From the NCBI GenBank assembly GCA_944391615.1, contig CALXUE010000001.1, positions 62,001 to 126,000 of the forward strand: a stretch of DNA of 64,000 nt, written 5' to 3'. A program made the position numbers and the translations under genes. The DNA is from an uncultured Alphaproteobacteria bacterium (GTDB lineage Bacteria; Pseudomonadota; Alphaproteobacteria; RF32; CAG-239). Within the stretch, counting starts at the first letter, position 1; the number at the start of each line of letters is the position of its first letter. Below, in pieces: positions 1-64,000 of this stretch. A model generated the notes under the pieces. The model worked only from the letters and a program-made list of their open reading frames with translations, searched no databases and was not told the origin of the DNA.

Positions 1-1169
1 AATTTTTCAGCATATTTTTTCAACAAAGGTAATTTTTCATCAAACAAGGCTCTGAGCTGTTCATCTGATTTATGAGAAAAATCCAATTCAGAAGCAATTT
101 CAGGAAAGTTTTTTTGATAAAACGCCAACGTTGACTTTAAATCACCGATAACAGTTCTTGTACCTTTACCATAATCCAAATCAATATTCCGCACAAGCAA
201 CCTCGGAGCGTAAAGATAAGGGCAATTAAAAACGCCATCAACATTATATTTAGCCATAAACAATTTTTGCATCATATAACCATCACGCGCCACAAAAGCC
301 ACATTTTTCAATTTTTTGGATTGCAACACATCATGCACAAAATCCACAAAGAAGTTAAGAACAAAAGCCCATGACATAGAAAATATTTTCTGATGTAACC
401 CCAAGCCATCCCAAAATCCGTCTTTATAAAGCAGAGCCATAACCCCTAGTTGATAAGAGGCTTGATAACGAGCAATAACATTTTTCTTATTATTTTTCTT
501 AACATTTTTCCAAAATTCATAAGCAAAAGTAAACCTTTTATCTTTCCAAAAATCCGCCATCAAATTCGGATAAGCCCAAGCATCTAAGCCTTTATTTTGA
601 GCCTGAGCAATATCTGAATGCAAATTATCGCCGATATGCAGCCACTTGCATTGAGGTTCAATTTTCAATTTTTCACGCACAACATCAAAAAGTTTTCCGC
701 TTCTTTTAGTAACCCCCTCTTCGGCAGAAACAAAAATCTCATCAAAACCATCCACGCCGTTTTTAGCAAGCAGCTTTACCAAAAAATCTTTGCTAAAATA
801 CATATCAGAAATAATAATCACCCGTTTTTTCTGAGATTTAGCCTCATTGAAAGCTCGCACCATTTCCGAGTTAGGCGTAACAAAGTCAAGCTCAGCCTTT
901 TCCTCCACACTTTGCATAAATTGCCACTTTTGTGGTAAAAGCGCATACATTTGTGCCAACAAAACATCTTCTTTAGCATTTTCGGCACGCAATTTTTTTG
1001 CCGCATCTTTGCGCGCCCGATACCAACCAATCACATCATATTTAACTTCTAGATATCTAAGTAAATCATCACCGGAAACAAAAGGCCGAAAAAGTAATGT
1101 ATCAAAAACATCAAAAGACACAACATCATAAAGAGAGAAATCAAATTGATTATTATTTAACTTGAGCAT
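1..1169 (-). CDS. HAD-superfamily hydrolase-like protein, C-terminus cut by window edge
   Basis: The frame is open from ATG at 1169 to the left edge with no stop, so about 389 residues are present and the C-terminus is missing. A GGAGGT site lies 4 bases before the start. Near the N-terminus is SFDVFDTLLF, HAD motif I (DxD), then VIIISDMYFS (motif II) around residue 120 and HIGDNLHSDI (motif IV acidic pair) around residue 180. This is the layout of the COG5610-type HAD proteins often found beside surface-polysaccharide genes. The rest (residues 200-389) is a long helical extension rich in aromatic and Lys residues, of unknown role. Substrate cannot be told from sequence. It is divergent from the rpmH operon and has its own start region. 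Confidence 0.8.
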   Translation of the reverse strand, partial: MLKLNNNQFDFSLYDVVSFDVFDTLLFRPFVSGDDLLRYLEVKYDVIGWYRARKDAAKKLRAENAKEDVLLAQMYALLPQKWQFMQSVEEKAELDFVTPNSEMVRAFNEAKSQKKRVIIISDMYFSKDFLVKLLAKNGVDGFDEIFVSAEEGVTKRSGKLFDVVREKLKIEPQCKWLHIGDNLHSDIAQAQNKGLDAWAYPNLMADFWKDKRFTFAYEFWKNVKKNNKKNVIARYQASYQLGVMALLYKDGFWDGLGLHQKIFSMSWAFVLNFFVDFVHDVLQSKKLKNVAFVARDGYMMQKLFMAKYNVDGVFNCPYLYAPRLLVRNIDLDYGKGTRTVIGDLKSTLAFYQKNFPEIASELDFSHKSDEQLRALFDEKLPLLKKYAEK

Positions 1170-1247
1170 TGCCACCTCCATAAATACTATATTAACAAAT
1201 CAAGAGGCAAGCAAGTTTTTAAACAACCTTTTCCGATAATTTTTCAC

Positions 1248-1276
1248 TTGACAAAACCAAGGCTTAACACTATAAA
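1248..1276 (+). promoter_or_regulatory. sigma70-type promoter of the rpmH operon
   Basis: TTGACA at 1248-1253 and TATAAA at 1271-1276 with a 17-base spacer, a near-consensus promoter. It gives an rpmH leader of about 85 nt. Confidence 0.75.
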
Positions 1277-1288
1277 AAAGGAGATTCC

Positions 1289-1347
1289 GAGGCTCAGGCA
1301 CATAGCCTGAACTTAACTAATAATAATAACCAGAGGCAGACAGCCTC
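1289..1347 (+). promoter_or_regulatory. rpmH leader with competing hairpins
   Basis: Two small stem-loops lie in the leader: TCAGGC-ACATA-GCCTGA (1294-1310) and GAGGC-AGACA-GCCTC (1333-1347). A second GAGGC at 1289-1293 could instead pair with GCCTC at 1343-1347, so the two local stems could be replaced by one long-range stem. A regulatory role, for example control of L34 expression, is inference. No stem is followed by a T-run, so it does not look like a terminator. Confidence 0.35.
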
Positions 1348-1368
1348 ACATTTAACCGGAGAAATGAA

Positions 1369-1503
1369 ATGAAACGTACCTATCAACCAAGTAAATTGGT
1401 CAGAGCACGCCGCCATGGTTTCCGTGCCCGCATGGCAACCAAAAACGGTCGTAAAGTATTGTCAGCTCGTCGCGCTAGAGGACGTGCAAAAATTTCAGCA
1501 TAA
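1369..1503 (+). CDS. rpmH: 50S ribosomal protein bL34
   Basis: Encodes 44 residues starting [20 protein letters not shown], the highly conserved start of bL34, with the usual Arg/Lys-rich C-terminal half ([19 protein letters not shown]). bL34 is a small, very basic protein of the large ribosomal subunit. The start is the ATG at 1369: the ATG five bases upstream meets a stop after one codon, and GGAG lies at the proper distance. It is the first gene of the rpmH-rnpA-yidD-yidC operon, 14 bases before rnpA, which is the standard bacterial order. It is full length. Confidence 0.97.
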
Positions 1504-1517
1504 AGCTATTTAAGCAT

Positions 1518-1910
1518 ATGGAAATTTTCACGATAAAAAAACGTAAAGAGTTTTTAAGAGTCGCCGGCAAAGGACAGAAGGTGGTAACATCCTCGCTCGT
1601 ATTGCAGGCGGCTCAAAATTTATGTTTGGAAGAAAACAAACGTTTTGTGGGTTACACCACCACAAAAAAAATCGGCAAAGCGCACATTCGCAACCGAGCC
1701 CGCCGCCGTCTAAGAGCTGCGGTAAGACAGGTTTTTCCTTCACTTTCGCAGCCCCAAACAAGTTATGTTTTAATCGGACGCCGCAACACAGCCGATTGCG
1801 CATTCACCAAACTCTGCAAAGATTTAACCTACGCCCTAAAAAAAATACATTCGGCTCCAAATACATCAGCGGAGAAGAACAATGAACAACCGCTTGAAAC
1901 AATTGCTTAA
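1518..1910 (+). CDS. rnpA: ribonuclease P protein component
   Basis: 130 residues. The protein binds RNase P RNA and helps it cut the 5' leader from pre-tRNA. The signature is [21 protein letters not shown] at about residues 51-71, the RNR motif region that contacts RNA, preceded by [12 protein letters not shown], a usual N-terminal start. The C-terminal tail after residue 105 is low in conservation. Length fits the family (110-130). It follows rpmH and its last 29 bases overlap the start of yidD, a common coupling in this operon. Confidence 0.95.
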
Positions 1911-2136
1911 AAGCATATTTATAGCCCCGATAAGATTTTATCAATATTTTATATCTCCTTTATTTCCGGGCGTGTGCCGTTATCGCCCCACCTGTTCGCA
2001 GTATATGATAGAAGCCATTCAAGTCCACGGCATCATCAAAGGACTTTATTTAGGAATAAAAAGAATACTGCGCTGCCACCCTTGGGGAGGCTCAGGCTAC
2101 GACCCCGTCCCCAAGAAAAAGGAAAATAAGCATTAA
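1882..2136 (+). CDS. yidD: membrane protein insertion efficiency factor YidD
   Basis: 84 residues with the family core [20 protein letters not shown] and [14 protein letters not shown], including conserved cysteines. YidD sits at the inner face of the cytoplasmic membrane by an amphipathic N-terminal helix and assists YidC-dependent insertion. The N-terminal stretch here (residues 8-27) is such a basic/hydrophobic helix. It overlaps rnpA by 29 bases and precedes yidC by 80 bases, as in most Proteobacteria. Confidence 0.95.
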
Positions 2137-2216
2137 AAGCTTGCCATTCAAAGAAATATAGATTAAATTCCATAACAGATTTTTATAGATGATTTCAATC
2201 CGAAACGGAGAATTTT

Positions 2217-3890
2217 ATGAACGAAGAACAAACCAATATGAAAGGCCTGATACTGGCCACAATATTATGCGCACTGGTCATTATCATTAGCCGGTACCTG
2301 TTTCCCGTTGCCGAAGTAACAAACACACCGCAGACCACACCATCAACCGAAGTGGCAACACCGGCAGTCCAAGAAGCCGCCACGGAGGCCGAAAAAATAT
2401 ATCCTGTTGAGCAAATCTTAAAACAAAATGCCAGAATCAATATCAACAATAATGATATTGAGGGCACAATCAGAGTTCAAGGTTCCCGTTTTGATGACTT
2501 GATGCTGAAAAAATACAAACAAACTTTAGCCGAAGATTCACCGGAAGTTGAGCTTTTAGCCCCCGGCAAGAGTGCCTCGCCTTACTATGCCGAGTTTGGT
2601 TGGCTCACCACCCAAAAAGGCATCAAAGTTCCGACCGACCAAACATTATGGACGGTTAAAGGTAAGGAATTAACCCCCGACACCCCAATCACTTTGGAAT
2701 GGAACAATGGTCAGGGCCTAAGATTTATAAGAACAATCAGCATTGACAATAATTATATGTTCACAATCAACGACAGCGTTGAAAACAACACCAATCAAAC
2801 CGTCACATTATACCCTTATGGGCTGATTTCCAGAACACCGAGTGAAGAACAAAGCGCAACATCGGTTGTGCATCAAGGAATAACCGGCGTTGTAAACAAC
2901 AATCTGGAAGAAATCAAATTTAATGACTTGGATGAAGGCGAACACGAAAAATTCAAAACAACTGGTGGCTGGGCAGGCTTCTCAGACCGTTATTGGTTCA
3001 GCGCCTTTATTTTAGATAACAACAATGCCCAAACCGTCAAAGCCGGCCGCATCAACAAAGAAACATATCAAGTTGATTATCTTGGTACACCGCTCACCAT
3101 AGCCCAAGGCAGTGTCGGCAGTACGAATGTTCGCTTTTTTGCCGGCGCCAAAGAGATTAAACTTTTGGACAATTACACACGCCAACTAAATATTCCCAAG
3201 TTTGACTTAGCGGTAGATTTTGGCTGGTATTACTTTTTAACCAAACCGTTTTTCTATATTCTGGATTTTCTATATGAAATGATAGGCAACATGGGCTGGG
3301 CAATTTTGCTGTTTGCATTTTTGCTGCGTATTGTCATGTATCCGATTGCCGGCAAATCATATGAGAGTATGTCTAAGATGAAAAAGCTGCAACCAAAAAT
3401 AAAAACCCTGCAGGAAAGATACGGCAACGACAAAATGAAATTGCAGCAAGAAACCATGGAACTCTACCGTAAAGAAAAAATCAATCCGGCAGCAGGCTGC
3501 CTGCCATTATTGATTCAGATTCCGGTATTTTTCTCATTGTATAAAGTTTTAAATATCGCAATAGAGATTCGCCACGCCCCGTTCATCGGCTGGATAAAAG
3601 ACTTATCGGCACCGGACCCGTTAACCTTATCTGTCTGGACTCACTTGCCGATTCCATCAATTTTAGACATTGGCGTATGGCCGATAATCATGGGTATCAC
3701 GATGTACATCCAGCAAAAACTCAATCCGGCACCAACTAATAAGGATCAAGCCAGAGCTTTTACCATGTTGCCAATAATTTTCACCTTTATGTTGGGTCAC
3801 TTTGCCTCCGGATTGGTAATCTACTGGACCTTAACCAATATCTTGTCCCTGATTCAACAAAAGTTGATAATGAAAAAACACGGAATATAA
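2217..3890 (+). CDS. yidC: membrane protein insertase YidC
   Basis: 557 residues, normal for the Gram-negative form. An N-terminal transmembrane helix (about residues 8-28) is followed by a Thr/Glu-rich linker and the large periplasmic beta-supersandwich domain (about 60-330). The conserved five-helix 60KD_IMP domain comes last (about 345-550), with the cytoplasmic coiled-coil loop KMKKLQPKIKTLQERYGNDK and the helix INPAAGCLPLLIQIPVFFSL. YidC inserts and folds inner-membrane proteins alone or with SecYEG. GGAG precedes the ATG. It is 9 bases from engB, so the two are probably co-transcribed. Confidence 0.97.
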   Translation: MNEEQTNMKGLILATILCALVIIISRYLFPVAEVTNTPQTTPSTEVATPAVQEAATEAEKIYPVEQILKQNARININNNDIEGTIRVQGSRFDDLMLKKYKQTLAEDSPEVELLAPGKSASPYYAEFGWLTTQKGIKVPTDQTLWTVKGKELTPDTPITLEWNNGQGLRFIRTISIDNNYMFTINDSVENNTNQTVTLYPYGLISRTPSEEQSATSVVHQGITGVVNNNLEEIKFNDLDEGEHEKFKTTGGWAGFSDRYWFSAFILDNNNAQTVKAGRINKETYQVDYLGTPLTIAQGSVGSTNVRFFAGAKEIKLLDNYTRQLNIPKFDLAVDFGWYYFLTKPFFYILDFLYEMIGNMGWAILLFAFLLRIVMYPIAGKSYESMSKMKKLQPKIKTLQERYGNDKMKLQQETMELYRKEKINPAAGCLPLLIQIPVFFSLYKVLNIAIEIRHAPFIGWIKDLSAPDPLTLSVWTHLPIPSILDIGVWPIIMGITMYIQQKLNPAPTNKDQARAFTMLPIIFTFMLGHFASGLVIYWTLTNILSLIQQKLIMKKHGI

Positions 3891-3899
3891 GGAAAAGAC

Positions 3900-4541
3900 A
3901 TGGAAGCCAACAACGATAAATTGTCCATAGCTCGACTTCAAGCCGCAGATGCGCTGTTCAAAGAGCCGGTTAACTTTGTATTGAGCGTGGCCAATTTATC
4001 GCAGCTTCCAACAACAGACATCGGAGAGGTTGCTTTTTCCGGTCGCTCGAATGTAGGCAAATCAAGCATCATAAACGCCCTGTTTGGGCAAAAGAAACTA
4101 GCCAAAACCTCAAACACACCTGGACGGACACAACAGCTAAATTACTTCAACCTAAATGACAAGATTCACATTGTGGACCTCCCCGGCTACGGCTATGCCG
4201 AAGCACCGGAATCTCAAGTGAGACAATGGCAAAACCTGATATTTGATTATTTGCGCGGCCGCGTACACCTCAAACGAGTCTTTTTACTCATCGATTCAAG
4301 ACACGGCCTAAAAAAAGTCGATAAAGAAATAATGGAAATGCTGGATAAAGCTGCTGTAACTTATCAATTGATTTTGACCAAGGCCGATAAAATCAGCACT
4401 AAAGAATTATCCAAACAGATAGAAGCCCTGCAAACAGAAATTAAAAAGCACGCCGCCGCTTATAATGAAGTGATAGCCACCAGCTCGGCCAAAAACATCG
4501 GCTTGTCAGAGTTGCGTGCCGAAATCGCAGGTTTAATATAA
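3900..4541 (+). CDS. engB: ribosome-biogenesis GTP-binding protein EngB/YsxC
   Basis: 213 residues, a TRAFAC-class small GTPase needed for large-subunit assembly. The G motifs are all visible: G1 GRSNVGKSSI (around residue 48), G2 region TPGRTQQLNYF, G3 DLPGYGYAEA (around 98), G4 LTKADK (around 159) and G5 TSSAK (around 198). It is at the end of the rpmH-yidC run with a 9-base gap, the usual alphaproteobacterial position. Confidence 0.96.
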   Translation: MEANNDKLSIARLQAADALFKEPVNFVLSVANLSQLPTTDIGEVAFSGRSNVGKSSIINALFGQKKLAKTSNTPGRTQQLNYFNLNDKIHIVDLPGYGYAEAPESQVRQWQNLIFDYLRGRVHLKRVFLLIDSRHGLKKVDKEIMEMLDKAAVTYQLILTKADKISTKELSKQIEALQTEIKKHAAAYNEVIATSSAKNIGLSELRAEIAGLI

Positions 4542-4619
4542 ATCTAAAATTTCCATCACTTAAATTTATTCTCAAGCGAAACCTAATCACAAAAATTCAT
4601 CAACAAACAAAATTTATAT

Positions 4620-4648
4620 TTGACAAATTTTTCCAAACGAAATATGGT
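4620..4648 (+). promoter_or_regulatory. promoter of the 4697 small membrane gene
   Basis: TTGACA (4620-4625), 17-base spacer, TATGGT (4643-4648). It shares the extended TTGACAAATTT start with the promoters at 10281 and 22995. Confidence 0.65.
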
Positions 4649-4696
4649 TATATTGAAAAACTTATAACTATACCTATTATTAATCTAAAAAAAACT

Positions 4697-4864
4697 ATGA
4701 ACATGAACAAAGAACTAATCTGTTTTATTGCCGTTACCCTACTGTCAACTGCAATAACGACTTTTTTCAATTTATTTGCAGGAATAGTCGTTGGAATAGC
4801 TTGGTGCATTGGCATATATGAAGTCAGCATTGCCCCATGTGAAAAAACACCAGAGATAGACTAA
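4697..4864 (+). CDS. small hypothetical membrane protein
   Basis: 55 residues starting MNMNKELICFIAVTLLST. Residues 6-43 are almost wholly hydrophobic, enough for one long or two short membrane segments; the tail is acidic (EKTPEID). I do not recognise the family. Support for a real gene is the near-consensus promoter about 50 bases upstream and a terminator directly after the stop, so the unit is monocistronic. There is no Shine-Dalgarno sequence before the ATG; the second ATG (4703) is an alternative start. Confidence 0.5.
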   Translation: MNMNKELICFIAVTLLSTAITTFFNLFAGIVVGIAWCIGIYEVSIAPCEKTPEID

Positions 4865-4872
4865 ACACAAAG

Positions 4873-4921
4873 AAAAGCAGCCGCCTTCTATTTTCAAAAA
4901 GGAAAGCCGCTGCTTTTTTTT
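4873..4921. terminator. bidirectional rho-independent terminator
   Basis: AAAAGCAGC (4873-4881) pairs with GCTGCTTTT near 4909-4917, with further CCTT/AAGG pairing inside the loop, and T-rich runs follow on both strands. It closes the small gene at 4697 on the plus strand and DUF2336 on the minus strand. Confidence 0.75.
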
Positions 4922-4972
4922 ATTTTATGCTTATGCCGCCCCTGCATCAGTTTTCAGAGAACGGCGGTACAT

Positions 4973-6082
4973 TCAATCAATTTTAGAAATCAAATATTCC
5001 ACATCTTTTTTATCAAAATCTTCTTCAGCATTAGCATAAGACAAAATACGCTCAATAACCTTATGCGTAAAGGTCTGAGCATTACTTTTGCGCATATCGA
5101 AACGAATATCTTTAATCACCTTAAGCGCGCTAAACACGGCCGGAAAAAGATTTTTAGGAATAAAGGCCTTACGCAGCAAATTTCTCACCACAAAATCGAC
5201 CTGAGAATTATACAAAATCTTACGCACTTCCGTAATCGGCAAATTAGCCAAATACACCAAAGCATATTCAAAGAACTTCAAATCGCCCATACAAATGGAG
5301 CGCACCACCAAAGACGGGGTCAACTTGTTAGAGCTGTAAAGCTCCCGCACCAGAGCTTCAATTTGTTTATCAGAGCTAAATTCAGCCGAAACCTTAAGAG
5401 TTGCTTTTTCTCTGACTTTTTCAATAATGTCAGAAGCCACATCCACCGGCAAATTATGCTTCAAAATAAGTCTTTTCTGCAAATCTTCAGATAAAGAGTT
5501 CAAAATTTTAGTAATAACGGTAATCGGCAACTCATCCCGATTAACCAAAGTTTCTTTAACTTCATTAACATCTTTATATTTATCGATAATATTCTGAAAA
5601 GTATTTTCGCGAATAGTTGCAGAATTATTAGAAATAAGCGTAACGACCACATCTTGATTGCATTTATTCACAATATAGTCAGACACATCGCCGGACAAAT
5701 TACGTCTCTGCGCCACAGCTTTTTGTTTATCAACATTTTGAGCATTAATAATGCCCAACAAATCCCGATCAGACAACCCCTCATAGTATTTAATAAAAGG
5801 GATAGAGACCGAATTTTCATCATTAATAAGCTTTTGCACCAAATCATGAGGAATATCTTTGCTATTTTTCAAACATTCCGAAAGGATTTGCCGAACCTTA
5901 ATTTCAACATCCACAACCATAAGTCTGAAAATATCTTCAGCCAGCTTACGCTCCGTAAGAGAAATGTCAGGTTGGTTATACAAGACCGACAGTTTGTTAA
6001 CCGTTTCAATTTTATTTTCGGCGGACGGGCTTTGCGCGAGCTTAGCCACATCATCTTGAGATAAAGATTTTACCTTAACCAT
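4973..6082 (-). CDS. DUF2336 family protein
   Basis: 369 residues, almost all alpha-helical, built of repeating units of 30-40 residues (for example LTERKLAEDIFRLMVVDVEI, then RQILSECLKNSKDIPHDLVQ). This is the HEAT-like pattern of DUF2336, a family largely confined to Alphaproteobacteria. Its biochemical role is not established. No signal peptide or membrane helix, so it is probably cytoplasmic and used for protein binding. The ATG at 6082 has AAGGTGG upstream. It lies downstream of the murJ-DUF2333-nfuA-Bax run with a 63-base gap and may be read from it. I am confident about the family and not about function. Confidence 0.75.
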   Translation of the reverse strand: MVKVKSLSQDDVAKLAQSPSAENKIETVNKLSVLYNQPDISLTERKLAEDIFRLMVVDVEIKVRQILSECLKNSKDIPHDLVQKLINDENSVSIPFIKYYEGLSDRDLLGIINAQNVDKQKAVAQRRNLSGDVSDYIVNKCNQDVVVTLISNNSATIRENTFQNIIDKYKDVNEVKETLVNRDELPITVITKILNSLSEDLQKRLILKHNLPVDVASDIIEKVREKATLKVSAEFSSDKQIEALVRELYSSNKLTPSLVVRSICMGDLKFFEYALVYLANLPITEVRKILYNSQVDFVVRNLLRKAFIPKNLFPAVFSALKVIKDIRFDMRKSNAQTFTHKVIERILSYANAEEDFDKKDVEYLISKID

Positions 6083-6145
6083 AACACCACCTTACAATCA
6101 TCTAAATATAATACTATCATATACCAAAACTTATATAAATTTCTG

Positions 6146-7042
6146 TTAATTTTCTGTTACAATTAAATCAGAAGATAAAGAAGCCAATTTATCCACCTCA
6201 TTAAGTTTATAAAACGTAATAATATAGTCCATCAACCCGGCAAAATTTTCAATTTCCGACACAAAAATCAAATAAGGAGCCAAATCTTTGCCCAAAATCG
6301 TATGATGATTTTCAAACTCCAACTGCCGCATATACCGAAACATATCCGTATTAACACCGGAATTAAGAGCCAGAGCAAAACTTTTCATAGAATCATAAAG
6401 GGAATCAAAAACCTTAATCCGGTATGCGGCATTTTTATCATCAAGAGGTTTAAGCCCTTCATCCGTATACCAGTTTAATTCACGATAAAGATTATTCGAA
6501 AGCGGCAAGAAAGGCGCATTGCCCCAATCAGTGTTAATCGCAGCCGCCGCCACAAACACTGAAGGAGGCACGGCATTGACTTTCGACATAAGAACTTCCA
6601 ACAACAAATCATAACGTTTTTGCCCTCTTTCACGCGTAAAAGCATCATATTTTTTGGCAAAATCATCAATCATAAATTTGTCGGTATCATCAAGTTGAGA
6701 TTTAGCATTTTTAAAAATCAAATATTCCAGAACTTGCCGCTCTTTTTTTATTTCTTGATTAATTTTAAGAGCCATGGGCAACAAAATCATCATAAAAAAG
6801 CGCCGTTGCTGCATTTCGGACTTAATTTCGGTATAGCCTTCAGGCCAAGACTTAACAATAATCTCCGGATACTTCCATTCAGGCTTTAGCAAATAATTAT
6901 CATAACCATAAGACTTAAAAATTTTTTCCAATTGTAAAGATGACACTTTTCCCACATCAAGAGCCTCAGCCGGAGCAAAAATTCCCGCAGCCAAACATCC
7001 CAAGATGACAAGAAAAAATAATCTAAGCCTTACAATTTTCAA
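6146..7042 (-). CDS. Bax-like glucosaminidase-fold protein lacking the catalytic Glu
   Basis: 298 residues with an N-terminal signal (MKIVRLRLFFLVILGC..., possible AEA cleavage near residue 27; a lipobox-like ILGC is also present). The C-terminal half follows the Bax/mannosyl-glycoprotein glucosaminidase family: VNAVPPSVFVAAAAINTDWG, then SNNLYRELNWY and YRIKVFDSLYDSMKSFALAL. The family has Glu in the AxxALESxWG helix; here the aligned residue is Asn (AINTDWG), so cleavage of peptidoglycan glycan is doubtful. The start is TTG at 7042: a strong GGAGGTGA lies 7 bases upstream, inside the end of nfuA, which it overlaps by 20 bases. Export to the periplasm is inferred. Confidence 0.75.
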   Translation of the reverse strand: MKIVRLRLFFLVILGCLAAGIFAPAEALDVGKVSSLQLEKIFKSYGYDNYLLKPEWKYPEIIVKSWPEGYTEIKSEMQQRRFFMMILLPMALKINQEIKKERQVLEYLIFKNAKSQLDDTDKFMIDDFAKKYDAFTRERGQKRYDLLLEVLMSKVNAVPPSVFVAAAAINTDWGNAPFLPLSNNLYRELNWYTDEGLKPLDDKNAAYRIKVFDSLYDSMKSFALALNSGVNTDMFRYMRQLEFENHHTILGKDLAPYLIFVSEIENFAGLMDYIITFYKLNEVDKLASLSSDLIVTEN

Positions 7043-7559
7043 CAGCTTTCACCTCCGGCACATAAGACTTCAAAACCTTTTCGACCCCCTCTTTTAAGGT
7101 AACGGCAGCATAAGGGCAACCGGCACAAGCACCTTTCATTTCCACAAAGACAATGCCGTTTTCATATTTCACAAAATCAATATCTCCCTTATCTTGCATC
7201 ACGGCAGGACGGATTCTAGCCTCAATAATACCTTTGATTTTAGCAATAATCTCCTCATCAGAACCATTTTCATCTTCCAGAACGATTTCGGCACCTGTAG
7301 CTAAAAAGTCCATAATTTCCGCCAAGATTAAAGGTTTCAAATCATCCCAAGAAGCCTCGCTGGTTTTCGTAACCGAGAGCATCTCCGGAGAAATAAAAAT
7401 AGATTCCACCCCACCCAAATCAAAAATATTTTCAGCCAACGGCGATTTGCGCAAAGTTTTGGCATCCACAAACTCGGCCTGAGAATTTTTCATCAACTTT
7501 TTATCGGGAAAAAAATTCATCACATTAGCATCGGGAGTATTTTGAGTCTGAATAAACAT
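7023..7559 (-). CDS. nfuA: NfuA/NifU-like iron-sulfur cluster scaffold protein
   Basis: 178 residues. The N-terminal domain (about 1-85) has the Nfu_N pattern FIQTQNTPDANVMNFFPDK and SPLAENIFDLGGVESIFI. The C-terminal NifU domain (about 105-170) carries GACAGCPYAAVTLKEGVEK with the CxxC that binds a 4Fe-4S cluster for transfer to apo-proteins. Domain order and length match alphaproteobacterial and mitochondrial Nfu1 proteins. Start ATG at 7559, 8 bases after the stop of DUF2333, so it belongs to the murJ operon. No A-type degenerate domain of the E. coli NfuA kind is present. Confidence 0.92.
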   Translation of the reverse strand: MFIQTQNTPDANVMNFFPDKKLMKNSQAEFVDAKTLRKSPLAENIFDLGGVESIFISPEMLSVTKTSEASWDDLKPLILAEIMDFLATGAEIVLEDENGSDEEIIAKIKGIIEARIRPAVMQDKGDIDFVKYENGIVFVEMKGACAGCPYAAVTLKEGVEKVLKSYVPEVKAVENCKA

Positions 7560-7567
7560 CTAAAATC

Positions 7568-8578
7568 CTATTTTTCAAAATGATTAAATAAAGAAACCAT
7601 ACCTAAAGCAATTTTTTGTGCTTTAAGAGCAAACAAGGCCAAATAAGCCAAATGGTTCGGCGCAAAAGATTGCGAAAGGCCGGCATTACGCACAAATTTT
7701 GGGTTTAGCTCAACGGCAGCCTCCAAATCAGCCAACAAAGCGGTCCATGGCTGATAAGCGTTATAATTAACAATAACATTTTTATAATCTTCACCCACGC
7801 CCTTTAATAATAACAAATAAGCATAAAGCTTCCCTTGATTATAAAAGAACACATCGTCGGCCTTACCATCCCAAAAATCAGAAGCATGTTCTCTAACCTG
7901 AGTCTGTAATTGTTCAACGGATTTATTCATACTTTGCGCAACATTTTGCAACAAAGCCGCCAAACCTTTTTCGGTCAAAGACAATGGAGGAATTTCGCCA
8001 TCAGCCAAAGACCTGTTAAAATCCACCAATAAATTTCGAGCCTTACGATATTGTCTGGTTGCAGACGGAGCCGGCAACAAGTTATTATCTGGAGCAAACA
8101 TCCACACCGTCCCCGGATAAGCCAAAAGCTCCGAAGCCTTTTTCAAATTTTGATGATAACCAAAATCATCAACGCGGCTCAAACTTAGCGCCACGACCCG
8201 CACGGCATCCATCATACCGAGCTGAAAATTCGGCATATCATCCAAGAAATATGACGGAAAAAAGAACGGCAAATTAGGGGTCCACATTTTATCATTAACC
8301 TCACGATTAATCACAAAGGCCAACGTCTCAACCGCCGCCGACTGCGTTTTATCGAGTGGTTTGACTTCATAATTAGGATTCTTGTCAATATCATGAATAA
8401 AATAAGCCCCGAGCGGATAGTATAATCCCACCACAAACACCAAGGCAATCAATAACAAATGCCACCAAGACTTAATAAAAAAAGTCAAAGTCTGCACAAA
8501 AGATTCATAAACCTTATGAGAGTTTTTAATTCCCATCCACAAAGCGGAAACAAATGATTTTAGTTTATCTTTAACCAT
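7568..8578 (-). CDS. DUF2333 family inner-membrane protein
   Basis: 336 residues with one N-terminal transmembrane helix (about residues 36-55, WWHLLLIALVFVVGLYYPLG) and a periplasmic remainder. The conserved DUF2333 block is visible: HDIDKNPNY, then SAAVETLAFVINREVND, then WTPNLPFFFPSYFLDDMPNF, then the PGTVWMFAP segment. The family is found in Alpha- and Gammaproteobacteria next to envelope genes; its function is unknown. It overlaps the end of murJ by 8 bases and is followed by nfuA, so it is translationally coupled to the lipid II flippase. Confidence 0.82.
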   Translation of the reverse strand: MVKDKLKSFVSALWMGIKNSHKVYESFVQTLTFFIKSWWHLLLIALVFVVGLYYPLGAYFIHDIDKNPNYEVKPLDKTQSAAVETLAFVINREVNDKMWTPNLPFFFPSYFLDDMPNFQLGMMDAVRVVALSLSRVDDFGYHQNLKKASELLAYPGTVWMFAPDNNLLPAPSATRQYRKARNLLVDFNRSLADGEIPPLSLTEKGLAALLQNVAQSMNKSVEQLQTQVREHASDFWDGKADDVFFYNQGKLYAYLLLLKGVGEDYKNVIVNYNAYQPWTALLADLEAAVELNPKFVRNAGLSQSFAPNHLAYLALFALKAQKIALGMVSLFNHFEK

Positions 8579-10157
8579 GTTTTTTTGTTCCTTTTTTAGG
8601 CAACAACCGAATTAACTCAGACCAATCAAACACACCAAGTAGTTTAGCAAGCCCCAAAAAAGTTGCAAGACCGAAAAGGCATAAAAATGCAAAAATAAAA
8701 AGCTTAGGCCAAACAGACAACAAGAGCCAATCATTATAAAGGCCGTCAAACACCCAAGAAGCTAAAAATAAAACCACGCCCATAAGCAACGATGCCAAAA
8801 TAATTTTAGCAATTTTCAGGTTCAAGGAACGAGAAAATTTCCAATAGCCGCGTTTTTTAAGCCCGCGCTTATATTGAAAAAAGGATATAAATGCCGCCAA
8901 GGACGTTGCCGTAGCCACGCCGACATGCCCTAAAGGCTTCATGAGCAGCAAAGAAAAAATAACATTAGCCACAAACACCACAATACTGTATTTAACGGGC
9001 GTCCGCGTATCCCCACGCGCAAAAAAGTTTGGGGTCAAAGCTTTAACCAACACATAAACCGGCAACCCGATAGAATAAGCAATAATGGCTTGAGCCGTCA
9101 TTTTGGTTTCCAAAGAGCCAAATTTGCCATGCTGAAACAAAATATTCACCATCGGTTCAGCCAAAACAATCAAAGCCACAGCCGCCGGAATAGAAAGCAA
9201 AGCACCGTATTCGACCGCACGCTCCTGCAACCGATTAGCCTCATCAAGATTGTTTTCTTTAATATTTTTAGATAAAACCGGCAGCAAAGCCACACTAATT
9301 GCTGCTCCAATAACACCCAGAGGCAGTTGTTGTAAGCGATTAGCATAATAGAGCCAAGAAATAGCCCCTGTTCCAACTAAAGAAACAATAATAGTATCCA
9401 CCATCATATTGATTTGATAAACACCGGAACCCAACACGCCCGGAGCGATTCGCTTAAATAAGGTTTTAATATCGTTTGTATGAACAAGGGCCCAAACATT
9501 CCATTGAGGTCGCAGCGAAACACCGCATTTTTTCAAAAAAAACATCAACCACAAAATTTCCAACACGCCGGCCACCGACACGCCAAAAGCAATACCATGA
9601 GCAGGAGTCGGAGCAAAAGGCGTAAACACAAAGGCGGAAATAATCATCATAAAATTCAAAATAATCGGCGTAGCGGCAGGTGCAGCAAATTTATTGAGAG
9701 AATTAAGAATTCCGGACTGAAAAGATACAATAGAGATAAAGAGCAAGAACGGAAACGTAATACGTGAAAGTTGCGCCGCCATCTGAATTTTTTCAGGATC
9801 AGAACGAAACCCCGGAGCCAAGAGCAAAATCAACTCCGGCATAAAAAATTCCATCAGCAAAGTAAAGATAAGCAAAAAGAACGCCAACACCGAAATGGAT
9901 TGAGAAGCAAAATGCATAGCTTTTTGTTGTCCGTCAGAGACCATTTTAGCAGAGAGCATCGGAACAAAAGCCGATGTAAAAGCACCCTCGGCAAACAAGC
10001 TACGAAAAAGATTCGGGAGTTTAAACGCCACAAAAAAGGCATCAGCCACTTTACCGGCGCCCAAAAAGTTAGCCAAAACCATATCGCGGAAGAAACCGGT
10101 CACACGACTAAGCAGTGTAAAGCCGCCAAAAGTCGCCACAGACTTAAAAAGTGACAT
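8571..10157 (-). CDS. murJ: lipid II flippase MurJ
   Basis: 528 residues, about 14 hydrophobic helices, no signal peptide. The start SVATFGGFTLLSRVTGFFRD and FFVAFKLPNLFRSLFAEGAF are the family hallmarks (MviN/MurJ of the MOP superfamily), with the Arg residues of TM1 and the RSLFAEGAF loop that line the lipid-binding cavity. It flips lipid II across the inner membrane for peptidoglycan synthesis. It is the first gene of a leftward run murJ-DUF2333-nfuA-Bax. GAGG is 7 bases before ATG at 10157. Confidence 0.96.
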   Translation of the reverse strand: MSLFKSVATFGGFTLLSRVTGFFRDMVLANFLGAGKVADAFFVAFKLPNLFRSLFAEGAFTSAFVPMLSAKMVSDGQQKAMHFASQSISVLAFFLLIFTLLMEFFMPELILLLAPGFRSDPEKIQMAAQLSRITFPFLLFISIVSFQSGILNSLNKFAAPAATPIILNFMMIISAFVFTPFAPTPAHGIAFGVSVAGVLEILWLMFFLKKCGVSLRPQWNVWALVHTNDIKTLFKRIAPGVLGSGVYQINMMVDTIIVSLVGTGAISWLYYANRLQQLPLGVIGAAISVALLPVLSKNIKENNLDEANRLQERAVEYGALLSIPAAVALIVLAEPMVNILFQHGKFGSLETKMTAQAIIAYSIGLPVYVLVKALTPNFFARGDTRTPVKYSIVVFVANVIFSLLLMKPLGHVGVATATSLAAFISFFQYKRGLKKRGYWKFSRSLNLKIAKIILASLLMGVVLFLASWVFDGLYNDWLLLSVWPKLFIFAFLCLFGLATFLGLAKLLGVFDWSELIRLLPKKGTKKHG

Positions 10158-10280
10158 AAAAGCCTCAATAAAATAAATTTTTTTTGTACATATTAAACAT
10201 TCGTTATTGAATTATACATAAAATACAGTATAAATAAAGCACAATAACAAAATAATTGAACGTTTTTTTGCAATTTGGTG

Positions 10281-10309
10281 TTGACAAATTAAAAATTACT
10301 TGCGATAAT
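10281..10309 (+). promoter_or_regulatory. promoter of the 10355 orphan gene
   Basis: TTGACA (10281-10286), 17-base spacer, GATAAT (10304-10309). Near consensus; it gives a leader of about 38 nt. Confidence 0.75.
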
Positions 10310-10354
10310 AGACAAAAGATAAGGAATAATATAATTATTTGAAGGAGAAAAGTT

Positions 10355-10717
10355 ATGTCAAACCTAAATAAGAAGAATGCTGAACGAATTTTCAGCCACG
10401 GAGAAACTAAAGAATTTTTTATGAAAGGCGGAACAGAATTAAAAAGTTCCAATAAAACGCTGGAAGCGGACGCCAACCGTTCATTTATCGCCAACAAAAT
10501 TTTAGCCAACAACGGCCAAGGCTGGAGAGGCAATGCATATGAAGCCGACGCTAACAAACCCTACTACACCAATCAAGCAAAATCAAAAGGACAATGGCTT
10601 GGGAGCGGTCAATTTTTCAATGAAGACGCAAACATTGCCTATAGAGCAATGAGCGCCGCCGAACAAGAATACATAGCCGCACAAATGATACAGAATAACA
10701 AAACCCAAAGCAGATAA
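10355..10717 (+). CDS. orphan protein with repeated xDAN motif
   Basis: 120 residues, no signal peptide, no membrane segment. I do not recognise it. The visible structure is an imperfect repeat: LEADANRSFIANKIL (residues 34-48), YEADANKPYYTNQ (62-74) and FNEDANIAYRAMSA (88-101), each (E/N)xDAN followed by an aromatic or aliphatic residue and Asn/Ala. Spacing is 26-28 residues. The protein is rich in Asn, Ala and Lys. GGAG lies 9 bases before ATG, a near-consensus promoter is upstream and a strong terminator is downstream, so it is a real, probably well-expressed monocistronic gene. Confidence 0.8.
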   Translation: MSNLNKKNAERIFSHGETKEFFMKGGTELKSSNKTLEADANRSFIANKILANNGQGWRGNAYEADANKPYYTNQAKSKGQWLGSGQFFNEDANIAYRAMSAAEQEYIAAQMIQNNKTQSR

Positions 10718-10743
10718 ATTTTTCAAGACATAACTTTCAGACC

Positions 10744-10778
10744 AAAAGCGAGGTTCAAATATGAACTTCGCTTTTTTT
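10744..10778 (+). terminator. rho-independent terminator
   Basis: AAAAGCGAGGTTC (10744-10756) pairs with GAACTTCGCTTTT (10763-10775) with one G-T pair, followed by a T-run. Confidence 0.9.
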
Positions 10779-10853
10779 ATTGATTAAAAATTAACAAAGT
10801 CGTGTTAAACTTTGCGCAAAAATACTATCTCAATCACGAGAGGAGAGAACAAA

Positions 10854-12536
10854 GTGGCAGATTCTCAAGACAAAAATTATGAAGACATCTTAGAGCTCAA
10901 CAGCAAAATATTTGAATGCAAAGATTATGACACCGTGCTAACCAACATCATAGAATATGCACAACAAGTAGCACAGGCAGACGGAACATTTTTATACATA
11001 TTAAACAGTGACGACTACTTTAACCTAGAAATAACCCGTATCAAGAGCATAGGTTTAAGCCGCAACGGAAGTGACAACATAGCCCTCTATCCAATAAGCT
11101 ACCTTCCCGACTTAAAAGAAAAAAACAAAGTCAGCATGGCCGAGGCCAGCGCCCTAAGGAAAGAAATTTTGAATTATGCCAATGTATATGCCGCCACCGA
11201 CTTTGAACATAATTTATTCAAGAATTTTGAACAAGAGAACAACTATACGGTTTTGTCATGTCTAACTCTGCCGATAATAAGCCGCAAAGGAAGAGTCACC
11301 GCGGTAGCCCAGTTTATCAACGCGCAAGACAAAAACGGCAAAATCATAAGTTTCACGCCCAGCGCACAAAAAAACCTGCAAGCAATAGGCACCTTATTAG
11401 GCATAACGATAGAAAATCATCAACTGCGGGGCTCCTACAACCAGTTATTAGAGTCATTTATAGAGGTTTTGACCAAAGCCATAGACGCCAAATCACCTTA
11501 CACCGGACTACATTGCCAAAGGGTTCCGGTCATAGCCAGAATGTTAACAACGGCTGCGGTCCAAGAAACGACCGGTCCCCTAAAAAATTTTGAAATGAGC
11601 CGAGATGATTGGTACGCCCTAAACATAGCTTCATGGCTGCACGATTGCGGAAAGATTACCACACCGGAATATATTGTCGACAAAGCCACAAAACTTGAAA
11701 CCATATATAACCGCATCCACGAAATAAGAGACCGGTTTGAAATTTTAAGGCGCGATGCCCATATTGATTATTTAAAGAAAAGATTAGCCAATACAGATAG
11801 CAAAGAGAACTTGCAAGCCGAATTTGTGTCAAAAGTAGCCCAACTTGAAGATGACTTTGCCTTTATAGCCAAATGCAACACCGGAGACACACCCTTAAAG
11901 GATGAAGATATCATAAGGCTGGAACAGCTTTCTAAAATAAAATTTATACGTTATTTTGACCGCACCAAAGGCTTATCCTGGGCGGAGCGAGACAACATCC
12001 CCGACATAGAAGCCTATCAAAAGCCGGCCTATGAAAATCTATTGCAAAATCGTCAAGACCTAATTTCCAAAGGCTACAATTACGGAGAATTATATAATTT
12101 AGAGATACGCCAAGGCACGATTAATAAGGAAGAACGAGCCAAAATCAATGAGCATATTGTTGTAACAATAGATATGCTAAAAGAAATCCACTTTCCCAAA
12201 GAATTATCAAATGTTGTGGAATATGCCGGTGCGCATCACGAGCGCGTTGATGGCAAAGGGTACCCCAACGGCTTAACCGGAGACCAAATGTCGATTCCCG
12301 CAAAAATCATGGCCATAGCGGATATATATGAAGCCCTGACTGCAAGCGACCGCCCATATAAAGAACCTAAAAAATTAAGTGAAGTTTTAAGTATCATGCG
12401 TGATATGAAAAACAACGGACACATTGACCCTGATTTATATAGGGTATTTATCGAAAGCGGCGTTTATAAAGAATATGCCGAACAATATATCTCACCGGAA
12501 CAAATAGATGAGATTAATCCGGAGGATTATTTATGA
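10854..12536 (+). CDS. GAF/HD-GYP domain phosphohydrolase
   Basis: 560 residues from GTG at 10854. AGGAGAG lies just upstream, while the longer in-frame TTG at 10812 has no site. Residues about 10-185 form a GAF-like sensor domain. The HD-GYP domain follows (about 205-540), with SWLHDCGKITTPEYIVDKAT for the metal-binding HD, and HHERVDGKGYP near residue 465, the GYP signature. Between the two is an insertion of about 130 residues (KLETIYNRIHEIRDRFE...), seen in a known HD-GYP subfamily. The expected activity is hydrolysis of cyclic di-GMP or a related cyclic dinucleotide; the ligand of the GAF domain is unknown. It overlaps gloB by 4 bases (ATGA), so the two are coupled. Confidence 0.9.
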   Translation: MADSQDKNYEDILELNSKIFECKDYDTVLTNIIEYAQQVAQADGTFLYILNSDDYFNLEITRIKSIGLSRNGSDNIALYPISYLPDLKEKNKVSMAEASALRKEILNYANVYAATDFEHNLFKNFEQENNYTVLSCLTLPIISRKGRVTAVAQFINAQDKNGKIISFTPSAQKNLQAIGTLLGITIENHQLRGSYNQLLESFIEVLTKAIDAKSPYTGLHCQRVPVIARMLTTAAVQETTGPLKNFEMSRDDWYALNIASWLHDCGKITTPEYIVDKATKLETIYNRIHEIRDRFEILRRDAHIDYLKKRLANTDSKENLQAEFVSKVAQLEDDFAFIAKCNTGDTPLKDEDIIRLEQLSKIKFIRYFDRTKGLSWAERDNIPDIEAYQKPAYENLLQNRQDLISKGYNYGELYNLEIRQGTINKEERAKINEHIVVTIDMLKEIHFPKELSNVVEYAGAHHERVDGKGYPNGLTGDQMSIPAKIMAIADIYEALTASDRPYKEPKKLSEVLSIMRDMKNNGHIDPDLYRVFIESGVYKEYAEQYISPEQIDEINPEDYL

Positions 12537-13252
12537 TAAACATCACCCCAATATTATGCCGTGCCGGCACAATGGATAATTATTCTTACTTAATAACCGA
12601 CAAACAAAGTAATATTTCAGCGCTCATAGACCCCTCTGAAGTAGGCCCGATTGTTACAGTATGCCAAGCAAAGAGCATAAAGCCGCAATATATCTTAAAC
12701 ACGCACCATCACTTTGACCATACTGATGGAAATCTGGAATTAAAAAAACTTTACAATTGCAAAGTCGTTGGCAATGAAGAAGACAAATCCCGCATAAGAG
12801 GGCTAGACATCAGCCTCAAAAAAGGAGAGATATTTCACATCGGCAGCAGCCAATGCCAAATCATCAGCGTAGACGGACACACCATAGGCCATATTTTATA
12901 TTATTTTGCCGATTCCAAAGCGCTTTTCACCGGAGATACTTTGTTTAATTTGTGCATTGGCGGCATATTTGAAGGCACCCCGGAACAGATGTGGAATTCT
13001 ATTCAAAAAATAAAATCTTTACCTGAAGATACCTTATTCTACCCCGGACATGAATATACGTTACATGCGGCAAGAGAAGCACTTTACTTTTCCCAAAACG
13101 ATAAAGAAGTTCAAAAATATCTTCAAACAGCCCAAAGCCGATTGGCACAAGGCTTACCGGCCGGTCCATTCACGTTGGGAGAAGAAAAGCGCTGCAATCC
13201 CTACTTGTCAGCCGCAAATTATGAAGAATTTCTGCAACGCCTCAACTATTAA
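12533..13252 (+). CDS. gloB: hydroxyacylglutathione hydrolase (glyoxalase II)
   Basis: 239 residues of the metallo-beta-lactamase fold. The metal site NTHHHFDHTDGN (THxHxDH) is near residue 56, the next ligands are VDGHTIGHI (around 112) and FTGDTLF (around 134), and YPGHEYT follows around 172. The C-terminal KRCNPYLSAAN matches the HAGH_C substrate-binding end, which separates it from general beta-lactamase-like hydrolases. It would convert S-lactoylglutathione to lactate and glutathione in methylglyoxal detoxification. Its start overlaps the HD-GYP stop. It ends 6 bases from the rodA stop on the other strand. Confidence 0.9.
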   Translation: MINITPILCRAGTMDNYSYLITDKQSNISALIDPSEVGPIVTVCQAKSIKPQYILNTHHHFDHTDGNLELKKLYNCKVVGNEEDKSRIRGLDISLKKGEIFHIGSSQCQIISVDGHTIGHILYYFADSKALFTGDTLFNLCIGGIFEGTPEQMWNSIQKIKSLPEDTLFYPGHEYTLHAAREALYFSQNDKEVQKYLQTAQSRLAQGLPAGPFTLGEEKRCNPYLSAANYEEFLQRLNY

Positions 13253-13258
13253 CAAAAC

Positions 13259-14398
13259 CTATTCTTTACCAAGAGAAATATTGCGGTTAATATAAACCGA
13301 AAGCATTAACCCAAAGCTCGCCATAATGGAGAGCATAACCGTTCCGCCATAAGAAATCAAAGGCAAAGGCACGCCGACCACCGGAATAAGTCCCAAGACC
13401 ATAGCCGTATTAATAAAGACATACAAGAAATAATTCGTTGTCAATCCGAGTGCCAAGATTTTGCCAAAATAGCTACTGCTTTTGAAAGCAAAAGAAAAAC
13501 CATAAGCAATAATAATCAGATTAATAAGAATAATCAAAACAGCGCCCACCATACCGAATTCTTCCGAAAGCATGGTATAAATAAAGTCGGTGTGCTTTTC
13601 AGGCAAAAAGTTCAAATGGCTTTGCGTCCCTTTCAAAAAGCCCTTGCCAAAAATTCCCCCCGATCCCAAAGCAATTTTAGATTGAATAATATGATATCCG
13701 GCACCAAGAGGGTCCCGTTCCGGATTCAAAAAAGTCAACACACGGTTTTTCTGATAATCATGTAAAAAGTGCCAAGCAATCGGGGCCATAATAATTGCGG
13801 ACAACCCCACAAGCCCAAACTTCCACAATTGCACGCCGACACAAAAGAAAATCGCACAAGTCGTCATAACCAACATCAATCCCGTACCCAAATCCGGTTG
13901 AATAATAATTAATCCGGCCGGCACCAAGGCCATCAAAAGAGGCGGAATAATTCCCTTAATACTTTCAATAGATTGGAGAGGCACCCCGTGAAAATACTTA
14001 GCCAAAGCCATCACAAGAGCAATTTTCATCAATTCAGAAGGTTGCAGCTTAAAAAAAACAAAATTAATCCAGCGCTGAGCCCCCATACCGGTATGCCCAT
14101 TCACCTCCACGACCAAAAGCAAGACCAGAGCAAAAATATAAAACACATAAGCATATCGCATAAGCCATCGAATATCAATCAAAGCCAACACAAACATAAC
14201 ACCGAGTCCCACGCAAAAGCGAGCCAATTGCTTTATAGCCCAAGGGTTCCAATGCCCGTTAGCAGCCGAATAGAGCATTACCGTGCCGGCAGCAGCCAGC
14301 AAGCATATACAAAACACATACCAAAAGCTGATGTTCATCAACTTTTCTTTAATAGACATTCGCTGAGCGCGAAAACTAGTTTCATAAGGTTTATACAT
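13259..14398 (-). CDS. rodA: peptidoglycan glycosyltransferase RodA
   Basis: 379 residues, about 10 membrane helices, SEDS family. Marker segments are INFVFFKLQPSELMKIALV, IIQPDLGTGLMLV with the catalytic Asp region, and VVGVPLPLISYGGTVMLS near the C-terminus. RodA polymerises glycan strands with its partner PBP2 (mrdA, next upstream) in the elongasome. GAGG precedes the ATG. It is the last gene of the mreB-mreC-mreD-mrdA-rodA run, 11 bases after mrdA. Confidence 0.95.
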   Translation of the reverse strand: MYKPYETSFRAQRMSIKEKLMNISFWYVFCICLLAAAGTVMLYSAANGHWNPWAIKQLARFCVGLGVMFVLALIDIRWLMRYAYVFYIFALVLLLVVEVNGHTGMGAQRWINFVFFKLQPSELMKIALVMALAKYFHGVPLQSIESIKGIIPPLLMALVPAGLIIIQPDLGTGLMLVMTTCAIFFCVGVQLWKFGLVGLSAIIMAPIAWHFLHDYQKNRVLTFLNPERDPLGAGYHIIQSKIALGSGGIFGKGFLKGTQSHLNFLPEKHTDFIYTMLSEEFGMVGAVLIILINLIIIAYGFSFAFKSSSYFGKILALGLTTNYFLYVFINTAMVLGLIPVVGVPLPLISYGGTVMLSIMASFGLMLSVYINRNISLGKE

Positions 14399-14409
14399 AC
14401 ACGAGCCTC

Positions 14410-16233
14410 TTAGTGTTTACGGTAAACAACCGGATCAAGAATTAAAGCATCTTTCAAAATTTTGCTTGCAATCGGAGCCGCAGCCTTAGAACCACCGCCA
14501 CCATGTTCCACCAGCACCGCCACGGCATATTTAGGATTATCAGCCGGCGCATAACCGATAAAAATAGCATGGTCACGATACTTCCACGGCAAGTCTTCTT
14601 GTTTTGTAATACCTTGTTGGCGTTCTTTTAGCGTAATACGACGCACTTGCACCGAACCGGTTTTTCCGCCCATTTTCATACCATGATAATCAAATCTGGA
14701 CATCCAAGCCGTACCACCTGGAATATTCACCACATCATACATTCCTTGTTTAACCATATCCAAATAAGTATCCGAAACATTAATCTTCTCGATTTTCAAC
14801 AGATTTCTGTCAGACACCGGAAAGAAGGTCGGCTTAACTTTATAGCCGCCATTCACCAAGCGAGCCGTCATAGTAGCCAATTGTAAAGGCGTCACCAACA
14901 AAGACCCCTGCCCAATACCAACAATAAGCGTTTCACCTTGTTGCCAAGGTTCACCCCTATTTTTCAATTTCCATTTTTTATCCGGCACCAATCCCGGCAG
15001 TTCATTTTCAAGACCGATTCCGATTTTTTCGCCCAAGCCAAAGCGGCGAGCCATATCGGCGATTTTATCGATTCCAACCCTTAAAGCCGTTTCATAAAAG
15101 AAAATATCACAAGAGTGCATCAAGGCTTCAACCACATTTAAGTTACCATGTCCCCAATATTTCCAACAATGGAAGAAATGATCACCCAAGGCCATACGTC
15201 CATTGCAAAAAAGCTTAGTGTCAGGCTTAATAGCACCGGCTTCCAAACCGGCCAAAGCCACCAAAGGCTTAAAGACAGACCCCGGAGAATAATGCCCTTG
15301 AATAGCTTTATTCACCAAAGGTGTTTTTTCATTTGTCTGCAAAGCATTCCACTCTTGATGAGTCAAACCTCTGGCAAAAGCATTTGGGTCAAAAGCAGGG
15401 GTTGAAACAAAGGCCAAAATTTCACCGGAATGCACATCAAGCAAGATAGCTGCCCCGCTCTGATCCTGAAAAGCATCATAAGCTTTTTCTTGCAATCTGG
15501 CATCCAGCGTTAAAGTAATGTTTTCACCAGGAACGCCCTCAGTTTCTTCAATTTCTTTCATCACGCGGCCATAAGCATTGACTTCCATTTTAAGGATACC
15601 GCTTTTGCCTCTCAAGCGTTGTTCCAAAAACTTTTCAATACCGGATTTTCCGATTTTAAACCCCGGCACTTCAAGCAAAGGATCATCTTTAGGATCGGAG
15701 TCGGAAACAGCCGCCACATATCCCAAAACTTGAGCCATTTTTTCACCATAAGGATAATAGCGGTTCAGCCCTTCTTCAATATAAATTCCGGGGAGCTCAG
15801 CGGCATTCAGCTGTACTTTAGCCACCTCTTCCCAAGTCAAGTTTTCTTTCACTTTAACCGGCACAAAGCTCCGGTTGCGTTTCAAATCACGCTTAATCCT
15901 TTTTTCTTCATCTTCAGACAAAGGCATTAATTTTTTAAAAGCATCCAGCGTTTGTTGTACATCAGCAGTTTGTTCTGCCACAATCATAACCTGAAAGTTT
16001 TGCTCATTAGTCGCAAGGACGGTACCGTTTCTGTCATAAATAATACCTCTTTCCGGAATGACCAAACGCGTTGAGATACGATTTTCATCGGCCAACATTT
16101 TGAACTTATCAGCCTGAAACACCTGCAAATAATAAAGGCGCAAGATAATACCAAACAGGAGCAACGCCATACCACCGGCCATAACCAAAGCGCGCTGTAA
16201 CAAAATTTTGCCTTTATCATTATCTCTGTTCAT
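14410..16233 (-). CDS. mrdA: penicillin-binding protein 2
   Basis: 607 residues. One N-terminal membrane anchor (about 12-32) precedes the pedestal/dimerisation domain and the transpeptidase domain. Active-site motifs are HYSPGSVFKPLVAL (SxxK, around residue 315), MHSCDIFFYE (SxN-type position, here Ser-Cys-Asp, around 370) and MGGKTGSVQV (KTG, around 527). It cross-links side-wall peptidoglycan with RodA. It lies between mreD and rodA with gaps of 5 and 11 bases. Confidence 0.95.
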   Translation of the reverse strand: MNRDNDKGKILLQRALVMAGGMALLLFGIILRLYYLQVFQADKFKMLADENRISTRLVIPERGIIYDRNGTVLATNEQNFQVMIVAEQTADVQQTLDAFKKLMPLSEDEEKRIKRDLKRNRSFVPVKVKENLTWEEVAKVQLNAAELPGIYIEEGLNRYYPYGEKMAQVLGYVAAVSDSDPKDDPLLEVPGFKIGKSGIEKFLEQRLRGKSGILKMEVNAYGRVMKEIEETEGVPGENITLTLDARLQEKAYDAFQDQSGAAILLDVHSGEILAFVSTPAFDPNAFARGLTHQEWNALQTNEKTPLVNKAIQGHYSPGSVFKPLVALAGLEAGAIKPDTKLFCNGRMALGDHFFHCWKYWGHGNLNVVEALMHSCDIFFYETALRVGIDKIADMARRFGLGEKIGIGLENELPGLVPDKKWKLKNRGEPWQQGETLIVGIGQGSLLVTPLQLATMTARLVNGGYKVKPTFFPVSDRNLLKIEKINVSDTYLDMVKQGMYDVVNIPGGTAWMSRFDYHGMKMGGKTGSVQVRRITLKERQQGITKQEDLPWKYRDHAIFIGYAPADNPKYAVAVLVEHGGGGSKAAAPIASKILKDALILDPVVYRKH

Positions 16234-16238
16234 TTATT

Positions 16239-16757
16239 TTAAGCCTCGTCCGTCATAAGTTTGTTTTGCACAAACACATTGAATAGAGTAATTAAAGGGT
16301 AAGCGCATACCGTAACCAAAAAAGTAAAGAAAAACAATCCAAAAGGCAAAAAGGCGGCATAATAAACCGACACAATAAACCAATGAGCAAACATTGCAAC
16401 AAAAGAGCACAAAACAAAGCCGACCCACATCACCTCAAAAGATTTGCCGTTAAAATATTTAAGCAAATTATTCACGACCACATACAAGATTAAGAGTTGC
16501 AAAATGGAAGCACCCAAGGGAGCTGAAGTTAAAGCATCTTCCACCAAGCCCAAAATAAAAACCGAAAACAAATTAAACACATCCGGCCTGTGCAACAACC
16601 AATAATACACGCAGGCACAAGCAACAGCGGCATGTATGTTTGAATCCCAAACCACATTAAAGGGCACAAAAGAAAAAATCACTAACAAGATAGAAGACAA
16701 CAAAGGCATCAAAGATTGCAAATAGGCCTTGAGTGTTTCGCTCCAATCATCATTCAT
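16239..16757 (-). CDS. mreD: rod shape-determining protein MreD
   Basis: 172 residues from ATG at 16757. A good AGGAGG lies 6 bases upstream, whereas the longer frame lacks support and would sit inside mreC. It has five or six hydrophobic helices with the family pattern PDVFNLFSVFILGLVEDALTSAPLG in the middle. Sequence conservation in MreD is low, so the call leans on position between mreC and mrdA. It is an inner-membrane part of the elongasome. It overlaps the end of mreC by 8 bases. Confidence 0.88.
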   Translation of the reverse strand: MNDDWSETLKAYLQSLMPLLSSILLVIFSFVPFNVVWDSNIHAAVACACVYYWLLHRPDVFNLFSVFILGLVEDALTSAPLGASILQLLILYVVVNNLLKYFNGKSFEVMWVGFVLCSFVAMFAHWFIVSVYYAAFLPFGLFFFTFLVTVCAYPLITLFNVFVQNKLMTDEA

Positions 16758-17625
16758 GATTAACCTCCTGTGTTTCATCATCAAGAGTTTCCTCATCATC
16801 AACGGGATAAGAGACAATTTTAACATATTCCACACGGTCCAAATCAGCAAACGGCAAGACCCTTATTTCGCGTTTAGACACCTGAGAAACCACGCCGACC
16901 GGCAATCCGGAAGGAAACACGCCGGCCACACCCGAGGTTACGATTCTATCACCCACTTTAATTTCGGAAAACAGCGGCGTAAACACCAATTTAGGCTGCA
17001 ATTCATTATCGCCGGCCAAGATACCGCGTACGCGTGTTTTTTCAATCATCACCGGAATACGAGAGTTAATATCAGTAATTAGTAAGATTTTGCTATACAT
17101 TTTGCCGACTTTATCCAACCGCCCGACAACACCCTTTTCAGTCAAAACAACCTGTCCTTTTTGCGGGTTAGAAGCTTTGCCGGTATAAGCAATCAAAGAA
17201 TGAGAAAAAGCATCACCCTCTTCAGCAATCACACGCGCAGTAATCAGGTTTTCTTCATCGGGGCGCGTATAGTTCAAAAGCTGAGCCAACAGCCTGTTTT
17301 CAATTTCCAAAGAACGAGCGCGTTCGCTAATCAGACGAAGCTTTCGGTTTTCTGCGCGCAATTTGCGGTTTTCGGCACGAGCCAAACGCAAATCCTTAAA
17401 ATAATCATAAACAAAAGAAACACTTTTAGCCGGCAGATTAAGCAAATCAACCAACGGACTAATAACATCGGTTGCCACAGAAGACGTTTTATCCACCAAC
17501 ACCGTGTCTGTTTTATTAAGGAGCATCATCACAAACGCCACCAAAAAGAGAATGACCAATGCAAACTTTTTCAAGAGCAAACGAATATGGCTCAGCTGCA
17601 TAAATAAAACTCTTCTACGTTTCAT
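16750..17625 (-). CDS. mreC: rod shape-determining protein MreC
   Basis: 291 residues from ATG at 17625; a second ATG at 17601 with AGAAGAG upstream is an alternative. The longest frame would begin inside the terminator T-run and is unlikely. An N-terminal membrane helix (LVILFLVAFVMMLLN) is followed by a coiled coil (YFKDLRLARAENRKLRAENRKLR) and the MreC beta-barrel domain (ARVIAEEGDAFSHSLIAYTG, GVVGRLDKVGKMYSKILLIT, IVTSGVAGVFPSGLPVGVV). It links MreB to PBP2 in the periplasm. A hairpin and T-run separate it from mreB. Confidence 0.94.
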   Translation of the reverse strand: MKRRRVLFMQLSHIRLLLKKFALVILFLVAFVMMLLNKTDTVLVDKTSSVATDVISPLVDLLNLPAKSVSFVYDYFKDLRLARAENRKLRAENRKLRLISERARSLEIENRLLAQLLNYTRPDEENLITARVIAEEGDAFSHSLIAYTGKASNPQKGQVVLTEKGVVGRLDKVGKMYSKILLITDINSRIPVMIEKTRVRGILAGDNELQPKLVFTPLFSEIKVGDRIVTSGVAGVFPSGLPVGVVSQVSKREIRVLPFADLDRVEYVKIVSYPVDDEETLDDETQEVNHE

Positions 17626-17640
17626 GACACGCCCAAACAA

Positions 17641-17696
17641 AAAAAAGAAAAAAAACAAAACTCAAAAACGCCAGCGAGCCACTGACGTCTTTGAGT
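17641..17696 (-). terminator. hairpin and T-run between mreB and mreC
   Basis: On the minus strand ACTCAAAGACG (17696-17686) pairs with CGTTTTTGAGT (17670-17660) with two mismatches, and inner CAG/CTG pairing, followed by long T-runs to 17641. It would stop or attenuate transcription after mreB, so that MreB is made in excess over MreCD-PBP2-RodA. Confidence 0.75.
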
Positions 17697-17707
17697 CTAC
17701 AAAAAGA

Positions 17708-18799
<1,092 letters not shown>

Positions 18800-18829
18800 T
18801 TATAACGATATAAGCGTTTATGCAACACC

Positions 18830-19789
18830 TTAAAACATCTTTTTAACATCAATAATAATATTTTCTAAAATTTCTTTTTGAGAAGCATAGCAACAAGGAA
18901 CAACAAAATTTGCATTCAGCTTATTTTTAAACCACGTTCGTTGCCTTTTGGCATATTGTCTGGTATGGAGTTTTGCTGATTCGATACTTTCAGATAACGA
19001 GACTTCACCACGCACATAGCTTAACAACTCCGGCACCCCCAAGGCGCGCATAGCCGGCAGTTTAGAAGAAAGCTGTAAGCGTTCCAGCTTTTTTGCTTCT
19101 TTGGCAGCCCCTTGAGCCACCATTTTATCAAAACGCAAAAAACAGCGTTTATCAAGCTCCGCTTTATCAGGCAAAATGGATATAACATAAAACACAGCAT
19201 TCGGTAAAAGTTTTTTCATCGGCAAACTGTGCCAATAGCTTAAAGGCTTACCTGTATCATAAAAAACCTCCAAGGCACGTCGCACGCGCGTCGTATCGTT
19301 CGGGCTGAGCCTTTCGGCTGTTTTAGCATCTACCAAAGCCAAAATTTCATGACATTTTTGTACGCCGTCTTTTGCCAGCATTTGCGCCACCTTACGCTTA
19401 ACATCCTCTTTAGTTTCGGGAATGGGCGTCACACCGTTGATAAGATTGTCCAAATACATTCCTGTTCCACCCACCACAACCGGTACTTTGTTATTTTGCC
19501 AAAGCTTTTGAATACAAGGCACAACCTCATTCATCCAGTCCACCACTGAGCCGTTAAAAGAAGCGTCCCACATTTCATAAAGTAAATGCGGCACAATTTT
19601 TTTATCCTCCGCAGAAGGACAAGCTGAAATTATGGGTGTGTTTTTATAAACCTGCATTGAATCGGCATTAACCACCGCCCCATCAAAAGCCAACGCCAAA
19701 TCAATAGCAAGTTGAGACTTTCCTGACGCTGTAGGACCGGCAATAACAATCACCAAATCACGCATTTTGCTGTTATCGGCAAGCTTCAT
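18830..19789 (-). CDS. miaA: tRNA dimethylallyltransferase
   Basis: 319 residues. The P-loop AGPTASGKSQLA near residue 17, NADSMQVYKNTPIISACPS (substrate aspartate and DSxQ segment) and VVVGGTGMYLDNLINGV are hallmarks of MiaA, which adds the isopentenyl group to A37 of tRNAs reading UNN codons. The C-terminal RQYAKRQRTWFKN is the conserved tRNA-binding end. I chose ATG 19789, which overlaps the ddl stop (TGATG); ATG 19765, just before the P-loop, is possible. Confidence 0.94.
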   Translation of the reverse strand: MKLADNSKMRDLVIVIAGPTASGKSQLAIDLALAFDGAVVNADSMQVYKNTPIISACPSAEDKKIVPHLLYEMWDASFNGSVVDWMNEVVPCIQKLWQNNKVPVVVGGTGMYLDNLINGVTPIPETKEDVKRKVAQMLAKDGVQKCHEILALVDAKTAERLSPNDTTRVRRALEVFYDTGKPLSYWHSLPMKKLLPNAVFYVISILPDKAELDKRCFLRFDKMVAQGAAKEAKKLERLQLSSKLPAMRALGVPELLSYVRGEVSLSESIESAKLHTRQYAKRQRTWFKNKLNANFVVPCCYASQKEILENIIIDVKKMF

Positions 19790-20697
19790 CAATCAAACTT
19801 TCTGCAACAAGCATTTTCCACCAAACCGGCGCATAAATCTTCATAAGAAATTCCAACAAACTTTGCTTGCTCCGGCACTAAAGACAAAGGCGTCATCCCC
19901 GGGTTGGTATTAATTTCCAAAAGCACCACCCCGTCAATGTCATTATAGCGAAAATCAGAGCGTGACAACATATTGCACCCCAAAGCGGCATGAAGTTTTT
20001 CGGCATAAGATTTTACCACCCGCTCAACTTCGGGAGCAAGATTTGCCGGCAACTCATGCTGTGTCATTCCATTGGTATATTTAGCTTGATAATTATAAAA
20101 TGCGGCATGCGGACACAATTCCGTCACCGCCAAAGCCTTACCGTTATAAACGGCACAAGTCAACTCGCGTCCCGAAATATATTTTTCCACCAAAATTTCT
20201 CTATTTTCATCATCATATTTGACCTGAGCCAAATCACTTTCGGATTGCACAATAAACACCCCGACGCTTGACCCATCCGCCACAGGCTTCACCACATAAG
20301 GCATAGGGATTCTAGAGCCAGATTGGCGCAGTTTTGCAAAAGTCGTTTTTTCAGATTCCGCAACTTTAATTCCGGCTTTCTGAGCCTCCATTTTGGTAAG
20401 CTCTTTATCCATACCAAGCAAAGAGGCCTTCATTCCCGAATGCGTATAAGGAATTTGCAACAAGTCGAGCATAGCCTGAATTTCACCATCTTCCCCCCAG
20501 TTTCCGTGCAAAGCATTAAAAATCACATCAGGTCGATTCGCCTTAATTTCTAATATAAAATCTTCCACATTTTTCAAATCATAGGCATAAACCTGATATC
20601 CTGCCTTTTTCAAAGCTTCAGCCACACCTTTACCGCTCACAAGACTCACTTCGCGTTCAGCCGAAAAGCCCCCCATCAGCACCATAACTTTTTTCAT
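19789..20697 (-). CDS. ddl: D-alanine--D-alanine ligase
   Basis: 302 residues, ATP-grasp fold. It shows VMLMGGFSAEREVSLVSG at the N-terminus, NALHGNWGEDGEIQAMLDLL, YVVKPVADGSSVGVFIV and the metal-binding end VLLEINTNPGMTPLSLVPEQ. It makes the D-Ala-D-Ala dipeptide for the peptidoglycan stem. In many alphaproteobacteria ddlB lies in the mur cluster; here it precedes miaA and mreB. Overlap with miaA implies coupling. Confidence 0.95.
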   Translation of the reverse strand: MKKVMVLMGGFSAEREVSLVSGKGVAEALKKAGYQVYAYDLKNVEDFILEIKANRPDVIFNALHGNWGEDGEIQAMLDLLQIPYTHSGMKASLLGMDKELTKMEAQKAGIKVAESEKTTFAKLRQSGSRIPMPYVVKPVADGSSVGVFIVQSESDLAQVKYDDENREILVEKYISGRELTCAVYNGKALAVTELCPHAAFYNYQAKYTNGMTQHELPANLAPEVERVVKSYAEKLHAALGCNMLSRSDFRYNDIDGVVLLEINTNPGMTPLSLVPEQAKFVGISYEDLCAGLVENACCRKFD

Positions 20698-20771
20698 AGA
20701 TTAAATCCTTTAAAATAAAAAAATATATGTTAGTATGCGTTGAAAGATTTAAGGAAAGGCTAACAAACAAA

Positions 20772-21554
20772 ATGAAAAAAATAATTTTTGCGCTGATAAT
20801 AACCTTATTTGCCCAGGAAGCACAAAGTGCAAGCGTCAAGCAAGACTTTATTGTCCACGTTGGCCCTTTTGATGCCGGCCGCACCGAATTTGAATATGAC
20901 CTTGGCGCCAACAAATTTTCCGTATTATCAAAAGTCAGCACCAATGGATTGATTGATGTAATCTATCCTTTCACAGCCAGTTACCAAAGCATTGGTAAAA
21001 TTTTAAAAAGCCAAAAATTACAAACCCAAAAATACACCTCCTTATCCCAATCGAGCAGCACACGCCGCAGCAAAGAAATGTATTATAACGCCGCAGGCTT
21101 GCCCACATACCGTATCAGTGCCAAAAACAACAAGAGCAAACGTGTTGAAATCGAACAAGATACTAATAATCTTGGCACAACAGACTTACAAACGGCCCTA
21201 GGACAAATTGCTTATCAATATAATAATAAAGGCACCTGCGCCAATAGACTTGAAATTTTTGACGGCAAAAAACGCTTTTCCATCATTTTTGAAGACCGAG
21301 GCACTGAAGAACTCGTCATGCACGAGCTTAGCCCCAACATCAAAGGCAGCGCGCACAAATGCATTGCCTATATTGATAAACTTGACAACGATGATGATGA
21401 CCTTATTTGGACAATAAGCAAAGACAATCCCATTCATCTGTGGTTACAAACAGACGAAAAAAGCAAGCTTGCCTACATCGCCCGAATTCACATGGAAGAC
21501 ACCCCTTTAGGTGAATTAAACGCTTACACTACAGCCATCACCATCAAACAATAA
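20772..21554 (+). CDS. DUF3108 family exported protein
   Basis: 260 residues from ATG at 20772, with a signal peptide (MKKIIFALIITLFAQEAQSA, cleavage after QSA). The longer in-frame start would bury this signal. The mature part is mainly beta-strand: FIVHVGPFDAGRTEFEYDLG, YQSIGKILKSQKLQTQKYTS and DLQTALGQIAYQYNN with a single Cys pair (NKGTC and HKC). This is the DUF3108 pattern, a periplasmic beta-barrel-like domain of unknown function. AAGGAAAGG is about 11 bases before ATG. It is followed 12 bases later by the U32 peptidase. Confidence 0.75.
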   Translation: MKKIIFALIITLFAQEAQSASVKQDFIVHVGPFDAGRTEFEYDLGANKFSVLSKVSTNGLIDVIYPFTASYQSIGKILKSQKLQTQKYTSLSQSSSTRRSKEMYYNAAGLPTYRISAKNNKSKRVEIEQDTNNLGTTDLQTALGQIAYQYNNKGTCANRLEIFDGKKRFSIIFEDRGTEELVMHELSPNIKGSAHKCIAYIDKLDNDDDDLIWTISKDNPIHLWLQTDEKSKLAYIARIHMEDTPLGELNAYTTAITIKQ

Positions 21555-21566
21555 CAGAGGATAAAA

Positions 21567-22964
21567 ATGTTAAACAAAGCAGAATTACTTTTACCGGCCG
21601 GTTCATTGGTTAAGTTAAAAACCGCCATATTATACGGTGCAGACGCGGTTTACGCCGGCACACCTGATATGTGCTTAAGAGCACAGTCAAAAATGACCAT
21701 GGAAGATTTGCAAGAAGGCATAGCCTTTGCCCATAAACACGGTAAAAAAATATATTTAACACTCAATTTATTTATGCACAACCGCGACACCGAAAAACTT
21801 CCCACCTTTGTTGATACGCTGCGCCAATTAAAACCCGATGGTGTATTAATTGCCGATCCCGGAGTGTTTATGTATGTGAGAGAACACGCACCGGAGTTAA
21901 ACTTGTTTGTCTCGACCCAAGCCAATATATGTTCATCACTGGCCGTAAAATTCTGGCAGCAACAAGGCGCAAAACTCTGCGTTTTAGGGCGAGAAGTAAC
22001 CTTTGATGAAATGAAACAAATTCGCAAAGACTGCCCTGACATTTTGCTTGAATGTTTTATGCATGGCGCTATGTGTATGTCCTATTCGGGCCGCTGCCTG
22101 ATTTCCAATTATCTGGCTGACCGCAGTGCCAATCAGGGCAAATGCGCCCACTGCTGTCGCTGGCACTACAAACTTCATTTAAGACTAAAAGACGGAACAA
22201 TAAAAGAGCTCATAATTGACGAACACAACAAAAACAGTTTTGAATTTTTGCTGGAAGAAGAATTCCGCCCCGGAGAATATTATGAGGTTATGGAAGATGA
22301 GCACGGCGGCTATATTTTAAACTCTAAAGATATGTGCTTGATGCCACGCCTGCCGGATTTATTGAAAATTGGCATGGATTCTCTTAAGGTTGAAGGCCGA
22401 AATAAAACCGAATATTACGCCGGCACGGTTGCAAGAGCCTACCGTCAAGCCATAGATGACTGGTATCAAAACCCCAAAGAATGGGATTATGAAAAATATA
22501 TGCCCGAGTTAGAAACTTTACAAAACCGCGGCTATTGCTTAGGATTTCATGACGGCAAATTAACCAACATCAGCCAAAATTATGAATATACCCGCACATT
22601 GGGTGATTGGCTTTTTGCCGGTTCAATTGTCGAGTGGCAAGGAGAAGATGCAATATTTGAGCTCCGCAATTATATCAACGCAGGAGAGGAAATCGAATTT
22701 TTGATACCAAACAGTTTAAACACCATTAAGCTGACTTTAAGCGAGTTTGAAGACGCGGATAGCGGAGAGATAACCCCTCGTGTTTCTGCCGGACAAAGCA
22801 AAAAAATCCGCATCCGCCCCACCGCGTGGAATCAAAATATTTCTGAGATAAAACAACACCTGCCCCAATACACAATTGCACGCAAATTTGCGCCCTTAGA
22901 AGGGGAAAACGGCCAAATGCTGGCGCACAAAAAGGCAGAATATGCCCAATTAATAAAAAAATAA
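21567..22964 (+). CDS. peptidase U32 family protein (TrhP/YegQ-like)
   Basis: 465 residues. The U32 signature is complete: ECFMHGAMCMSYSGRCLISN with ANQGKCAHCCRW, whose cysteines bind an iron-sulfur cluster in this family, and KVEGRNKTEYYAGTVARAYR. The N-terminal half is TIM-barrel-like (AELLLPAGSLVKLKTAILYG, DAVYAGTP). The C-terminal extension of about 110 residues matches TrhP/RlhA-type members that hydroxylate RNA bases (tRNA U34 or rRNA C2501). Which one this is cannot be decided. AGAGGA precedes the ATG. Confidence 0.88.
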   Translation: MLNKAELLLPAGSLVKLKTAILYGADAVYAGTPDMCLRAQSKMTMEDLQEGIAFAHKHGKKIYLTLNLFMHNRDTEKLPTFVDTLRQLKPDGVLIADPGVFMYVREHAPELNLFVSTQANICSSLAVKFWQQQGAKLCVLGREVTFDEMKQIRKDCPDILLECFMHGAMCMSYSGRCLISNYLADRSANQGKCAHCCRWHYKLHLRLKDGTIKELIIDEHNKNSFEFLLEEEFRPGEYYEVMEDEHGGYILNSKDMCLMPRLPDLLKIGMDSLKVEGRNKTEYYAGTVARAYRQAIDDWYQNPKEWDYEKYMPELETLQNRGYCLGFHDGKLTNISQNYEYTRTLGDWLFAGSIVEWQGEDAIFELRNYINAGEEIEFLIPNSLNTIKLTLSEFEDADSGEITPRVSAGQSKKIRIRPTAWNQNISEIKQHLPQYTIARKFAPLEGENGQMLAHKKAEYAQLIKK

Positions 22965-22994
22965 AAAAAACTTAAAAATTTATGCCGATTTTAG

Positions 22995-23023
22995 TTGACA
23001 AATTTTGTCCATTAAGGTATAAA
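22995..23023 (+). promoter_or_regulatory. promoter of the 23061 orphan gene
   Basis: TTGACA (22995-23000), 17-base spacer, TATAAA (23018-23023). Confidence 0.75.
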
Positions 23024-23060
23024 GCAGATCTGGAAGTATACAATTTAAAAATTATTATTT

Positions 23061-23657
23061 ATGGAAAATATAAGAAATACCATCTGTGACATCATATCGA
23101 TTATGATTCCGGATGAGGAAGAAATTAAGAATTATAGGCTGCGCAGCGATGATATAAAGTTAGCTGATGCGCTATTAGATTTGGTGGTTTCAAACCTTAT
23201 TTTTAAGGTTCTTGTATTAAAAAATTCTCTTTGCAAAGAGGGGTGTGATAACAAGTGCGGTATTATAATTGAAAGGATTAAAACCATTTGTGAGGACCGC
23301 AACCTTCAAAAAGAATGGAAGATCCTTTCTCAGCTGCACATTGAACACAATCTTGAAAAGGAAGAATTGAATGCCTCTGTTGCCAAATATGTTAAATTTG
23401 AATTTGAGCATTTTGGCCAAGCATTGTCAGAGGAAGAAACATGGGAACAAGGCGATAATGAAGAGTTGATGTACTCTTACCTTGACACCGTGTATGCATC
23501 ACAAAGTACTCTTGAGAGAGAGGAAAATTCTCTTCGATTTTTGCTTGAAGCTGTACTCATTCTAAACACACATATTTTAGAAGAGGAAAGGTTCAAACAA
23601 TTAATTAATGACTATGAAACAATCTTAAAAGGGCAGTTATCACTGCAAAACTTTTAA
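23061..23657 (+). CDS. orphan acidic helical protein
   Basis: 198 residues, strongly acidic (many Glu clusters such as DEEEIK and SEEETWEQGDNEE), predicted mostly helical, no signal peptide. A Cys group CKEGCDNKCG occurs near residue 59 and could bind metal or form disulfides. I do not recognise the family. The gene has a near-consensus promoter, no Shine-Dalgarno sequence close to the ATG (the leader is AT-only for about 20 bases) and its own terminator. It is an isolated unit between U32 and acyP and may be lineage-specific. Confidence 0.75.
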   Translation: MENIRNTICDIISIMIPDEEEIKNYRLRSDDIKLADALLDLVVSNLIFKVLVLKNSLCKEGCDNKCGIIIERIKTICEDRNLQKEWKILSQLHIEHNLEKEELNASVAKYVKFEFEHFGQALSEEETWEQGDNEELMYSYLDTVYASQSTLEREENSLRFLLEAVLILNTHILEEERFKQLINDYETILKGQLSLQNF

Positions 23658-23664
23658 GACTGAA

Positions 23665-23702
23665 TAAAAAAACCGAGGATAATAAAATCTCTCGGTTTTT
23701 TT
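23665..23702. terminator. bidirectional rho-independent terminator
   Basis: AAAACCGAG (ending 23677) pairs with CTCGGTTTT (from 23691), A-run before and T-run after. It serves the 23061 gene and, on the minus strand, acyP. Confidence 0.88.
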
Positions 23703-23707
23703 ATTTT

Positions 23708-23998
23708 TCAAACTCTTTTAAACACACCTTGTTCAATCGGGGGCAAAAACCCGCTCCAGCGTCCCACCACAAATTTGACAGAGTCAACCCGAGAAAGCGG
23801 CGGACCTTTGTGGCAGGCAACAAGCATCTTATCAATCTTATCTTCTTCACCGGACATCATAATTTCCACCGTTCCGTCTTCCACATTACGCACCCAGCCG
23901 GAAATTCCACCGATTTCCTCAGCGTTTTTCACCGCCCACCAGCGAAAACCGATGCCTTGCACACGCCCATAGATTTTAATATAGACTTCACGTTCCAT
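23708..23998 (-). CDS. acyP: acylphosphatase
   Basis: 96 residues. The catalytic loop GRVQGIGFRWW gives the active Arg, and GWVRNVEDGTVEI gives the active Asn. It hydrolyses carboxyl-phosphate bonds such as acetyl phosphate; the pta-ackA pair elsewhere in the window makes that intermediate. The ATG overlaps the stop of the ATP12-like gene (TAATG), so the two are coupled. Confidence 0.95.
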   Translation of the reverse strand: MEREVYIKIYGRVQGIGFRWWAVKNAEEIGGISGWVRNVEDGTVEIMMSGEEDKIDKMLVACHKGPPLSRVDSVKFVVGRWSGFLPPIEQGVFKRV

Positions 23999-24507
23999 TA
24001 CTTTTTGCCGTTAACCTGTAAAAATTTTTCAATTTCTTTCAGTTCCGAGTGAATGGCTTGCCGACGTTTTTCAGCCTCTTCATCGATTCCCCAAATTTTG
24101 GCCTGCCAAATTTCCTCAACAAAAGCCGCTTCAAAAGCATCATCGGCCGAGAGCCTCCCTTTCACCAAAGCCAACGCCAAAATATCAGACCGCATCAACG
24201 AAGCCGCCACATAGAATGCGGCAAATTGAACATCATCAAGCTCTAAAATAATTTTTCTAAAAGCCGGACCATATTGTCTGTTTTCAGTTGGTTCATCCAA
24301 ACCGGTTGTGGTTTTGAGTTCAATTTTAAAAATATTTCCAATCCAAGTCAAAATCGGCAACCAAAGCTTTTCTTGTTCAGCAAAAACTTTTTCACTCGGC
24401 GACCAATAAAGCAAACAATCCGCCCGTGCAAATCCCATAAGCTGCTCAGTCAAATTCTCTCTGTCACGAGCAATTTCCGCCCAAGATTTTTCTAAAGAAA
24501 ACGCCAT
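23998..24507 (-). CDS. ATP12-like F1-ATPase assembly chaperone, short form
   Basis: 169 residues. The helical C-terminal part of ATP12 is recognisable: LMGFARADCLLYWSPSEKVF (family YAETDLLCYR), LPILTWIGNIFKIELKTTTG, LALALVKGRLSADDAFEAAF and EEIWQAKIWGIDEEAEKRR. ATP12 binds the F1 alpha subunit during assembly. Usual length is 230-250; the N-terminal beta domain is absent. The gene starts with GGAGGTAAA-ATG only 12 bases after the AsmA stop, so there is no room for the missing part and no broken remnant of it. Function is therefore uncertain. Confidence 0.75.
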   Translation of the reverse strand: MAFSLEKSWAEIARDRENLTEQLMGFARADCLLYWSPSEKVFAEQEKLWLPILTWIGNIFKIELKTTTGLDEPTENRQYGPAFRKIILELDDVQFAAFYVAASLMRSDILALALVKGRLSADDAFEAAFVEEIWQAKIWGIDEEAEKRRQAIHSELKEIEKFLQVNGKK

Positions 24508-24518
24508 TTTACCTCCAT

Positions 24519-26732
24519 TTATTGCCGCTTAAAAGAGTTCAGCAACCCCTTAGCAGCATCTTTTAAGCCATTAACAGTATCTTTAACGCCATCTTCAGTA
24601 AATTTTGCGGTATCTTTAACAGCGTCAATTCCGCCATTTACAGCATCGCTTGCGCCCTGATAAACAGCCTGTGTAGCTTGGTTGGTAGCACTGGGTGCCG
24701 GAAAACGAGTAGCATAAGGAGTTCCTTTAAGAGCTGTGTAACAAGGAGAAGAATCATTATCAAGCAACAGCTGAGACCCCAAATACGTAGCACCGCCGGT
24801 AGCAGCCACACCCACCAAAGCTCTAATAGCTTGCGCATCATCCAAAACAATTTTAGGAGCTTGTAAAGTCCCCTTAACTTTCAGGAAGGAGGCAATAGCT
24901 TGCGCTATATTAACATCAATCACTTCGCCGGAATACGGATGAATGGTAAAATCAATTTTATCATTATTCAAATCAAGCTTACCATCGCTGACCAAGTTCA
25001 ACTTTTTGCCATTAAAAGCAATTCCTTTCGGAAAAGTAAACACACCGTTTTTAACATCCGACCGCACCACTGCACAGTTCATATTAATATTTTTATCAAC
25101 ATTTTTATCCAACCTTAAAGCCTGCAAAATTTGTGTTACGAAATTACCGCTCAAAATTTGCAACTTACCGGTTTGCACGGTAGATTTTCCGGCAATAACA
25201 ATAACCTGCCCATTAAGGGAGTCGCCCAACTGACGAACGGTTGCACCTTTACCGGCCAAATCAATATCCAAATCCAAAACTCCGCCGTCTAAAAAGCCAA
25301 AGTTGGAAGAATTTGGCTGCACGGCAAGCGGCGTATACAACTTTTGCAAAATAATGTTAGCACCGTGAAGTTTAAGAGCAACAGTCTGCGCCTTTGCGTT
25401 AACCGAAGCATTCATGTCGAGCTTTCCACCGCCCAATTCAGTCGTCAACGGACTAATAAACAAAACCCCGTTGTTAAGAGAAGCATTAAGCGCAACATTT
25501 TGCAAACTCAAATCAGAATTAACAATTAAGCTTTTTACATTCAAAAGTGCTTTTGCATTTGCATAATTCAAAAATTCATAAGGAATTTTATCATTTGGCA
25601 ACAACTCAGAAGCCTGAGCAGAGGCAATGATTGCAGGCAAAGCAAAAGCAGCTTTTGGCTGAGGCATCAAAGTTGCCACATCGATTTTGTCACTGTTCAG
25701 CGTTGCATCCACAAACGGCAGCTTACCGGAAATATCAGCCTTGACTTGCCCCGTAATAACATTACCGTTCACATCAACAACCAAATTAGCCAAGGTCACC
25801 GCTTTCAGATCACCTTTAGCTTGCGTGCTTAAATTAACCTTTGGCGCCGAAAAATTCCCTTCTGGATTATAAACTTGGGTTGCCAAATCAAAGGCAATAT
25901 TTCCACTCATAATTCCGTTTAAGACGCCGTTGACTTGAGCGTTCACACCATAGGCTGAAACATTGGCTTTAACCGGATAATTAGGTTTATTGCCAAGCAA
26001 CGCGTTAAGGGAACCGACACTTGCCGTTCCGTTAATTTTTTGCCCGTTAACCAAAGCGTCAAAATCAACATCAATCATCGAGTCCATTGTTGGGGCTTTA
26101 AGATTAAAACTGTTAAGCACCACTTCAGTGGTAGAACCGCTTTGCCCATCAACATAAATCAAAGTACCATTTTCAATCGAAACATGCTGAGCGGCAAAGC
26201 CGGCCAAAAGAGCAGATTTAGGATTGTTTTTAACCATTTCTGCAGCTTTTTGAGCTGTTTTATCATCAACCAAACCGCTTTCCGCAGCTTTTTGCGCAGC
26301 TTGCTCCACATTTTGAGCCGCAGTTTGAGCATCTGGCTTTTCAAAAGTCCAGTTATTAAGACCATTTTTAGCCACTTCAAGATTAATTTGTGGTTTTAAG
26401 ATTGTAACATTATCAATTTCAATCTGCTTTTTGAGCAACGGCAAAACCGAAAGTTTAATCTCAATTTGCTCCACCTTAACCATAAAAGGAGCAGAAGCCC
26501 AATCTGCATTTTGCAACTCCACATCATTCAAAACCAATGTCGGGATTAAAGAGATACCGAGTTTTGCATCTCCGTTAATGGCGAGTTTTCTGCCGATTTG
26601 TTCTTCGGTAATCTGCGCGATAAGGGGCTTATATTTGTTCAAATCAAAGGTCCGAATAAAGATATATCCGCCAATGAGAAGCAAGACCACCAAAACAAAC
26701 ACGATTTTAAACAACAGCTTAAAAAATCTCAT
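24519..26732 (-). CDS. AsmA family protein
   Basis: About 737 residues. One N-terminal membrane helix (IVFVLVVLLLIGGYIFI) starts a long beta-rich periplasmic part. The N-terminal AsmA segment reads FDLNKYKPLIAQITEEQIGR then LNGDAKLGISLIPTLVLNDV-like repeats, and the C-terminal AsmA_2 block has SLNGQVIVIAGKS, VRSDVKNGVFTFPKGIAFNG and IKGTL-like motifs. A helical Ala/Asp/Lys tail follows (TKFTEDGVKDTVNGLKDAAKG). AsmA proteins are thought to bridge the envelope for phospholipid traffic. ATG 26732 has AAGGAG at 8 bases; ATG 26738 is too close to it. It follows rluC with overlapping signals. Confidence 0.88.
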   Translation of the reverse strand: MRFFKLLFKIVFVLVVLLLIGGYIFIRTFDLNKYKPLIAQITEEQIGRKLAINGDAKLGISLIPTLVLNDVELQNADWASAPFMVKVEQIEIKLSVLPLLKKQIEIDNVTILKPQINLEVAKNGLNNWTFEKPDAQTAAQNVEQAAQKAAESGLVDDKTAQKAAEMVKNNPKSALLAGFAAQHVSIENGTLIYVDGQSGSTTEVVLNSFNLKAPTMDSMIDVDFDALVNGQKINGTASVGSLNALLGNKPNYPVKANVSAYGVNAQVNGVLNGIMSGNIAFDLATQVYNPEGNFSAPKVNLSTQAKGDLKAVTLANLVVDVNGNVITGQVKADISGKLPFVDATLNSDKIDVATLMPQPKAAFALPAIIASAQASELLPNDKIPYEFLNYANAKALLNVKSLIVNSDLSLQNVALNASLNNGVLFISPLTTELGGGKLDMNASVNAKAQTVALKLHGANIILQKLYTPLAVQPNSSNFGFLDGGVLDLDIDLAGKGATVRQLGDSLNGQVIVIAGKSTVQTGKLQILSGNFVTQILQALRLDKNVDKNINMNCAVVRSDVKNGVFTFPKGIAFNGKKLNLVSDGKLDLNNDKIDFTIHPYSGEVIDVNIAQAIASFLKVKGTLQAPKIVLDDAQAIRALVGVAATGGATYLGSQLLLDNDSSPCYTALKGTPYATRFPAPSATNQATQAVYQGASDAVNGGIDAVKDTAKFTEDGVKDTVNGLKDAAKGLLNSFKRQ

Positions 26733-26737
26733 AAACA

Positions 26738-27673
26738 TTACTCCTTAAAGTTAATACCCGACGCCTTGAGCGATTCTAAAAAGTAGTCCGGCAAATCAGC
26801 CTTAATAACAAGTTTTTTATTATATAATGGCGAAAGATTAATTTTATATGCATGAAGGTATAATTTATCCGCCAAAAAATCAAATTTTTTTCTGCTTTCA
26901 CCAAAATACTTATCATCCCCCGCAATCGGACAACCGATAGATTCGAGATGAGCTCTAATTTGATGCGTACGTCCGGTTAAGGGAGACGCTTCAATAAGAG
27001 AAAATTTATTTCCGACCACATCCAAAACATCAAATTCAGTAACAGCATCTTTTCCTTCAGGGGAGGCAACCACTTTTTCACCGGCTTTTAAAAGTTTTGA
27101 GCGAATAACACCGGAACTTTGCTTAGGCACCCCCAAACAAAAAGCCAAATAAGTTTTTTGCAACTGATGTTCCCGAAAAGCTTTGGTCAAAAGCTCGGCA
27201 TATTTGCGGTTTCTGGCCAAAACGAGCAGCCCGCTTGTATCTTTGTCGATTCTGTGCACTAATTTTGGCTTTTCATCCGCATCAAATTTAAGAGCCTCAA
27301 GCATCCCATCAATATGCCTTGTTGTATTTGTGCCGCCTTGCACAGCCAAACCGGAAGGCTTGTTAAGAACCAAAATATTTTTATCTTTAAATATCACCAA
27401 AGACTGAATAAACGCCGCATCTTTAGCAGAAACGAAATCCTTTTTAATTTCGGCAGCTTGTTTTTCTTCATCAAGAGGCGGCACGCGAATTTCTTGTCCG
27501 GCAAGTAGTCTGAGAGAAGATTCGGCTTTTTTGCCATCAACCTTAATTTGTTTGGTACGCAAAAGCTTTTGCAGGCGCCCAAGCGACAACCCCGGATAAT
27601 ACTTCAAAAACCAGCGGTTAAGACGCATTCCGTCATCCGCACTTTTAACTTTAACAATCTCGACACCGGCCAT
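26738..27673 (-). CDS. rluC: RluC/RluD-type 23S rRNA pseudouridine synthase
   Basis: 311 residues from ATG at 27673, with GGAAAGG upstream; the longer frame adds 23 unsupported residues. An S4-like RNA-binding domain (LNRWFLKYYPGLSLGRLQKL, TKQIKVDGKKAESSLRLLAG) precedes the catalytic domain with LVHRIDKDTSGLLVLARN, holding the active Asp, and PLTGRTHQIRAHLESIGCPI. RluC modifies U955, U2504 and U2580; RluD modifies the 1911-1917 loop. The S4 domain plus length favour RluC. It is followed directly by AsmA. Confidence 0.88.
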   Translation of the reverse strand: MAGVEIVKVKSADDGMRLNRWFLKYYPGLSLGRLQKLLRTKQIKVDGKKAESSLRLLAGQEIRVPPLDEEKQAAEIKKDFVSAKDAAFIQSLVIFKDKNILVLNKPSGLAVQGGTNTTRHIDGMLEALKFDADEKPKLVHRIDKDTSGLLVLARNRKYAELLTKAFREHQLQKTYLAFCLGVPKQSSGVIRSKLLKAGEKVVASPEGKDAVTEFDVLDVVGNKFSLIEASPLTGRTHQIRAHLESIGCPIAGDDKYFGESRKKFDFLADKLYLHAYKINLSPLYNKKLVIKADLPDYFLESLKASGINFKE

Positions 27674-27742
27674 TGGATTCCCTTTCCTAAACTTTCCAAA
27701 GTTTAGCTGAAACGCCCCCAAAACACAAGCAATTTTAAACAC

Positions 27743-27774
27743 AAAAAAACCACCGCTTTCAACAGTGGTTTTTT
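27743..27774 (-). terminator. terminator overlapping the end of the bL12-like gene
   Basis: On the minus strand AAAACCACTG / CGGTGGTTTT forms the stem (27753-27749 with 27769-27765 as core), followed by a T-run to 27743. The last five codons and stop of the 27759 gene form the rising arm of the hairpin. Confidence 0.85.
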
Positions 27775-28031
27775 CTCATATTATAGCGATGAACATAGCC
27801 TTTACAATAAGTCCCCTTTTGCTTTTGATAGCGTATGTTTTGCGCTTTTATAACATCACGATTTTTTTCGCGCCGCTCTGGTTTTGAAACAAAAATCATA
27901 TCTTTTTCACGATCTACAAGCTCAACTTTGCGAATCTCAATCCCAAACTCATCTTTCAAAACAGCAGCCAATTCTTGCACTTCTTTGGAAGACATCCGCA
28001 CAAGCTCTTCTACTACTTTTTTCAAATCCAT
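27759..28031 (-). CDS. small protein resembling the bL12 N-terminal domain
   Basis: 90 residues from ATG 28031 (a GTG six bases upstream is possible). Residues 3-35 (LKKVVEELVRMSSKEVQELA...) resemble the dimerisation helix pair of ribosomal protein L7/L12, whose family pattern is VEELSxLTxxEAAELxKxLExKxGV. The L12 globular C-terminal domain is absent. Instead there is a basic segment with QNIRYQKQKGTYCKGYVHRY. Homology is a suggestion only, as the matched helices are short. No Shine-Dalgarno sequence. Monocistronic, with its own terminator. Confidence 0.7.
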   Translation of the reverse strand: MDLKKVVEELVRMSSKEVQELAAVLKDEFGIEIRKVELVDREKDMIFVSKPERREKNRDVIKAQNIRYQKQKGTYCKGYVHRYNMRKNHC

Positions 28032-28108
28032 ATGCACAATAATTTTAAGTTTAATAATTTTTTTTCAGGCTCAAACTACCACACAAATATCAAAAGTCAA
28101 ACAAAACA

Positions 28109-29437
28109 TCAATTTTCGTTATGCTCTTTCTGAGCTTTGGCACGCTGTTTTTCGGCACGCAACTTATCAAAATATTCGATTCTTTTCTTAATTTCGCGTT
28201 CATAACCTCTATCCACCGGATAATAGAGCTTCACGCGGTGCATTCCGTCTGGAAAATAATTTGCCCCCGAAAACCCGTCTTCACAGTCAGGATCATATTC
28301 ATACCCCTCATGGTAGCCAAGCTGTTTCATAAGTTTTGTCGGGGCGTTCAAAATATTTTTCGGCGGCATAAGCGAGCCTGTTTTGCGCGCCGTTTCTCTT
28401 GCGGCGTGCATAGCCTTATAAACACCGACAGACTTAGGAGCGGTAGCCAAATAAGCCGCGAGCTGAAAAACGGCCAAATCACCTTCGGGAGAGCCCAACC
28501 TATCATACGTATCCCAACAAGCAATTGCTTGAGTAACAGCGTTTGGATCAGCCAAAGACACATCTTCCACCGCAAAGCGAGTCAAACGCCGTAAAACATA
28601 TTTTGGATCTTCACCGGCTTCAATCATTCTGGCCACCCAATAGAGAGCGGCATCCACATCCGACCCACGCAAAGACTTATGCACGGCCGAAATCAAATTA
28701 TAATGCCCATCGCGCCCTTTGTCATAAACAGGTGCCCGAGAACGAATAATTTTCATAACGGCGTCTTTATCAAAAATCTCATTTGGCTGAGCATAATTCC
28801 AAATACTCTCCGCCAAATTTAGAATATATCGTCCATCACCATCGGCAATTGTCTTAATAAATTCGCGTGCTTCAGCATCAACCGGAAGCTTTTTACCCAT
28901 TTCTTTTTCAGCCCGCTCGAGCAAAATTTCAAATTCAGGTTCATTCAACCGATTAAGCACAAACACCTGACATCTGGAAAGCAGCGCGGCATTAAGTTCA
29001 AAAGAAGGATTTTCGGTTGTAGCCCCAACCAAAATCACCGTTCCATCTTCAACATATGGCAAAAAACCATCTTGCTGCGATTTATTAAAACGATGAATTT
29101 CATCCACAAAAAGCAAAGTGCCTTTACCTTGGTTGGCACGACGCTCCTGCGCATATTGAAACACGCGCTTCAAATCTGCCACACCGGAAAAAACGGCAGA
29201 AATTTGTTCAAAATAAAGATTCGTATGCTCGGCAATCAATCGTGCAATCGTCGTTTTACCACATCCTGGAGGCCCCCAAAGAATAAACGACGTAATTTTA
29301 CCGGATTTAAGCATTCTACCCAAAGGCGCATCATCACCAATCACATTATCCTGCCCCACAACTTCATTTAAGGACTGCGGGCGCATTCTATCAGCCAAAG
29401 GGCGTTTAATCCGTGTAGAAAATAAAGTTTCTTCCAT
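28109..29437 (-). CDS. rarA: replication-associated recombination protein A (MgsA/RarA)
   Basis: 442 residues, AAA+ clamp-loader-like ATPase. Near the start is RPLADRMRPQSLNEVVGQDN, followed by Walker A WGPPGCGKTTIARL (around residue 55), Walker B LFVDEIHRFNKSQQDGFLP (around 108) and sensor 1 GATTENPSFELNAALLSRC. The C-terminal MgsA_C domain begins near residue 255 (HYNLISAVHKSLRGSDVDAA). It acts at stalled forks. ATG 29437 has AAGGTGATG upstream and is preferred to GTG 29455. Its start lies within 15 bases of the stop of the VirD4-like gene. Confidence 0.95.
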   Translation of the reverse strand: MEETLFSTRIKRPLADRMRPQSLNEVVGQDNVIGDDAPLGRMLKSGKITSFILWGPPGCGKTTIARLIAEHTNLYFEQISAVFSGVADLKRVFQYAQERRANQGKGTLLFVDEIHRFNKSQQDGFLPYVEDGTVILVGATTENPSFELNAALLSRCQVFVLNRLNEPEFEILLERAEKEMGKKLPVDAEAREFIKTIADGDGRYILNLAESIWNYAQPNEIFDKDAVMKIIRSRAPVYDKGRDGHYNLISAVHKSLRGSDVDAALYWVARMIEAGEDPKYVLRRLTRFAVEDVSLADPNAVTQAIACWDTYDRLGSPEGDLAVFQLAAYLATAPKSVGVYKAMHAARETARKTGSLMPPKNILNAPTKLMKQLGYHEGYEYDPDCEDGFSGANYFPDGMHRVKLYYPVDRGYEREIKKRIEYFDKLRAEKQRAKAQKEHNEN

Positions 29438-29451
29438 AACTTTCATCACCT

Positions 29452-31992
29452 TCACGATAATTTTTTATCATTTTCAAAAGGATTCTCTTCAGTATCATTG
29501 GCTCTAAAAGCATCATCGCTAAGCCACCAATCATCATCATCTTTGCGTTTTTCTTCATCAACATCATCCGATAAAACGTCAGCCGTTTGATTTTCATCAA
29601 CATTGATTTCATCAAAAGTTTCCTTATCATTCACTTCAGTTTCATCATTTCTTGCGACAAAAGCAAAATGCACTTTATCATCAGGATTTTGCGCAACATC
29701 ACGCGTTTCCACAACGTTATCATCGACATTGTTATTTTCTACAACGCCATTATCGACATTGACATCGTCATCATCAACTTCAACAATATTGTTACTTTGA
29801 ACATCATCGCTTTCTGCAATATCCTGATCTTCAGAAAAATCTTCGACCACCCCCTGCTCTTCACCTTCAGTTACTGCATCTTCAGCAAGCATGTTTTCAT
29901 CAAACTCTGCATGATAAAAATCACCATCTGGCAAAGGCGGCACATCCACATCCTGAGCATTACGTGCTTTCACAAGATCAGCATCCAAAAACAACATAGG
30001 CTTTTTCAAAGAAAGCAAATTAAATCTGGCATCTAAATTAAAACGTTCGGCATCGACCTTAATCGGCAGATTATAAAACCCTCTGATGAGCAACCAATGC
30101 TGAGAATTGGTAATATTTTTATATGTACGCAAAGCCACCAGCTCATCTGCAATTTTTCGATAATAATAAGCATCGGCCACACCTTTTTTCACCTTAGAAA
30201 ACGTACTGGTTTTCACCATGGGAATCTGCACAGACTTAGAACCGAATACCGCCAATTCTCTAAATTGTTGGCTAAGCTCCACATTATTTTTAGCAAACAA
30301 AAGCTTGTGGTCGCAAGAAGCTTGTAAAACTTCCACGGCCGATTTTCCATAAGCCTCGCTAACATCTTTAAGATTATTAGTAAGCAACAAGAAACTGATA
30401 TTTTTTTCAGCCCCGAACTTCAAACCACGTTCAAGCGAGCTAAATGGCGGCAAATTATTCCAGTCATCAATCACAAACAACAAGCGCATTTTCTGAGCTG
30501 ATTTATGTTTTTCCAAATTGCGTTCAATCAACATATCCAGCATCAAACGCGACATATTGGCCGCAAAGGGATTTTGAGCAGACAAATAAACCGTACACGG
30601 GCACCACTCACCGCTATCTTTACGCATAGCCCGCGCATACTTAAGAGAAAAATCACTGGAAGAACAGCGTTCGCGAATAGAGTCCTGCCGAAACATATCC
30701 ATATGAGCAACAATACCATCAAACAATTTTTTTCTGGTTTCAAAAGCCAACCCAAGCAACTCTTGCACCATATCAACAATAGCAGCCCCATACCCAAACA
30801 ACAGTGTTTCTTTGAGCATACTCTGCAAAAACGCCGCCCAAACATCAACTTGAGGATTTTTGATAGAACGCAAATTTTGCAACAAGAGCAAATCATAAAT
30901 CATAGGCAAACAGAGCTCTTTTCCTTTCCAGGGCTCAGGAATACCGTTCCAACTTCCGATAGGCAAATAATTTTCGACCTGCGTTCTGCCGGCAGCCAAG
31001 TCATCAATAGCAGACTGTGCCACATTTTGAGGCATAACGGCATAATAGCTCAGCAAAATATCTTTATCTTCAGCGCTAAATTGGCCTCTGTCAATCAAAT
31101 TAGCCAACAAATAATCATTAGCACATGCTTGTTCAACCTTTGCCACAGAAAAATTCAGCAAAGCCTCACACGCCAAATTAGACAACCTCCGCCAATACAA
31201 ATCCTCAACATCAGGCAACAAATGCTCAGCCAAGCGACGCAAATAAAGTTCGCGTTTTTGGCTTTTTGCAGGCATATCTTTATCCGAAAGAGGATTCCAT
31301 CTGGGCCAAAATTCATTTTTCAAAGGATTGTCAATTTTATCCCAATCAAAACAAAAGACACGCCCCAAACCAAATCTATGCCCTGAGGTAAATTTCATCA
31401 AATCACCGGTAGTATCAATAGCAACCACACTTGAAAGATTAGACATCAAAATAGAAGGCACGGCCACGGTTGAAGTTTTGCCCAATCCATCACCCCCCCA
31501 AACCAAAACGGATGAAGGAGCATCGGGTGAAACAATTTTACCCTCAAAACGTCCCAAAAAAATGCTCTGACCGGCATTGATAGGCATATTCTGCACATCT
31601 TCACGCTTAGCCATACGATGATTGAGACGATACCACAAATTAAACGAACTCTGGCTTGACATATAAGCCTTAAACAAAAACACCAAGAACAGAGCCGGCG
31701 ACAAGAGTGGAATAAACATAGTCCAATGAGGATTATGAGCATTCCACAAAGCCTTCACCCAAAAAGAATATGCACCAAACACATTCAAAGGGTTCTGCTT
31801 AACATTCAACAAAAAACGATAAATTCTGTGTGTATTTCGTGTTGTGACCCCATATTCCACAAACTGATAAATAATCAGTGTAAGCAAATCCGCAATCCAA
31901 AAATAAATAACTGAGCACAACAAAAAGACAAGGGCTTTAACCCACCAAGCCCATTTACGCGCTTTTATTCGTTTTATATATAAATTTTCCAT
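29452..31992 (-). CDS. VirD4/TraG-like type IV coupling ATPase with acidic tail
   Basis: 846 residues from ATG 31992 (AAGG upstream). Two N-terminal membrane regions (about 20-45 and 95-115) lead to a P-loop ATPase domain. Walker A is VWGGDGLGKTSTVAVPSIL (around 165). The next strand reads SVVAIDTTGDLMKFTSGHRFG, matching the family DPKGEL-TagyR segment, then FWPRWNPLS. Walker B is LLFVIDDWNNLPPF (around 505), with DD where most have DE. A variable C-terminal tail of about 160 residues is extremely rich in Asp, Glu, Asn and Val. The family recruits substrates to type IV secretion channels. No other virB or dot/icm gene is here. Just downstream of the pentapeptide gene. Confidence 0.85.
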   Translation of the reverse strand: MENLYIKRIKARKWAWWVKALVFLLCSVIYFWIADLLTLIIYQFVEYGVTTRNTHRIYRFLLNVKQNPLNVFGAYSFWVKALWNAHNPHWTMFIPLLSPALFLVFLFKAYMSSQSSFNLWYRLNHRMAKREDVQNMPINAGQSIFLGRFEGKIVSPDAPSSVLVWGGDGLGKTSTVAVPSILMSNLSSVVAIDTTGDLMKFTSGHRFGLGRVFCFDWDKIDNPLKNEFWPRWNPLSDKDMPAKSQKRELYLRRLAEHLLPDVEDLYWRRLSNLACEALLNFSVAKVEQACANDYLLANLIDRGQFSAEDKDILLSYYAVMPQNVAQSAIDDLAAGRTQVENYLPIGSWNGIPEPWKGKELCLPMIYDLLLLQNLRSIKNPQVDVWAAFLQSMLKETLLFGYGAAIVDMVQELLGLAFETRKKLFDGIVAHMDMFRQDSIRERCSSSDFSLKYARAMRKDSGEWCPCTVYLSAQNPFAANMSRLMLDMLIERNLEKHKSAQKMRLLFVIDDWNNLPPFSSLERGLKFGAEKNISFLLLTNNLKDVSEAYGKSAVEVLQASCDHKLLFAKNNVELSQQFRELAVFGSKSVQIPMVKTSTFSKVKKGVADAYYYRKIADELVALRTYKNITNSQHWLLIRGFYNLPIKVDAERFNLDARFNLLSLKKPMLFLDADLVKARNAQDVDVPPLPDGDFYHAEFDENMLAEDAVTEGEEQGVVEDFSEDQDIAESDDVQSNNIVEVDDDDVNVDNGVVENNNVDDNVVETRDVAQNPDDKVHFAFVARNDETEVNDKETFDEINVDENQTADVLSDDVDEEKRKDDDDWWLSDDAFRANDTEENPFENDKKLS

Positions 31993-32105
31993 ACTCAGCC
32001 TTACAAAAACCAAGTTATGATAGCAAATTTTCCCAAAACTTCAAGAGAGATAATTAAGCAATTTTTAGAAAAGAAATTTAAATTTTTGCCGCCAAAACTA
32101 AGAAA

Positions 32106-33308
32106 CTAGCGTTCAAAGCCGCCTCTACCGCGTACCATATCCGAAGAAATTTCCATAGATTTGTGCTGTTTGCGTTCTTCCTGCTCTTTTTCTTGGAGTT
32201 CACGCTGCCGTTCTTTGCGTGCTTCCAACACCGCCTGTTTATTTTTTTCAATATTTTCCAAAACCTTTTCTTTTCGTTCATCGCTTTTTGCTTTTTGCTC
32301 AGATTTAACTTGCTCCAAAATTTCCTCATCTTTAATTTTAGGTTTAGCGGCATCACGCCTAAAAACCTTGCGTCCGGCATCAAAAATTTTATCAATAGAC
32401 ACACCTTTTGAACGCGACACATCCCACACACCGATTTCTCTGCCGTCATCCACAAACAAGTCCATCCAGTCCATGCCTTTCCAACCTTCTTTTTGATTTT
32501 TTTTGCGAGGAGCCATAAGCTGTTGCATTTCGGCGGGTGTTGGCGGGCGCCCCAAGGCTTGAGCAATTTGCTGCGGTGTAATAATGCATTCACTCAAATT
32601 CAACCCTATAATATTAACACCGGTAAAATCCACCCCGCTAAAATCCACACCACGTAAATCGAGCTGAGACAAGTCAATTTTCTTCAAATCCAAAAGTTTA
32701 AGATTAATTCTGGTCAAATTGAGCTTATGCGGAAAGTTTTTAGCAAGAAACTCCACCAATTCCTGCAACTCCTCCAGACCGATTTCATCGATTCTTAAAT
32801 CCAGCAGAAAAGCTCCGTTCAAATCAGCTTCACTCAATTTAACCTTATCAAAACGGGCCCGATTAAACACCGTATCACGCAAAATAGCCCCTGAAAGATT
32901 AGCCTCGGACAAATCCGCACCCGAGAAATCAGCACCGGTCAAATCTGCACCGGTAAAATCCACACCTTTAAGCGACACATTTCTAAAATCCGCCCCAATT
33001 AATGAGGCACCGGCAAAATTAGCCCCATCCAAATTTTTACCGACAAAAGACTGCTTTTCAAAAACCTTACCGCTAAAATTTCTGTCATCACGCACATCAG
33101 CTAGAGGCAGCGTTTGCTCAACAACAGACAAACCACCTTGATAGGTTGTTTTAATATGGTGTTCATCTTTCAAAGATTTAACATTTTCCGGCAATTTAAT
33201 ATCTTCAAAGCCCTCTAAAAGCCAATCATCATTCAAATCGACTTCATCATCACGCAAAGTAGACACACTGTGCCACTTAATATTTTTATCATCATCATCG
33301 ACAGTCAT
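32106..33308 (-). CDS. pentapeptide-repeat protein with charged coiled-coil tail
   Basis: 400 residues. Residues about 65-150 and 190-225 are A(D/N)LxG-type pentapeptide repeats (for example GADFRNVSLKGVDFTGADLT and SGADLSEANLSGAILRD), which fold as a right-handed quadrilateral beta-helix. A helical segment (ELQELVEFLAKNFPHKLNL) interrupts them. The middle holds WKGMDWMDLFVDDGREIGVW and the C-terminal 110 residues are a Lys/Glu/Arg/Gln-rich coiled coil ending in RGRGGFER. No signal peptide, so it is probably cytoplasmic. It sits between a TolC/SPOR-like lipoprotein and the VirD4-like ATPase, with gaps of 76 and 113 bases; a role with them is inferred. Confidence 0.85.
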   Translation of the reverse strand: MTVDDDDKNIKWHSVSTLRDDEVDLNDDWLLEGFEDIKLPENVKSLKDEHHIKTTYQGGLSVVEQTLPLADVRDDRNFSGKVFEKQSFVGKNLDGANFAGASLIGADFRNVSLKGVDFTGADLTGADFSGADLSEANLSGAILRDTVFNRARFDKVKLSEADLNGAFLLDLRIDEIGLEELQELVEFLAKNFPHKLNLTRINLKLLDLKKIDLSQLDLRGVDFSGVDFTGVNIIGLNLSECIITPQQIAQALGRPPTPAEMQQLMAPRKKNQKEGWKGMDWMDLFVDDGREIGVWDVSRSKGVSIDKIFDAGRKVFRRDAAKPKIKDEEILEQVKSEQKAKSDERKEKVLENIEKNKQAVLEARKERQRELQEKEQEERKQHKSMEISSDMVRGRGGFER

Positions 33309-33384
33309 AAATCAAACACCTGCCAATCAAAAGCTCGTCAACTTTTACTATAATAAGCCAAAATCGCGTATTTTACAAATATTT

Positions 33385-35406
33385 TTATCTTAAAAAACAA
33401 TCTTCATGATTTTTCCGCAAATAATTGCACAAATCACGCAAATTAGCCTTTTCGGAATAAATCAACAACCGATGAAACATCTTGCCGTGAACTTGAGCTT
33501 TTTGTTGCATAGGCTCAAAATTTTTCAACTGCGGATAAGTTGAGCTCAACCTTTTCCAATCATTATCATAGTTTTTAGGATAGATATAAGCACCAAGCTG
33601 TAACACTTTGCGACGATTCGGTTCTTCACCGACATAAGGAGCATATCTATCTTTCGGATGAGACTGAATTTTTTCCATAGAATTTTTCTTGCGCAAAATC
33701 AAATCAGAAACTTTAGGCTTCTCATTTTGAGTAGCCATAGCCTTTGCGGGCACCGGAGATTTTGCTTTAAGTTTAGGCTCCAAAAACTCAAACGAAGCCT
33801 CCTTAACAGGTTCATCATCAAATTCTTGAGCATTTTCAGACATTTTTGCAGATTCGTTAACGCGTGTATTTTCATCGGCCTGCCAACGTTTTTCATCATC
33901 AGAAAGTTTTTCCCCTTCAACCACTTTTTCAAGCCAATTATCACCTGTTGCCCAGCGTTCATGATGATTTTCCACCTGAAGTGCCTTTTCTTTGTTTTTC
34001 TGAGCTTCTTCATAAGCTTGATTAAGCAAAATAACTCTATCTGACGTAAAACCTTTTTTAAACGTATCAGCCAACACGGCAGGCGTATCGGCATAAAAAG
34101 AACAGCCGAAAGGATTATAACCTGCATAAAAATACAAAGAGGCAATAGCACTTGAGCGTTCAGCTTTAACGCGTTCACGCAGAATTTCCAGTTTTAAGAG
34201 CAAAACCTGCTTGTCCAAAAGTGTTTCCTTGTCGGCATAAGACAAATCTCGGCTCTTCAAACGAGAAACCTCTTTTTTAAGATTCGTATATTCTCGATTC
34301 GTCTTGTCCAAATCAAGCGTCGTCACTTTAACCACATGGAACATCAAGTTAATCTGAACAAAGATGGAAGACACCAACTCATCATAAATTTTTTCTTTCA
34401 ACCGAAAAGCCTCATCAGAATTTTGGCTTTTCTGATAAGCCGCAATAGCCCCGATTAAACCGTTAGCTGCCTTATCAGCCTGTTTTTCCAAAGCCTCTAT
34501 ATAGAGCACCTGATTTTGCTCAAATCCGTTAATATCCAAACTTTTATCAGCATCATAATTATAAGCAATATATCTATCAATAGCCACAAAATCATAATCT
34601 CTGATTTTTGCCTCAGGAGATTCGAACTCCGGACGTTTGTGCATAGCCGCTCTTTGATAAACTTCAGGCGACATTTTTTTATCCAATTCATTGAGTTCAA
34701 AGAACTTACGCCCATCAAGCTTAAGCTTGTCATTATCATCCTTAATCAATTGGCGATAAGTCACCACTTCATTAACCAAATTTTCTCTCAGCTCCGGCAG
34801 TTGCACAAGAGCCGCCTCAAGGGAAGACTTATAAGACATTTCTTCATCGCTGAGCTTACCGCCAAGGTTATATTTTGCATTCAAGGCGGCCAATTTAGTT
34901 TTTTCAGTCTGAATAAGATTATTTATTTTGCGAATAATTTTTTCCGAAGCCAAAATGTCACCATGCGTTTTCACCGCAGCCACAGCCAAACTCTGAGCAG
35001 ATTTTTGCATAATCAACAAAGAGGCCTGTTCAGGCGTTTCAGCCAAATAAGCACCGGCATACAAAATAGCATAATCAAGAGCGCGCACACCATTATAAAG
35101 AGCATTTCCGTTATCGGGAGAATTTAATACATTAAGGATAATATCTTTTGGCGAAAGGTTAGGATTGGTCGTATAAATTTTTTGGCGCATATCTTCACTG
35201 AGTTTAAGCGTATTATACTTAACGGCACGCGCCATACCATCATACACATCGACAGCCCTGCTGACTTTAATCGGTTTTTCTTGTTTTAAGGCACAAACAT
35301 TGGTTGAAGCCGCATTTTGGGCGGTGTTATTATCCTGTTTTTCAACCTGAGCACAAGCCCCCAACACCAAAACAGAAACCGATAACAAAGCAACATACCA
35401 TTTCAT
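33385..35406 (-). CDS. lipoprotein with TolC-like helical domain and C-terminal SPOR domain
   Basis: 673 residues from ATG 35406, which starts a lipoprotein signal MKWYVALLSVSVLVLGAC (lipobox LGAC). Residues about 45-420 are long helices arranged like an outer-membrane efflux factor: GMARAVKYNTLKLSEDM, NGVRALDYAILYAGAYLAE, a coiled coil, KRPEF, and the closing ERVKAERSSAIASLYFYAGYNPFG. I see no clear beta-barrel strands. A charged linker leads to residues about 605-673, which look like a SPOR domain: VLQLGAYIYPKNYDNDWKRL and HRLLIYSEKANLRDLCNYL. SPOR domains bind denuded septal glycan. This architecture is one I do not recognise. It heads the pentapeptide/VirD4-like set. Confidence 0.8.
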   Translation of the reverse strand: MKWYVALLSVSVLVLGACAQVEKQDNNTAQNAASTNVCALKQEKPIKVSRAVDVYDGMARAVKYNTLKLSEDMRQKIYTTNPNLSPKDIILNVLNSPDNGNALYNGVRALDYAILYAGAYLAETPEQASLLIMQKSAQSLAVAAVKTHGDILASEKIIRKINNLIQTEKTKLAALNAKYNLGGKLSDEEMSYKSSLEAALVQLPELRENLVNEVVTYRQLIKDDNDKLKLDGRKFFELNELDKKMSPEVYQRAAMHKRPEFESPEAKIRDYDFVAIDRYIAYNYDADKSLDINGFEQNQVLYIEALEKQADKAANGLIGAIAAYQKSQNSDEAFRLKEKIYDELVSSIFVQINLMFHVVKVTTLDLDKTNREYTNLKKEVSRLKSRDLSYADKETLLDKQVLLLKLEILRERVKAERSSAIASLYFYAGYNPFGCSFYADTPAVLADTFKKGFTSDRVILLNQAYEEAQKNKEKALQVENHHERWATGDNWLEKVVEGEKLSDDEKRWQADENTRVNESAKMSENAQEFDDEPVKEASFEFLEPKLKAKSPVPAKAMATQNEKPKVSDLILRKKNSMEKIQSHPKDRYAPYVGEEPNRRKVLQLGAYIYPKNYDNDWKRLSSTYPQLKNFEPMQQKAQVHGKMFHRLLIYSEKANLRDLCNYLRKNHEDCFLR

Positions 35407-35618
35407 AAGCGCAAAAACTCCAAACGCCAAACCTCAACTAATTTAGGAATAACCTACTTTTACAAATAGATAAAGCAAAAAATACGAATAATCATCTATT
35501 CTTTGCGATACAACAACACTGTAACAATTTGTAACATCTTGTTTAGTGCAAAAAAATAAATTTTGTGATAGTGAGAAAATAGTTTTGTAGTTTAACTTGA
35601 TTACAGAAGGAATTTTTC

Positions 35619-36641
35619 ATGACAAATGCAGTTAAAGTAGCGGTTATCGGTGCCGGTGTAATGGGACGCAACCACCTTAAGACATATAAATCTTTGCAAG
35701 GTGTTGAGCTTGTCGGTGTCTACGACATATTCCCAGAAGCAGCACAAAAAGCCGCCGACATGTTTGGCATAAAAGCATACCACTCAATGGAGGAAGTCGC
35801 CCAAGAGGTAGACGCCGTCAGCGTTGTCACAACTTCTGTAACCCACGCAGATGTCGGTGAGTTTTTCTTAAACAAAGGCATTCATTGCTTAATGGAAAAA
35901 CCGCTTGCCACCACAGAGGAAGGTTGCCAAAGATTAATCAACGCCGCCAAAAAGAACAATGTAACTTTGTTGGTTGGGCACATTGAGCAATTCAACCCTG
36001 CGGTTGAACAAATGCACAAAATTTTGAGCAACTCCGGCAAAATCAGAGCCTTAACGGCCCAAAGAATGTCTGCCGCCTCCGGCCGTATAACGGATGTTGA
36101 CGTTGCCATGGATTTGATGATTCACGATGTTGAAGTTGTGATGTCATTAGTTAAATCCGAAGTCAAAAACGTTCACGTTGCCGCTGTTAAAACGCCAGAT
36201 CATCCGGCCGGAAAAGATTATATAACAGCACTGCTCGAATTTGAAAACGGCGTTATAGCTGATTTAACGGCCAGCCGTATCACCCAAGCCCGTGTCAGAA
36301 CATTGACCGTCACAACCGATACCAACTATATTGATATGGACTTCATTAACCAAAGCATAAACGTCCACACCCAAGGACGTATGCCTTATGTCAACCAAGA
36401 AGAAATTCCTGATTGGATGAACTATGGCTTAAAAGGCAGCGTTGAACAATTGTTTATTCCAACCAATCAACCTCTGCAAGCTGAGTTAACGCACTTTATC
36501 AGCTGCGTAAACGGTCAAAGCACACCAAGAATTACGGGTGAAGATGCCTTGTCAGCATTGCGTGTTTTGTGGAAGATTGAAGAAAAATTGGGGCTTATAG
36601 CCGACAAAGACAAGCAAACATTGGTTCTCGCCGCAGAATAA
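35619..36641 (+). CDS. Gfo/Idh/MocA family NAD(P)-dependent oxidoreductase
   Basis: 340 residues. The Rossmann motif VAVIGAGVMGRNHLKTYKSL is at the N-terminus, then VDAVSVVTTSVTHADVGEFF and HCLMEKPLATTEEGCQRLIN, which carries the EKP motif. VMDLMIHDVEVV holds the catalytic-type His/Asp region of the C-terminal domain. Members oxidise sugars or sugar nucleotides; some act in surface-glycan pathways. Substrate unknown. AAGGAA precedes the ATG. truA follows after 4 bases. The 170-base upstream region has a TGTAAC-AATT-TGTAAC direct repeat near 35520 that could be an operator. Confidence 0.9.
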   Translation: MTNAVKVAVIGAGVMGRNHLKTYKSLQGVELVGVYDIFPEAAQKAADMFGIKAYHSMEEVAQEVDAVSVVTTSVTHADVGEFFLNKGIHCLMEKPLATTEEGCQRLINAAKKNNVTLLVGHIEQFNPAVEQMHKILSNSGKIRALTAQRMSAASGRITDVDVAMDLMIHDVEVVMSLVKSEVKNVHVAAVKTPDHPAGKDYITALLEFENGVIADLTASRITQARVRTLTVTTDTNYIDMDFINQSINVHTQGRMPYVNQEEIPDWMNYGLKGSVEQLFIPTNQPLQAELTHFISCVNGQSTPRITGEDALSALRVLWKIEEKLGLIADKDKQTLVLAAE

Positions 36642-36645
36642 TTAA

Positions 36646-37386
36646 ATGCGCTACAAACTCACCATAGAATATGATGGTACAAACCTGCTTGGTTGGCAAC
36701 GCCAAACCGATGGGATGAGTGTACAGCAATACCTTGAAGAAATCTTAGACAAATTAAACGGCACACATACAGAAATCGTTTCAGCCGGACGCACAGATGC
36801 CGGAGTCCATGCTTTGGCTCAAGTTGTGCATATAGACCTCAATCGCCCAATGGAACTCTGGAAAATCAAAGAAGCCTTTAATGGCAACTTACTTGCGCAA
36901 GAAGCCCCCGTTTCTGTTCTTGAAGTTGAAGCTGTTGACGATTCGTTTTCAGCACGTTTTTCTGCCAAAAAAAGAGGATATATCTACCGCATATTAAACC
37001 GCCGCGCCCCTTCACCATTGTTAAAAAACAGAGTCTGGTGGGTTCCCTATCCCCTAGATATTGAAAAGATGAGAGAAGGCGCATCATTCCTCATCGGGCA
37101 CCATGATTTCACATCATTCCGCGCCAGTGCCTGCCAAGCAAAATCACCAATAAAAACACTGGACAAGATAGAAATCGAGCAACAAGGAGAAGAAATTATT
37201 TTTCAGGTTGAGGCGCGTTCCTTTTTGCACCATCAGGTCAGGAATATGGTTGGCACCTTAAAACTGGTTGGAGAAGGACGGATTCCGCCAATCAAAATAA
37301 AAGAAATTCTAGACGCCAAAAACCGCAAAGCCGCCGGTCCGACAGCACCGGCTGGTGGGCTATACTTAAGCAAAGTAGAATATTAA
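36646..37386 (+). CDS. truA: tRNA pseudouridine(38-40) synthase
   Basis: 246 residues. YKLTIEYDGTNLLGWQRQ at the start, the catalytic Asp in SAGRTDAGVHALAQVVH (around residue 52), RGYIYRILNRRAPSPLLKNR, and FLHHQVRNMVGTLKLVGEGR near the C-terminus are all family hallmarks. It converts U38-U40 of the anticodon arm. Four bases after the oxidoreductase, so probably one transcript. Ends 16 bases from recX on the opposite strand. Confidence 0.96.
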   Translation: MRYKLTIEYDGTNLLGWQRQTDGMSVQQYLEEILDKLNGTHTEIVSAGRTDAGVHALAQVVHIDLNRPMELWKIKEAFNGNLLAQEAPVSVLEVEAVDDSFSARFSAKKRGYIYRILNRRAPSPLLKNRVWWVPYPLDIEKMREGASFLIGHHDFTSFRASACQAKSPIKTLDKIEIEQQGEEIIFQVEARSFLHHQVRNMVGTLKLVGEGRIPPIKIKEILDAKNRKAAGPTAPAGGLYLSKVEY

Positions 37387-37402
37387 AAATTTTCGCAAAA
37401 GC

Positions 37403-37942
37403 TCAACTTTCGGGCTCAAAATCCATCACTTTTTTCGCCACATCATAATCAAACCCTGCCCGAGCAAGAACAGCCAAATCTTTTTGATAAAAATCCGCCT
37501 TATCTTCCCCCTGCCGAAACGGACCAATATGCTTTTTCTTTGCAAGTTTTAAAGCGTTTTGAAAAGGGTCAAAATCCAAAGAAGCCAAAACCTCGTCAAC
37601 AATACTTTCATCAACACCTTTTTCAGCCATTTTAAGCCGAATATATTTTTCAGACTTTCCAACAGCAAGATAATCTCTGATTTTTAAGGCCGCGAAACGA
37701 GCATCATCAACATATTTATAACGCTGAAAATCACTCAAAATTTCTTCAATCCATTGCAAGGCGGGTGTTTTATCAAATTCTGGATTATAAAAAGCATAAT
37801 CATTAACGCGGCGTAGCAACACAGCCCGCAAACTCTCCGTTGTTGTTTCAAACCTTTGCAAATAATAAAGCGCAATGTTTTTAAGCCTGTCTTTAGTAAT
37901 TTTGCGCAAACGTTTTTTTGGCCTATTCTCACAATCAAGCAC
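37403..37942 (-). CDS. recX: RecX-family regulatory protein
   Basis: About 179 residues. Three-helix repeats of the RecX fold can be followed: YLQRFETTTESLRAVLLRRV, DARFAALKIRDYLAVGKSEK and YIRLKMAEKGVDESIVDEVL. RecX limits RecA filament growth. The start is unclear: GTG 37942 has GAGG 9 bases upstream, TTG 37957 is the longest. It is not adjacent to recA here, and faces hslO with 66 bases between the starts. Confidence 0.85.
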   Translation of the reverse strand: MLDCENRPKKRLRKITKDRLKNIALYYLQRFETTTESLRAVLLRRVNDYAFYNPEFDKTPALQWIEEILSDFQRYKYVDDARFAALKIRDYLAVGKSEKYIRLKMAEKGVDESIVDEVLASLDFDPFQNALKLAKKKHIGPFRQGEDKADFYQKDLAVLARAGFDYDVAKKVMDFEPES

Positions 37943-38008
37943 TTGCAAAATCCTCAATTATTGCCTAAATAAAAAGATAATAAGAACATTATAAAAAGGA
38001 AATACGAA

Positions 38009-38926
38009 ATGGATAGCAAAAATTTTGACACTTGTGCATCGTTTCACATAAACAACGGCGCATTTTTTGGCCGCTTCATACGTTTAGATAAGGTCGTAAA
38101 CGATATAATTTCCAAACACGACTATCCGGCAACGGTTAACGCCATTATTGCAGAGAGCACTGCCTTAGCCGCCTTACTAGCCAGTACAATCAAATACGAT
38201 GGATTGTTCACACTCCAAACCAAGAGTGATGGTCCGGTCAGTATGATAGTCGTTGATGTAACCTCAGACGGCAAAATCAGAGCCTGTGCCGAATTTGATG
38301 AAGATAGAATAAATGCGGCCAAAGCTTTAAGAAAAACCTTAAACGAACATGAAGAAACACCGCATTTTCTAGGACACGGCTATTTAGCCTTTACGGTTGA
38401 CCAAGGCGGCCCCGACAAAATGTATCAAGGCGTTGTCGACATTCAAGGAAAAACCTTATCAGAATGTGCAATGCGCTATTTTGCGCAGTCGGAACAAATC
38501 GACACAGCCATAAAACTATTTGTGCATGAGCCGCAAACACCGGAAGGAGCATGGGCATCAGCCGGCATTTTATTGCAAAAACTTCCGCTTAAAGGCGGCA
38601 AAAATGTTTCAGAAGAAGACGTAGCCGAAAGTTGGCATGAAGCCACCGTGTTTTTGGAGAGTCTGCAAGCCGATGAGGTTTTCAACGCTGACTTGAGCAA
38701 TGAAGAACTCTTGCACAGATTGTATCATGCCAACAACCTTGAAGTCCAACAAAGTAAAACATATACATTTTCCTGCCGTTGCAACCGTGAAAAACTGCAA
38801 GCGATTTTAGGCGCCATGAAGCCCGAAGAACTTGATTCTTTAACAGAAAACGGGCGCATCAGCGCACAATGTCACTTTTGCGGAACAAAATATAGCTTTG
38901 AAAAAGGAGAACTCCTTAAACAATAA
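38009..38926 (+). CDS. hslO: redox-regulated chaperone Hsp33
   Basis: 305 residues. The N-terminal core starts at residue 20 (FFGRFIRLDKVVNDIISKHD) with LAALLASTIKYDGLFTLQTK and PVSMIVVDVTSDGKIRACAEF. The C-terminal zinc redox switch is present: CRCN near residue 256 and CHFC near 289, the CxC and CxxC pairs that form disulfides on oxidation and turn on holdase activity. Length and motifs are normal. AAAGGA precedes ATG. Confidence 0.95.
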   Translation: MDSKNFDTCASFHINNGAFFGRFIRLDKVVNDIISKHDYPATVNAIIAESTALAALLASTIKYDGLFTLQTKSDGPVSMIVVDVTSDGKIRACAEFDEDRINAAKALRKTLNEHEETPHFLGHGYLAFTVDQGGPDKMYQGVVDIQGKTLSECAMRYFAQSEQIDTAIKLFVHEPQTPEGAWASAGILLQKLPLKGGKNVSEEDVAESWHEATVFLESLQADEVFNADLSNEELLHRLYHANNLEVQQSKTYTFSCRCNREKLQAILGAMKPEELDSLTENGRISAQCHFCGTKYSFEKGELLKQ

Positions 38927-38999
38927 CGATTTTTTAATCAATATGCATTAGACTGTAAGACAATATAAAAGGTCTAACCCAAAAGAAGTGGAAAAAATC

Positions 39000-39611
39000 A
39001 TGTTTAAGAAAATATTTGCAGCCCTTACGATGATTCTGGCCGTTTCGGCTTGTGCCGGTATAAGGGATGATATGGCCGAACCCAGCCGCTATGAAATGCC
39101 GGATTTCAGCTCCGAAGAGCCCATTCGCTTAAAAGTAAGCAAAATAGACGTCATATCCGAGTTCACGCCAACATTCAAACGCCCGAATGTTGAACATTTG
39201 TTGCCTATCTCCATCGAGAAGACAGCACGTTCATGGGCCGAACAACGCCTTGACGCAGTAGACTTCAGCTCACCGAAAGTGGCAAAATTCATCATCAAAG
39301 ACGCCTCTGTGACGGAAGAAAACATCAAAGTCAATGATATGTTCAAAGCCGACCGCATAAAATATCATGCGCATTTGGTTGTCACCATAAACATCTCCGA
39401 CCCCAATTCTCTATCGGTTGCCGAAACCACAATTGAAGCATGGCGTGATTTAACAATCCCCAACACCACCGATATTGAAGACAAAGAAAAATACTGGAAC
39501 GAGATGGTCAAAAAACTCTTTGAAGAGTTTAACGTAAATATGGAAAAGAACATTAACCAATATCTTAATATGTATGTCGTCGGCAACGATTATATACAAC
39601 AATACAGTTAA
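39000..39611 (+). CDS. lipoprotein of unknown function
   Basis: 203 residues from ATG 39000; a GTG 12 bases upstream would add four residues. MFKKIFAALTMILAVSACAG is a lipoprotein signal with lipobox VSAC. The mature protein has mixed alpha/beta pattern: EPIRLKVSKIDVISEFTPTF, PNVEHLLPISIEKTARSWAE and a long C-terminal amphipathic helix. I believe it matches a conserved alphaproteobacterial lipoprotein type but cannot name it. Likely attached to the inner or outer membrane facing the periplasm. It has a strong terminator after it. Confidence 0.75.
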   Translation: MFKKIFAALTMILAVSACAGIRDDMAEPSRYEMPDFSSEEPIRLKVSKIDVISEFTPTFKRPNVEHLLPISIEKTARSWAEQRLDAVDFSSPKVAKFIIKDASVTEENIKVNDMFKADRIKYHAHLVVTINISDPNSLSVAETTIEAWRDLTIPNTTDIEDKEKYWNEMVKKLFEEFNVNMEKNINQYLNMYVVGNDYIQQYS

Positions 39612-39621
39612 ATAACAAACA

Positions 39622-39656
39622 AAAAAAAGCCTCAGTGTTATGCTGAGGCTTTTTTA
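39622..39656. terminator. bidirectional rho-independent terminator
   Basis: AAAAAGCCTCAG (to 39635) pairs exactly with CTGAGGCTTTTT (from 39643), with A-run and T-run flanks. It serves the lipoprotein and apaG. Confidence 0.93.
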
Positions 39657-39673
39657 ATGAGATAATAAAAAAA

Positions 39674-40108
39674 TCAATTAAACAAATGAGAAACTTCACT
39701 GGGCTGGGCACCAAGTAAAAATGTCGGAACTTTAACATCTTCGGGCACATTTTGACTTTCTTTCTGCACCTTGCAAGAGCCATAAAACACGGCATTAGGA
39801 GTCGACAACGGTGCCACGCTGGTAAATTCATAATATTCCCCTGGCTCCAGTGTTGGAATTTCGCCCTTAAAGCCAGAAGAATCATCACAAAAGTTGTTTC
39901 CCTGAGCATCAGTAATATTCCAGTGTTTACCAACGAGTCGAATTTTTTCCGAAGAATTATTTTCAATACAAAGATAATACCCGAAAACAAACTTATCTTT
40001 ATTTTCGCGGTCTTTTTCATCTTCGCCGAGTTCAACCGTACAAGCCGAAATCACAATATCATCGGTAGAGGTTGAAACATAATTTTCTTCACCTAACATT
40101 TTTCGCAT
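39674..40108 (-). CDS. apaG: ApaG domain protein
   Basis: 144 residues, Ig-like/FN3 beta-sandwich. The family pattern is clear: FGYYLCIENNSSEKIRLVGK, HWNITDAQGN, GEIPTLEPGEYYEFTSVAPL and STPNAVFYGSCKV. The usual GxGVVGExP loop is GFKGEIP here. ApaG was named from the E. coli apaG locus; its molecular role is unclear. Monocistronic with an unusual perfect inverted repeat about 90 bases upstream of its start. Confidence 0.88.
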   Translation of the reverse strand: MRKMLGEENYVSTSTDDIVISACTVELGEDEKDRENKDKFVFGYYLCIENNSSEKIRLVGKHWNITDAQGNNFCDDSSGFKGEIPTLEPGEYYEFTSVAPLSTPNAVFYGSCKVQKESQNVPEDVKVPTFLLGAQPSEVSHLFN

Positions 40109-40194
40109 CTCCGCAAATAAACATTATATTAAGATTTTAAAATGTCCCTCAAAATCATGCAACGGCAAAGAAATTTTTTTCACAATATTATCCC

Positions 40195-40239
40195 CAAATA
40201 TTTAAAAATCGAAAAAAACTATTGATTTTTAAATATTTG
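40195..40239. repeat. 16-bp perfect AT-rich inverted repeat
   Basis: CAAATATTTAAAAATC (40195-40210) and GATTTTTAAATATTTG (40224-40239) are exact reverse complements separated by 13 bases. No T-run follows and carD has its own terminator at 40271, so this is not an ordinary terminator. It could be an operator or transcript-end hairpin upstream of apaG. Confidence 0.9.
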
Positions 40240-40270
40240 ATAAATCAAAGAAAATTTCCGATTCTCAAAC

Positions 40271-40303
40271 AAAAAAAGAAGGCTGTAAACAACAACCTTC
40301 TTT
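40271..40303 (-). terminator. rho-independent terminator of carD
   Basis: On the minus strand AAAGAAGG (40303-40296) pairs with CCTTCTTT (40282-40275), followed by a T-run to 40271. Confidence 0.88.
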
Positions 40304-40330
40304 GCAAAACAAAATACAAATAACAAAAAA

Positions 40331-40837
40331 TTATTTTGCTAAAACATCAATCAACTCTTTAGTCGCTTCGTCAGCGGAAATACTGTGGCAAACAGCATAT
40401 TCGTTGGCCAAGCGCCCCAATGCCTGTTCATAAATTTGGCGTTCACTGTAAGATTGTTCAGCCAAATTATCTTTGCGATACAAATCGCGTACCACTTCGG
40501 CAATAGCAATCGGATTACCGGAATTAATTTTATTTTCATATTCCTGAGCGCGGCGAGACCACATAATTTTTTTGACTTTAGCTTTGCCTTTCAAAACATT
40601 AACGGCATCATCCATTGTAGAAGACTCAGAAATCTTGCGCAAGCCAACAGTGTCAACTTTGGCCATAGGAATACGCAGGGTCATTTTATCTTTATCAAAG
40701 TTAACCACGATTAACTCCAATTCAGAACCGGCGATTTTTTGTTTAGCGATATCAGCGACTTTACCGACACCATGAGCCGGATACACCACATAGTCACCAG
40801 AATTAAAAGCCAGACCGGCAGAAGTTTTTTTAACCAT
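40331..40837 (-). CDS. carD: CarD-family transcription regulator
   Basis: 168 residues from ATG 40837 (GGGAGCG upstream; the longer frame adds 24 unsupported residues). The N-terminal RNA-polymerase-interacting domain reads FNSGDYVVYPAHGVGKVADI and LRIPMAKVDTVGLRKISESS. The C-terminal helical DNA-binding part has SRRAQEYENKINSGNPIAIA then VVRDLYRKDNLAEQSYSERQ. CarD stabilises open promoter complexes, notably at rRNA promoters. Its leader carries GCTCC/GGAGC inverted repeats around 40882-40902. Confidence 0.95.
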   Translation of the reverse strand: MVKKTSAGLAFNSGDYVVYPAHGVGKVADIAKQKIAGSELELIVVNFDKDKMTLRIPMAKVDTVGLRKISESSTMDDAVNVLKGKAKVKKIMWSRRAQEYENKINSGNPIAIAEVVRDLYRKDNLAEQSYSERQIYEQALGRLANEYAVCHSISADEATKELIDVLAK

Positions 40838-41027
40838 AATCGCTCCCTGAAAAAATTTTGATGAACAAGGGATAAGGATAAGCTCCATCATCCCGACGGA
40901 GCATACCATACCACATTTTTGCCCTTAAATCTAGTCCTAAAATGCAATATTTTGTCAAAAAAATGCATTTTTTTTGCCTTAAGGGTTATTTTTACATCAA
41001 AAAGCGATTATTTTTTTCAAAAATTTT

Positions 41028-41588
41028 CTAATAAGAAGGATAATCAGTAATCGTTGGTTGAGGCAAAGCTTCGATACGTTCCACATCCGTATCCGGATAA
41101 GACTGAACATCATAAATACGTCCATCAGACTGATAAAGCGTATTTTCAATTTGATTATTCAAGGCCGCTGGATTAGGTTCTTGAGAAACGGAAGGATTTT
41201 GAGCCTCATTATCTTGCACCACATTAGAAGGAGCAACCTTCACATCCGGCGTACTCTGAGAAGCAGAAGCATCATTCATAGCATTATTTGGCATTTCACC
41301 TGCAGACGGAGTCGGAGCACTCGCAGCAGAGTCGACTATTGGATTCCCGAGAGGATTTTCATTTGAGCTGGATTGTTCCATCAAAAATTCATCTTGCTGC
41401 CCGTTGGCTGTTTCAGATTCGCCAAACACCACCACACTGTCTTGAGATTGAACAGCAGAATTATCAGCGGGTGCGGGTGTGGCAACCGTCGTATTTTGAG
41501 CATTGTTCTGAGAGGTTTCTGCCGCCTGCACGGACAAAGCCGACACGCCAAGAGCCAAAGCCCAAAGACCTAAAGAAGCATAACGCAT
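41028..41588 (-). CDS. exported low-complexity protein
   Basis: 186 residues from ATG 41588 with AGGAG upstream. MRYASLGLWALALGVSALSVQA is a clear signal peptide with cleavage after VQA. The mature protein is low complexity, rich in Asn, Gln, Ser, Pro, Ala and Asp (PSAGEMPNNAMNDASASQST), and probably disordered. The C-terminal part is more ordered (QIENTLYQSDGRIYDVQSYP) and ends in DYPSY. No family recognised. Just downstream of the ackA terminator but upstream region separate. Confidence 0.75.
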   Translation of the reverse strand: MRYASLGLWALALGVSALSVQAAETSQNNAQNTTVATPAPADNSAVQSQDSVVVFGESETANGQQDEFLMEQSSSNENPLGNPIVDSAASAPTPSAGEMPNNAMNDASASQSTPDVKVAPSNVVQDNEAQNPSVSQEPNPAALNNQIENTLYQSDGRIYDVQSYPDTDVERIEALPQPTITDYPSY

Positions 41589-41643
41589 AACAAATCTCCT
41601 AAAAATAATTAAAACCAAACAAAATATAATCATAAAAATACAC

Positions 41644-41684
41644 AAAAAAAGAGGCGTTCGCTTGAGAACATCAAACGAACGCCT
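41644..41684 (-). terminator. rho-independent terminator of ackA
   Basis: AGGCGTTCG (41684-41676, minus strand) pairs with CGAACGCCT (41660-41652), followed by a T-run to 41644. Confidence 0.93.
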
Positions 41685-41691
41685 AAAACAG

Positions 41692-42873
41692 TTAAGAAAT
41701 CAAAGCCACCGTATCTTTGGCAATCATCAACTCCTCATTTGTAGGAACCACATAAACCTTAACTTTTGAATCCGGCGTTGTAATTTCCACATTCTGCCCA
41801 CGCAAAGCATTTTTCTCTGCATCAAGTTGAATACCGAGATAAGCCAAACGTTCACATACCATTCTGCGAATAAGCGGCGAGTTTTCACCGATTCCGGCAG
41901 TAAAGACCAGAGCATCAACACCACCCATAACCGCAATATAAGATCCGATAAAACGCAAAATAGTGTGGACATAAACTTCCAATGCCGCTTTGGCTTTATC
42001 ATCACCTTCGTTAAACTTTTTCTCAACATCACGGCTGTCAGAATACCCGCACAAGCCAAGCATACCGCTTTTTCTATTGAGCAAATCATTCATTTCATCA
42101 ATGGAAAGATTTTGATATTTCATAATATGCAACGGAATATAAGGGTCCAAATCACCGCAGCGTGTTCCCATCATAATACCGGCCAAAGGCGTAAATCCCA
42201 TAGAAGTATCAACACATTTTCCATCGACCACAGCAGAAAGAGAAGCCCCATTACCCAAATGGCAAGTCACAAATTTGCCCTTACGACCAAACATTTGAGC
42301 AGCCACCTCAGAAACATATCTATGAGAAGTTCCGTGCGCGCCATAGCGTCTGATTTGATATTTTTCATATTGCTCATAAGGCAGCGGATAAAGAAAAGCT
42401 TCACGAGGCATTGTTTGATGGAATGCCGTATCAAAAGTTGTCACTTGAGGAATATCGGGCAAAGCATTTTTAACAGCTTTAATACCCAAAACGGCAGCCG
42501 GATTATGCAACGGAGCCATAATAGAAAGTTCGGAGATTTTATTAATTACATCATCATCCACCAACACCGAGCGGTCAAAATAGCTACCGCCCTGAACGAT
42601 TCTATGTCCCACGGCATCCAACTCGTCCAAACTTCCCAAAACATTACTGAGCAAAAGCCCCAAAACTTCTTTAATAGCTTCATTATGAGAAGGCAAGGCA
42701 ACATGCTTTTCTTGCGATTCTCCGCCAGCAACTTTTATGCTGACAAAAGAACCGTCGATTCCAATACGTTCAGCATTACCTTTTGCCACGACATTATAAT
42801 TATCACCATCAACATTAAAGAGCTGATATTTCAGGGAAGAAGACCCCGAATTCAAGACCAAAATTTTTTTCAT
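41692..42873 (-). CDS. ackA: acetate kinase
   Basis: 393 residues from ATG 42873 (GTGGAG upstream). Motifs: VLNSGSSSLKYQLF at the N-terminus, FDTAFHQTMPREAFLYPLP, HLGNGASLSAVVDGKCVDTS, GDLDPYIPLHIM and VFTAGIGENSPLIRRMV. It forms acetate and ATP from acetyl phosphate, or the reverse for acetate uptake. It follows pta after 24 bases, so the pair forms the acetyl-CoA to acetate route, the main reason to suspect fermentative or overflow metabolism. Confidence 0.97.
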   Translation of the reverse strand: MKKILVLNSGSSSLKYQLFNVDGDNYNVVAKGNAERIGIDGSFVSIKVAGGESQEKHVALPSHNEAIKEVLGLLLSNVLGSLDELDAVGHRIVQGGSYFDRSVLVDDDVINKISELSIMAPLHNPAAVLGIKAVKNALPDIPQVTTFDTAFHQTMPREAFLYPLPYEQYEKYQIRRYGAHGTSHRYVSEVAAQMFGRKGKFVTCHLGNGASLSAVVDGKCVDTSMGFTPLAGIMMGTRCGDLDPYIPLHIMKYQNLSIDEMNDLLNRKSGMLGLCGYSDSRDVEKKFNEGDDKAKAALEVYVHTILRFIGSYIAVMGGVDALVFTAGIGENSPLIRRMVCERLAYLGIQLDAEKNALRGQNVEITTPDSKVKVYVVPTNEELMIAKDTVALIS

Positions 42874-42897
42874 AAAAAACTCCACTAAAAATACCGA

Positions 42898-43902
42898 TTA
42901 CATATGAGTTTGCAAAGCCGTAATAGCAATCACGCCGACAATATCTTCAACCAACGCCCCTCGAGACAAATCATTAACCGGCGCATTAAGGCCTTGAAGC
43001 ATAGGACCATAAGCCTCACATCCACCCAATCTTTGCAACAATTTATAACCGATATTTCCGGCCTCCAAACAAGGAAAGACCAAAACTCTGGCTTTACCGG
43101 CCACATCACTATTCGGAGCCTTCTTTTTACCCACAACATCATTAAGAGCGGCATCAGCCTGCATTTCACCATCAAGCTTAATACCCATATTTTTATAATA
43201 GTCCGTTTTCAAGTCTGCTTGAGCCATTTCGGTTGCACGTTTTACTTTGTCAACTTCATCACCTTTTCCGGACCCATAAGTTGAATAAGAGAGCATAGCC
43301 ACATTTGGCTCGATTCCAAAATGAATAGCACTTTCGGCAGCATCCAAAGCAATATCAGCCATTTCTCTGTCCGTAGGATTAATCATAATCGCACAATCAG
43401 AAAACAGATAAGGCACATCGTTAGCCACCATAATCAAACAAGAAGAAACCGGTCTTCCTTTTTTGGCAGACTTAATAATTTGCAAAGCCGGACGCACGGT
43501 ATCAGCCGTAGAGTGATTGGCGCCGGAGACCATACCATCAGCATGACCTGACTTAATCATCAAGGTTCCAAAATAGTTATAATTCAAAGCGAGTTTAGCT
43601 GCATCTTCATGAGAAAGACCTTTTTCTTTACGCAATTCATAAAGTAAATCGGTATATTTTTGCAGGTTAGGAGAAGTTTCGGGTTTAATAATTTGGATTC
43701 CCTCCAAGCTCCAACCTTTTTCGGCATAATAACGTTTAATATCATCTTCATTACCGAGAATAATGATATTAGCCACTTTTTCAGAAGCAATAATGTGAGC
43801 CGCTTCCAAAATACGCAAATCTTCGCCCTCCGGCAAAACAATCGTTTTATGCAAAACTCTTGCCTTATCCATAAGAGAGACTAAATATTTAGAGTAAGAC
43901 AT
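42898..43902 (-). CDS. pta: phosphate acetyltransferase
   Basis: 334 residues from ATG 43902 (GAGG upstream). This is the short, single-domain Pta: VLPEGEDLRILEAAHIIASE, GTLMIKSGHADGMVSGANHS, VMLSYSTYGSGKGDEVDKVK and GKARVLVFPCLEAGNIGYKL. It lacks the N-terminal DRTGG/BioD-like regulatory domains of the long E. coli form. It converts acetyl-CoA and phosphate to acetyl phosphate. Likely the first gene of the pta-ackA transcript. Confidence 0.96.
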   Translation of the reverse strand: MSYSKYLVSLMDKARVLHKTIVLPEGEDLRILEAAHIIASEKVANIIILGNEDDIKRYYAEKGWSLEGIQIIKPETSPNLQKYTDLLYELRKEKGLSHEDAAKLALNYNYFGTLMIKSGHADGMVSGANHSTADTVRPALQIIKSAKKGRPVSSCLIMVANDVPYLFSDCAIMINPTDREMADIALDAAESAIHFGIEPNVAMLSYSTYGSGKGDEVDKVKRATEMAQADLKTDYYKNMGIKLDGEMQADAALNDVVGKKKAPNSDVAGKARVLVFPCLEAGNIGYKLLQRLGGCEAYGPMLQGLNAPVNDLSRGALVEDIVGVIAITALQTHM

Positions 43903-44092
43903 AAGCAAAACCTCGTTAAAATAAATAAAAACAAAAATTTCCCAAGCCCTCACAAAGGACAGCTTACATTAAGGAATAATAAACAATGGATAAATCAAAT
44001 TGTCCACAAAAAACTTTTGCTTTTTTAACGTAAATAGAATAACATCAAAAACCAAAGGGGCCATCAACCCCGATTTATGAAAGGAAACCCGC

Positions 44093-44509
44093 ATGGAAAG
44101 AACATTATCCATCATCAAACCGGACGCCACAGCCAGAAACATCACCGGCACGGTAAACAGCATGATTGAAAACGCCGGCTTAAGAATAGTCGCCCAAAAA
44201 AGGATTCGCCTAAGCAAAGAGCAAGCATCCGAATTTTATAAAGACCTTCAAGACAAAGCCTTTTTTCCAAGCATGATAGAACAAATGACCTCAGGTCCGG
44301 TTGTTGTTCAGGTTTTGGAAGGAGAGAACGCCATCGCCCATTATAGAGAAATTATGGGTTCGACCAATCCGGCCGTTGCCGAAGAAGGAACCATCCGCAA
44401 GACTTACGCCTTGTCCATTGAAAAGAACACCGTACATGGTTCAGATTCGGAAGAATCAGCCAAAAGAGAGATAGCGTTTTTCTTTAGCCAAGTTGAAATC
44501 GTCGGTTAA
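44093..44509 (+). CDS. ndk: nucleoside diphosphate kinase
   Basis: 138 residues. [18 protein letters not shown] at the start, [20 protein letters not shown], the ATP-binding [20 protein letters not shown], and the active-site His in [20 protein letters not shown]. Transfers the gamma phosphate between nucleoside triphosphates and diphosphates. AAAGGA lies upstream; a small GGGG/CCCC hairpin at 44057-44071 lies in the leader. The next gene, DUF2066, begins 15 bases later. Confidence 0.97.
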
Positions 44510-44524
44510 AAAAGGAGAATAACC

Positions 44525-45589
44525 TTGCATATAAGAGTACTATTATTAGCGGCCTTGAGCCTGTTATTTGTGAGTTTTTCAGCCCAAGCACAAAGTGCTG
44601 CAAACCGTTACAGCGCAGAAGTCAACATAGACGTCACCGCTGAAAACGCTTCACAGGCAAGAGATAAAGGTATGAAACAAGCTTATCGCAGTGCCTTTTT
44701 AGCAATTGCCGGCAAAATGACCAACACGGAAGGCTTGTCAAAACTTTCTGAACTCACGGATGAACAGTTGATAAACTTTATTCAAGAAACCGAAGTTGTA
44801 TCAGAAAAATCTTCGGATGTCCGCTACATAGCCTCACTTAAAATCAAAATCAACGAAAATCTCCTCAAACAATTCATGGCAGAGCAAAATATTCCTTATG
44901 TCATCAAAACGGCAAGCAACATTGTCATCATCCCGATATTCAGAGAATATTTATCGGATTCGCCTCTGCTTTGGGAAAAAGAAAACCTCTGGAAAAAGGC
45001 CTGGGAAACCACCTCTTTAACCAGTAGCGACAACAATTACATCGTTCTGCCGGAAGATGGTATCAATGCGAGTGTTTTAACCGCAGAAAAAGCCTTGCAG
45101 CTAAATTCACAAGCTCTTGACACTATAAGTTCACACCTAGGAACCAAAAACATTTATGTTCTGGATGCTTACTATAACGGCATAGAAGGATTAAACGTGG
45201 TTGTTTCCGACTACCAAAACGGACTGAAAAAAACAATTTCTGTAAACGGGGAGCGCTCACCAGCCTTATTTGCGCAGGCCATACCGGCTGTAACCCAATA
45301 CATCGACGGCACGGTACAGGAACAAAACATCTCCATGAACACCCAACCCTCGGAAATTACGGTTTTATACAGCTATAAAAACTTATCAAACTGGCTCAAC
45401 ACGGAAAGAAAACTTCGCAACATAGCCCAAATCAACGATATAACGGTTGACGCCATGGGACAAGGCAAAGTTCAGTTCCGCATAAAATTTATCGGCTCAC
45501 TCTTAAACCTAACAACCGCGCTGAAAGGCCAACAAATAAACTTAAACGATATGTCTGGCTACTATAGCTTAAGTAACAACGGAGATTAG
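44525..45589 (+). CDS. DUF2066 family exported protein
   Basis: 354 residues. The start is TTG 44525, 7 bases after a good GGAG. LHIRVLLLAALSLLFVSFSAQA is a signal peptide. The DUF2066 N-terminal block follows: YSAEVNIDVTAENASQARDK, YRSAFLAIAGKMTNTEG and YVIKTASNIVIIPIFREYLS. Function is unknown; in many Proteobacteria the family lies near purM/hda or envelope genes. Gap of 2 bases to the AI-2E transporter, so they are co-transcribed. Confidence 0.8.
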   Translation: MHIRVLLLAALSLLFVSFSAQAQSAANRYSAEVNIDVTAENASQARDKGMKQAYRSAFLAIAGKMTNTEGLSKLSELTDEQLINFIQETEVVSEKSSDVRYIASLKIKINENLLKQFMAEQNIPYVIKTASNIVIIPIFREYLSDSPLLWEKENLWKKAWETTSLTSSDNNYIVLPEDGINASVLTAEKALQLNSQALDTISSHLGTKNIYVLDAYYNGIEGLNVVVSDYQNGLKKTISVNGERSPALFAQAIPAVTQYIDGTVQEQNISMNTQPSEITVLYSYKNLSNWLNTERKLRNIAQINDITVDAMGQGKVQFRIKFIGSLLNLTTALKGQQINLNDMSGYYSLSNNGD

Positions 45590-45591
45590 AA

Positions 45592-46668
45592 ATGCAAACC
45601 CAGCAAACTATAAAACCCGCCAACCACAACTGGCTTTTCTGGCTCGGACTATTTGTCCTGTTTTGCTACGGCATCTATGTTTTGCGTTCGGTTTTGTTAC
45701 CGTTTGTGGCAGGTATAATTATTGGTTATCTGCTTGACCCTTGGGTTGTTAAATTCACCAAAATGGGCATGAACAGAACATTGGCCACATGTTTGGTTTT
45801 AGTTCTGCTGATTATAATTTTGGTACCGGCGGTAGCTTTGTTAATTAGTGTAATAAACGAACAAGTCAGCCGTTTTGTTTCCGTTATACCGGAATATTTG
45901 AGTGCTCTGGCTAAAAAGATAGAGCCTTATATTAATGACTTGCAAAAAAACTACCCGAATTTTGACGCCGAAAAAGTCAAGCTGTATATTCGGAGCAATC
46001 TGGCAAGTTACCTCAAATTTTTAGGGAAATTGGCCCAAAATATTATTTCCGGTAGCTTTGCATTGGCCAACATCATATCTCTGCTGTTAATTACGCCGGT
46101 TGTTGCCTTTTATATGCTGCGTGACTGGGACGGCTTTGTCTTAAAGATAGACAGTCTTCTGCCGCGCAAAAACAAAAAATCCATAAGGGAACAAGCCAAA
46201 GAAATAGACCGCACCTTAGCAGGCTTCATTCGTGGACAATTAAGCGTCTGCGTTTTATTGGGTAGCTTTTATTCTTTGGGATTATATTTTGTCGGACTTG
46301 AGCTAGGCGTATTAGTTGGATTTATAGCAGGATTAATATCATTCATTCCCTATATTGGTTCGATATCCGGATTCGTAATCAGTATGGGCATAGCCTTTGC
46401 GCAGTTTGACAGTATAGGCCCGATTCTGCAGGTTGTCGGTGTTTTTGCCGTTGGCCAATTTTTGGAAGGCAACTTTTTAACGCCGAAATTAGTGGGTGAC
46501 AGTGTCGGACTTCATCCGGTATGGATAATGTTTGCCTTACTGGCAGGAGGAGTTTTGTTAGGCTTTTTAGGATTAATGATTGCGGTACCGACAGCAGCGG
46601 TCATCGGCGTTCTAATCCGCCACGCCATCCGCAATTACAAACATAGCAGCCTTTATCTGGAAGATTAA
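45592..46668 (+). CDS. AI-2E family transporter
   Basis: 358 residues with about eight hydrophobic helices. Family hallmarks: LLPFVAGIIIGYLLDPWVVK near the N-terminus, a cytoplasmic/periplasmic helix hairpin around residues 100-150, then LVGFIAGLISFIPYIGSISG, VFAVGQFLEGNFLTPKLVGD and GLHPVWIMFALLAGGVLLGF. Members include PerM, TqsA and Na+/H+ antiporters; the substrate here cannot be told. Between DUF2066 and a terminator. In alphaproteobacteria this family often precedes the DnaA-like hda, which is not seen here. Confidence 0.92.
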   Translation: MQTQQTIKPANHNWLFWLGLFVLFCYGIYVLRSVLLPFVAGIIIGYLLDPWVVKFTKMGMNRTLATCLVLVLLIIILVPAVALLISVINEQVSRFVSVIPEYLSALAKKIEPYINDLQKNYPNFDAEKVKLYIRSNLASYLKFLGKLAQNIISGSFALANIISLLLITPVVAFYMLRDWDGFVLKIDSLLPRKNKKSIREQAKEIDRTLAGFIRGQLSVCVLLGSFYSLGLYFVGLELGVLVGFIAGLISFIPYIGSISGFVISMGIAFAQFDSIGPILQVVGVFAVGQFLEGNFLTPKLVGDSVGLHPVWIMFALLAGGVLLGFLGLMIAVPTAAVIGVLIRHAIRNYKHSSLYLED

Positions 46669-46674
46669 AAAAAC

Positions 46675-46710
46675 AACCTTAGAGCCATCAAACTCTAAGG
46701 TTATTTTTTT
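46675..46710 (+). terminator. rho-independent terminator
   Basis: AACCTTAGAG (46675-46684) pairs exactly with CTCTAAGGTT (46693-46702), then A and seven T. It overlaps the end of the convergent methyltransferase gene. Confidence 0.93.
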
Positions 46711-47404
46711 AGCTTTCTTTATAGCGTTCTTTGCGCGCGCGGCGAGACAAGCTCCACAAATTTCCCCACCCGTTAATCGGCTGAACCTCGTATTTTGACT
46801 TAAAATCAAAATCACGAGAAAAGAAAACAGAAGTCGTTTTCGTGTAATTGTTCATCGGGCAAAAACCATAAAAATCCACTTGCAAAAGATTAGCTTTTTT
46901 CAAAGCGGCCACCGCATTTTTGTATTCCAAAGAAGTATTGATACGGTCGCTGTCATCCAAAATAATCACACCGCCTTTAGCCAAGGCCGCAACTGCGCAT
47001 TGCGCGCATTCGGCACGCCGTTTGCCGTCAACCACAATCACATCATATTTTTGACTATCTTCAAAAATGGCCTTTTCATAAATTTCACCTTCATCCCGCC
47101 ACCGAACTTCTAAATTTGGCGCGTCAAAACTATGCATCCATTTATCAAACCACTTGGGATTATCCTCAATGCTAATCACTTTTTGCGCGCGCATTGCCCA
47201 AAACAAAGACGAATTTCCGCAGCCATATTCAAAAACCGACTTATCACTATAATCAAATTGCGACAAATATTCAATCGCCGGATACGTATACCACGGAATA
47301 GGGTTTCCGTCCCTGTCAACACAAACTTTTTCATCAATCGTACGTTCAATGGCAAAATCATTGCGCCACATATCAATAAATTTTTGAAATTTTTCACTAT
47401 ACAT
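46709..47404 (-). CDS. class I SAM-dependent methyltransferase-like protein
   Basis: 231 residues. The Rossmann methyltransferase core is visible: motif I VFEYGCGNSSLFWAMRAQKV (around residue 58), motif II ISIEDNPKWFDKW, motif IV YDVIVVDGKRRAECAQCAV and GGVIILDDSDRINT. It resembles FkbM/TylF-like and class-24 types that lack a known substrate. WYTYPAIEYLSQFDY before the core is common in such proteins. It stands alone, convergent with the AI-2E transporter. Confidence 0.82.
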   Translation of the reverse strand: MYSEKFQKFIDMWRNDFAIERTIDEKVCVDRDGNPIPWYTYPAIEYLSQFDYSDKSVFEYGCGNSSLFWAMRAQKVISIEDNPKWFDKWMHSFDAPNLEVRWRDEGEIYEKAIFEDSQKYDVIVVDGKRRAECAQCAVAALAKGGVIILDDSDRINTSLEYKNAVAALKKANLLQVDFYGFCPMNNYTKTTSVFFSRDFDFKSKYEVQPINGWGNLWSLSRRARKERYKES

Positions 47405-47520
47405 ATTTTTCTCCGGCCGCTAAACATAAAAATATGAGTAACATAAATAAAATTTGCTTTCAAGTTAAGATTTTTTGAGTTATAGTTTGCCCATAAAACA
47501 AACATTTACAAAAAACAAAT

Positions 47521-47835
47521 ATGTCACACACAGAGCTCATATTAAAAAACCCGCGAACAGATAAACTAAAAGCAGTACCGCTTGGTTATTCATGGACCGT
47601 TATGTTTTTTGGATTCCTTGTACCCTTGTGGCGCAAGGACTGGAAATACAGCTTGATATTTTTTTTGATATATGCCTTAAGTATCGGCAGTTTAACACCT
47701 GTAATGGCTTATTACTATAACAGGCTCTACGCGTTGGAACTATTGCGCCGCGGCTATAAATTATTTAACATACAAGGCCACATCAGCCCGCATGAATTAA
47801 ACAAATTGCGTTCTAAAATCCCCGATTTAGCTTAG
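47521..47835 (+). CDS. small conserved membrane protein
   Basis: 104 residues. The segment VPLGYSWTVMFFGFLVPLWR followed by KDWKYSLIFFLIYALSIG is the pattern seen in a widespread group of small inner-membrane proteins (GxSWTxxFFGxxVPLxRxDWK; HrgC/DUF2628-like). Two membrane helices at about 26-42 and 45-66, then a basic cytoplasmic tail. Function not known. Its last 23 bases overlap the end of holA on the opposite strand. Confidence 0.75.
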   Translation: MSHTELILKNPRTDKLKAVPLGYSWTVMFFGFLVPLWRKDWKYSLIFFLIYALSIGSLTPVMAYYYNRLYALELLRRGYKLFNIQGHISPHELNKLRSKIPDLA

Positions 47836-48859
47836 CAGCGGCCGATGCTGCGGCAGAAGCCACCTGCATTAAGGTGTAGCTGACAATTTCTTCCACCGGC
47901 ATATTGGCGTTGCGGGTGTTCTTTTCCGCCTGATACAACAAATCAATCACACTAAAAACTCTATCTCTGTTCCAAATAGACATTTGCTTTCGAAAAGCCG
48001 GCTCTCTGAAAAAAATAATTCTCGGTGTAAGCTTTTTCATAGCGGCATCAACATTTAAGCCTTCTTCAACAAAGGCCAAACAGCTGAGTATTTTCAAAAA
48101 ATGATAATACAAATTTCGTATAACCTGAGCCGGATCCGTTCCCTCATTAACAAGTTTTTCATAAGCCGCCAAAGTTTTATCTTTTTGCCCGCCGGCCGCA
48201 GCATAACATAAATCATCAAAAGAAGAAGATGACGTATCACTAACCACCGCCAACACATCATCAGGCAAAACCTGAGACTTGTTTCCGGTATAAGTGATTA
48301 ACTTTTCAATTTCATTGAGATTAGACTTTCTGTCATTGGAGAGTCTGGCTGCCATTAATTGCAAAGCATCGTTTGAAATAGCAATTTTATGGCTGGACAA
48401 GGCATTGCGAATAGTCGAAAACACATCTTCATCACGGTCTTCATAGCAAGCCACAACGCCTAAATAAGATGAATCTTCTCCCAATTTCACCAAAGAAGAC
48501 TTTTTGTTTAAAGAGGAAGAATAAGCAATCACCAAAGTGTCAGATTTTGAATCATCAAACAGCGTCTTAAAAACCTTGGTAAGATTATTGTCAACATCTT
48601 TAATAACAATAACACGCCGTCCACCCATAAGCGATTGCGCATTAAACTCCCCGATAAGACATCCCGCATCGGCATTAACATCATCCCCGTTCAAATACAC
48701 AACCTGAAACGGATCAAACACATCCGGAGAAATAGCCTTGGTCAAATTTTTAACATATTCGGCAATCAAACCCTCATTAGCGCCATAAATAATCCACCCC
48801 CGCACGGAAGTATCAGGATTTTTATAAAAGCGTTCTACTTGCCCAGCCTTATAAATCAC
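47813..48859 (-). CDS. holA: DNA polymerase III subunit delta
   Basis: 348 residues. Clamp-loader delta pattern: GWIIYGANEGLIAEYVKNLT, FNAQSLMGGRRVIVIKDVDN, LVIAYSSSLNKKSSLVKLGE, ARLSNDRKSNLNEIEKLITY (the NEIEK hallmark) and AQVIRNLYYHFLKIL. It opens the beta clamp in the clamp loader. The GTG start overlaps the lptE stop (GTGA), the common leuS-lptE-holA arrangement. Confidence 0.93.
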   Translation of the reverse strand: MIYKAGQVERFYKNPDTSVRGWIIYGANEGLIAEYVKNLTKAISPDVFDPFQVVYLNGDDVNADAGCLIGEFNAQSLMGGRRVIVIKDVDNNLTKVFKTLFDDSKSDTLVIAYSSSLNKKSSLVKLGEDSSYLGVVACYEDRDEDVFSTIRNALSSHKIAISNDALQLMAARLSNDRKSNLNEIEKLITYTGNKSQVLPDDVLAVVSDTSSSSFDDLCYAAAGGQKDKTLAAYEKLVNEGTDPAQVIRNLYYHFLKILSCLAFVEEGLNVDAAMKKLTPRIIFFREPAFRKQMSIWNRDRVFSVIDLLYQAEKNTRNANMPVEEIVSYTLMQVASAAASAAAKLNRGF

Positions 48860-49455
48860 GGGTTAACCCCTTTTTCATCCATAGGATCAACGGTTGATTT
48901 TCTCTCCGTTGTTTCTTTTATATCCTCATACTTAGAAAATCTGGCATGAAAATAAGCCCCCACGCGCAGCGTAATATCTTGAGCAATAATTTTAGAGGCC
49001 TCTTCTTCCGCCTTCTGAGCGCCAATAGTAGTTGAATACGGATTAACCAAAATATCATAACTGGTATAAGCAATACTATTGTTAGTAAAAAGTTTTTTAC
49101 CGTCTTCAGCCATATAATAAGTCACCCGATACACCACCATACGTCTTGTTGCCGTAATATCCTGACGCAAGGCTTGATCATATTCACGTTTTTTAACAGA
49201 TGAAATATAAAGACGATATTCAGGGTGTTCAGGTTCACCTTTAGGAGTCAAATTATCGAGCAAAATATTTCGCACCATCTGCCCAAAGCGCCCGCTTGCC
49301 GTTTCCACCTTAACCTTTTCCATTTCCTGAGAAATAGAGGTATTAAATTGGTTATTATAATACCACTTTGCGCCCCCCTCTTTTTGCACATACAAGGGAG
49401 AGAAGCCACATCCCGACACAAGACAAAAGCATAAGAAAAGGAAACATTTTTTCAT
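48856..49455 (-). CDS. lptE: LPS-assembly lipoprotein LptE
   Basis: 199 residues from ATG 49455 (GGAG upstream), starting MKKCFLFLCFCLVSGCGFSP: a lipoprotein signal with lipobox VSGC followed by the family GFSPLY. Later segments RFGQMVRNILLDNLTPKG and YRLYISSVKKREYDQALRQD, RRMVVYRVTYYMAEDGKKLF fit the LptE/RlpB fold. It plugs LptD in the outer membrane for LPS export. The position between leuS and holA supports the call. Confidence 0.92.
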   Translation of the reverse strand: MKKCFLFLCFCLVSGCGFSPLYVQKEGGAKWYYNNQFNTSISQEMEKVKVETASGRFGQMVRNILLDNLTPKGEPEHPEYRLYISSVKKREYDQALRQDITATRRMVVYRVTYYMAEDGKKLFTNNSIAYTSYDILVNPYSTTIGAQKAEEEASKIIAQDITLRVGAYFHARFSKYEDIKETTERKSTVDPMDEKGVNP

Positions 49456-49471
49456 ACCAATCTCCAAGTAT

Positions 49472-51958
49472 TTATAAGGCCGCCACAATATTAACAATTT
49501 TATTGGGAACCACAATAACTTTGCGAATTTCTTTGCCTTCTGTTTGACGTTTAACATTTTCCAAAGCAAATGCGGCTTTTTCCACCTCATCTTTCGGAGC
49601 ATCTTTAGGCATTTCGATTGTGCCGCGCATTTTTCCGTTAAGTTGAACAGCAATAGTCACCACATCATCTTCAGCCAACTTAGCATCAAAAACCGGCCAC
49701 GGCGCCTTAATTGCCAAATCAGCATGTCCCAATCTTGCCCACATTTCTTCAGCCAAATGCGGTGTAAACGGACACATCAAAAGAATAAGCGTTCCATAAA
49801 CTTCCGGTGAAATTTTTTCAGCATCAGACAAAGAATTTACAAAACTCATCAAAGATGAAACGGCCGTATTAAACTTCATTTGGTCAATACGTTCGGTCAC
49901 TTCTTTAATACACTTATGCAGAGCGCGTAAATCTTTTTCAGAAGGTTTAACAGAAGCATCAACTTTTTTGAACAAACCATAAACCTTGTTCACAAAGCGG
50001 TACACACCCATCAAACTCTCTTCCGACCACATCGCCACTTGGTCAAACGGCCCGATAAACATTTCATAAAGACGGAAGGTATCTGCACCATAACTATTGA
50101 CAATATCATCAGGATTAACCACATTACCGCGAGATTTAGACATTTTCTCGCCGTTTGAAGCCAAAATCATACCATGGGACGTACGTTTTTTATAAGGTTC
50201 CGAGGTTGGCACCAACCCGCAATCAAACAAAAACTTATTCCAAAAACGAGAATACAACAAGTGCAACGTTGTGTGCTCCATACCCCCGTTATACCAATCC
50301 ACGGGCATCCAGTATTCCAAAGCTTCTTTAGAAGCAAATTCTTTGTCGTTATGCGGATCGCAATAACGCAAAAAGTACCAAGAAGAACCAGCCCAGTTAG
50401 GCATTGTATCAGTTTCGCGCCGTGCTTTACCCCCACATTTCGGACAAGTTGTTTCCAACCAAGCACCAGCTTTTGACAAAGGAGATTCGCCCTCATCATT
50501 TGGATGATAATCAGGTACTTCGGGCAAAGTCAACGGCAATTCAGATTCAGGTATCGGCTGCCAACCGCAGTGCTCACAATAAACCATCGGAATAGGCTCT
50601 CCCCAATAACGTTGACGAGAGAACACCCAGTCACGGAGTTTAAAGTTAACTTTGGCATTTCCAAAACCATGCTTAGTTGCAAAATCAATAGCGGCTTTCA
50701 TACCTTCTTCTTTGTTCATTCCGTTCAAAAAGTCAGAATTAATATGTGCGCCGTCTTCTTCCCAAGCTTTTTCCGAAATATCACCACCTTCCAAAACTTG
50801 AATAATCGGCAGATTAAACTTCTTGGCAAAATCGTAGTCACGTTGGTCATGAGCCGGCACAGCCATAATTGCGCCCGTACCATATCCGGTTAACACATAA
50901 TCGGAAATAAACACCGGAATAAGCTTGTTATTGAATGGATTTTTAGCTTTAATGCCTTTAAGTTCCACGCCGGTTTTTGAGTCATCAGCCGTACGTTGCA
51001 GTTCAGACTTTTTAGCAGTTTCATCAACATAAGCCTTAATTTCGGCCTGATTTTCAAACATCGGCATTAATTCTTGCACAAATTTGTGCTCTGGAGCCAT
51101 AACCATATAAGTCACACCGAAAGCCGTATCGGGACGGGTTGTAAAGACTTTAAGTTTTTTGCCTTCAAAAGTTTTACCATCATTTGAGCACAAATCAAAA
51201 TCGAGTTCAGCGCCTTCGGAACGCCCAATCCAATTAATCTCGGAGGATTTAACTCTATCAATAAAGTCCAACCCCTCCAAATCATCAATCAACCTATCGG
51301 CATATTTGGTAATAGCCACCATCCATTGTTCTTTGTTACGACGAACCACCTGTGCGCCACAGCGTTCGCAACATCCGTTAACCACTTCTTCATTAGCCAA
51401 TCCAACCTTACAGCTCGGACACCAGTTAATCGCAATTTTATCTTTATAAGCCAACCCTTTTTCAAAGAGTTTAATAAACATCCATTGCGTCCACTTATAA
51501 TATTCGGGATCACAGGTAGAAAAACATCTGTCCCAGTCAAAGCTAAACCCTAGAGACTTAAGCTGCCGTGTAAAATTTTGGATATTAGCTTTTGTAGAAA
51601 CAGCAGGATGCACGCCGGTTTTGATAGCATAATTTTCAGCCGGCAGGCCAAAAGCATCAAATCCCATTGGATACAGCACATTAAAGCCCTGCATTCTTTT
51701 TTTGCGGGCAATCACATCCAAAGCGGTATAAGAGCGTGGATGTCCAACATGAAGCCCCGCACCGGATGGATAAGGAAATTCCACAAGGGCATAAAACTTT
51801 TCTTTAGACTTATCAATATCAACCTTATAAGCTTTTTCTTCATCCCAAATTTTTTGCCATTTGCTTTCAATTGTCCTAAAATTATAACGGTCTTCGATAG
51901 CCCATTCTTTTTTCCAATCATCAAAGTTCATTCCGTTAAAATGTGTATTCTGAGTCAT
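49472..51958 (-). CDS. leuS: leucyl-tRNA synthetase
   Basis: 828 residues from ATG 51958; a TTG six bases upstream sits closer to AAGGA and is an alternative. Class Ia synthetase: HIGH motif GLHVGHPRSYTALDV (near 48), zinc-type knuckle CPSCKVG...CCERCG, CP1 editing domain with TTRPDTAFGVTYMVMAPEH, KMSKS motif GEKMSKSRGNVVNPDDI (near 583) and the C-terminal anticodon domain. A second Cys group CPKCGGKARRETDTM lies before the KMSKS. Followed 16 bases later by lptE. Confidence 0.97.
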   Translation of the reverse strand: MTQNTHFNGMNFDDWKKEWAIEDRYNFRTIESKWQKIWDEEKAYKVDIDKSKEKFYALVEFPYPSGAGLHVGHPRSYTALDVIARKKRMQGFNVLYPMGFDAFGLPAENYAIKTGVHPAVSTKANIQNFTRQLKSLGFSFDWDRCFSTCDPEYYKWTQWMFIKLFEKGLAYKDKIAINWCPSCKVGLANEEVVNGCCERCGAQVVRRNKEQWMVAITKYADRLIDDLEGLDFIDRVKSSEINWIGRSEGAELDFDLCSNDGKTFEGKKLKVFTTRPDTAFGVTYMVMAPEHKFVQELMPMFENQAEIKAYVDETAKKSELQRTADDSKTGVELKGIKAKNPFNNKLIPVFISDYVLTGYGTGAIMAVPAHDQRDYDFAKKFNLPIIQVLEGGDISEKAWEEDGAHINSDFLNGMNKEEGMKAAIDFATKHGFGNAKVNFKLRDWVFSRQRYWGEPIPMVYCEHCGWQPIPESELPLTLPEVPDYHPNDEGESPLSKAGAWLETTCPKCGGKARRETDTMPNWAGSSWYFLRYCDPHNDKEFASKEALEYWMPVDWYNGGMEHTTLHLLYSRFWNKFLFDCGLVPTSEPYKKRTSHGMILASNGEKMSKSRGNVVNPDDIVNSYGADTFRLYEMFIGPFDQVAMWSEESLMGVYRFVNKVYGLFKKVDASVKPSEKDLRALHKCIKEVTERIDQMKFNTAVSSLMSFVNSLSDAEKISPEVYGTLILLMCPFTPHLAEEMWARLGHADLAIKAPWPVFDAKLAEDDVVTIAVQLNGKMRGTIEMPKDAPKDEVEKAAFALENVKRQTEGKEIRKVIVVPNKIVNIVAAL

Positions 51959-51998
51959 AGTCAACTAAATCCTTACAAAAACAACATACATAAAAAAA

Positions 51999-52445
51999 TT
52001 ATCTGGTCATTACATCGCGGTGATAAAGTTCACGAGCTTGTGTCAAGATAGCGTTTTCGGTTTCGAGAGCAAGTTTTTCATCCGGCGCAGCTTCAGTCCA
52101 AGTATTTCCTTTTAACATTTTTTTATAAACCTCGACTTTAAGGCTATTTGCCTGCAAATTTTGAGAATATATATTCACCACGACCTTAAGCTGCTCGTTT
52201 GACGCAAATTTTTTCCATTCGGTCACGATAACACCACCCTTAGCATCAGATGAAGCCAACGGCATAAAAGCGAGTTTATCAAGAGAGGCCTGCCACAAAT
52301 AAGGATTAACCGCCAAATAAGACCCTTCATCTTGAATAGTTTCTTTTCCAGCGGCATCATCACCAAAAGGCCACCAATTCTGCATATAAGAGCACCCATT
52401 CAAGAACAACACTGAAATCACAGCCAAGCACAAATATTTTTTCAT
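51999..52445 (-). CDS. DUF3576 lipoprotein
   Basis: 148 residues from ATG 52445. MKKYLCLAVISVLFLNGCSY is a lipoprotein signal (lipobox LNGC). The mature part follows DUF3576: YLAVNPYLWQASLDKLAFMP, DAKGGVIVTEWKKFASNEQL and KLALETENAILTQARELY. Function unknown. Located just before leuS on the same strand (40-base gap), the normal alphaproteobacterial neighbourhood DUF3576-leuS-lptE-holA. Confidence 0.9.
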   Translation of the reverse strand: MKKYLCLAVISVLFLNGCSYMQNWWPFGDDAAGKETIQDEGSYLAVNPYLWQASLDKLAFMPLASSDAKGGVIVTEWKKFASNEQLKVVVNIYSQNLQANSLKVEVYKKMLKGNTWTEAAPDEKLALETENAILTQARELYHRDVMTR

Positions 52446-52515
52446 AATGACCATCCTTACATAAAAAAATTTGTCTTATTATAAAAGCTAAAACAAAAAA
52501 TACAAGTCGTTTAAC

Positions 52516-52543
52516 TTGTAATTAACGAGAAAAGAACTAAAAT
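52516..52543 (+). promoter_or_regulatory. possible promoter of rsmB
   Basis: TTGTAA (52516-52521), 16-base spacer, TAAAAT (52538-52543). Confidence 0.45.
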
Positions 52544-52576
52544 ACGCAAGAAAAAGACAATTAAACAGAGAACAAC

Positions 52577-53857
52577 ATGAGTGAAAGCCGCCAAACAGCC
52601 TTAAAAATATTAGCCTCCGCGCTCAAAGAAAAATCCCTTATCAGGATTCCGACAAGGGAAGATAGCGCATACCTGAATATGCTGTTATTAAGCTGCCTCA
52701 GGCAATGGGCGGACACCGATTCGATTCTCAAACAATTTTTGAGCAAAAAACTTCCGCCCAAGGCTTATAATATAGAGCTAATTTTGCATTTGGCCATAAC
52801 CGAAATTTTAAGCTTAAACACGCCAGACTACGCCACGATCAACGAATGGGTTGATATAGCTAAAAAAGAAAGTAACAAAGTTTTAGCCGGTTTAACCAAT
52901 GCGATTCTCCACAAAATTTCTCAAGACAAAAACAATTTGCAAACACAACTTGGGCAACATTATTTTACCCCCAATTATTTATCGATACTCAAGCAAGATT
53001 ACAGCGCAAAAGAAATAACACAAATGGAACAAGCTCTAATAAAGAGCACCGAACCGCCGCTGTGTCTGAGTGTCAAAGAAAATCCTCAGTTATGGGCTCA
53101 AAAATTAGGAGGAGAATTTATTGCCAACGACAGCATTATTATTCGCAAATCAGGCTCTCCGAGCAAATTGGAAGGCTATAAAGAAGGCGCTTGGTGGGTG
53201 CAAGACTTTGCCGCTTCTTTGGCCGTAACCGCATTAGGTGACATTAAAGGACAACGCGTACTAGATTTATGTGCCGCCCCCGGAGGAAAAACAGCCCAAT
53301 TAATCAATAAGGGCGCAAAAGTCACCGCACTTGACATATCCAAAGATCGGCTTGAAACCTTAAAAGAAAACCTGCATCGCCTACATTTTGAGGCAGAAAA
53401 CATCGTTTGCGCCGACGCCATTGATTACTTGCAAAATTATCAAGGCAAAAAATTTGACTCGATAGTCATAGATGCTCCTTGTTCAGCAACGGGAATTTTC
53501 CGCCGTCATCCCGAAATTTTACTTTACAAAACGCAAGAAGACATCAAAAAACAAGCCAATCTTCAAAAGCAAATTTTAGCTCAAATTGCAAACGCGCTCA
53601 AAACTGGCGGAACATTGGTTTATTGCGTTTGTTCCTTATCCAAAGCCGAAGGTGTTGCACAGATTCGCAATTTTTTAAATCACCATCACCAATTCAAGCT
53701 TCAGCCGCTGACAGTTTCAGAAATCGGCGCCTTACAATGTCCGGAATTAGCCTCTGCCATAAATAAAGAGGGCTGCCTGCAAACATTAAGTTCTATGTTG
53801 CCAAGTTACGGCGGCATCGATTCTTTTTTCATCGCCAAACTCCAAAAGGTTGAATAA
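52577..53857 (+). CDS. rsmB: 16S rRNA (cytosine(967)-C5)-methyltransferase
   Basis: 426 residues. The N-terminal NusB-like domain (residues 1-140, including YLNMLLLSCLRQWADTDSIL) precedes the methyltransferase: VLDLCAAPGGKTAQLINKGA (motif I, around 232), VTALDISKDRLETLKENL, DAPCSATGIFRRHPEI (first Cys) and YCVCSLSKAEG (catalytic Cys). NusB domain plus RsmB motifs distinguish it from RsmF. The next gene overlaps its frame end closely. Confidence 0.93.
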   Translation: MSESRQTALKILASALKEKSLIRIPTREDSAYLNMLLLSCLRQWADTDSILKQFLSKKLPPKAYNIELILHLAITEILSLNTPDYATINEWVDIAKKESNKVLAGLTNAILHKISQDKNNLQTQLGQHYFTPNYLSILKQDYSAKEITQMEQALIKSTEPPLCLSVKENPQLWAQKLGGEFIANDSIIIRKSGSPSKLEGYKEGAWWVQDFAASLAVTALGDIKGQRVLDLCAAPGGKTAQLINKGAKVTALDISKDRLETLKENLHRLHFEAENIVCADAIDYLQNYQGKKFDSIVIDAPCSATGIFRRHPEILLYKTQEDIKKQANLQKQILAQIANALKTGGTLVYCVCSLSKAEGVAQIRNFLNHHHQFKLQPLTVSEIGALQCPELASAINKEGCLQTLSSMLPSYGGIDSFFIAKLQKVE

Positions 53858-53858
53858 A

Positions 53859-54773
53859 ATGACAGAAACACCAAACACCAAACCCATCTACATTTTAGGC
53901 AACACGCCGTTAAGTTACTATCTGGCTGCAAAATTTCAGGCTGCGGGAGAGATGGTGGAACTGATTTTAAAATCCAAAGAATACGGTAGCATCGAGAACA
54001 CCAATTTCACCATAAAAGAAGACACCAAATTGCAAAAAAGCCACACCAAAATAAAAACATCTTTCTGGACACGTTCACCGGCAAAAATGTTAATAATCTG
54101 CTCTTCAACCGAAGAATTAAACAGTGATCTGATATGCATCAGCAAAGATAAAATAAAAAATTGTCCTATTTTGAGTTTCAGTTTAACGGAAAGCACCGCT
54201 TATATAGAAAACATCGTAGGCAACCGCCTGACACAATGTTGGCTCAACGGCTGGATAACGAAAAAAAACAATCACATAAACGTCTTAGGCGCCACCCCCA
54301 GCATCAACATCTATACGCCGTGTGACAAAGGCATAAAACACCAGCTTGATAATTTGTTTGCCCAAACCGAAATAAAATTAATTTATGAAACAAACAAAGA
54401 CACCAGCTTCTGGCATTTTTTCACAATTTATGCATGCTGCTCCCTCATAAGTGCCTCCTGCAACAAGAGCATTCCGCAAATCTTAAAGAACAAACCCCTA
54501 TACGCCTTGCTCGAAAAAATGATTGAAGAAAGTTTATCATTGCAAAAATCTTCCTCTGCGCAATTAAACTTAACCAAAATCATGGATGAAATAAAAACCA
54601 TCCCAACAGGATACATTTTTCCACTACAAGAAAACATCAACTTAAGCCGCAATGGTGACTTTGACACCATAAGCAACATTTTAATCAATCAAGCCAAAAA
54701 AACATCTCAACCGATTCCGGTGTTGTCTGACATCATCAAACAAATTTATAACATATATCTTAGTATAAACTAA
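53859..54773 (+). CDS. degenerate ketopantoate-reductase-like protein
   Basis: 304 residues from ATG 53859 (AAAGG upstream; TTG 53850 is possible). The N-terminus YILGNTPLSYYLAAKFQAAG is like a Rossmann GxGxxG segment but with GNTPLS in place of the glycine-rich turn. LNGWITKKNNHINVLGATPS and the helical C-terminal half recall ApbA/PanE proteins. The usual catalytic Lys in the C-terminal helix is not evident, so NADPH-dependent reduction is doubtful. It begins 1 base after rsmB. Assignment is weak. Confidence 0.65.
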   Translation: MTETPNTKPIYILGNTPLSYYLAAKFQAAGEMVELILKSKEYGSIENTNFTIKEDTKLQKSHTKIKTSFWTRSPAKMLIICSSTEELNSDLICISKDKIKNCPILSFSLTESTAYIENIVGNRLTQCWLNGWITKKNNHINVLGATPSINIYTPCDKGIKHQLDNLFAQTEIKLIYETNKDTSFWHFFTIYACCSLISASCNKSIPQILKNKPLYALLEKMIEESLSLQKSSSAQLNLTKIMDEIKTIPTGYIFPLQENINLSRNGDFDTISNILINQAKKTSQPIPVLSDIIKQIYNIYLSIN

Positions 54774-54846
54774 TTCTGATGGTTGAAGAAATTTATAAAA
54801 TAGAATAAAACAATAAAAGAAACACGACAACAAAGAGAGACAAACC

Positions 54847-55908
54847 ATGGCACAAACAGCAATACTCATCATTTTCGGCGCAGTATGCTTGTGCTTTGCC
54901 TTCTCATTTGCCGGCTTAAGCCTACAACATCACAAAAAAACATCAAACATTTTTCTTGCAACCGGAGTAATTTGGTGCATTGCCGGACTATGCTTACAGC
55001 TGAGTTTACCTGATTTTTATGATTTCATCACCGCAATGTATCTATGGGAGTTTCCCACTCTGCTGATATTAAGCGGTATCATTTATTTCAGCACGCAAAA
55101 ATTCAATAACATATATAAAACGGCGCTAGTCATATTTATTTTGGCCGAACTTGGATCTATGGCATTTCCAAGCTCCGCCGTTTTTGTTTCAGATTCTCTT
55201 CCCTTTTGGGCCGACCGCCTAATCATCATAAGTCTCTGGACAATTTATGCCTTAAGTTTTCAAATTTTAACCAAAGTTGAGGGCATAAGCGGCAACCACG
55301 CCTTAACTGTTTTTACGGGCATAGCCGTTTTGCCATTTATCGGCGGCGCTCCAATCTTGCTTGGAGCCATTGCCGCTTGCGGAATAGCGGTATTTGCCGC
55401 TTGGCAAATATACAATACCTATCCGGCAAGACTAAACATCACCCCCGCCTCAAGCTATGCTTTGGGTTTCATTCTGGCTTGGTTTTGCCTCAAAACAGCC
55501 TCTGAGGGCGCCTTAAGCTGCACTTTGGTCCTAAATTCCCTATTTTTCTATGAAGTGTTAATCGCGGTTTTAAGAAAATTGTCTTTAAGACCCAACTACC
55601 AAAACATCACGCAAAACACCGATTTTTATCAAGCAGGACTAGACGGCTTTTCGCCTCAAGACATAACCGCCGCCACATTCAAAATATCAGTTTTGCTGAT
55701 TGTGTTTAACATATTTGCAGTCTTTGCCCCCAATCCATATTCAATTCCAATGTTTACCTTTTTAATCAGCATGTGGTTTGCATACCGCCTCAAGAATTGG
55801 CAAGAAAAAATCCCCACTTTAAGAGAATTGCCGCAAACCATCATGACCGACATAAAAAACAACGTCAGTGACATCAAAACGAACTTTCAGCGGGACGAGC
55901 AAAAATGA
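54847..55908 (+). CDS. polytopic membrane protein of unknown family
   Basis: 353 residues with about ten hydrophobic segments and a basic/acidic cytoplasmic tail (TIMTDIKNNVSDIKTNF). ITPASSYALGFILAW and YEVLIAVLRKLSLRPNY recall the GDAGSxxLGFLLA and ypxxDtxxAixRR parts of WecA/MraY glycosyltransferases, but the catalytic Asp residues are missing; this is a guess about fold, not activity. It overlaps the following TPR gene by 4 bases (ATGA), so the two act together. No Shine-Dalgarno is strong (GAGAGAC only). Confidence 0.75.
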   Translation: MAQTAILIIFGAVCLCFAFSFAGLSLQHHKKTSNIFLATGVIWCIAGLCLQLSLPDFYDFITAMYLWEFPTLLILSGIIYFSTQKFNNIYKTALVIFILAELGSMAFPSSAVFVSDSLPFWADRLIIISLWTIYALSFQILTKVEGISGNHALTVFTGIAVLPFIGGAPILLGAIAACGIAVFAAWQIYNTYPARLNITPASSYALGFILAWFCLKTASEGALSCTLVLNSLFFYEVLIAVLRKLSLRPNYQNITQNTDFYQAGLDGFSPQDITAATFKISVLLIVFNIFAVFAPNPYSIPMFTFLISMWFAYRLKNWQEKIPTLRELPQTIMTDIKNNVSDIKTNFQRDEQK

Positions 55909-57269
55909 ATTTTCTTGATAAAATATCAAACTTCATCAAAGGCCTGCCCCGTTTCAAAAAGGAAGAACAGAGCCAAAATTTTGAAGCCTACAAAACAACC
56001 AGCTTCAAAATATGCGTGGTTGAGTTTGCCGACAATGTCGAAAATGATTCCGGCAAAGAGCTGGCAAAACTATTGGGCCAAGCCGAATATTTCCAAACAT
56101 TTTACTATGAAGAACCCTTTGCCCAAAGTTTACTAAGCTTAGAGAGCCGCACGATTTTTGATTTAATTGACAAAGGCCAAAGCATATTAGAGCGCACGGG
56201 AGCAGACGTTATTATTTGGGGCCAGCGCACGGAAGACCAAATAAGACTGAACTTTCAAACCATGCAACAATACGAAGTGGGGGACAAATCATTTGTAAGC
56301 TTGCTGGACAGCTTGTTCATACCGGCCGCAATATTAGAAACACCGATAATGTTTCCGCCCGCTCTTTTGAGCTTGATTAACGGAGCGGTTTTAAGCGCCC
56401 TAACCCCCAAGAGCAAAGAAGAGCAAATTTATCGCAAATACCTGCTAAAGAAAACAATTTACCATTTATCACAAGACGATTCCGCAAAACATCTGCCGGA
56501 AAAATACGTGCCCTATATACTCAATTTTTTAGGCATAATATACTTAAGTTATGCTTATGACGAGGGAAGCGGCCGCAATTTCAAAACCATAAACAATCTT
56601 TTGAATGCCGCGCTAAAACATCAAGATTTGATTACAAACCCAATACATTTGGGCTGCATATATTACCACATCGGGCAGTTATACGATTCCGCCTCACTAT
56701 ACACCACGCGCAACCCGACAGGCTATATGCGAGGAGCCATAAGCTACTACCAGCAAGCACAAAAATACTTAAGCAAATACACTTATGCTTATAACTACGG
56801 CTATATCTGCTTCAAATTATCCAACCTGTTTTATTGTTATTGGAAACAAAAGGGTGAACTTCAAGCCCTAAGGGACGCGGTTTTTCAGCTGCGTGAAGCA
56901 GAAAAGGTCTATAGCTTTGCCTCTTTCCCAAACTTTTGGTCGGAGATTCAGGGTCGTTTGGGACAAACATTAGCTTTGCTGGGTTCAATCACCAAAAATG
57001 ACGAGATATCGGAAGTTGCCATAACCGCCTTCCGCAACCAACAAAAAGTCATTACGGAGAGAAGAGCACCTTTAGCTTGGGCCAAAATCCAAGAAAACAT
57101 TGGTGATATTCATTACCAACTTGGGCAAAACGGTGGCGGCCGCTCGCATTTTGAAGAAGCGTTAGAATATTTTCACGACGCCTTGTATATTTATGAGAAC
57201 ATGGGCCAAACCCAACGCATCAAATCCGTCAAAACCAGCATAGCCAAAACACAACAACAATTGGCTTAA
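55905..57269 (+). CDS. tetratricopeptide-repeat protein
   Basis: 454 residues. Residues about 35-120 look like an alpha/beta domain (FKICVVEFADNVENDSGKEL, GADVIIWGQRT). The remainder is helical repeats: HLGCIYYHIGQLYDSASLYT, GAISYYQQAQKYLSKYTYAY, AWAKIQENIGDIHYQLGQNG and FEEALEYFHDALYIYENMGQ, typical TPR spacing. No signal peptide. It is coupled to the membrane protein upstream (ATGA), perhaps as its cytoplasmic partner. Lineage-specific as far as I can see. Confidence 0.78.
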   Translation: MNFLDKISNFIKGLPRFKKEEQSQNFEAYKTTSFKICVVEFADNVENDSGKELAKLLGQAEYFQTFYYEEPFAQSLLSLESRTIFDLIDKGQSILERTGADVIIWGQRTEDQIRLNFQTMQQYEVGDKSFVSLLDSLFIPAAILETPIMFPPALLSLINGAVLSALTPKSKEEQIYRKYLLKKTIYHLSQDDSAKHLPEKYVPYILNFLGIIYLSYAYDEGSGRNFKTINNLLNAALKHQDLITNPIHLGCIYYHIGQLYDSASLYTTRNPTGYMRGAISYYQQAQKYLSKYTYAYNYGYICFKLSNLFYCYWKQKGELQALRDAVFQLREAEKVYSFASFPNFWSEIQGRLGQTLALLGSITKNDEISEVAITAFRNQQKVITERRAPLAWAKIQENIGDIHYQLGQNGGGRSHFEEALEYFHDALYIYENMGQTQRIKSVKTSIAKTQQQLA

Positions 57270-57402
57270 ACTTTGATAGCCAACGCAAATAATATTAGCT
57301 GCTCTGAACTACATTCGCCCCGCAAAAAAACTCATATACCCAACGGCTGAGCAAGTATTTCTACATCTACCAGCGCGCAGACAGTATTATAAGATAAACA
57401 TA

Positions 57403-57610
57403 AAGCCCAATGAAAAATCCTATACCACCCCTATTTTCATTCCCTACTTCTGTTCATCCTCCTCGTTTTTCCTCTCGGTTTTCAGCATTCCACCCCTTTC
57501 TCCGTCTTCTGTGCATTTTCCCACTTCTTATCGCACCTAATTTACATTCCCGTCGCCTTTCCCTAATCCTACATCTCCTTACCGCCCTCCTTATTTAGAC
57601 AAAATTAGCC
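57403..57610 (-). repeat. pyrimidine-rich repeat element, unit 1
   Basis: Right end TTAGACAAAATTAGCC (57595-57610). Left end CCCAATGAAAAATCCTATAC (57406-57425). The interior is C/T-rich and poor in G. Oriented so that its minus strand, the strand of the lectin gene beside it, is purine-rich. It lies between the TPR gene and the end of the first lectin-like gene. The bases 57270-57402 before it hold nothing I recognise. Confidence 0.75.
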
Positions 57611-57629
57611 GCAACGACAAATCAACCAC

Positions 57630-57660
57630 AAAAAAATCCGGCGGCTCTTCACCAACCGGA
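57630..57660 (-). terminator. terminator of the first lectin-like gene
   Basis: On the minus strand TCCGG (57660-57656) pairs with CCGGA (57641-57637) with a 14-base loop, then a T-run. Nearly the same hairpin follows the paralogue at 61604-61634. Confidence 0.85.
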
Positions 57661-57679
57661 TATAAAATGAAATAAATAA

Positions 57680-58369
57680 TCAAAAAGCTAGGACTGGGCG
57701 AACGTAATAGTAGTCATCCTTATCGTAGTTGCTCACACTACCATTACCGAAGTACAATAGCCAAGCACCGTAAATAGAATACTCGGAAGAAGACCAATAA
57801 AACCAGCCATCAAGCAAATCTGCCCCATCAATCAAAGCTAACTTCTCATTAACAAGCCGCTTATTTTTATAAAGATATTTCAACTCATCAATACTCGGCA
57901 AAAAGGCTTCTCCGGCGTTGACGCTATCATACGCATAATTGGCGCAATATTCCGCTGCCTCCGCCTTTTGCCCTAGCCTTTTTGCAGTTTTTAAAATGTA
58001 ACGGGTATTTTTTTTGCCATTAAGCTTATTAGTCTTAAACACATATAACTCATCGCTAGACCACGGCAATTGCACTTGGTGCAGCAAAACAACCAAACCA
58101 TGCTCACCTGTTTCATCCACATGAAAAACCACACCGGAAACAGTCTTGTTAGGAATGAGTTCTTCTGAAAACAACTCATCTTCGGCATAATAAAACATCC
58201 CGACTTTCTTTTTCTGACATGGCTGTGCAGTCTCTCTATCAACAATTTTGCTCAAACAACTATCGCCAATAGGATTATAGCTATCCAACCCTTTAATAAT
58301 ATCATCAGGTGTAAGCTCAAGTTCTTCAGCAAAAGCAAACAACTTTTGCAACTTTTCTTCTTTTTCCAT
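57680..58369 (-). CDS. DUF1566-type C-type-lectin-like protein, copy A
   Basis: 229 residues, no signal peptide. N-terminal helix, then VGMFYYAEDELFSEEL and TVSGVVFHVDETGEHGLVVL, LPWSSDELYVF, AEAAEYCANYAYD, AFLPSIDELKYLYKNKRLVN and the end LLDGWFYWSSSEYSIYGAWL ... YYYVRPVLAF. This order (G-V-V-F / LPSIxEL / WSSSEYS / VRP) is that of DUF1566/FGE-like CLec folds, a group that includes variable proteins of diversity-generating retroelements. The stretch between WSSSEYS and YVRPV is Tyr/Asn/Gly/Asp-rich, as in such variable regions. Paralogue of copy B. No Shine-Dalgarno; promoter at 58419. Confidence 0.85.
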   Translation of the reverse strand: MEKEEKLQKLFAFAEELELTPDDIIKGLDSYNPIGDSCLSKIVDRETAQPCQKKKVGMFYYAEDELFSEELIPNKTVSGVVFHVDETGEHGLVVLLHQVQLPWSSDELYVFKTNKLNGKKNTRYILKTAKRLGQKAEAAEYCANYAYDSVNAGEAFLPSIDELKYLYKNKRLVNEKLALIDGADLLDGWFYWSSSEYSIYGAWLLYFGNGSVSNYDKDDYYYVRPVLAF

Positions 58370-58418
58370 AACAATATAGATTTAAAATTATATACCGAAA
58401 TAATAAACTCTTGCCAAA

Positions 58419-58447
58419 ACATTATTAAACTTACTCATTTTTGTCAA
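58419..58447 (-). promoter_or_regulatory. promoter of lectin-like copy A
   Basis: On the minus strand TTGACA (58447-58442), 17-base spacer, TAATGT (58424-58419). It lies against the left end of repeat unit 2. Confidence 0.7.
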
Positions 58448-58450
58448 TAT

Positions 58451-58681
58451 AAATTCTACACCGCAATTTTCGCATTTCAACAAAACTGCCGTATTTTTCA
58501 TTCATCCCAAACAAAACACTGCGACAAGCTCTTCTCTTAACTATTTTCCTCTCTGTCACATACTTTTACTTTCCCTCTACGCCTTATTCCTCATCTGCTT
58601 TCTACTTCCTCTTCTATACCTCATCCCTCTTCCTCTTCCGCATCTTACAATTTAGCCCTTAAAGACTAGACAAAATTAATC
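58451..58681 (-). repeat. pyrimidine-rich repeat element, unit 2
   Basis: Left end AAATTCTACACCGCAAT (58451-58467), right end CTAGACAAAATTAATC (58666-58681). C/T-rich interior. It stands head-to-tail with unit 3, 7 bases away. Confidence 0.75.
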
Positions 58682-58688
58682 ATAACAC

Positions 58689-59000
58689 AAATTCTACCGC
58701 AATAAAAATCCTATACTTTCCCTCCTTAGTTATCCTCATAATCCCTCATTTTTTCATCTCCTCATCACCACTCACTCCCTTTACTTTCTTTCTTTCCTTC
58801 TCCACTCCTCACCTTCCGTTCCTTTCCCCTCTTTCTACTCTCCTCATTTTCTTTACTTTTCCCTTCTCCTCTCATTTCCCTTTTCTTTCCCTTTTCTTTC
58901 TACTCCGCCACAACCACTCACATCTACTCTCCTCAATCTCTCCTTTCTCTCCCCTCATAACTCCTCTTCCCCTCCCTTACTTCTCTAGACAAAATTAGCC
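58689..59000 (-). repeat. pyrimidine-rich repeat element, unit 3
   Basis: Left end AAATTCTACCGCAAT then AAAAATCCTATAC (58689-58716), right end CTAGACAAAATTAGCC (58985-59000). The interior 58717-58984 is almost wholly C and T with very few G, including a tandem TTTCCCTTTTC pair near 58875. The minus strand carries eight AGGAG motifs. On the minus strand TTGAAT is 17 bases before TAATTT of the end motif, so the end motif could hold a -10 box. Confidence 0.82.
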
Positions 59001-59049
59001 ACATATAAAATAAAATTCAAAAAAAAATCACCTCCCAACAAAATAAAGC

Positions 59050-59077
59050 TTGAATTTTCTAAAATCTGTTGTATAAA
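59050..59077 (+). promoter_or_regulatory. promoter of rplY
   Basis: TTGAAT (59050-59055), 16-base spacer, TATAAA (59072-59077). Confidence 0.6.
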
Positions 59078-59147
59078 AAACCTGTTTATTGACACCCCTG
59101 GAGGCCAATAAATTATTTTATATAACAATTTTTTAGGACATATAAAA

Positions 59148-59438
59148 ATGGCTGATTATATTTTTAATGCTCAAAAGCGTGAAACAGCAGGTAAGGGGGC
59201 AGCGCGCGCATGTCGTCGTGAGGGCCGCATTCCTGCCGTTATTTATGGTGGAAAACAAGAACCGGTTATGGTTAGCTTAGACCCTGTTCAAGTTGAAAAG
59301 GCTTTGGATTTAAGAAACCTTTATTCAATGAACATCGAAGTTGACGTTGAAGGCAAAAAATATTCTGTTAAATGTCAGGATGTTCAATTCCACCCTGTTT
59401 CTGACAAGGCTATCCACGTAGACTTTCTCAGAAAGTAA
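59148..59438 (+). CDS. rplY: 50S ribosomal protein bL25
   Basis: 96 residues: NAQKRETAGKGAARACRREG, RIPAVIYGGKQEPVMVSLDP and YSVKCQDVQFHPVSDKAIHV, the 5S-rRNA-binding L25 core. Most alphaproteobacteria have the long Ctc form with an extra C-terminal domain (about 200 residues); this is the short form, complete to its stop. Followed by a terminator and then pth, the usual neighbour. Confidence 0.94.
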   Translation: MADYIFNAQKRETAGKGAARACRREGRIPAVIYGGKQEPVMVSLDPVQVEKALDLRNLYSMNIEVDVEGKKYSVKCQDVQFHPVSDKAIHVDFLRK

Positions 59439-59457
59439 TTTAACAAAATAAAAGTTT

Positions 59458-59515
59458 ATGGCGGCTGGGGTGCATCAGAAATATTCTGAAAAAACCATAG
59501 CCGCTTTTTTTAACA
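59458..59515 (+). terminator. terminator after rplY
   Basis: ATGGCGGCT pairs with AGCCGC (59506 region), with CAGAA/TTCTG inside, then T7. The long stem-loop ends just before pth, so pth may depend on readthrough. Confidence 0.75.
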
Positions 59516-59528
59516 AGAGAAGATAAAA

Positions 59529-60101
59529 ATGTTTTTAATCGTAGGTTTGGGCAACCCCGGAACAGAATACGCCGCCACACGCCACAACATTGGCTTTATG
59601 ACGGCAGATTATCTGCATGAAAAATACAACTTTTCGCCATTTAAAAGCAAGTTTGACGGCTTAATTGCTGAGGGAAAAATCAATAACGAAAAAGTTTTAC
59701 TTCTCAAACCCCAAACTTTTATGAATTTGTCAGGAAATTCGGTTGTCAAAGCCGCAAATTTTTATAAAATTTTACCACAAAATGTAATTGTCATTCATGA
59801 TGACATGGATTTACCTGTTGGCAAACTCAAAGCCAAAATCGGGGGCGGAGCCGGCGGACACAATGGTCTAAAATCCATAGACGCCGCCATCACACCGAAT
59901 TACAATCGTATTCGCATCGGCGTCGGCCACCCGCAAGGTCACGGAGAAGAAGTTGTAAATTACGTTTTAGGGGGCTTTTCCAAAACCGACAAAGAAACCA
60001 TAAATCATATCATAGAATTAGTGGCAGAAACTCTGCCGATTTTAATAGAAAAAGGCATGCCCTCTTATTCCAACCTCATCGGAATGAAACAAACCGCCTA
60101 A
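59529..60101 (+). CDS. pth: peptidyl-tRNA hydrolase
   Basis: 190 residues. FLIVGLGNPGTEYAATRHNI with the catalytic His in TRHNIGF, LLKPQTFMNLSGNSVVKAAN, VIHDDMDLPVGKLKAKIGGG and AGGHNGLKSIDAAI are all present. It frees tRNA from peptidyl-tRNA that drops off the ribosome. GAGA precedes ATG; it follows rplY as in many genomes. Confidence 0.97.
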   Translation: MFLIVGLGNPGTEYAATRHNIGFMTADYLHEKYNFSPFKSKFDGLIAEGKINNEKVLLLKPQTFMNLSGNSVVKAANFYKILPQNVIVIHDDMDLPVGKLKAKIGGGAGGHNGLKSIDAAITPNYNRIRIGVGHPQGHGEEVVNYVLGGFSKTDKETINHIIELVAETLPILIEKGMPSYSNLIGMKQTA

Positions 60102-60110
60102 GAAACAAGT

Positions 60111-60140
60111 TTGAATTTATTATTGTGTCACCCTTAAAAT
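60111..60140 (+). promoter_or_regulatory. promoter placed for a near-leaderless transcript
   Basis: TTGAAT (60111-60116), 18-base spacer, TAAAAT (60135-60140). The next ATG is at 60150, so transcription would start at or within about 3 bases of it. Confidence 0.5.
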
Positions 60141-60149
60141 TTTACAATT

Positions 60150-60671
60150 ATGCAAAAAAATCGTGTTAAACAAGCTTTAGCACCCCGTTGGTTTGGCTTA
60201 GGTAGTAACTTTCGCATTAATCGTTTGCTGAATGAAACATTAATAAAAAAAGACAACAAACTGGAGTGCCTTCTTTCTGAAGAAGAGATTATGACCCTGC
60301 TTGAATTAGTTCCCCTGGCAAACCCAATCTCAAGAACACACAGCTTTGAAGACGAGTGTTTTAAACGGCTGATTCCTTACTTGCTCACTTGTAAGTATGA
60401 CAAACCATTCAAATATCTAAACACTTATGGTTGGCTGGAAAAAACTTTTTTTGACGTTTTGGAAAAGGAAAAAATCACGCCCGACATCCAGTTTCAGCGT
60501 AAAATATGTGAAGTTGAATTATATTTCGACAGCATATATTGCATAAAATTCAGTAATCTGTTTTATAACTATGCTAAACGTTATACTTTGGATGAACAGC
60601 TTTTAGCTGAATTAAAAAAAGACAGCAAATATGAAGGTGTGTTGAATACTTATGCCAACGCCAAAGCTTAA
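60150..60671 (+). CDS. orphan cytoplasmic protein
   Basis: 173 residues starting MQKNRVKQALAPRWFGLGSN. Basic N-terminus, then helical with several aromatic-rich stretches (YFDSIYCIKFSNLFYNYAKR). No signal peptide, membrane helix or known motif; I do not recognise it. There is no Shine-Dalgarno sequence, and the putative promoter ends 9 bases before the ATG, hinting at a leaderless mRNA. It has its own terminator shared with thyA. Confidence 0.72.
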   Translation: MQKNRVKQALAPRWFGLGSNFRINRLLNETLIKKDNKLECLLSEEEIMTLLELVPLANPISRTHSFEDECFKRLIPYLLTCKYDKPFKYLNTYGWLEKTFFDVLEKEKITPDIQFQRKICEVELYFDSIYCIKFSNLFYNYAKRYTLDEQLLAELKKDSKYEGVLNTYANAKA

Positions 60672-60680
60672 TAACACTCA

Positions 60681-60717
60681 AAAAAAAGGCTTGCAGAAAC
60701 AATGCAAGTCTTTTTTT
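60681..60717. terminator. bidirectional rho-independent terminator
   Basis: AGGCTTGCA (60687-60695) pairs with TGCAAGTCT (60703-60711) with a G-T pair; A-run before, T-run after. It serves the 60150 gene and thyA. Confidence 0.9.
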
Positions 60718-60731
60718 ATTACACAAAATAA

Positions 60732-61517
60732 TCACACAGCAACTTGAGCCTTAATCGGCGGATAAGATTGATAATTTTGCAGTTCAAAATCCTCAAACTT
60801 AAAGTCGTTAATATCCTTAATGTCAGGATTAATTTTCATCTGTGGCAAAGCCAAAGGCACACGTTTAAGCTGTTCTTTGACTTGCTCAAAATGGTTGTGA
60901 TAAATATGCGTATCACCCAAAACATGCACAAAGTCCCCGAGTTTAAGCCCGCACACTTGCGCAATCATCATCGTAAGCAAGGCATAAGAGGCAATATTAA
61001 ACGGCACCCCGAGAAACATATCACAACTTCTCTGATACAGCATACAAGAGAGCTTACCGTTCGCCACATAAAACTGAAACATCATATGGCACGGCGGCAG
61101 GTGCATTGCCTTAAGTTGAGAAGGATTCCAAGCCGACACAATCATCCGTCGGTCATTAGGATTGCGTTTTAAGGTTTCAATCACCTCAGCAAGCTGGTCA
61201 ATACCATCGCCATTCCAGTTTCGCCATTGGGCACCATAAACAGGCCCAAGGTCACCGTTTTCATCCGCCCATTCATTCCAGATTCTCACCCCATGTTCCT
61301 GCAGATACCTAACGTTTGTATCACCTCTAATAAACCACAAAAGTTCATAAATAATACTTTTGAGGTGCATTTTTTTGGTCGTGAGTAGAGGAAACCCTTC
61401 ATTGAGGTCAAAGCGCATTTGTCGCCCAAAAACCGAACGTGTCCCGACACCGGTTCTATCCATTTTATCAACGCCGTTTTCCAAAATATCACGGAGCAAA
61501 TCCAAATACTGTTTCAT
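60732..61517 (-). CDS. thyA: thymidylate synthase
   Basis: 261 residues from ATG 61517; TTG 61523 is the longest start. [35 protein letters not shown], the catalytic Cys in [40 protein letters not shown] and [18 protein letters not shown] give a complete ThyA (folate-dependent, not the flavin ThyX). It methylates dUMP to dTMP. No folA follows, unlike many genomes. Confidence 0.97.
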
Positions 61518-61559
61518 AAGCAAAATAATTTTAAATAAATAATAAACTAACTTACTTGG

Positions 61560-61587
61560 AAAATACCATGTTTTAAGAAAGAGTCAA
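61560..61587 (-). promoter_or_regulatory. promoter of thyA
   Basis: On the minus strand TTGACT (61587-61582), 16-base spacer, TATTTT (61565-61560). Confidence 0.55.
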
Positions 61588-61603
61588 GGTTAACACTCCA
61601 TAC

Positions 61604-61634
61604 AAAAAAATCCGGCGGCATAGAGCCAACCGGA
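61604..61634 (-). terminator. terminator of lectin-like copy B
   Basis: TCCGG (61634-61630) pairs with CCGGA (61615-61611), 14-base loop, T-run to 61604. Stem, loop length and flanks match the copy A terminator. Confidence 0.85.
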
Positions 61635-61649
61635 AATAAAAAAGAACAA

Positions 61650-62378
61650 TCAAAAAGGAATAACCGGACGAACATAAATACAACTGTCAAATTTGACACT
61701 TTTTTCCATTTTTCCGCTTCCCATATGCTTGCAATAAGCACAATTATCAGAAAATTCGGAAGCCGTCCAATAAAAATAATCTTCAAGCAGTTGAGCTCCA
61801 GAAATTTGCCTCAGAGCCGCATTTACTTGCACACGATTAGGATAAAGCGAATCAAATTCTCCATCACAAGCCATAACAGCGTCACCCGCTTTAACGCCAT
61901 CCAGTGCATATTGAGCACAATATGTTGCCGCCTCAGCTTTTTTGCCCTTCATGGAAGCCATACTTAAAATCAAGCTTGTGTTTTCTTTTCCGCTCAATTT
62001 CTCTGTCATATAAACACATAATTTATCGCTTGACCAAGGCATTCTTTTTTGGTGCAAAGTCCAAATCAAACCATGAACATATGTATCATCAACAAAACCG
62101 ACCACACCGGACACACTTTTTTCAAAGCTCAAGAATTTTGAAAAAGACTTGTCTTGAGCATAATAAAACATCCCGACATTCACTTTTCCGCTTTCAGCCA
62201 TAAAAAAAGCATTCGATTGCTCCACAGATGCATAATATGCATCTTGACGAATAATGTTTCGCAGGGTTTGGCGGCTAATAATTTTTTTCTGCAACCAGTG
62301 TTCAATGGCATTTTCCGGTTGCAAACCGTGACGGTCAAGAAAAAAATCCAGTTCTCGATATCTTTCCCTTTTTCCCAT
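61650..62378 (-). CDS. DUF1566-type C-type-lectin-like protein, copy B
   Basis: 242 residues from ATG 62378. It aligns with copy A along its length: VGMFYYAQDKSFSKFLSFEK, SVSGVVGFVDDTYVHGLIWT, MPWSSDKLCVYMTEKLSGKE, AEAATYCAQYALDGVKAGDA and the end LLEDYFYWTASEFSDNCAYC ... CIYVRPVIPF. The LPSIxEL segment of copy A is VMACDGEFDSLYPNR here, less canonical. The last 30 residues between the YW and YVRP anchors differ almost wholly from copy A, while the anchors are kept. No signal peptide. No Shine-Dalgarno before the ATG. Confidence 0.85.
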   Translation of the reverse strand: MGKRERYRELDFFLDRHGLQPENAIEHWLQKKIISRQTLRNIIRQDAYYASVEQSNAFFMAESGKVNVGMFYYAQDKSFSKFLSFEKSVSGVVGFVDDTYVHGLIWTLHQKRMPWSSDKLCVYMTEKLSGKENTSLILSMASMKGKKAEAATYCAQYALDGVKAGDAVMACDGEFDSLYPNRVQVNAALRQISGAQLLEDYFYWTASEFSDNCAYCKHMGSGKMEKSVKFDSCIYVRPVIPF

Positions 62379-62428
62379 AATTATGATTTTATAATATATA
62401 ACAAAAAAAATAATAATCACATAGTCCA

Positions 62429-62457
62429 AAGCTACAAATTTTTTTCTATTTTGTCAA
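62429..62457 (-). promoter_or_regulatory. promoter of lectin-like copy B
   Basis: On the minus strand TTGACA (62457-62452), 17-base spacer, TAGCTT (62434-62429). Confidence 0.5.
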
Positions 62458-62563
62458 CAGAAAATCTAAACCTTTAGCTAAGCACACAATAAAATTTTAC
62501 ATCTTTTATCTCAAGCCTGACTTTTTTACGCCGCTCTTACCTCCTAACAATTACAGTTTATTC

Positions 62564-62739
62564 AAATTCTATCTGTTCAAGAAATCCATAAAAAAAACTC
62601 TTTACGGATAACTACAAACACCTCTTTATTCAATCTTAAAATTCCACTTTTCAAACACCATAACATCAACCTGGATGTTTTTCATTCATATTCTACCCAA
62701 TTTTTACCGCCTCTTCTTTTGTTTTAGATAAAATTAGCC
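62564..62739 (-). repeat. pyrimidine-rich repeat element, unit 4
   Basis: Left end AAATTCTATCTGTTCAAGAA then ATCCATA (62564-62590), right end TTAGATAAAATTAGCC (62724-62739). Interior A/C/T with few G. A second partial left-end match, ATTCTACCCAATTTTTA, at 62689-62705 could be a nested or deleted copy. It stands upstream of copy B as units 2 and 3 stand upstream of copy A. Confidence 0.65.
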
Positions 62740-62772
62740 AGATGAAGCTATATTATCCTTCTAAAAAAAATC

Positions 62773-62808
62773 ACACAAAAAAGGTTCCGGCTTTCACCGA
62801 AACCTTTG
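62773..62808 (-). terminator. rho-independent terminator of pnp
   Basis: On the minus strand AAAGGTTTCGG pairs with CCGGAACCTTT (one G-T pair, six-base loop), then T-run. Confidence 0.9.
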
Positions 62809-62832
62809 TAAACAACTGCGTTTGAAAAAAAA

Positions 62833-64000
62833 TTATTTTTCCAAATCTTCACCCGTTTCTTGATTAACTCTCTTAGCTGAAAGCTTAATCTTACCACGGT
62901 TGTCTTTTCCCAAACATTTAACCCAAATTTGGTCACCCTCTTTGTAGAAGTCAGAAACAGAAGCAATACGCTCATTTTTAACTTCAGAGATATGAACCAA
63001 ACCTTCAGTCTGCCCAAGGAAGCGAACAAAAGCACCAAAATCCATAATCTTGGTAATCACACCATGATAAATTTTGCCTTCTTCAGGTTCAGCCACAATA
63101 CCGGTAATCCATTCCAAAGCAGCATCGCCATCTTCTTTCTTAAGAGAAGCAATTTTGATAACACCATCATCGCTGATATCGATTTTGCAGTGTGTTTTTT
63201 CGGTAATTTCACGAATAACTTTGCCGCCCGTACCGATAACTTCACGAATTTTATCAACCGGAATCTTAATGGCCACAATGCGAGGAGCTTTGTCTGAAAC
63301 ATGTGGACGAGGTTCAGCAATAGCCTTAGCCATTTCACCCAAAATATGAATACGTCCTTCATGAGCCTGAGCCAAAGCAGTCTTCATAATCTCTTTGGTA
63401 ATGGAAGTAATTTTAATATCCATTTGCAAAGCCGTAACACCATCTTTAGTACCGGCAACCTTAAAGTCCATATCGCCAAGGTGGTCTTCATCACCCAAGA
63501 TATCGGTTAAAACAGCCACACGACCATCATCTTCTTTAATTAAGCCCATAGCAATACCGGCCACAGGTTTAGCCATCGGCACACCGGCAGACATCAAAGA
63601 CATGGTAGAACCACAGACTGTCGCCATTGAAGAAGAACCATTAGATTCCAAAATCTCAGATACCACGCGAACGGTATAAGGAAATGCGTCTTTGTCTTTC
63701 GGCATCATTGGGTGGATAGCACGCCAAGCAAGCTTCCCGTGACCGATTTCACGACGTCCCGGGCTACCGATACGACCGCATTCACCAACCGAGAACGGCG
63801 GGAAGTTATAATTCAACATAAAGTCTTCTTTATATTCATCCATCAAACCGTCAACAATTTGCGCATCATCACCCGTACCCAAAGTAGTCACGACCAAAGC
63901 CTGTGTTTCACCGCGGGTAAAGATAGCCGAACCATGCGCCATCGGCAACACATCAACCTCGCACCAAATCGGACGCACGGTTTTAGTGTCACGCCCGTCA
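62833..64000 (-). CDS. pnp: polyribonucleotide nucleotidyltransferase, N-terminus cut by window edge
   Basis: 389 residues of the C-terminal part are present; the frame is open to the right edge ([20 protein letters not shown]), so about the first 320 residues lie outside. Visible are the second RNase PH core ([60 protein letters not shown] with the catalytic Asp residues), the KH domain ([20 protein letters not shown]) and the S1 domain ([20 protein letters not shown]). It degrades RNA 3' to 5' by phosphorolysis, often in a degradosome. The C-terminus is short after S1. Confidence 0.96.

Follow-up and report, generated by a model that had tools for sequence, protein, structure and literature searches.

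The window, a stretch of 64,000 nucleotides from an uncultured alphaproteobacterium, carries a set of three genes on its reverse strand. In the direction of reading, these are the genes of a lipoprotein, a pentapeptide-repeat protein and a VirD4-like ATPase, named VirD4-A here (Table 1). Gene calls reproduced exactly the coordinates and the common direction given in the initial annotation. The lipobox, the TolC-like helical pairs and the SPOR domain of the lipoprotein were likewise confirmed, as was the cytoplasmic pentapeptide-repeat protein. The proposal built on these genes, a divergent export device, stood only in part, as discussed below.

Table 1 Positions of the three genes and their features in the window
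Feature	Position	Strand	Remark
Three-gene set	29452-35406	-	lipoprotein, then pentapeptide protein, then VirD4-like ATPase
VirD4-A: VirD4/TraG-type coupling-protein paralogue, 846 aa	29452..31992	-	start ATG 31992
C-terminal WWLSDDAF...NPF motif after acidic linker	29476..29529	-	
Walker B LLFVIDD, degenerate (DE expected)	30463..30483	-	glutamate in 0/57 of the A clade
Walker A GGDGLGKT, intact	31474..31497	-	K in 57/57, T or S in 57/57
PENTA: cytoplasmic pentapeptide-repeat protein, 400 aa	32106..33308	-	Pentapeptide E=1e-33
Pentapeptide-repeat core, about residues 76-243	32580..33083	-	Pfam
LIPO: lipoprotein of TolC/OMF origin, 673 aa, SPOR domain at the C-terminus	33385..35406	-	
SPOR domain, residues 599-672	33391..33612	-	Pfam E 0.0061; RlpA SPOR match
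WAxxxNWLE motif, conserved, in linker past helical body	33928..33954	-	W485, W491 invariant
OMF-like helical body, residues 52-454	34045..35253	-	two repeats of helical hairpins
Lipobox Cys18	35353..35355	-	invariant in 19/19 orthologues

Conservation and surroundings of the locus

The gene order was compared in 58 loci from whole-genome collections and GTDB genomes, each with an A-type VirD4. In 51 of them, the lipoprotein, pentapeptide and VirD4 genes are contiguous in this order and on one strand, a conservation in relatives that the initial annotation had proposed to look for. The carriers are gut Alphaproteobacteria of the Azospirillum sp. CAG:239 group, within one order, and Azospirillum sp. 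CAG:239 itself is among them (L142). Seven loci are not contiguous. One lies on a short contig (L136), two have the trio rearranged or interrupted (L134, L135), and one has additional genes inserted within it (L181). The stretches fetched for L150 and L180 hold no lipoprotein gene, which is carried on another contig of the same genomes, and the genome of L177 has no lipoprotein. This last sequence (JAISVX010000001.1) is titled Lactobacillaceae bacterium, but in its genes it belongs with the alphaproteobacterial family and is probably mislabelled.

In most loci, the trio is flanked by a mocA-like/truA pair on one side and by rarA-rluC on the other. The position beside rarA is chromosomal, conserved and off mobile elements. 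Since rarA starts about 15 bases past the VirD4 stop codon, the trio may be read together with it. Genes for VirB4, VirB8, VirB9, VirB10 and VirB11 are absent from the flanks of the trio, in the window and in the related loci. A separate observation concerns two near-identical two-gene cassettes for cysteine-rich secreted proteins, which lie in inverted orientation at L033:4343-6154 and L033:11647-13425. They bracket a stretch from an ispA-like gene to aspS, and a third related pair is found at 17468-19668.

Within the family of the window (32 genomes), the lipoprotein and VirD4-A are both present in 19 genomes and both absent in ten. One genome (G030) has the lipoprotein without VirD4-A, and two have VirD4-A without the lipoprotein (G022 and G024, the latter incomplete). 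These partial losses, of the lipoprotein in G022 and of VirD4-A in G030, indicate that the three genes are not strictly interdependent. In close pairs, dN/dS ranges from 0.02 to 0.17 across all three genes. They are therefore functional genes under purifying selection, and decay of the trio was ruled out on the same grounds.

The VirD4 paralogue and its pentapeptide partner

The description of the third gene product as a membrane-anchored TraG/VirD4 ATPase has to be qualified. Pfam matches to T4SS-DNA_transf (4e-18), TrwB_AAD_bind (2e-8) and TraG-D_C (8e-7), two hydrophobic segments visible in the N-terminal sequence and an intact P-loop liken it to the VirD4/TraG/TrwB coupling proteins. In contrast, its Walker B motif is degenerate, reading DD and not DE. 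The published Walker B consensus of coupling proteins ends in DE (PMC7434980), and the glutamate is present in all 11 paralogue B proteins and all six outgroup proteins compared. At this position, the 57 A proteins carry D (52), N (4) or G (1), and their DPKxEL and GQD motifs are also eroded. Further differences from the known coupling proteins are the pentapeptide partner, the lack of a T4SS operon around the gene and a C-terminal WW[LM]..AF..NPF tail. This tail occurs in 51 of the 57 A proteins, was not seen in paralogue B, and looks like a docking peptide. With a dN/dS of 0.04-0.07 for VirD4-A and the Walker A lysine kept throughout the A clade, the loss of the Walker B glutamate is not a sign of decay. 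Judged from its motifs, VirD4-A would bind ATP and hydrolyse it poorly, an exchange of glutamate for aspartate in Walker B being no proof of lost hydrolysis. Searches of PDB sequences with the VirD4-A ATPase and with the lipoprotein returned nothing useful.

A second VirD4 (copy B) is encoded in the same genome on contig C6. It is 29% identical to VirD4-A and has canonical motifs, and nearly all genomes of the family have a single such copy. In the tree, clade A has 97% support and forms one group (99%) with the pentapeptide-linked VirD4s of the loci L184 and L187; copy B and the outgroup VirD4s stand apart from it. All five genomes tested have one A-type and one B-type copy, and the duplication therefore predates the split of the families. 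Of the basal pentapeptide-linked proteins, that of L184 retains DE and that of L187 has DD. Upstream of the VirD4-B gene, four genes of unknown families (454, 175, 481 and 303 aa), some of them for membrane-bound products, were noticed at L034:1956-6322, and similar genes recur at the same place in relatives (L117, L115).

The pentapeptide protein has a conserved non-repeat C-terminal region beyond its repeats. In many genomes, its gene and that of VirD4-A overlap or nearly touch. Furthermore, the pairing persists in the most distant relatives, L184 and L187, in other gene surroundings and with no lipoprotein gene beside the pair within the fetched stretch. This persistence and the touching genes make the pentapeptide protein the most stable partner of VirD4-A. 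The three genes could also be neighbours without joint function, held together by a general conservation of gene order that extends to mocA-like, truA, rarA and rluC. The conserved flanks and the partial losses in G022 and G030 would fit such an explanation, but it is made very unlikely by the pair in L184 and L187. The same holds for the genome UBA5343, where the lipoprotein, pentapeptide and VirD4 genes are clustered and rarA, rluC and truA were not found beside them.

The lipoprotein and its export-type relatives

The lipoprotein is best described as a TolC-like body with a SPOR tail. Its lipobox cysteine is also found in the homologues of UBA5343 and G053. In the structure model (mean pLDDT 79), residues 52-454 match TolC over 278 residues with a Z score of 15.0 and an rmsd of 6.5, far above the unrelated rows of the comparison (about 6). 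The tail (residues 599-673) matches the SPOR domain of RlpA (Z 8.1, rmsd 2.3), and the RlpA matches include the entry of a complex with denuded glycan. From this fold, the tail is predicted to bind denuded septal glycan. Matches ranked below the OMFs and SPOR domains, with Z of about 6 and less, reflect common helical arrangements and were disregarded. By sequence, the Pfam result for the window protein is SPOR alone, at 17.3 bits and below the cut-off of 21 bits; 12 of the 19 orthologues match SPOR at E<=0.05. Pfam OEP gave no match in the window protein, and the best orthologue reached E 0.01. The proteins of L084 and L086, in contrast, match OEP (PF02321) above the cut-off. Profile comparisons relate the window family to two proteins that match Pfam OEP, one of 804 aa in UBA5343 (hhalign prob 99.9) and one of 628 aa in G053 (prob 98.9). 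According to the profile alignments, an LPSxxAS-type stretch of these homologues has no evident equivalent in the window family.

The lipoprotein thus shares with TolC, OprM and CusC (PF02321) the two-repeat helical fold, with Z of 10-15 to solved structures, and with OprM and CusC the lipobox. In contrast to them, it carries a SPOR tail, lacks a Pfam OEP match and has no pump or adaptor adjoining it. It also differs from RlpA and other SPOR wall-binding proteins, which it resembles in the SPOR fold, by the attachment of this domain to a TolC-like body. The outer-membrane tunnel proposed for it stood as far as the helical fold is concerned, but the barrel strands of such a tunnel were not predicted. 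Apart from single bridge residues, the strands of the window model are confined to SPOR. The UBA5343 model, with mostly the same rows, is equally strandless (pLDDT 65.5), although its sequence matches PF02321, so the window model need not mean that a barrel has been lost in the window family.

An export-type setting is found in UBA5343 (Alphaproteobacteria bacterium, L084). There, a same-strand cluster joins the homologous SPOR lipoprotein (PF02321 1e-24), three HlyD-type proteins (a 223-aa HlyD, a GAF-HlyD and an M50-HlyD), a pentapeptide protein and VirD4-A. The M50 part of the HlyD/GAF-HlyD/M50-HlyD cluster (L084:8506-12682) resembles the model of a daptide intramembrane protease (NF041824, 7e-46), and the literature search found no description of a combination of M50, HlyD, GAF and TolC. 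This locus and the homology of the two lipoproteins support an independent hybrid exporter. In such an exporter, VirD4-A would energise or gate a conduit across the envelope. The TolC-like lipoprotein would form its outer part, and HlyD-type adaptors would come from elsewhere in the genome. Several findings make this unlikely. The Walker B glutamate is absent from all 57 A proteins, that of UBA5343 included, and the window model has no barrel strands. HlyD-type adaptors were found next to the trio only in UBA5343 and never in the window family. In the genome of the window (G000), those HlyD-like genes that were examined are part of RND or ABC pumps of the ordinary kind, and a gene away from the trio encodes an ordinary TolC of 452 aa. 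A related reading takes the trio as a hybrid secretion device, with VirD4 acting through a pentapeptide adaptor together with a conduit of the TolC type that is anchored in the wall. The device would be complete in UBA5343, where it has HlyD-type adaptors, and reduced in the window family; this is rather improbable.

The SPOR tail could also point to a non-secretory scaffold of the envelope that joins the inner membrane, the wall and the outer membrane, for instance at the septum, and in which VirD4-A would be a nucleotide-gated anchor and SPOR would read denuded glycan. The closeness of the SPOR fold to RlpA, the denuded-glycan complex among the matches, the degenerate ATPase motif and the conserved chromosomal place beside rarA, off mobile elements, are consistent with such a function. 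Nevertheless, the export-type neighbours in UBA5343 argue against it, and it is considered unlikely. To our knowledge, moreover, no VirD4-type protein acts in such a role.

The VirB/VirD4 system and the proposed role of the trio

Relatives of the same genus encode a VirB system apart from the trio, with VirB4 (TIGR00929, about 1e-111), two VirB8, VirB9, a VirB10 of 1463 aa and VirB11. In an outgroup (L195), a B-type VirD4 ends a VirB8-VirB9-VirB10-VirB11-VirD4 operon, which resembles the rickettsial rvh system. The canonical VirD4-B is likely the coupling protein of the VirB system. Within the family, VirB10 is present in 29 of the 32 genomes. Because almost every genome has it, the co-occurrence of the trio with the T4SS is uninformative. 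The ten genomes that have VirB10 and neither the lipoprotein nor VirD4-A show, nonetheless, that the trio is accessory at best. Some neighbours of the VirB cluster in relatives are worth recording. Very long proteins are encoded beside VirB9 and VirB11 (L200:13209-16640 and L207:15015-20000), the first of them with beta-flower repeats (Bflower_2 5e-62). A type IVb-like pilus cluster with genes for a PilO-like protein, a secretin and a GspE/PilB ATPase adjoins the VirB cluster (L220:1009-9604 and L216:11737-20000).

In the genome of the window itself, searches for VirB4 and VirB11 were empty or stayed below the cut-off, and ispG, which adjoins the VirB genes in relatives, was likewise not found. 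A single VirB8-like match lies outside the window (G000:C4, around 80000), in a frame of 24263 aa without stop, which is what a run of N would give. A DNA search for VirB genes, made without a positive control, showed none. The missing ispG and the stopless frame suggest that this genome is partly unreadable, and an absence of VirB cannot be concluded from it. DotH/IcmK had no match in the same genome, part of which seems unreadable.

These results bear on the export device proposed in the initial annotation. The exporter-like locus of UBA5343 agrees with the general idea, but an independent device in this organism is unsupported, given a Walker B glutamate missing throughout the A clade, no adjacent adaptor and no barrel strands in the model. 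Moreover, the initial annotation had held that a complete T4SS locus elsewhere, served by a coupling protein of its own and not co-expressed with the trio, would speak against such a device. As to the locus and its coupling protein, this is largely the situation in the same-genus relatives, canonical VirD4-B included. A repurposed add-on to a separate T4SS is more likely than a complete new export machine. The preferred reading, held tentatively and at slightly less than an even chance, is an accessory to the resident VirB system, made of a hydrolysis-impaired, nucleotide-binding VirD4 paralogue with its pentapeptide partner and of a lipoprotein dock. The chromosomal VirB/VirD4 system, known from the same order and from other Alphaproteobacteria, would be the source of the duplicated VirD4, and differs from the trio in its separate locus and its own canonical VirD4-B.

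According to this accessory model, copy A arose when the chromosomal VirD4 was duplicated early on. It then became paired with the pentapeptide-repeat protein, and its Walker B glutamate was lost later, whereas its P-loop was retained. VirD4-A may serve as a membrane platform which presents the pentapeptide adaptor and its cargo to the machine of VirB and VirD4-B, either as a receptor or as a regulatory subunit, and it may perhaps mix with the canonical VirD4. The lipoprotein would be lipid-anchored in the outer membrane and bound to the wall through SPOR, forming a periplasmic dock at new or septal wall. The trio would thereby span the cytoplasm, the inner membrane, the wall and the outer membrane, in agreement with the earlier proposal. 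We infer the contacts among the three products and with the VirB system, as well as their nucleotide state, location and role.

The cluster of UBA5343 is among the known arrangements closest to the trio. Its single locus holds VirD4-A, a pentapeptide protein and a homologous SPOR lipoprotein, but also three adaptor-like proteins, where the trio of the window family has none beside it. No description of the combination of VirD4-A, a pentapeptide protein and a TolC-like SPOR lipoprotein was found in the literature searched. The host group consists of widespread gut bacteria, mostly known from metagenomes. In VirD4-A, which has lost the Walker B glutamate yet is strongly selected, nucleotide binding may be separated from hydrolysis within this ATPase family. 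Furthermore, the trio would show a route by which parts of T4SS and TolC systems are recombined into new envelope structures.
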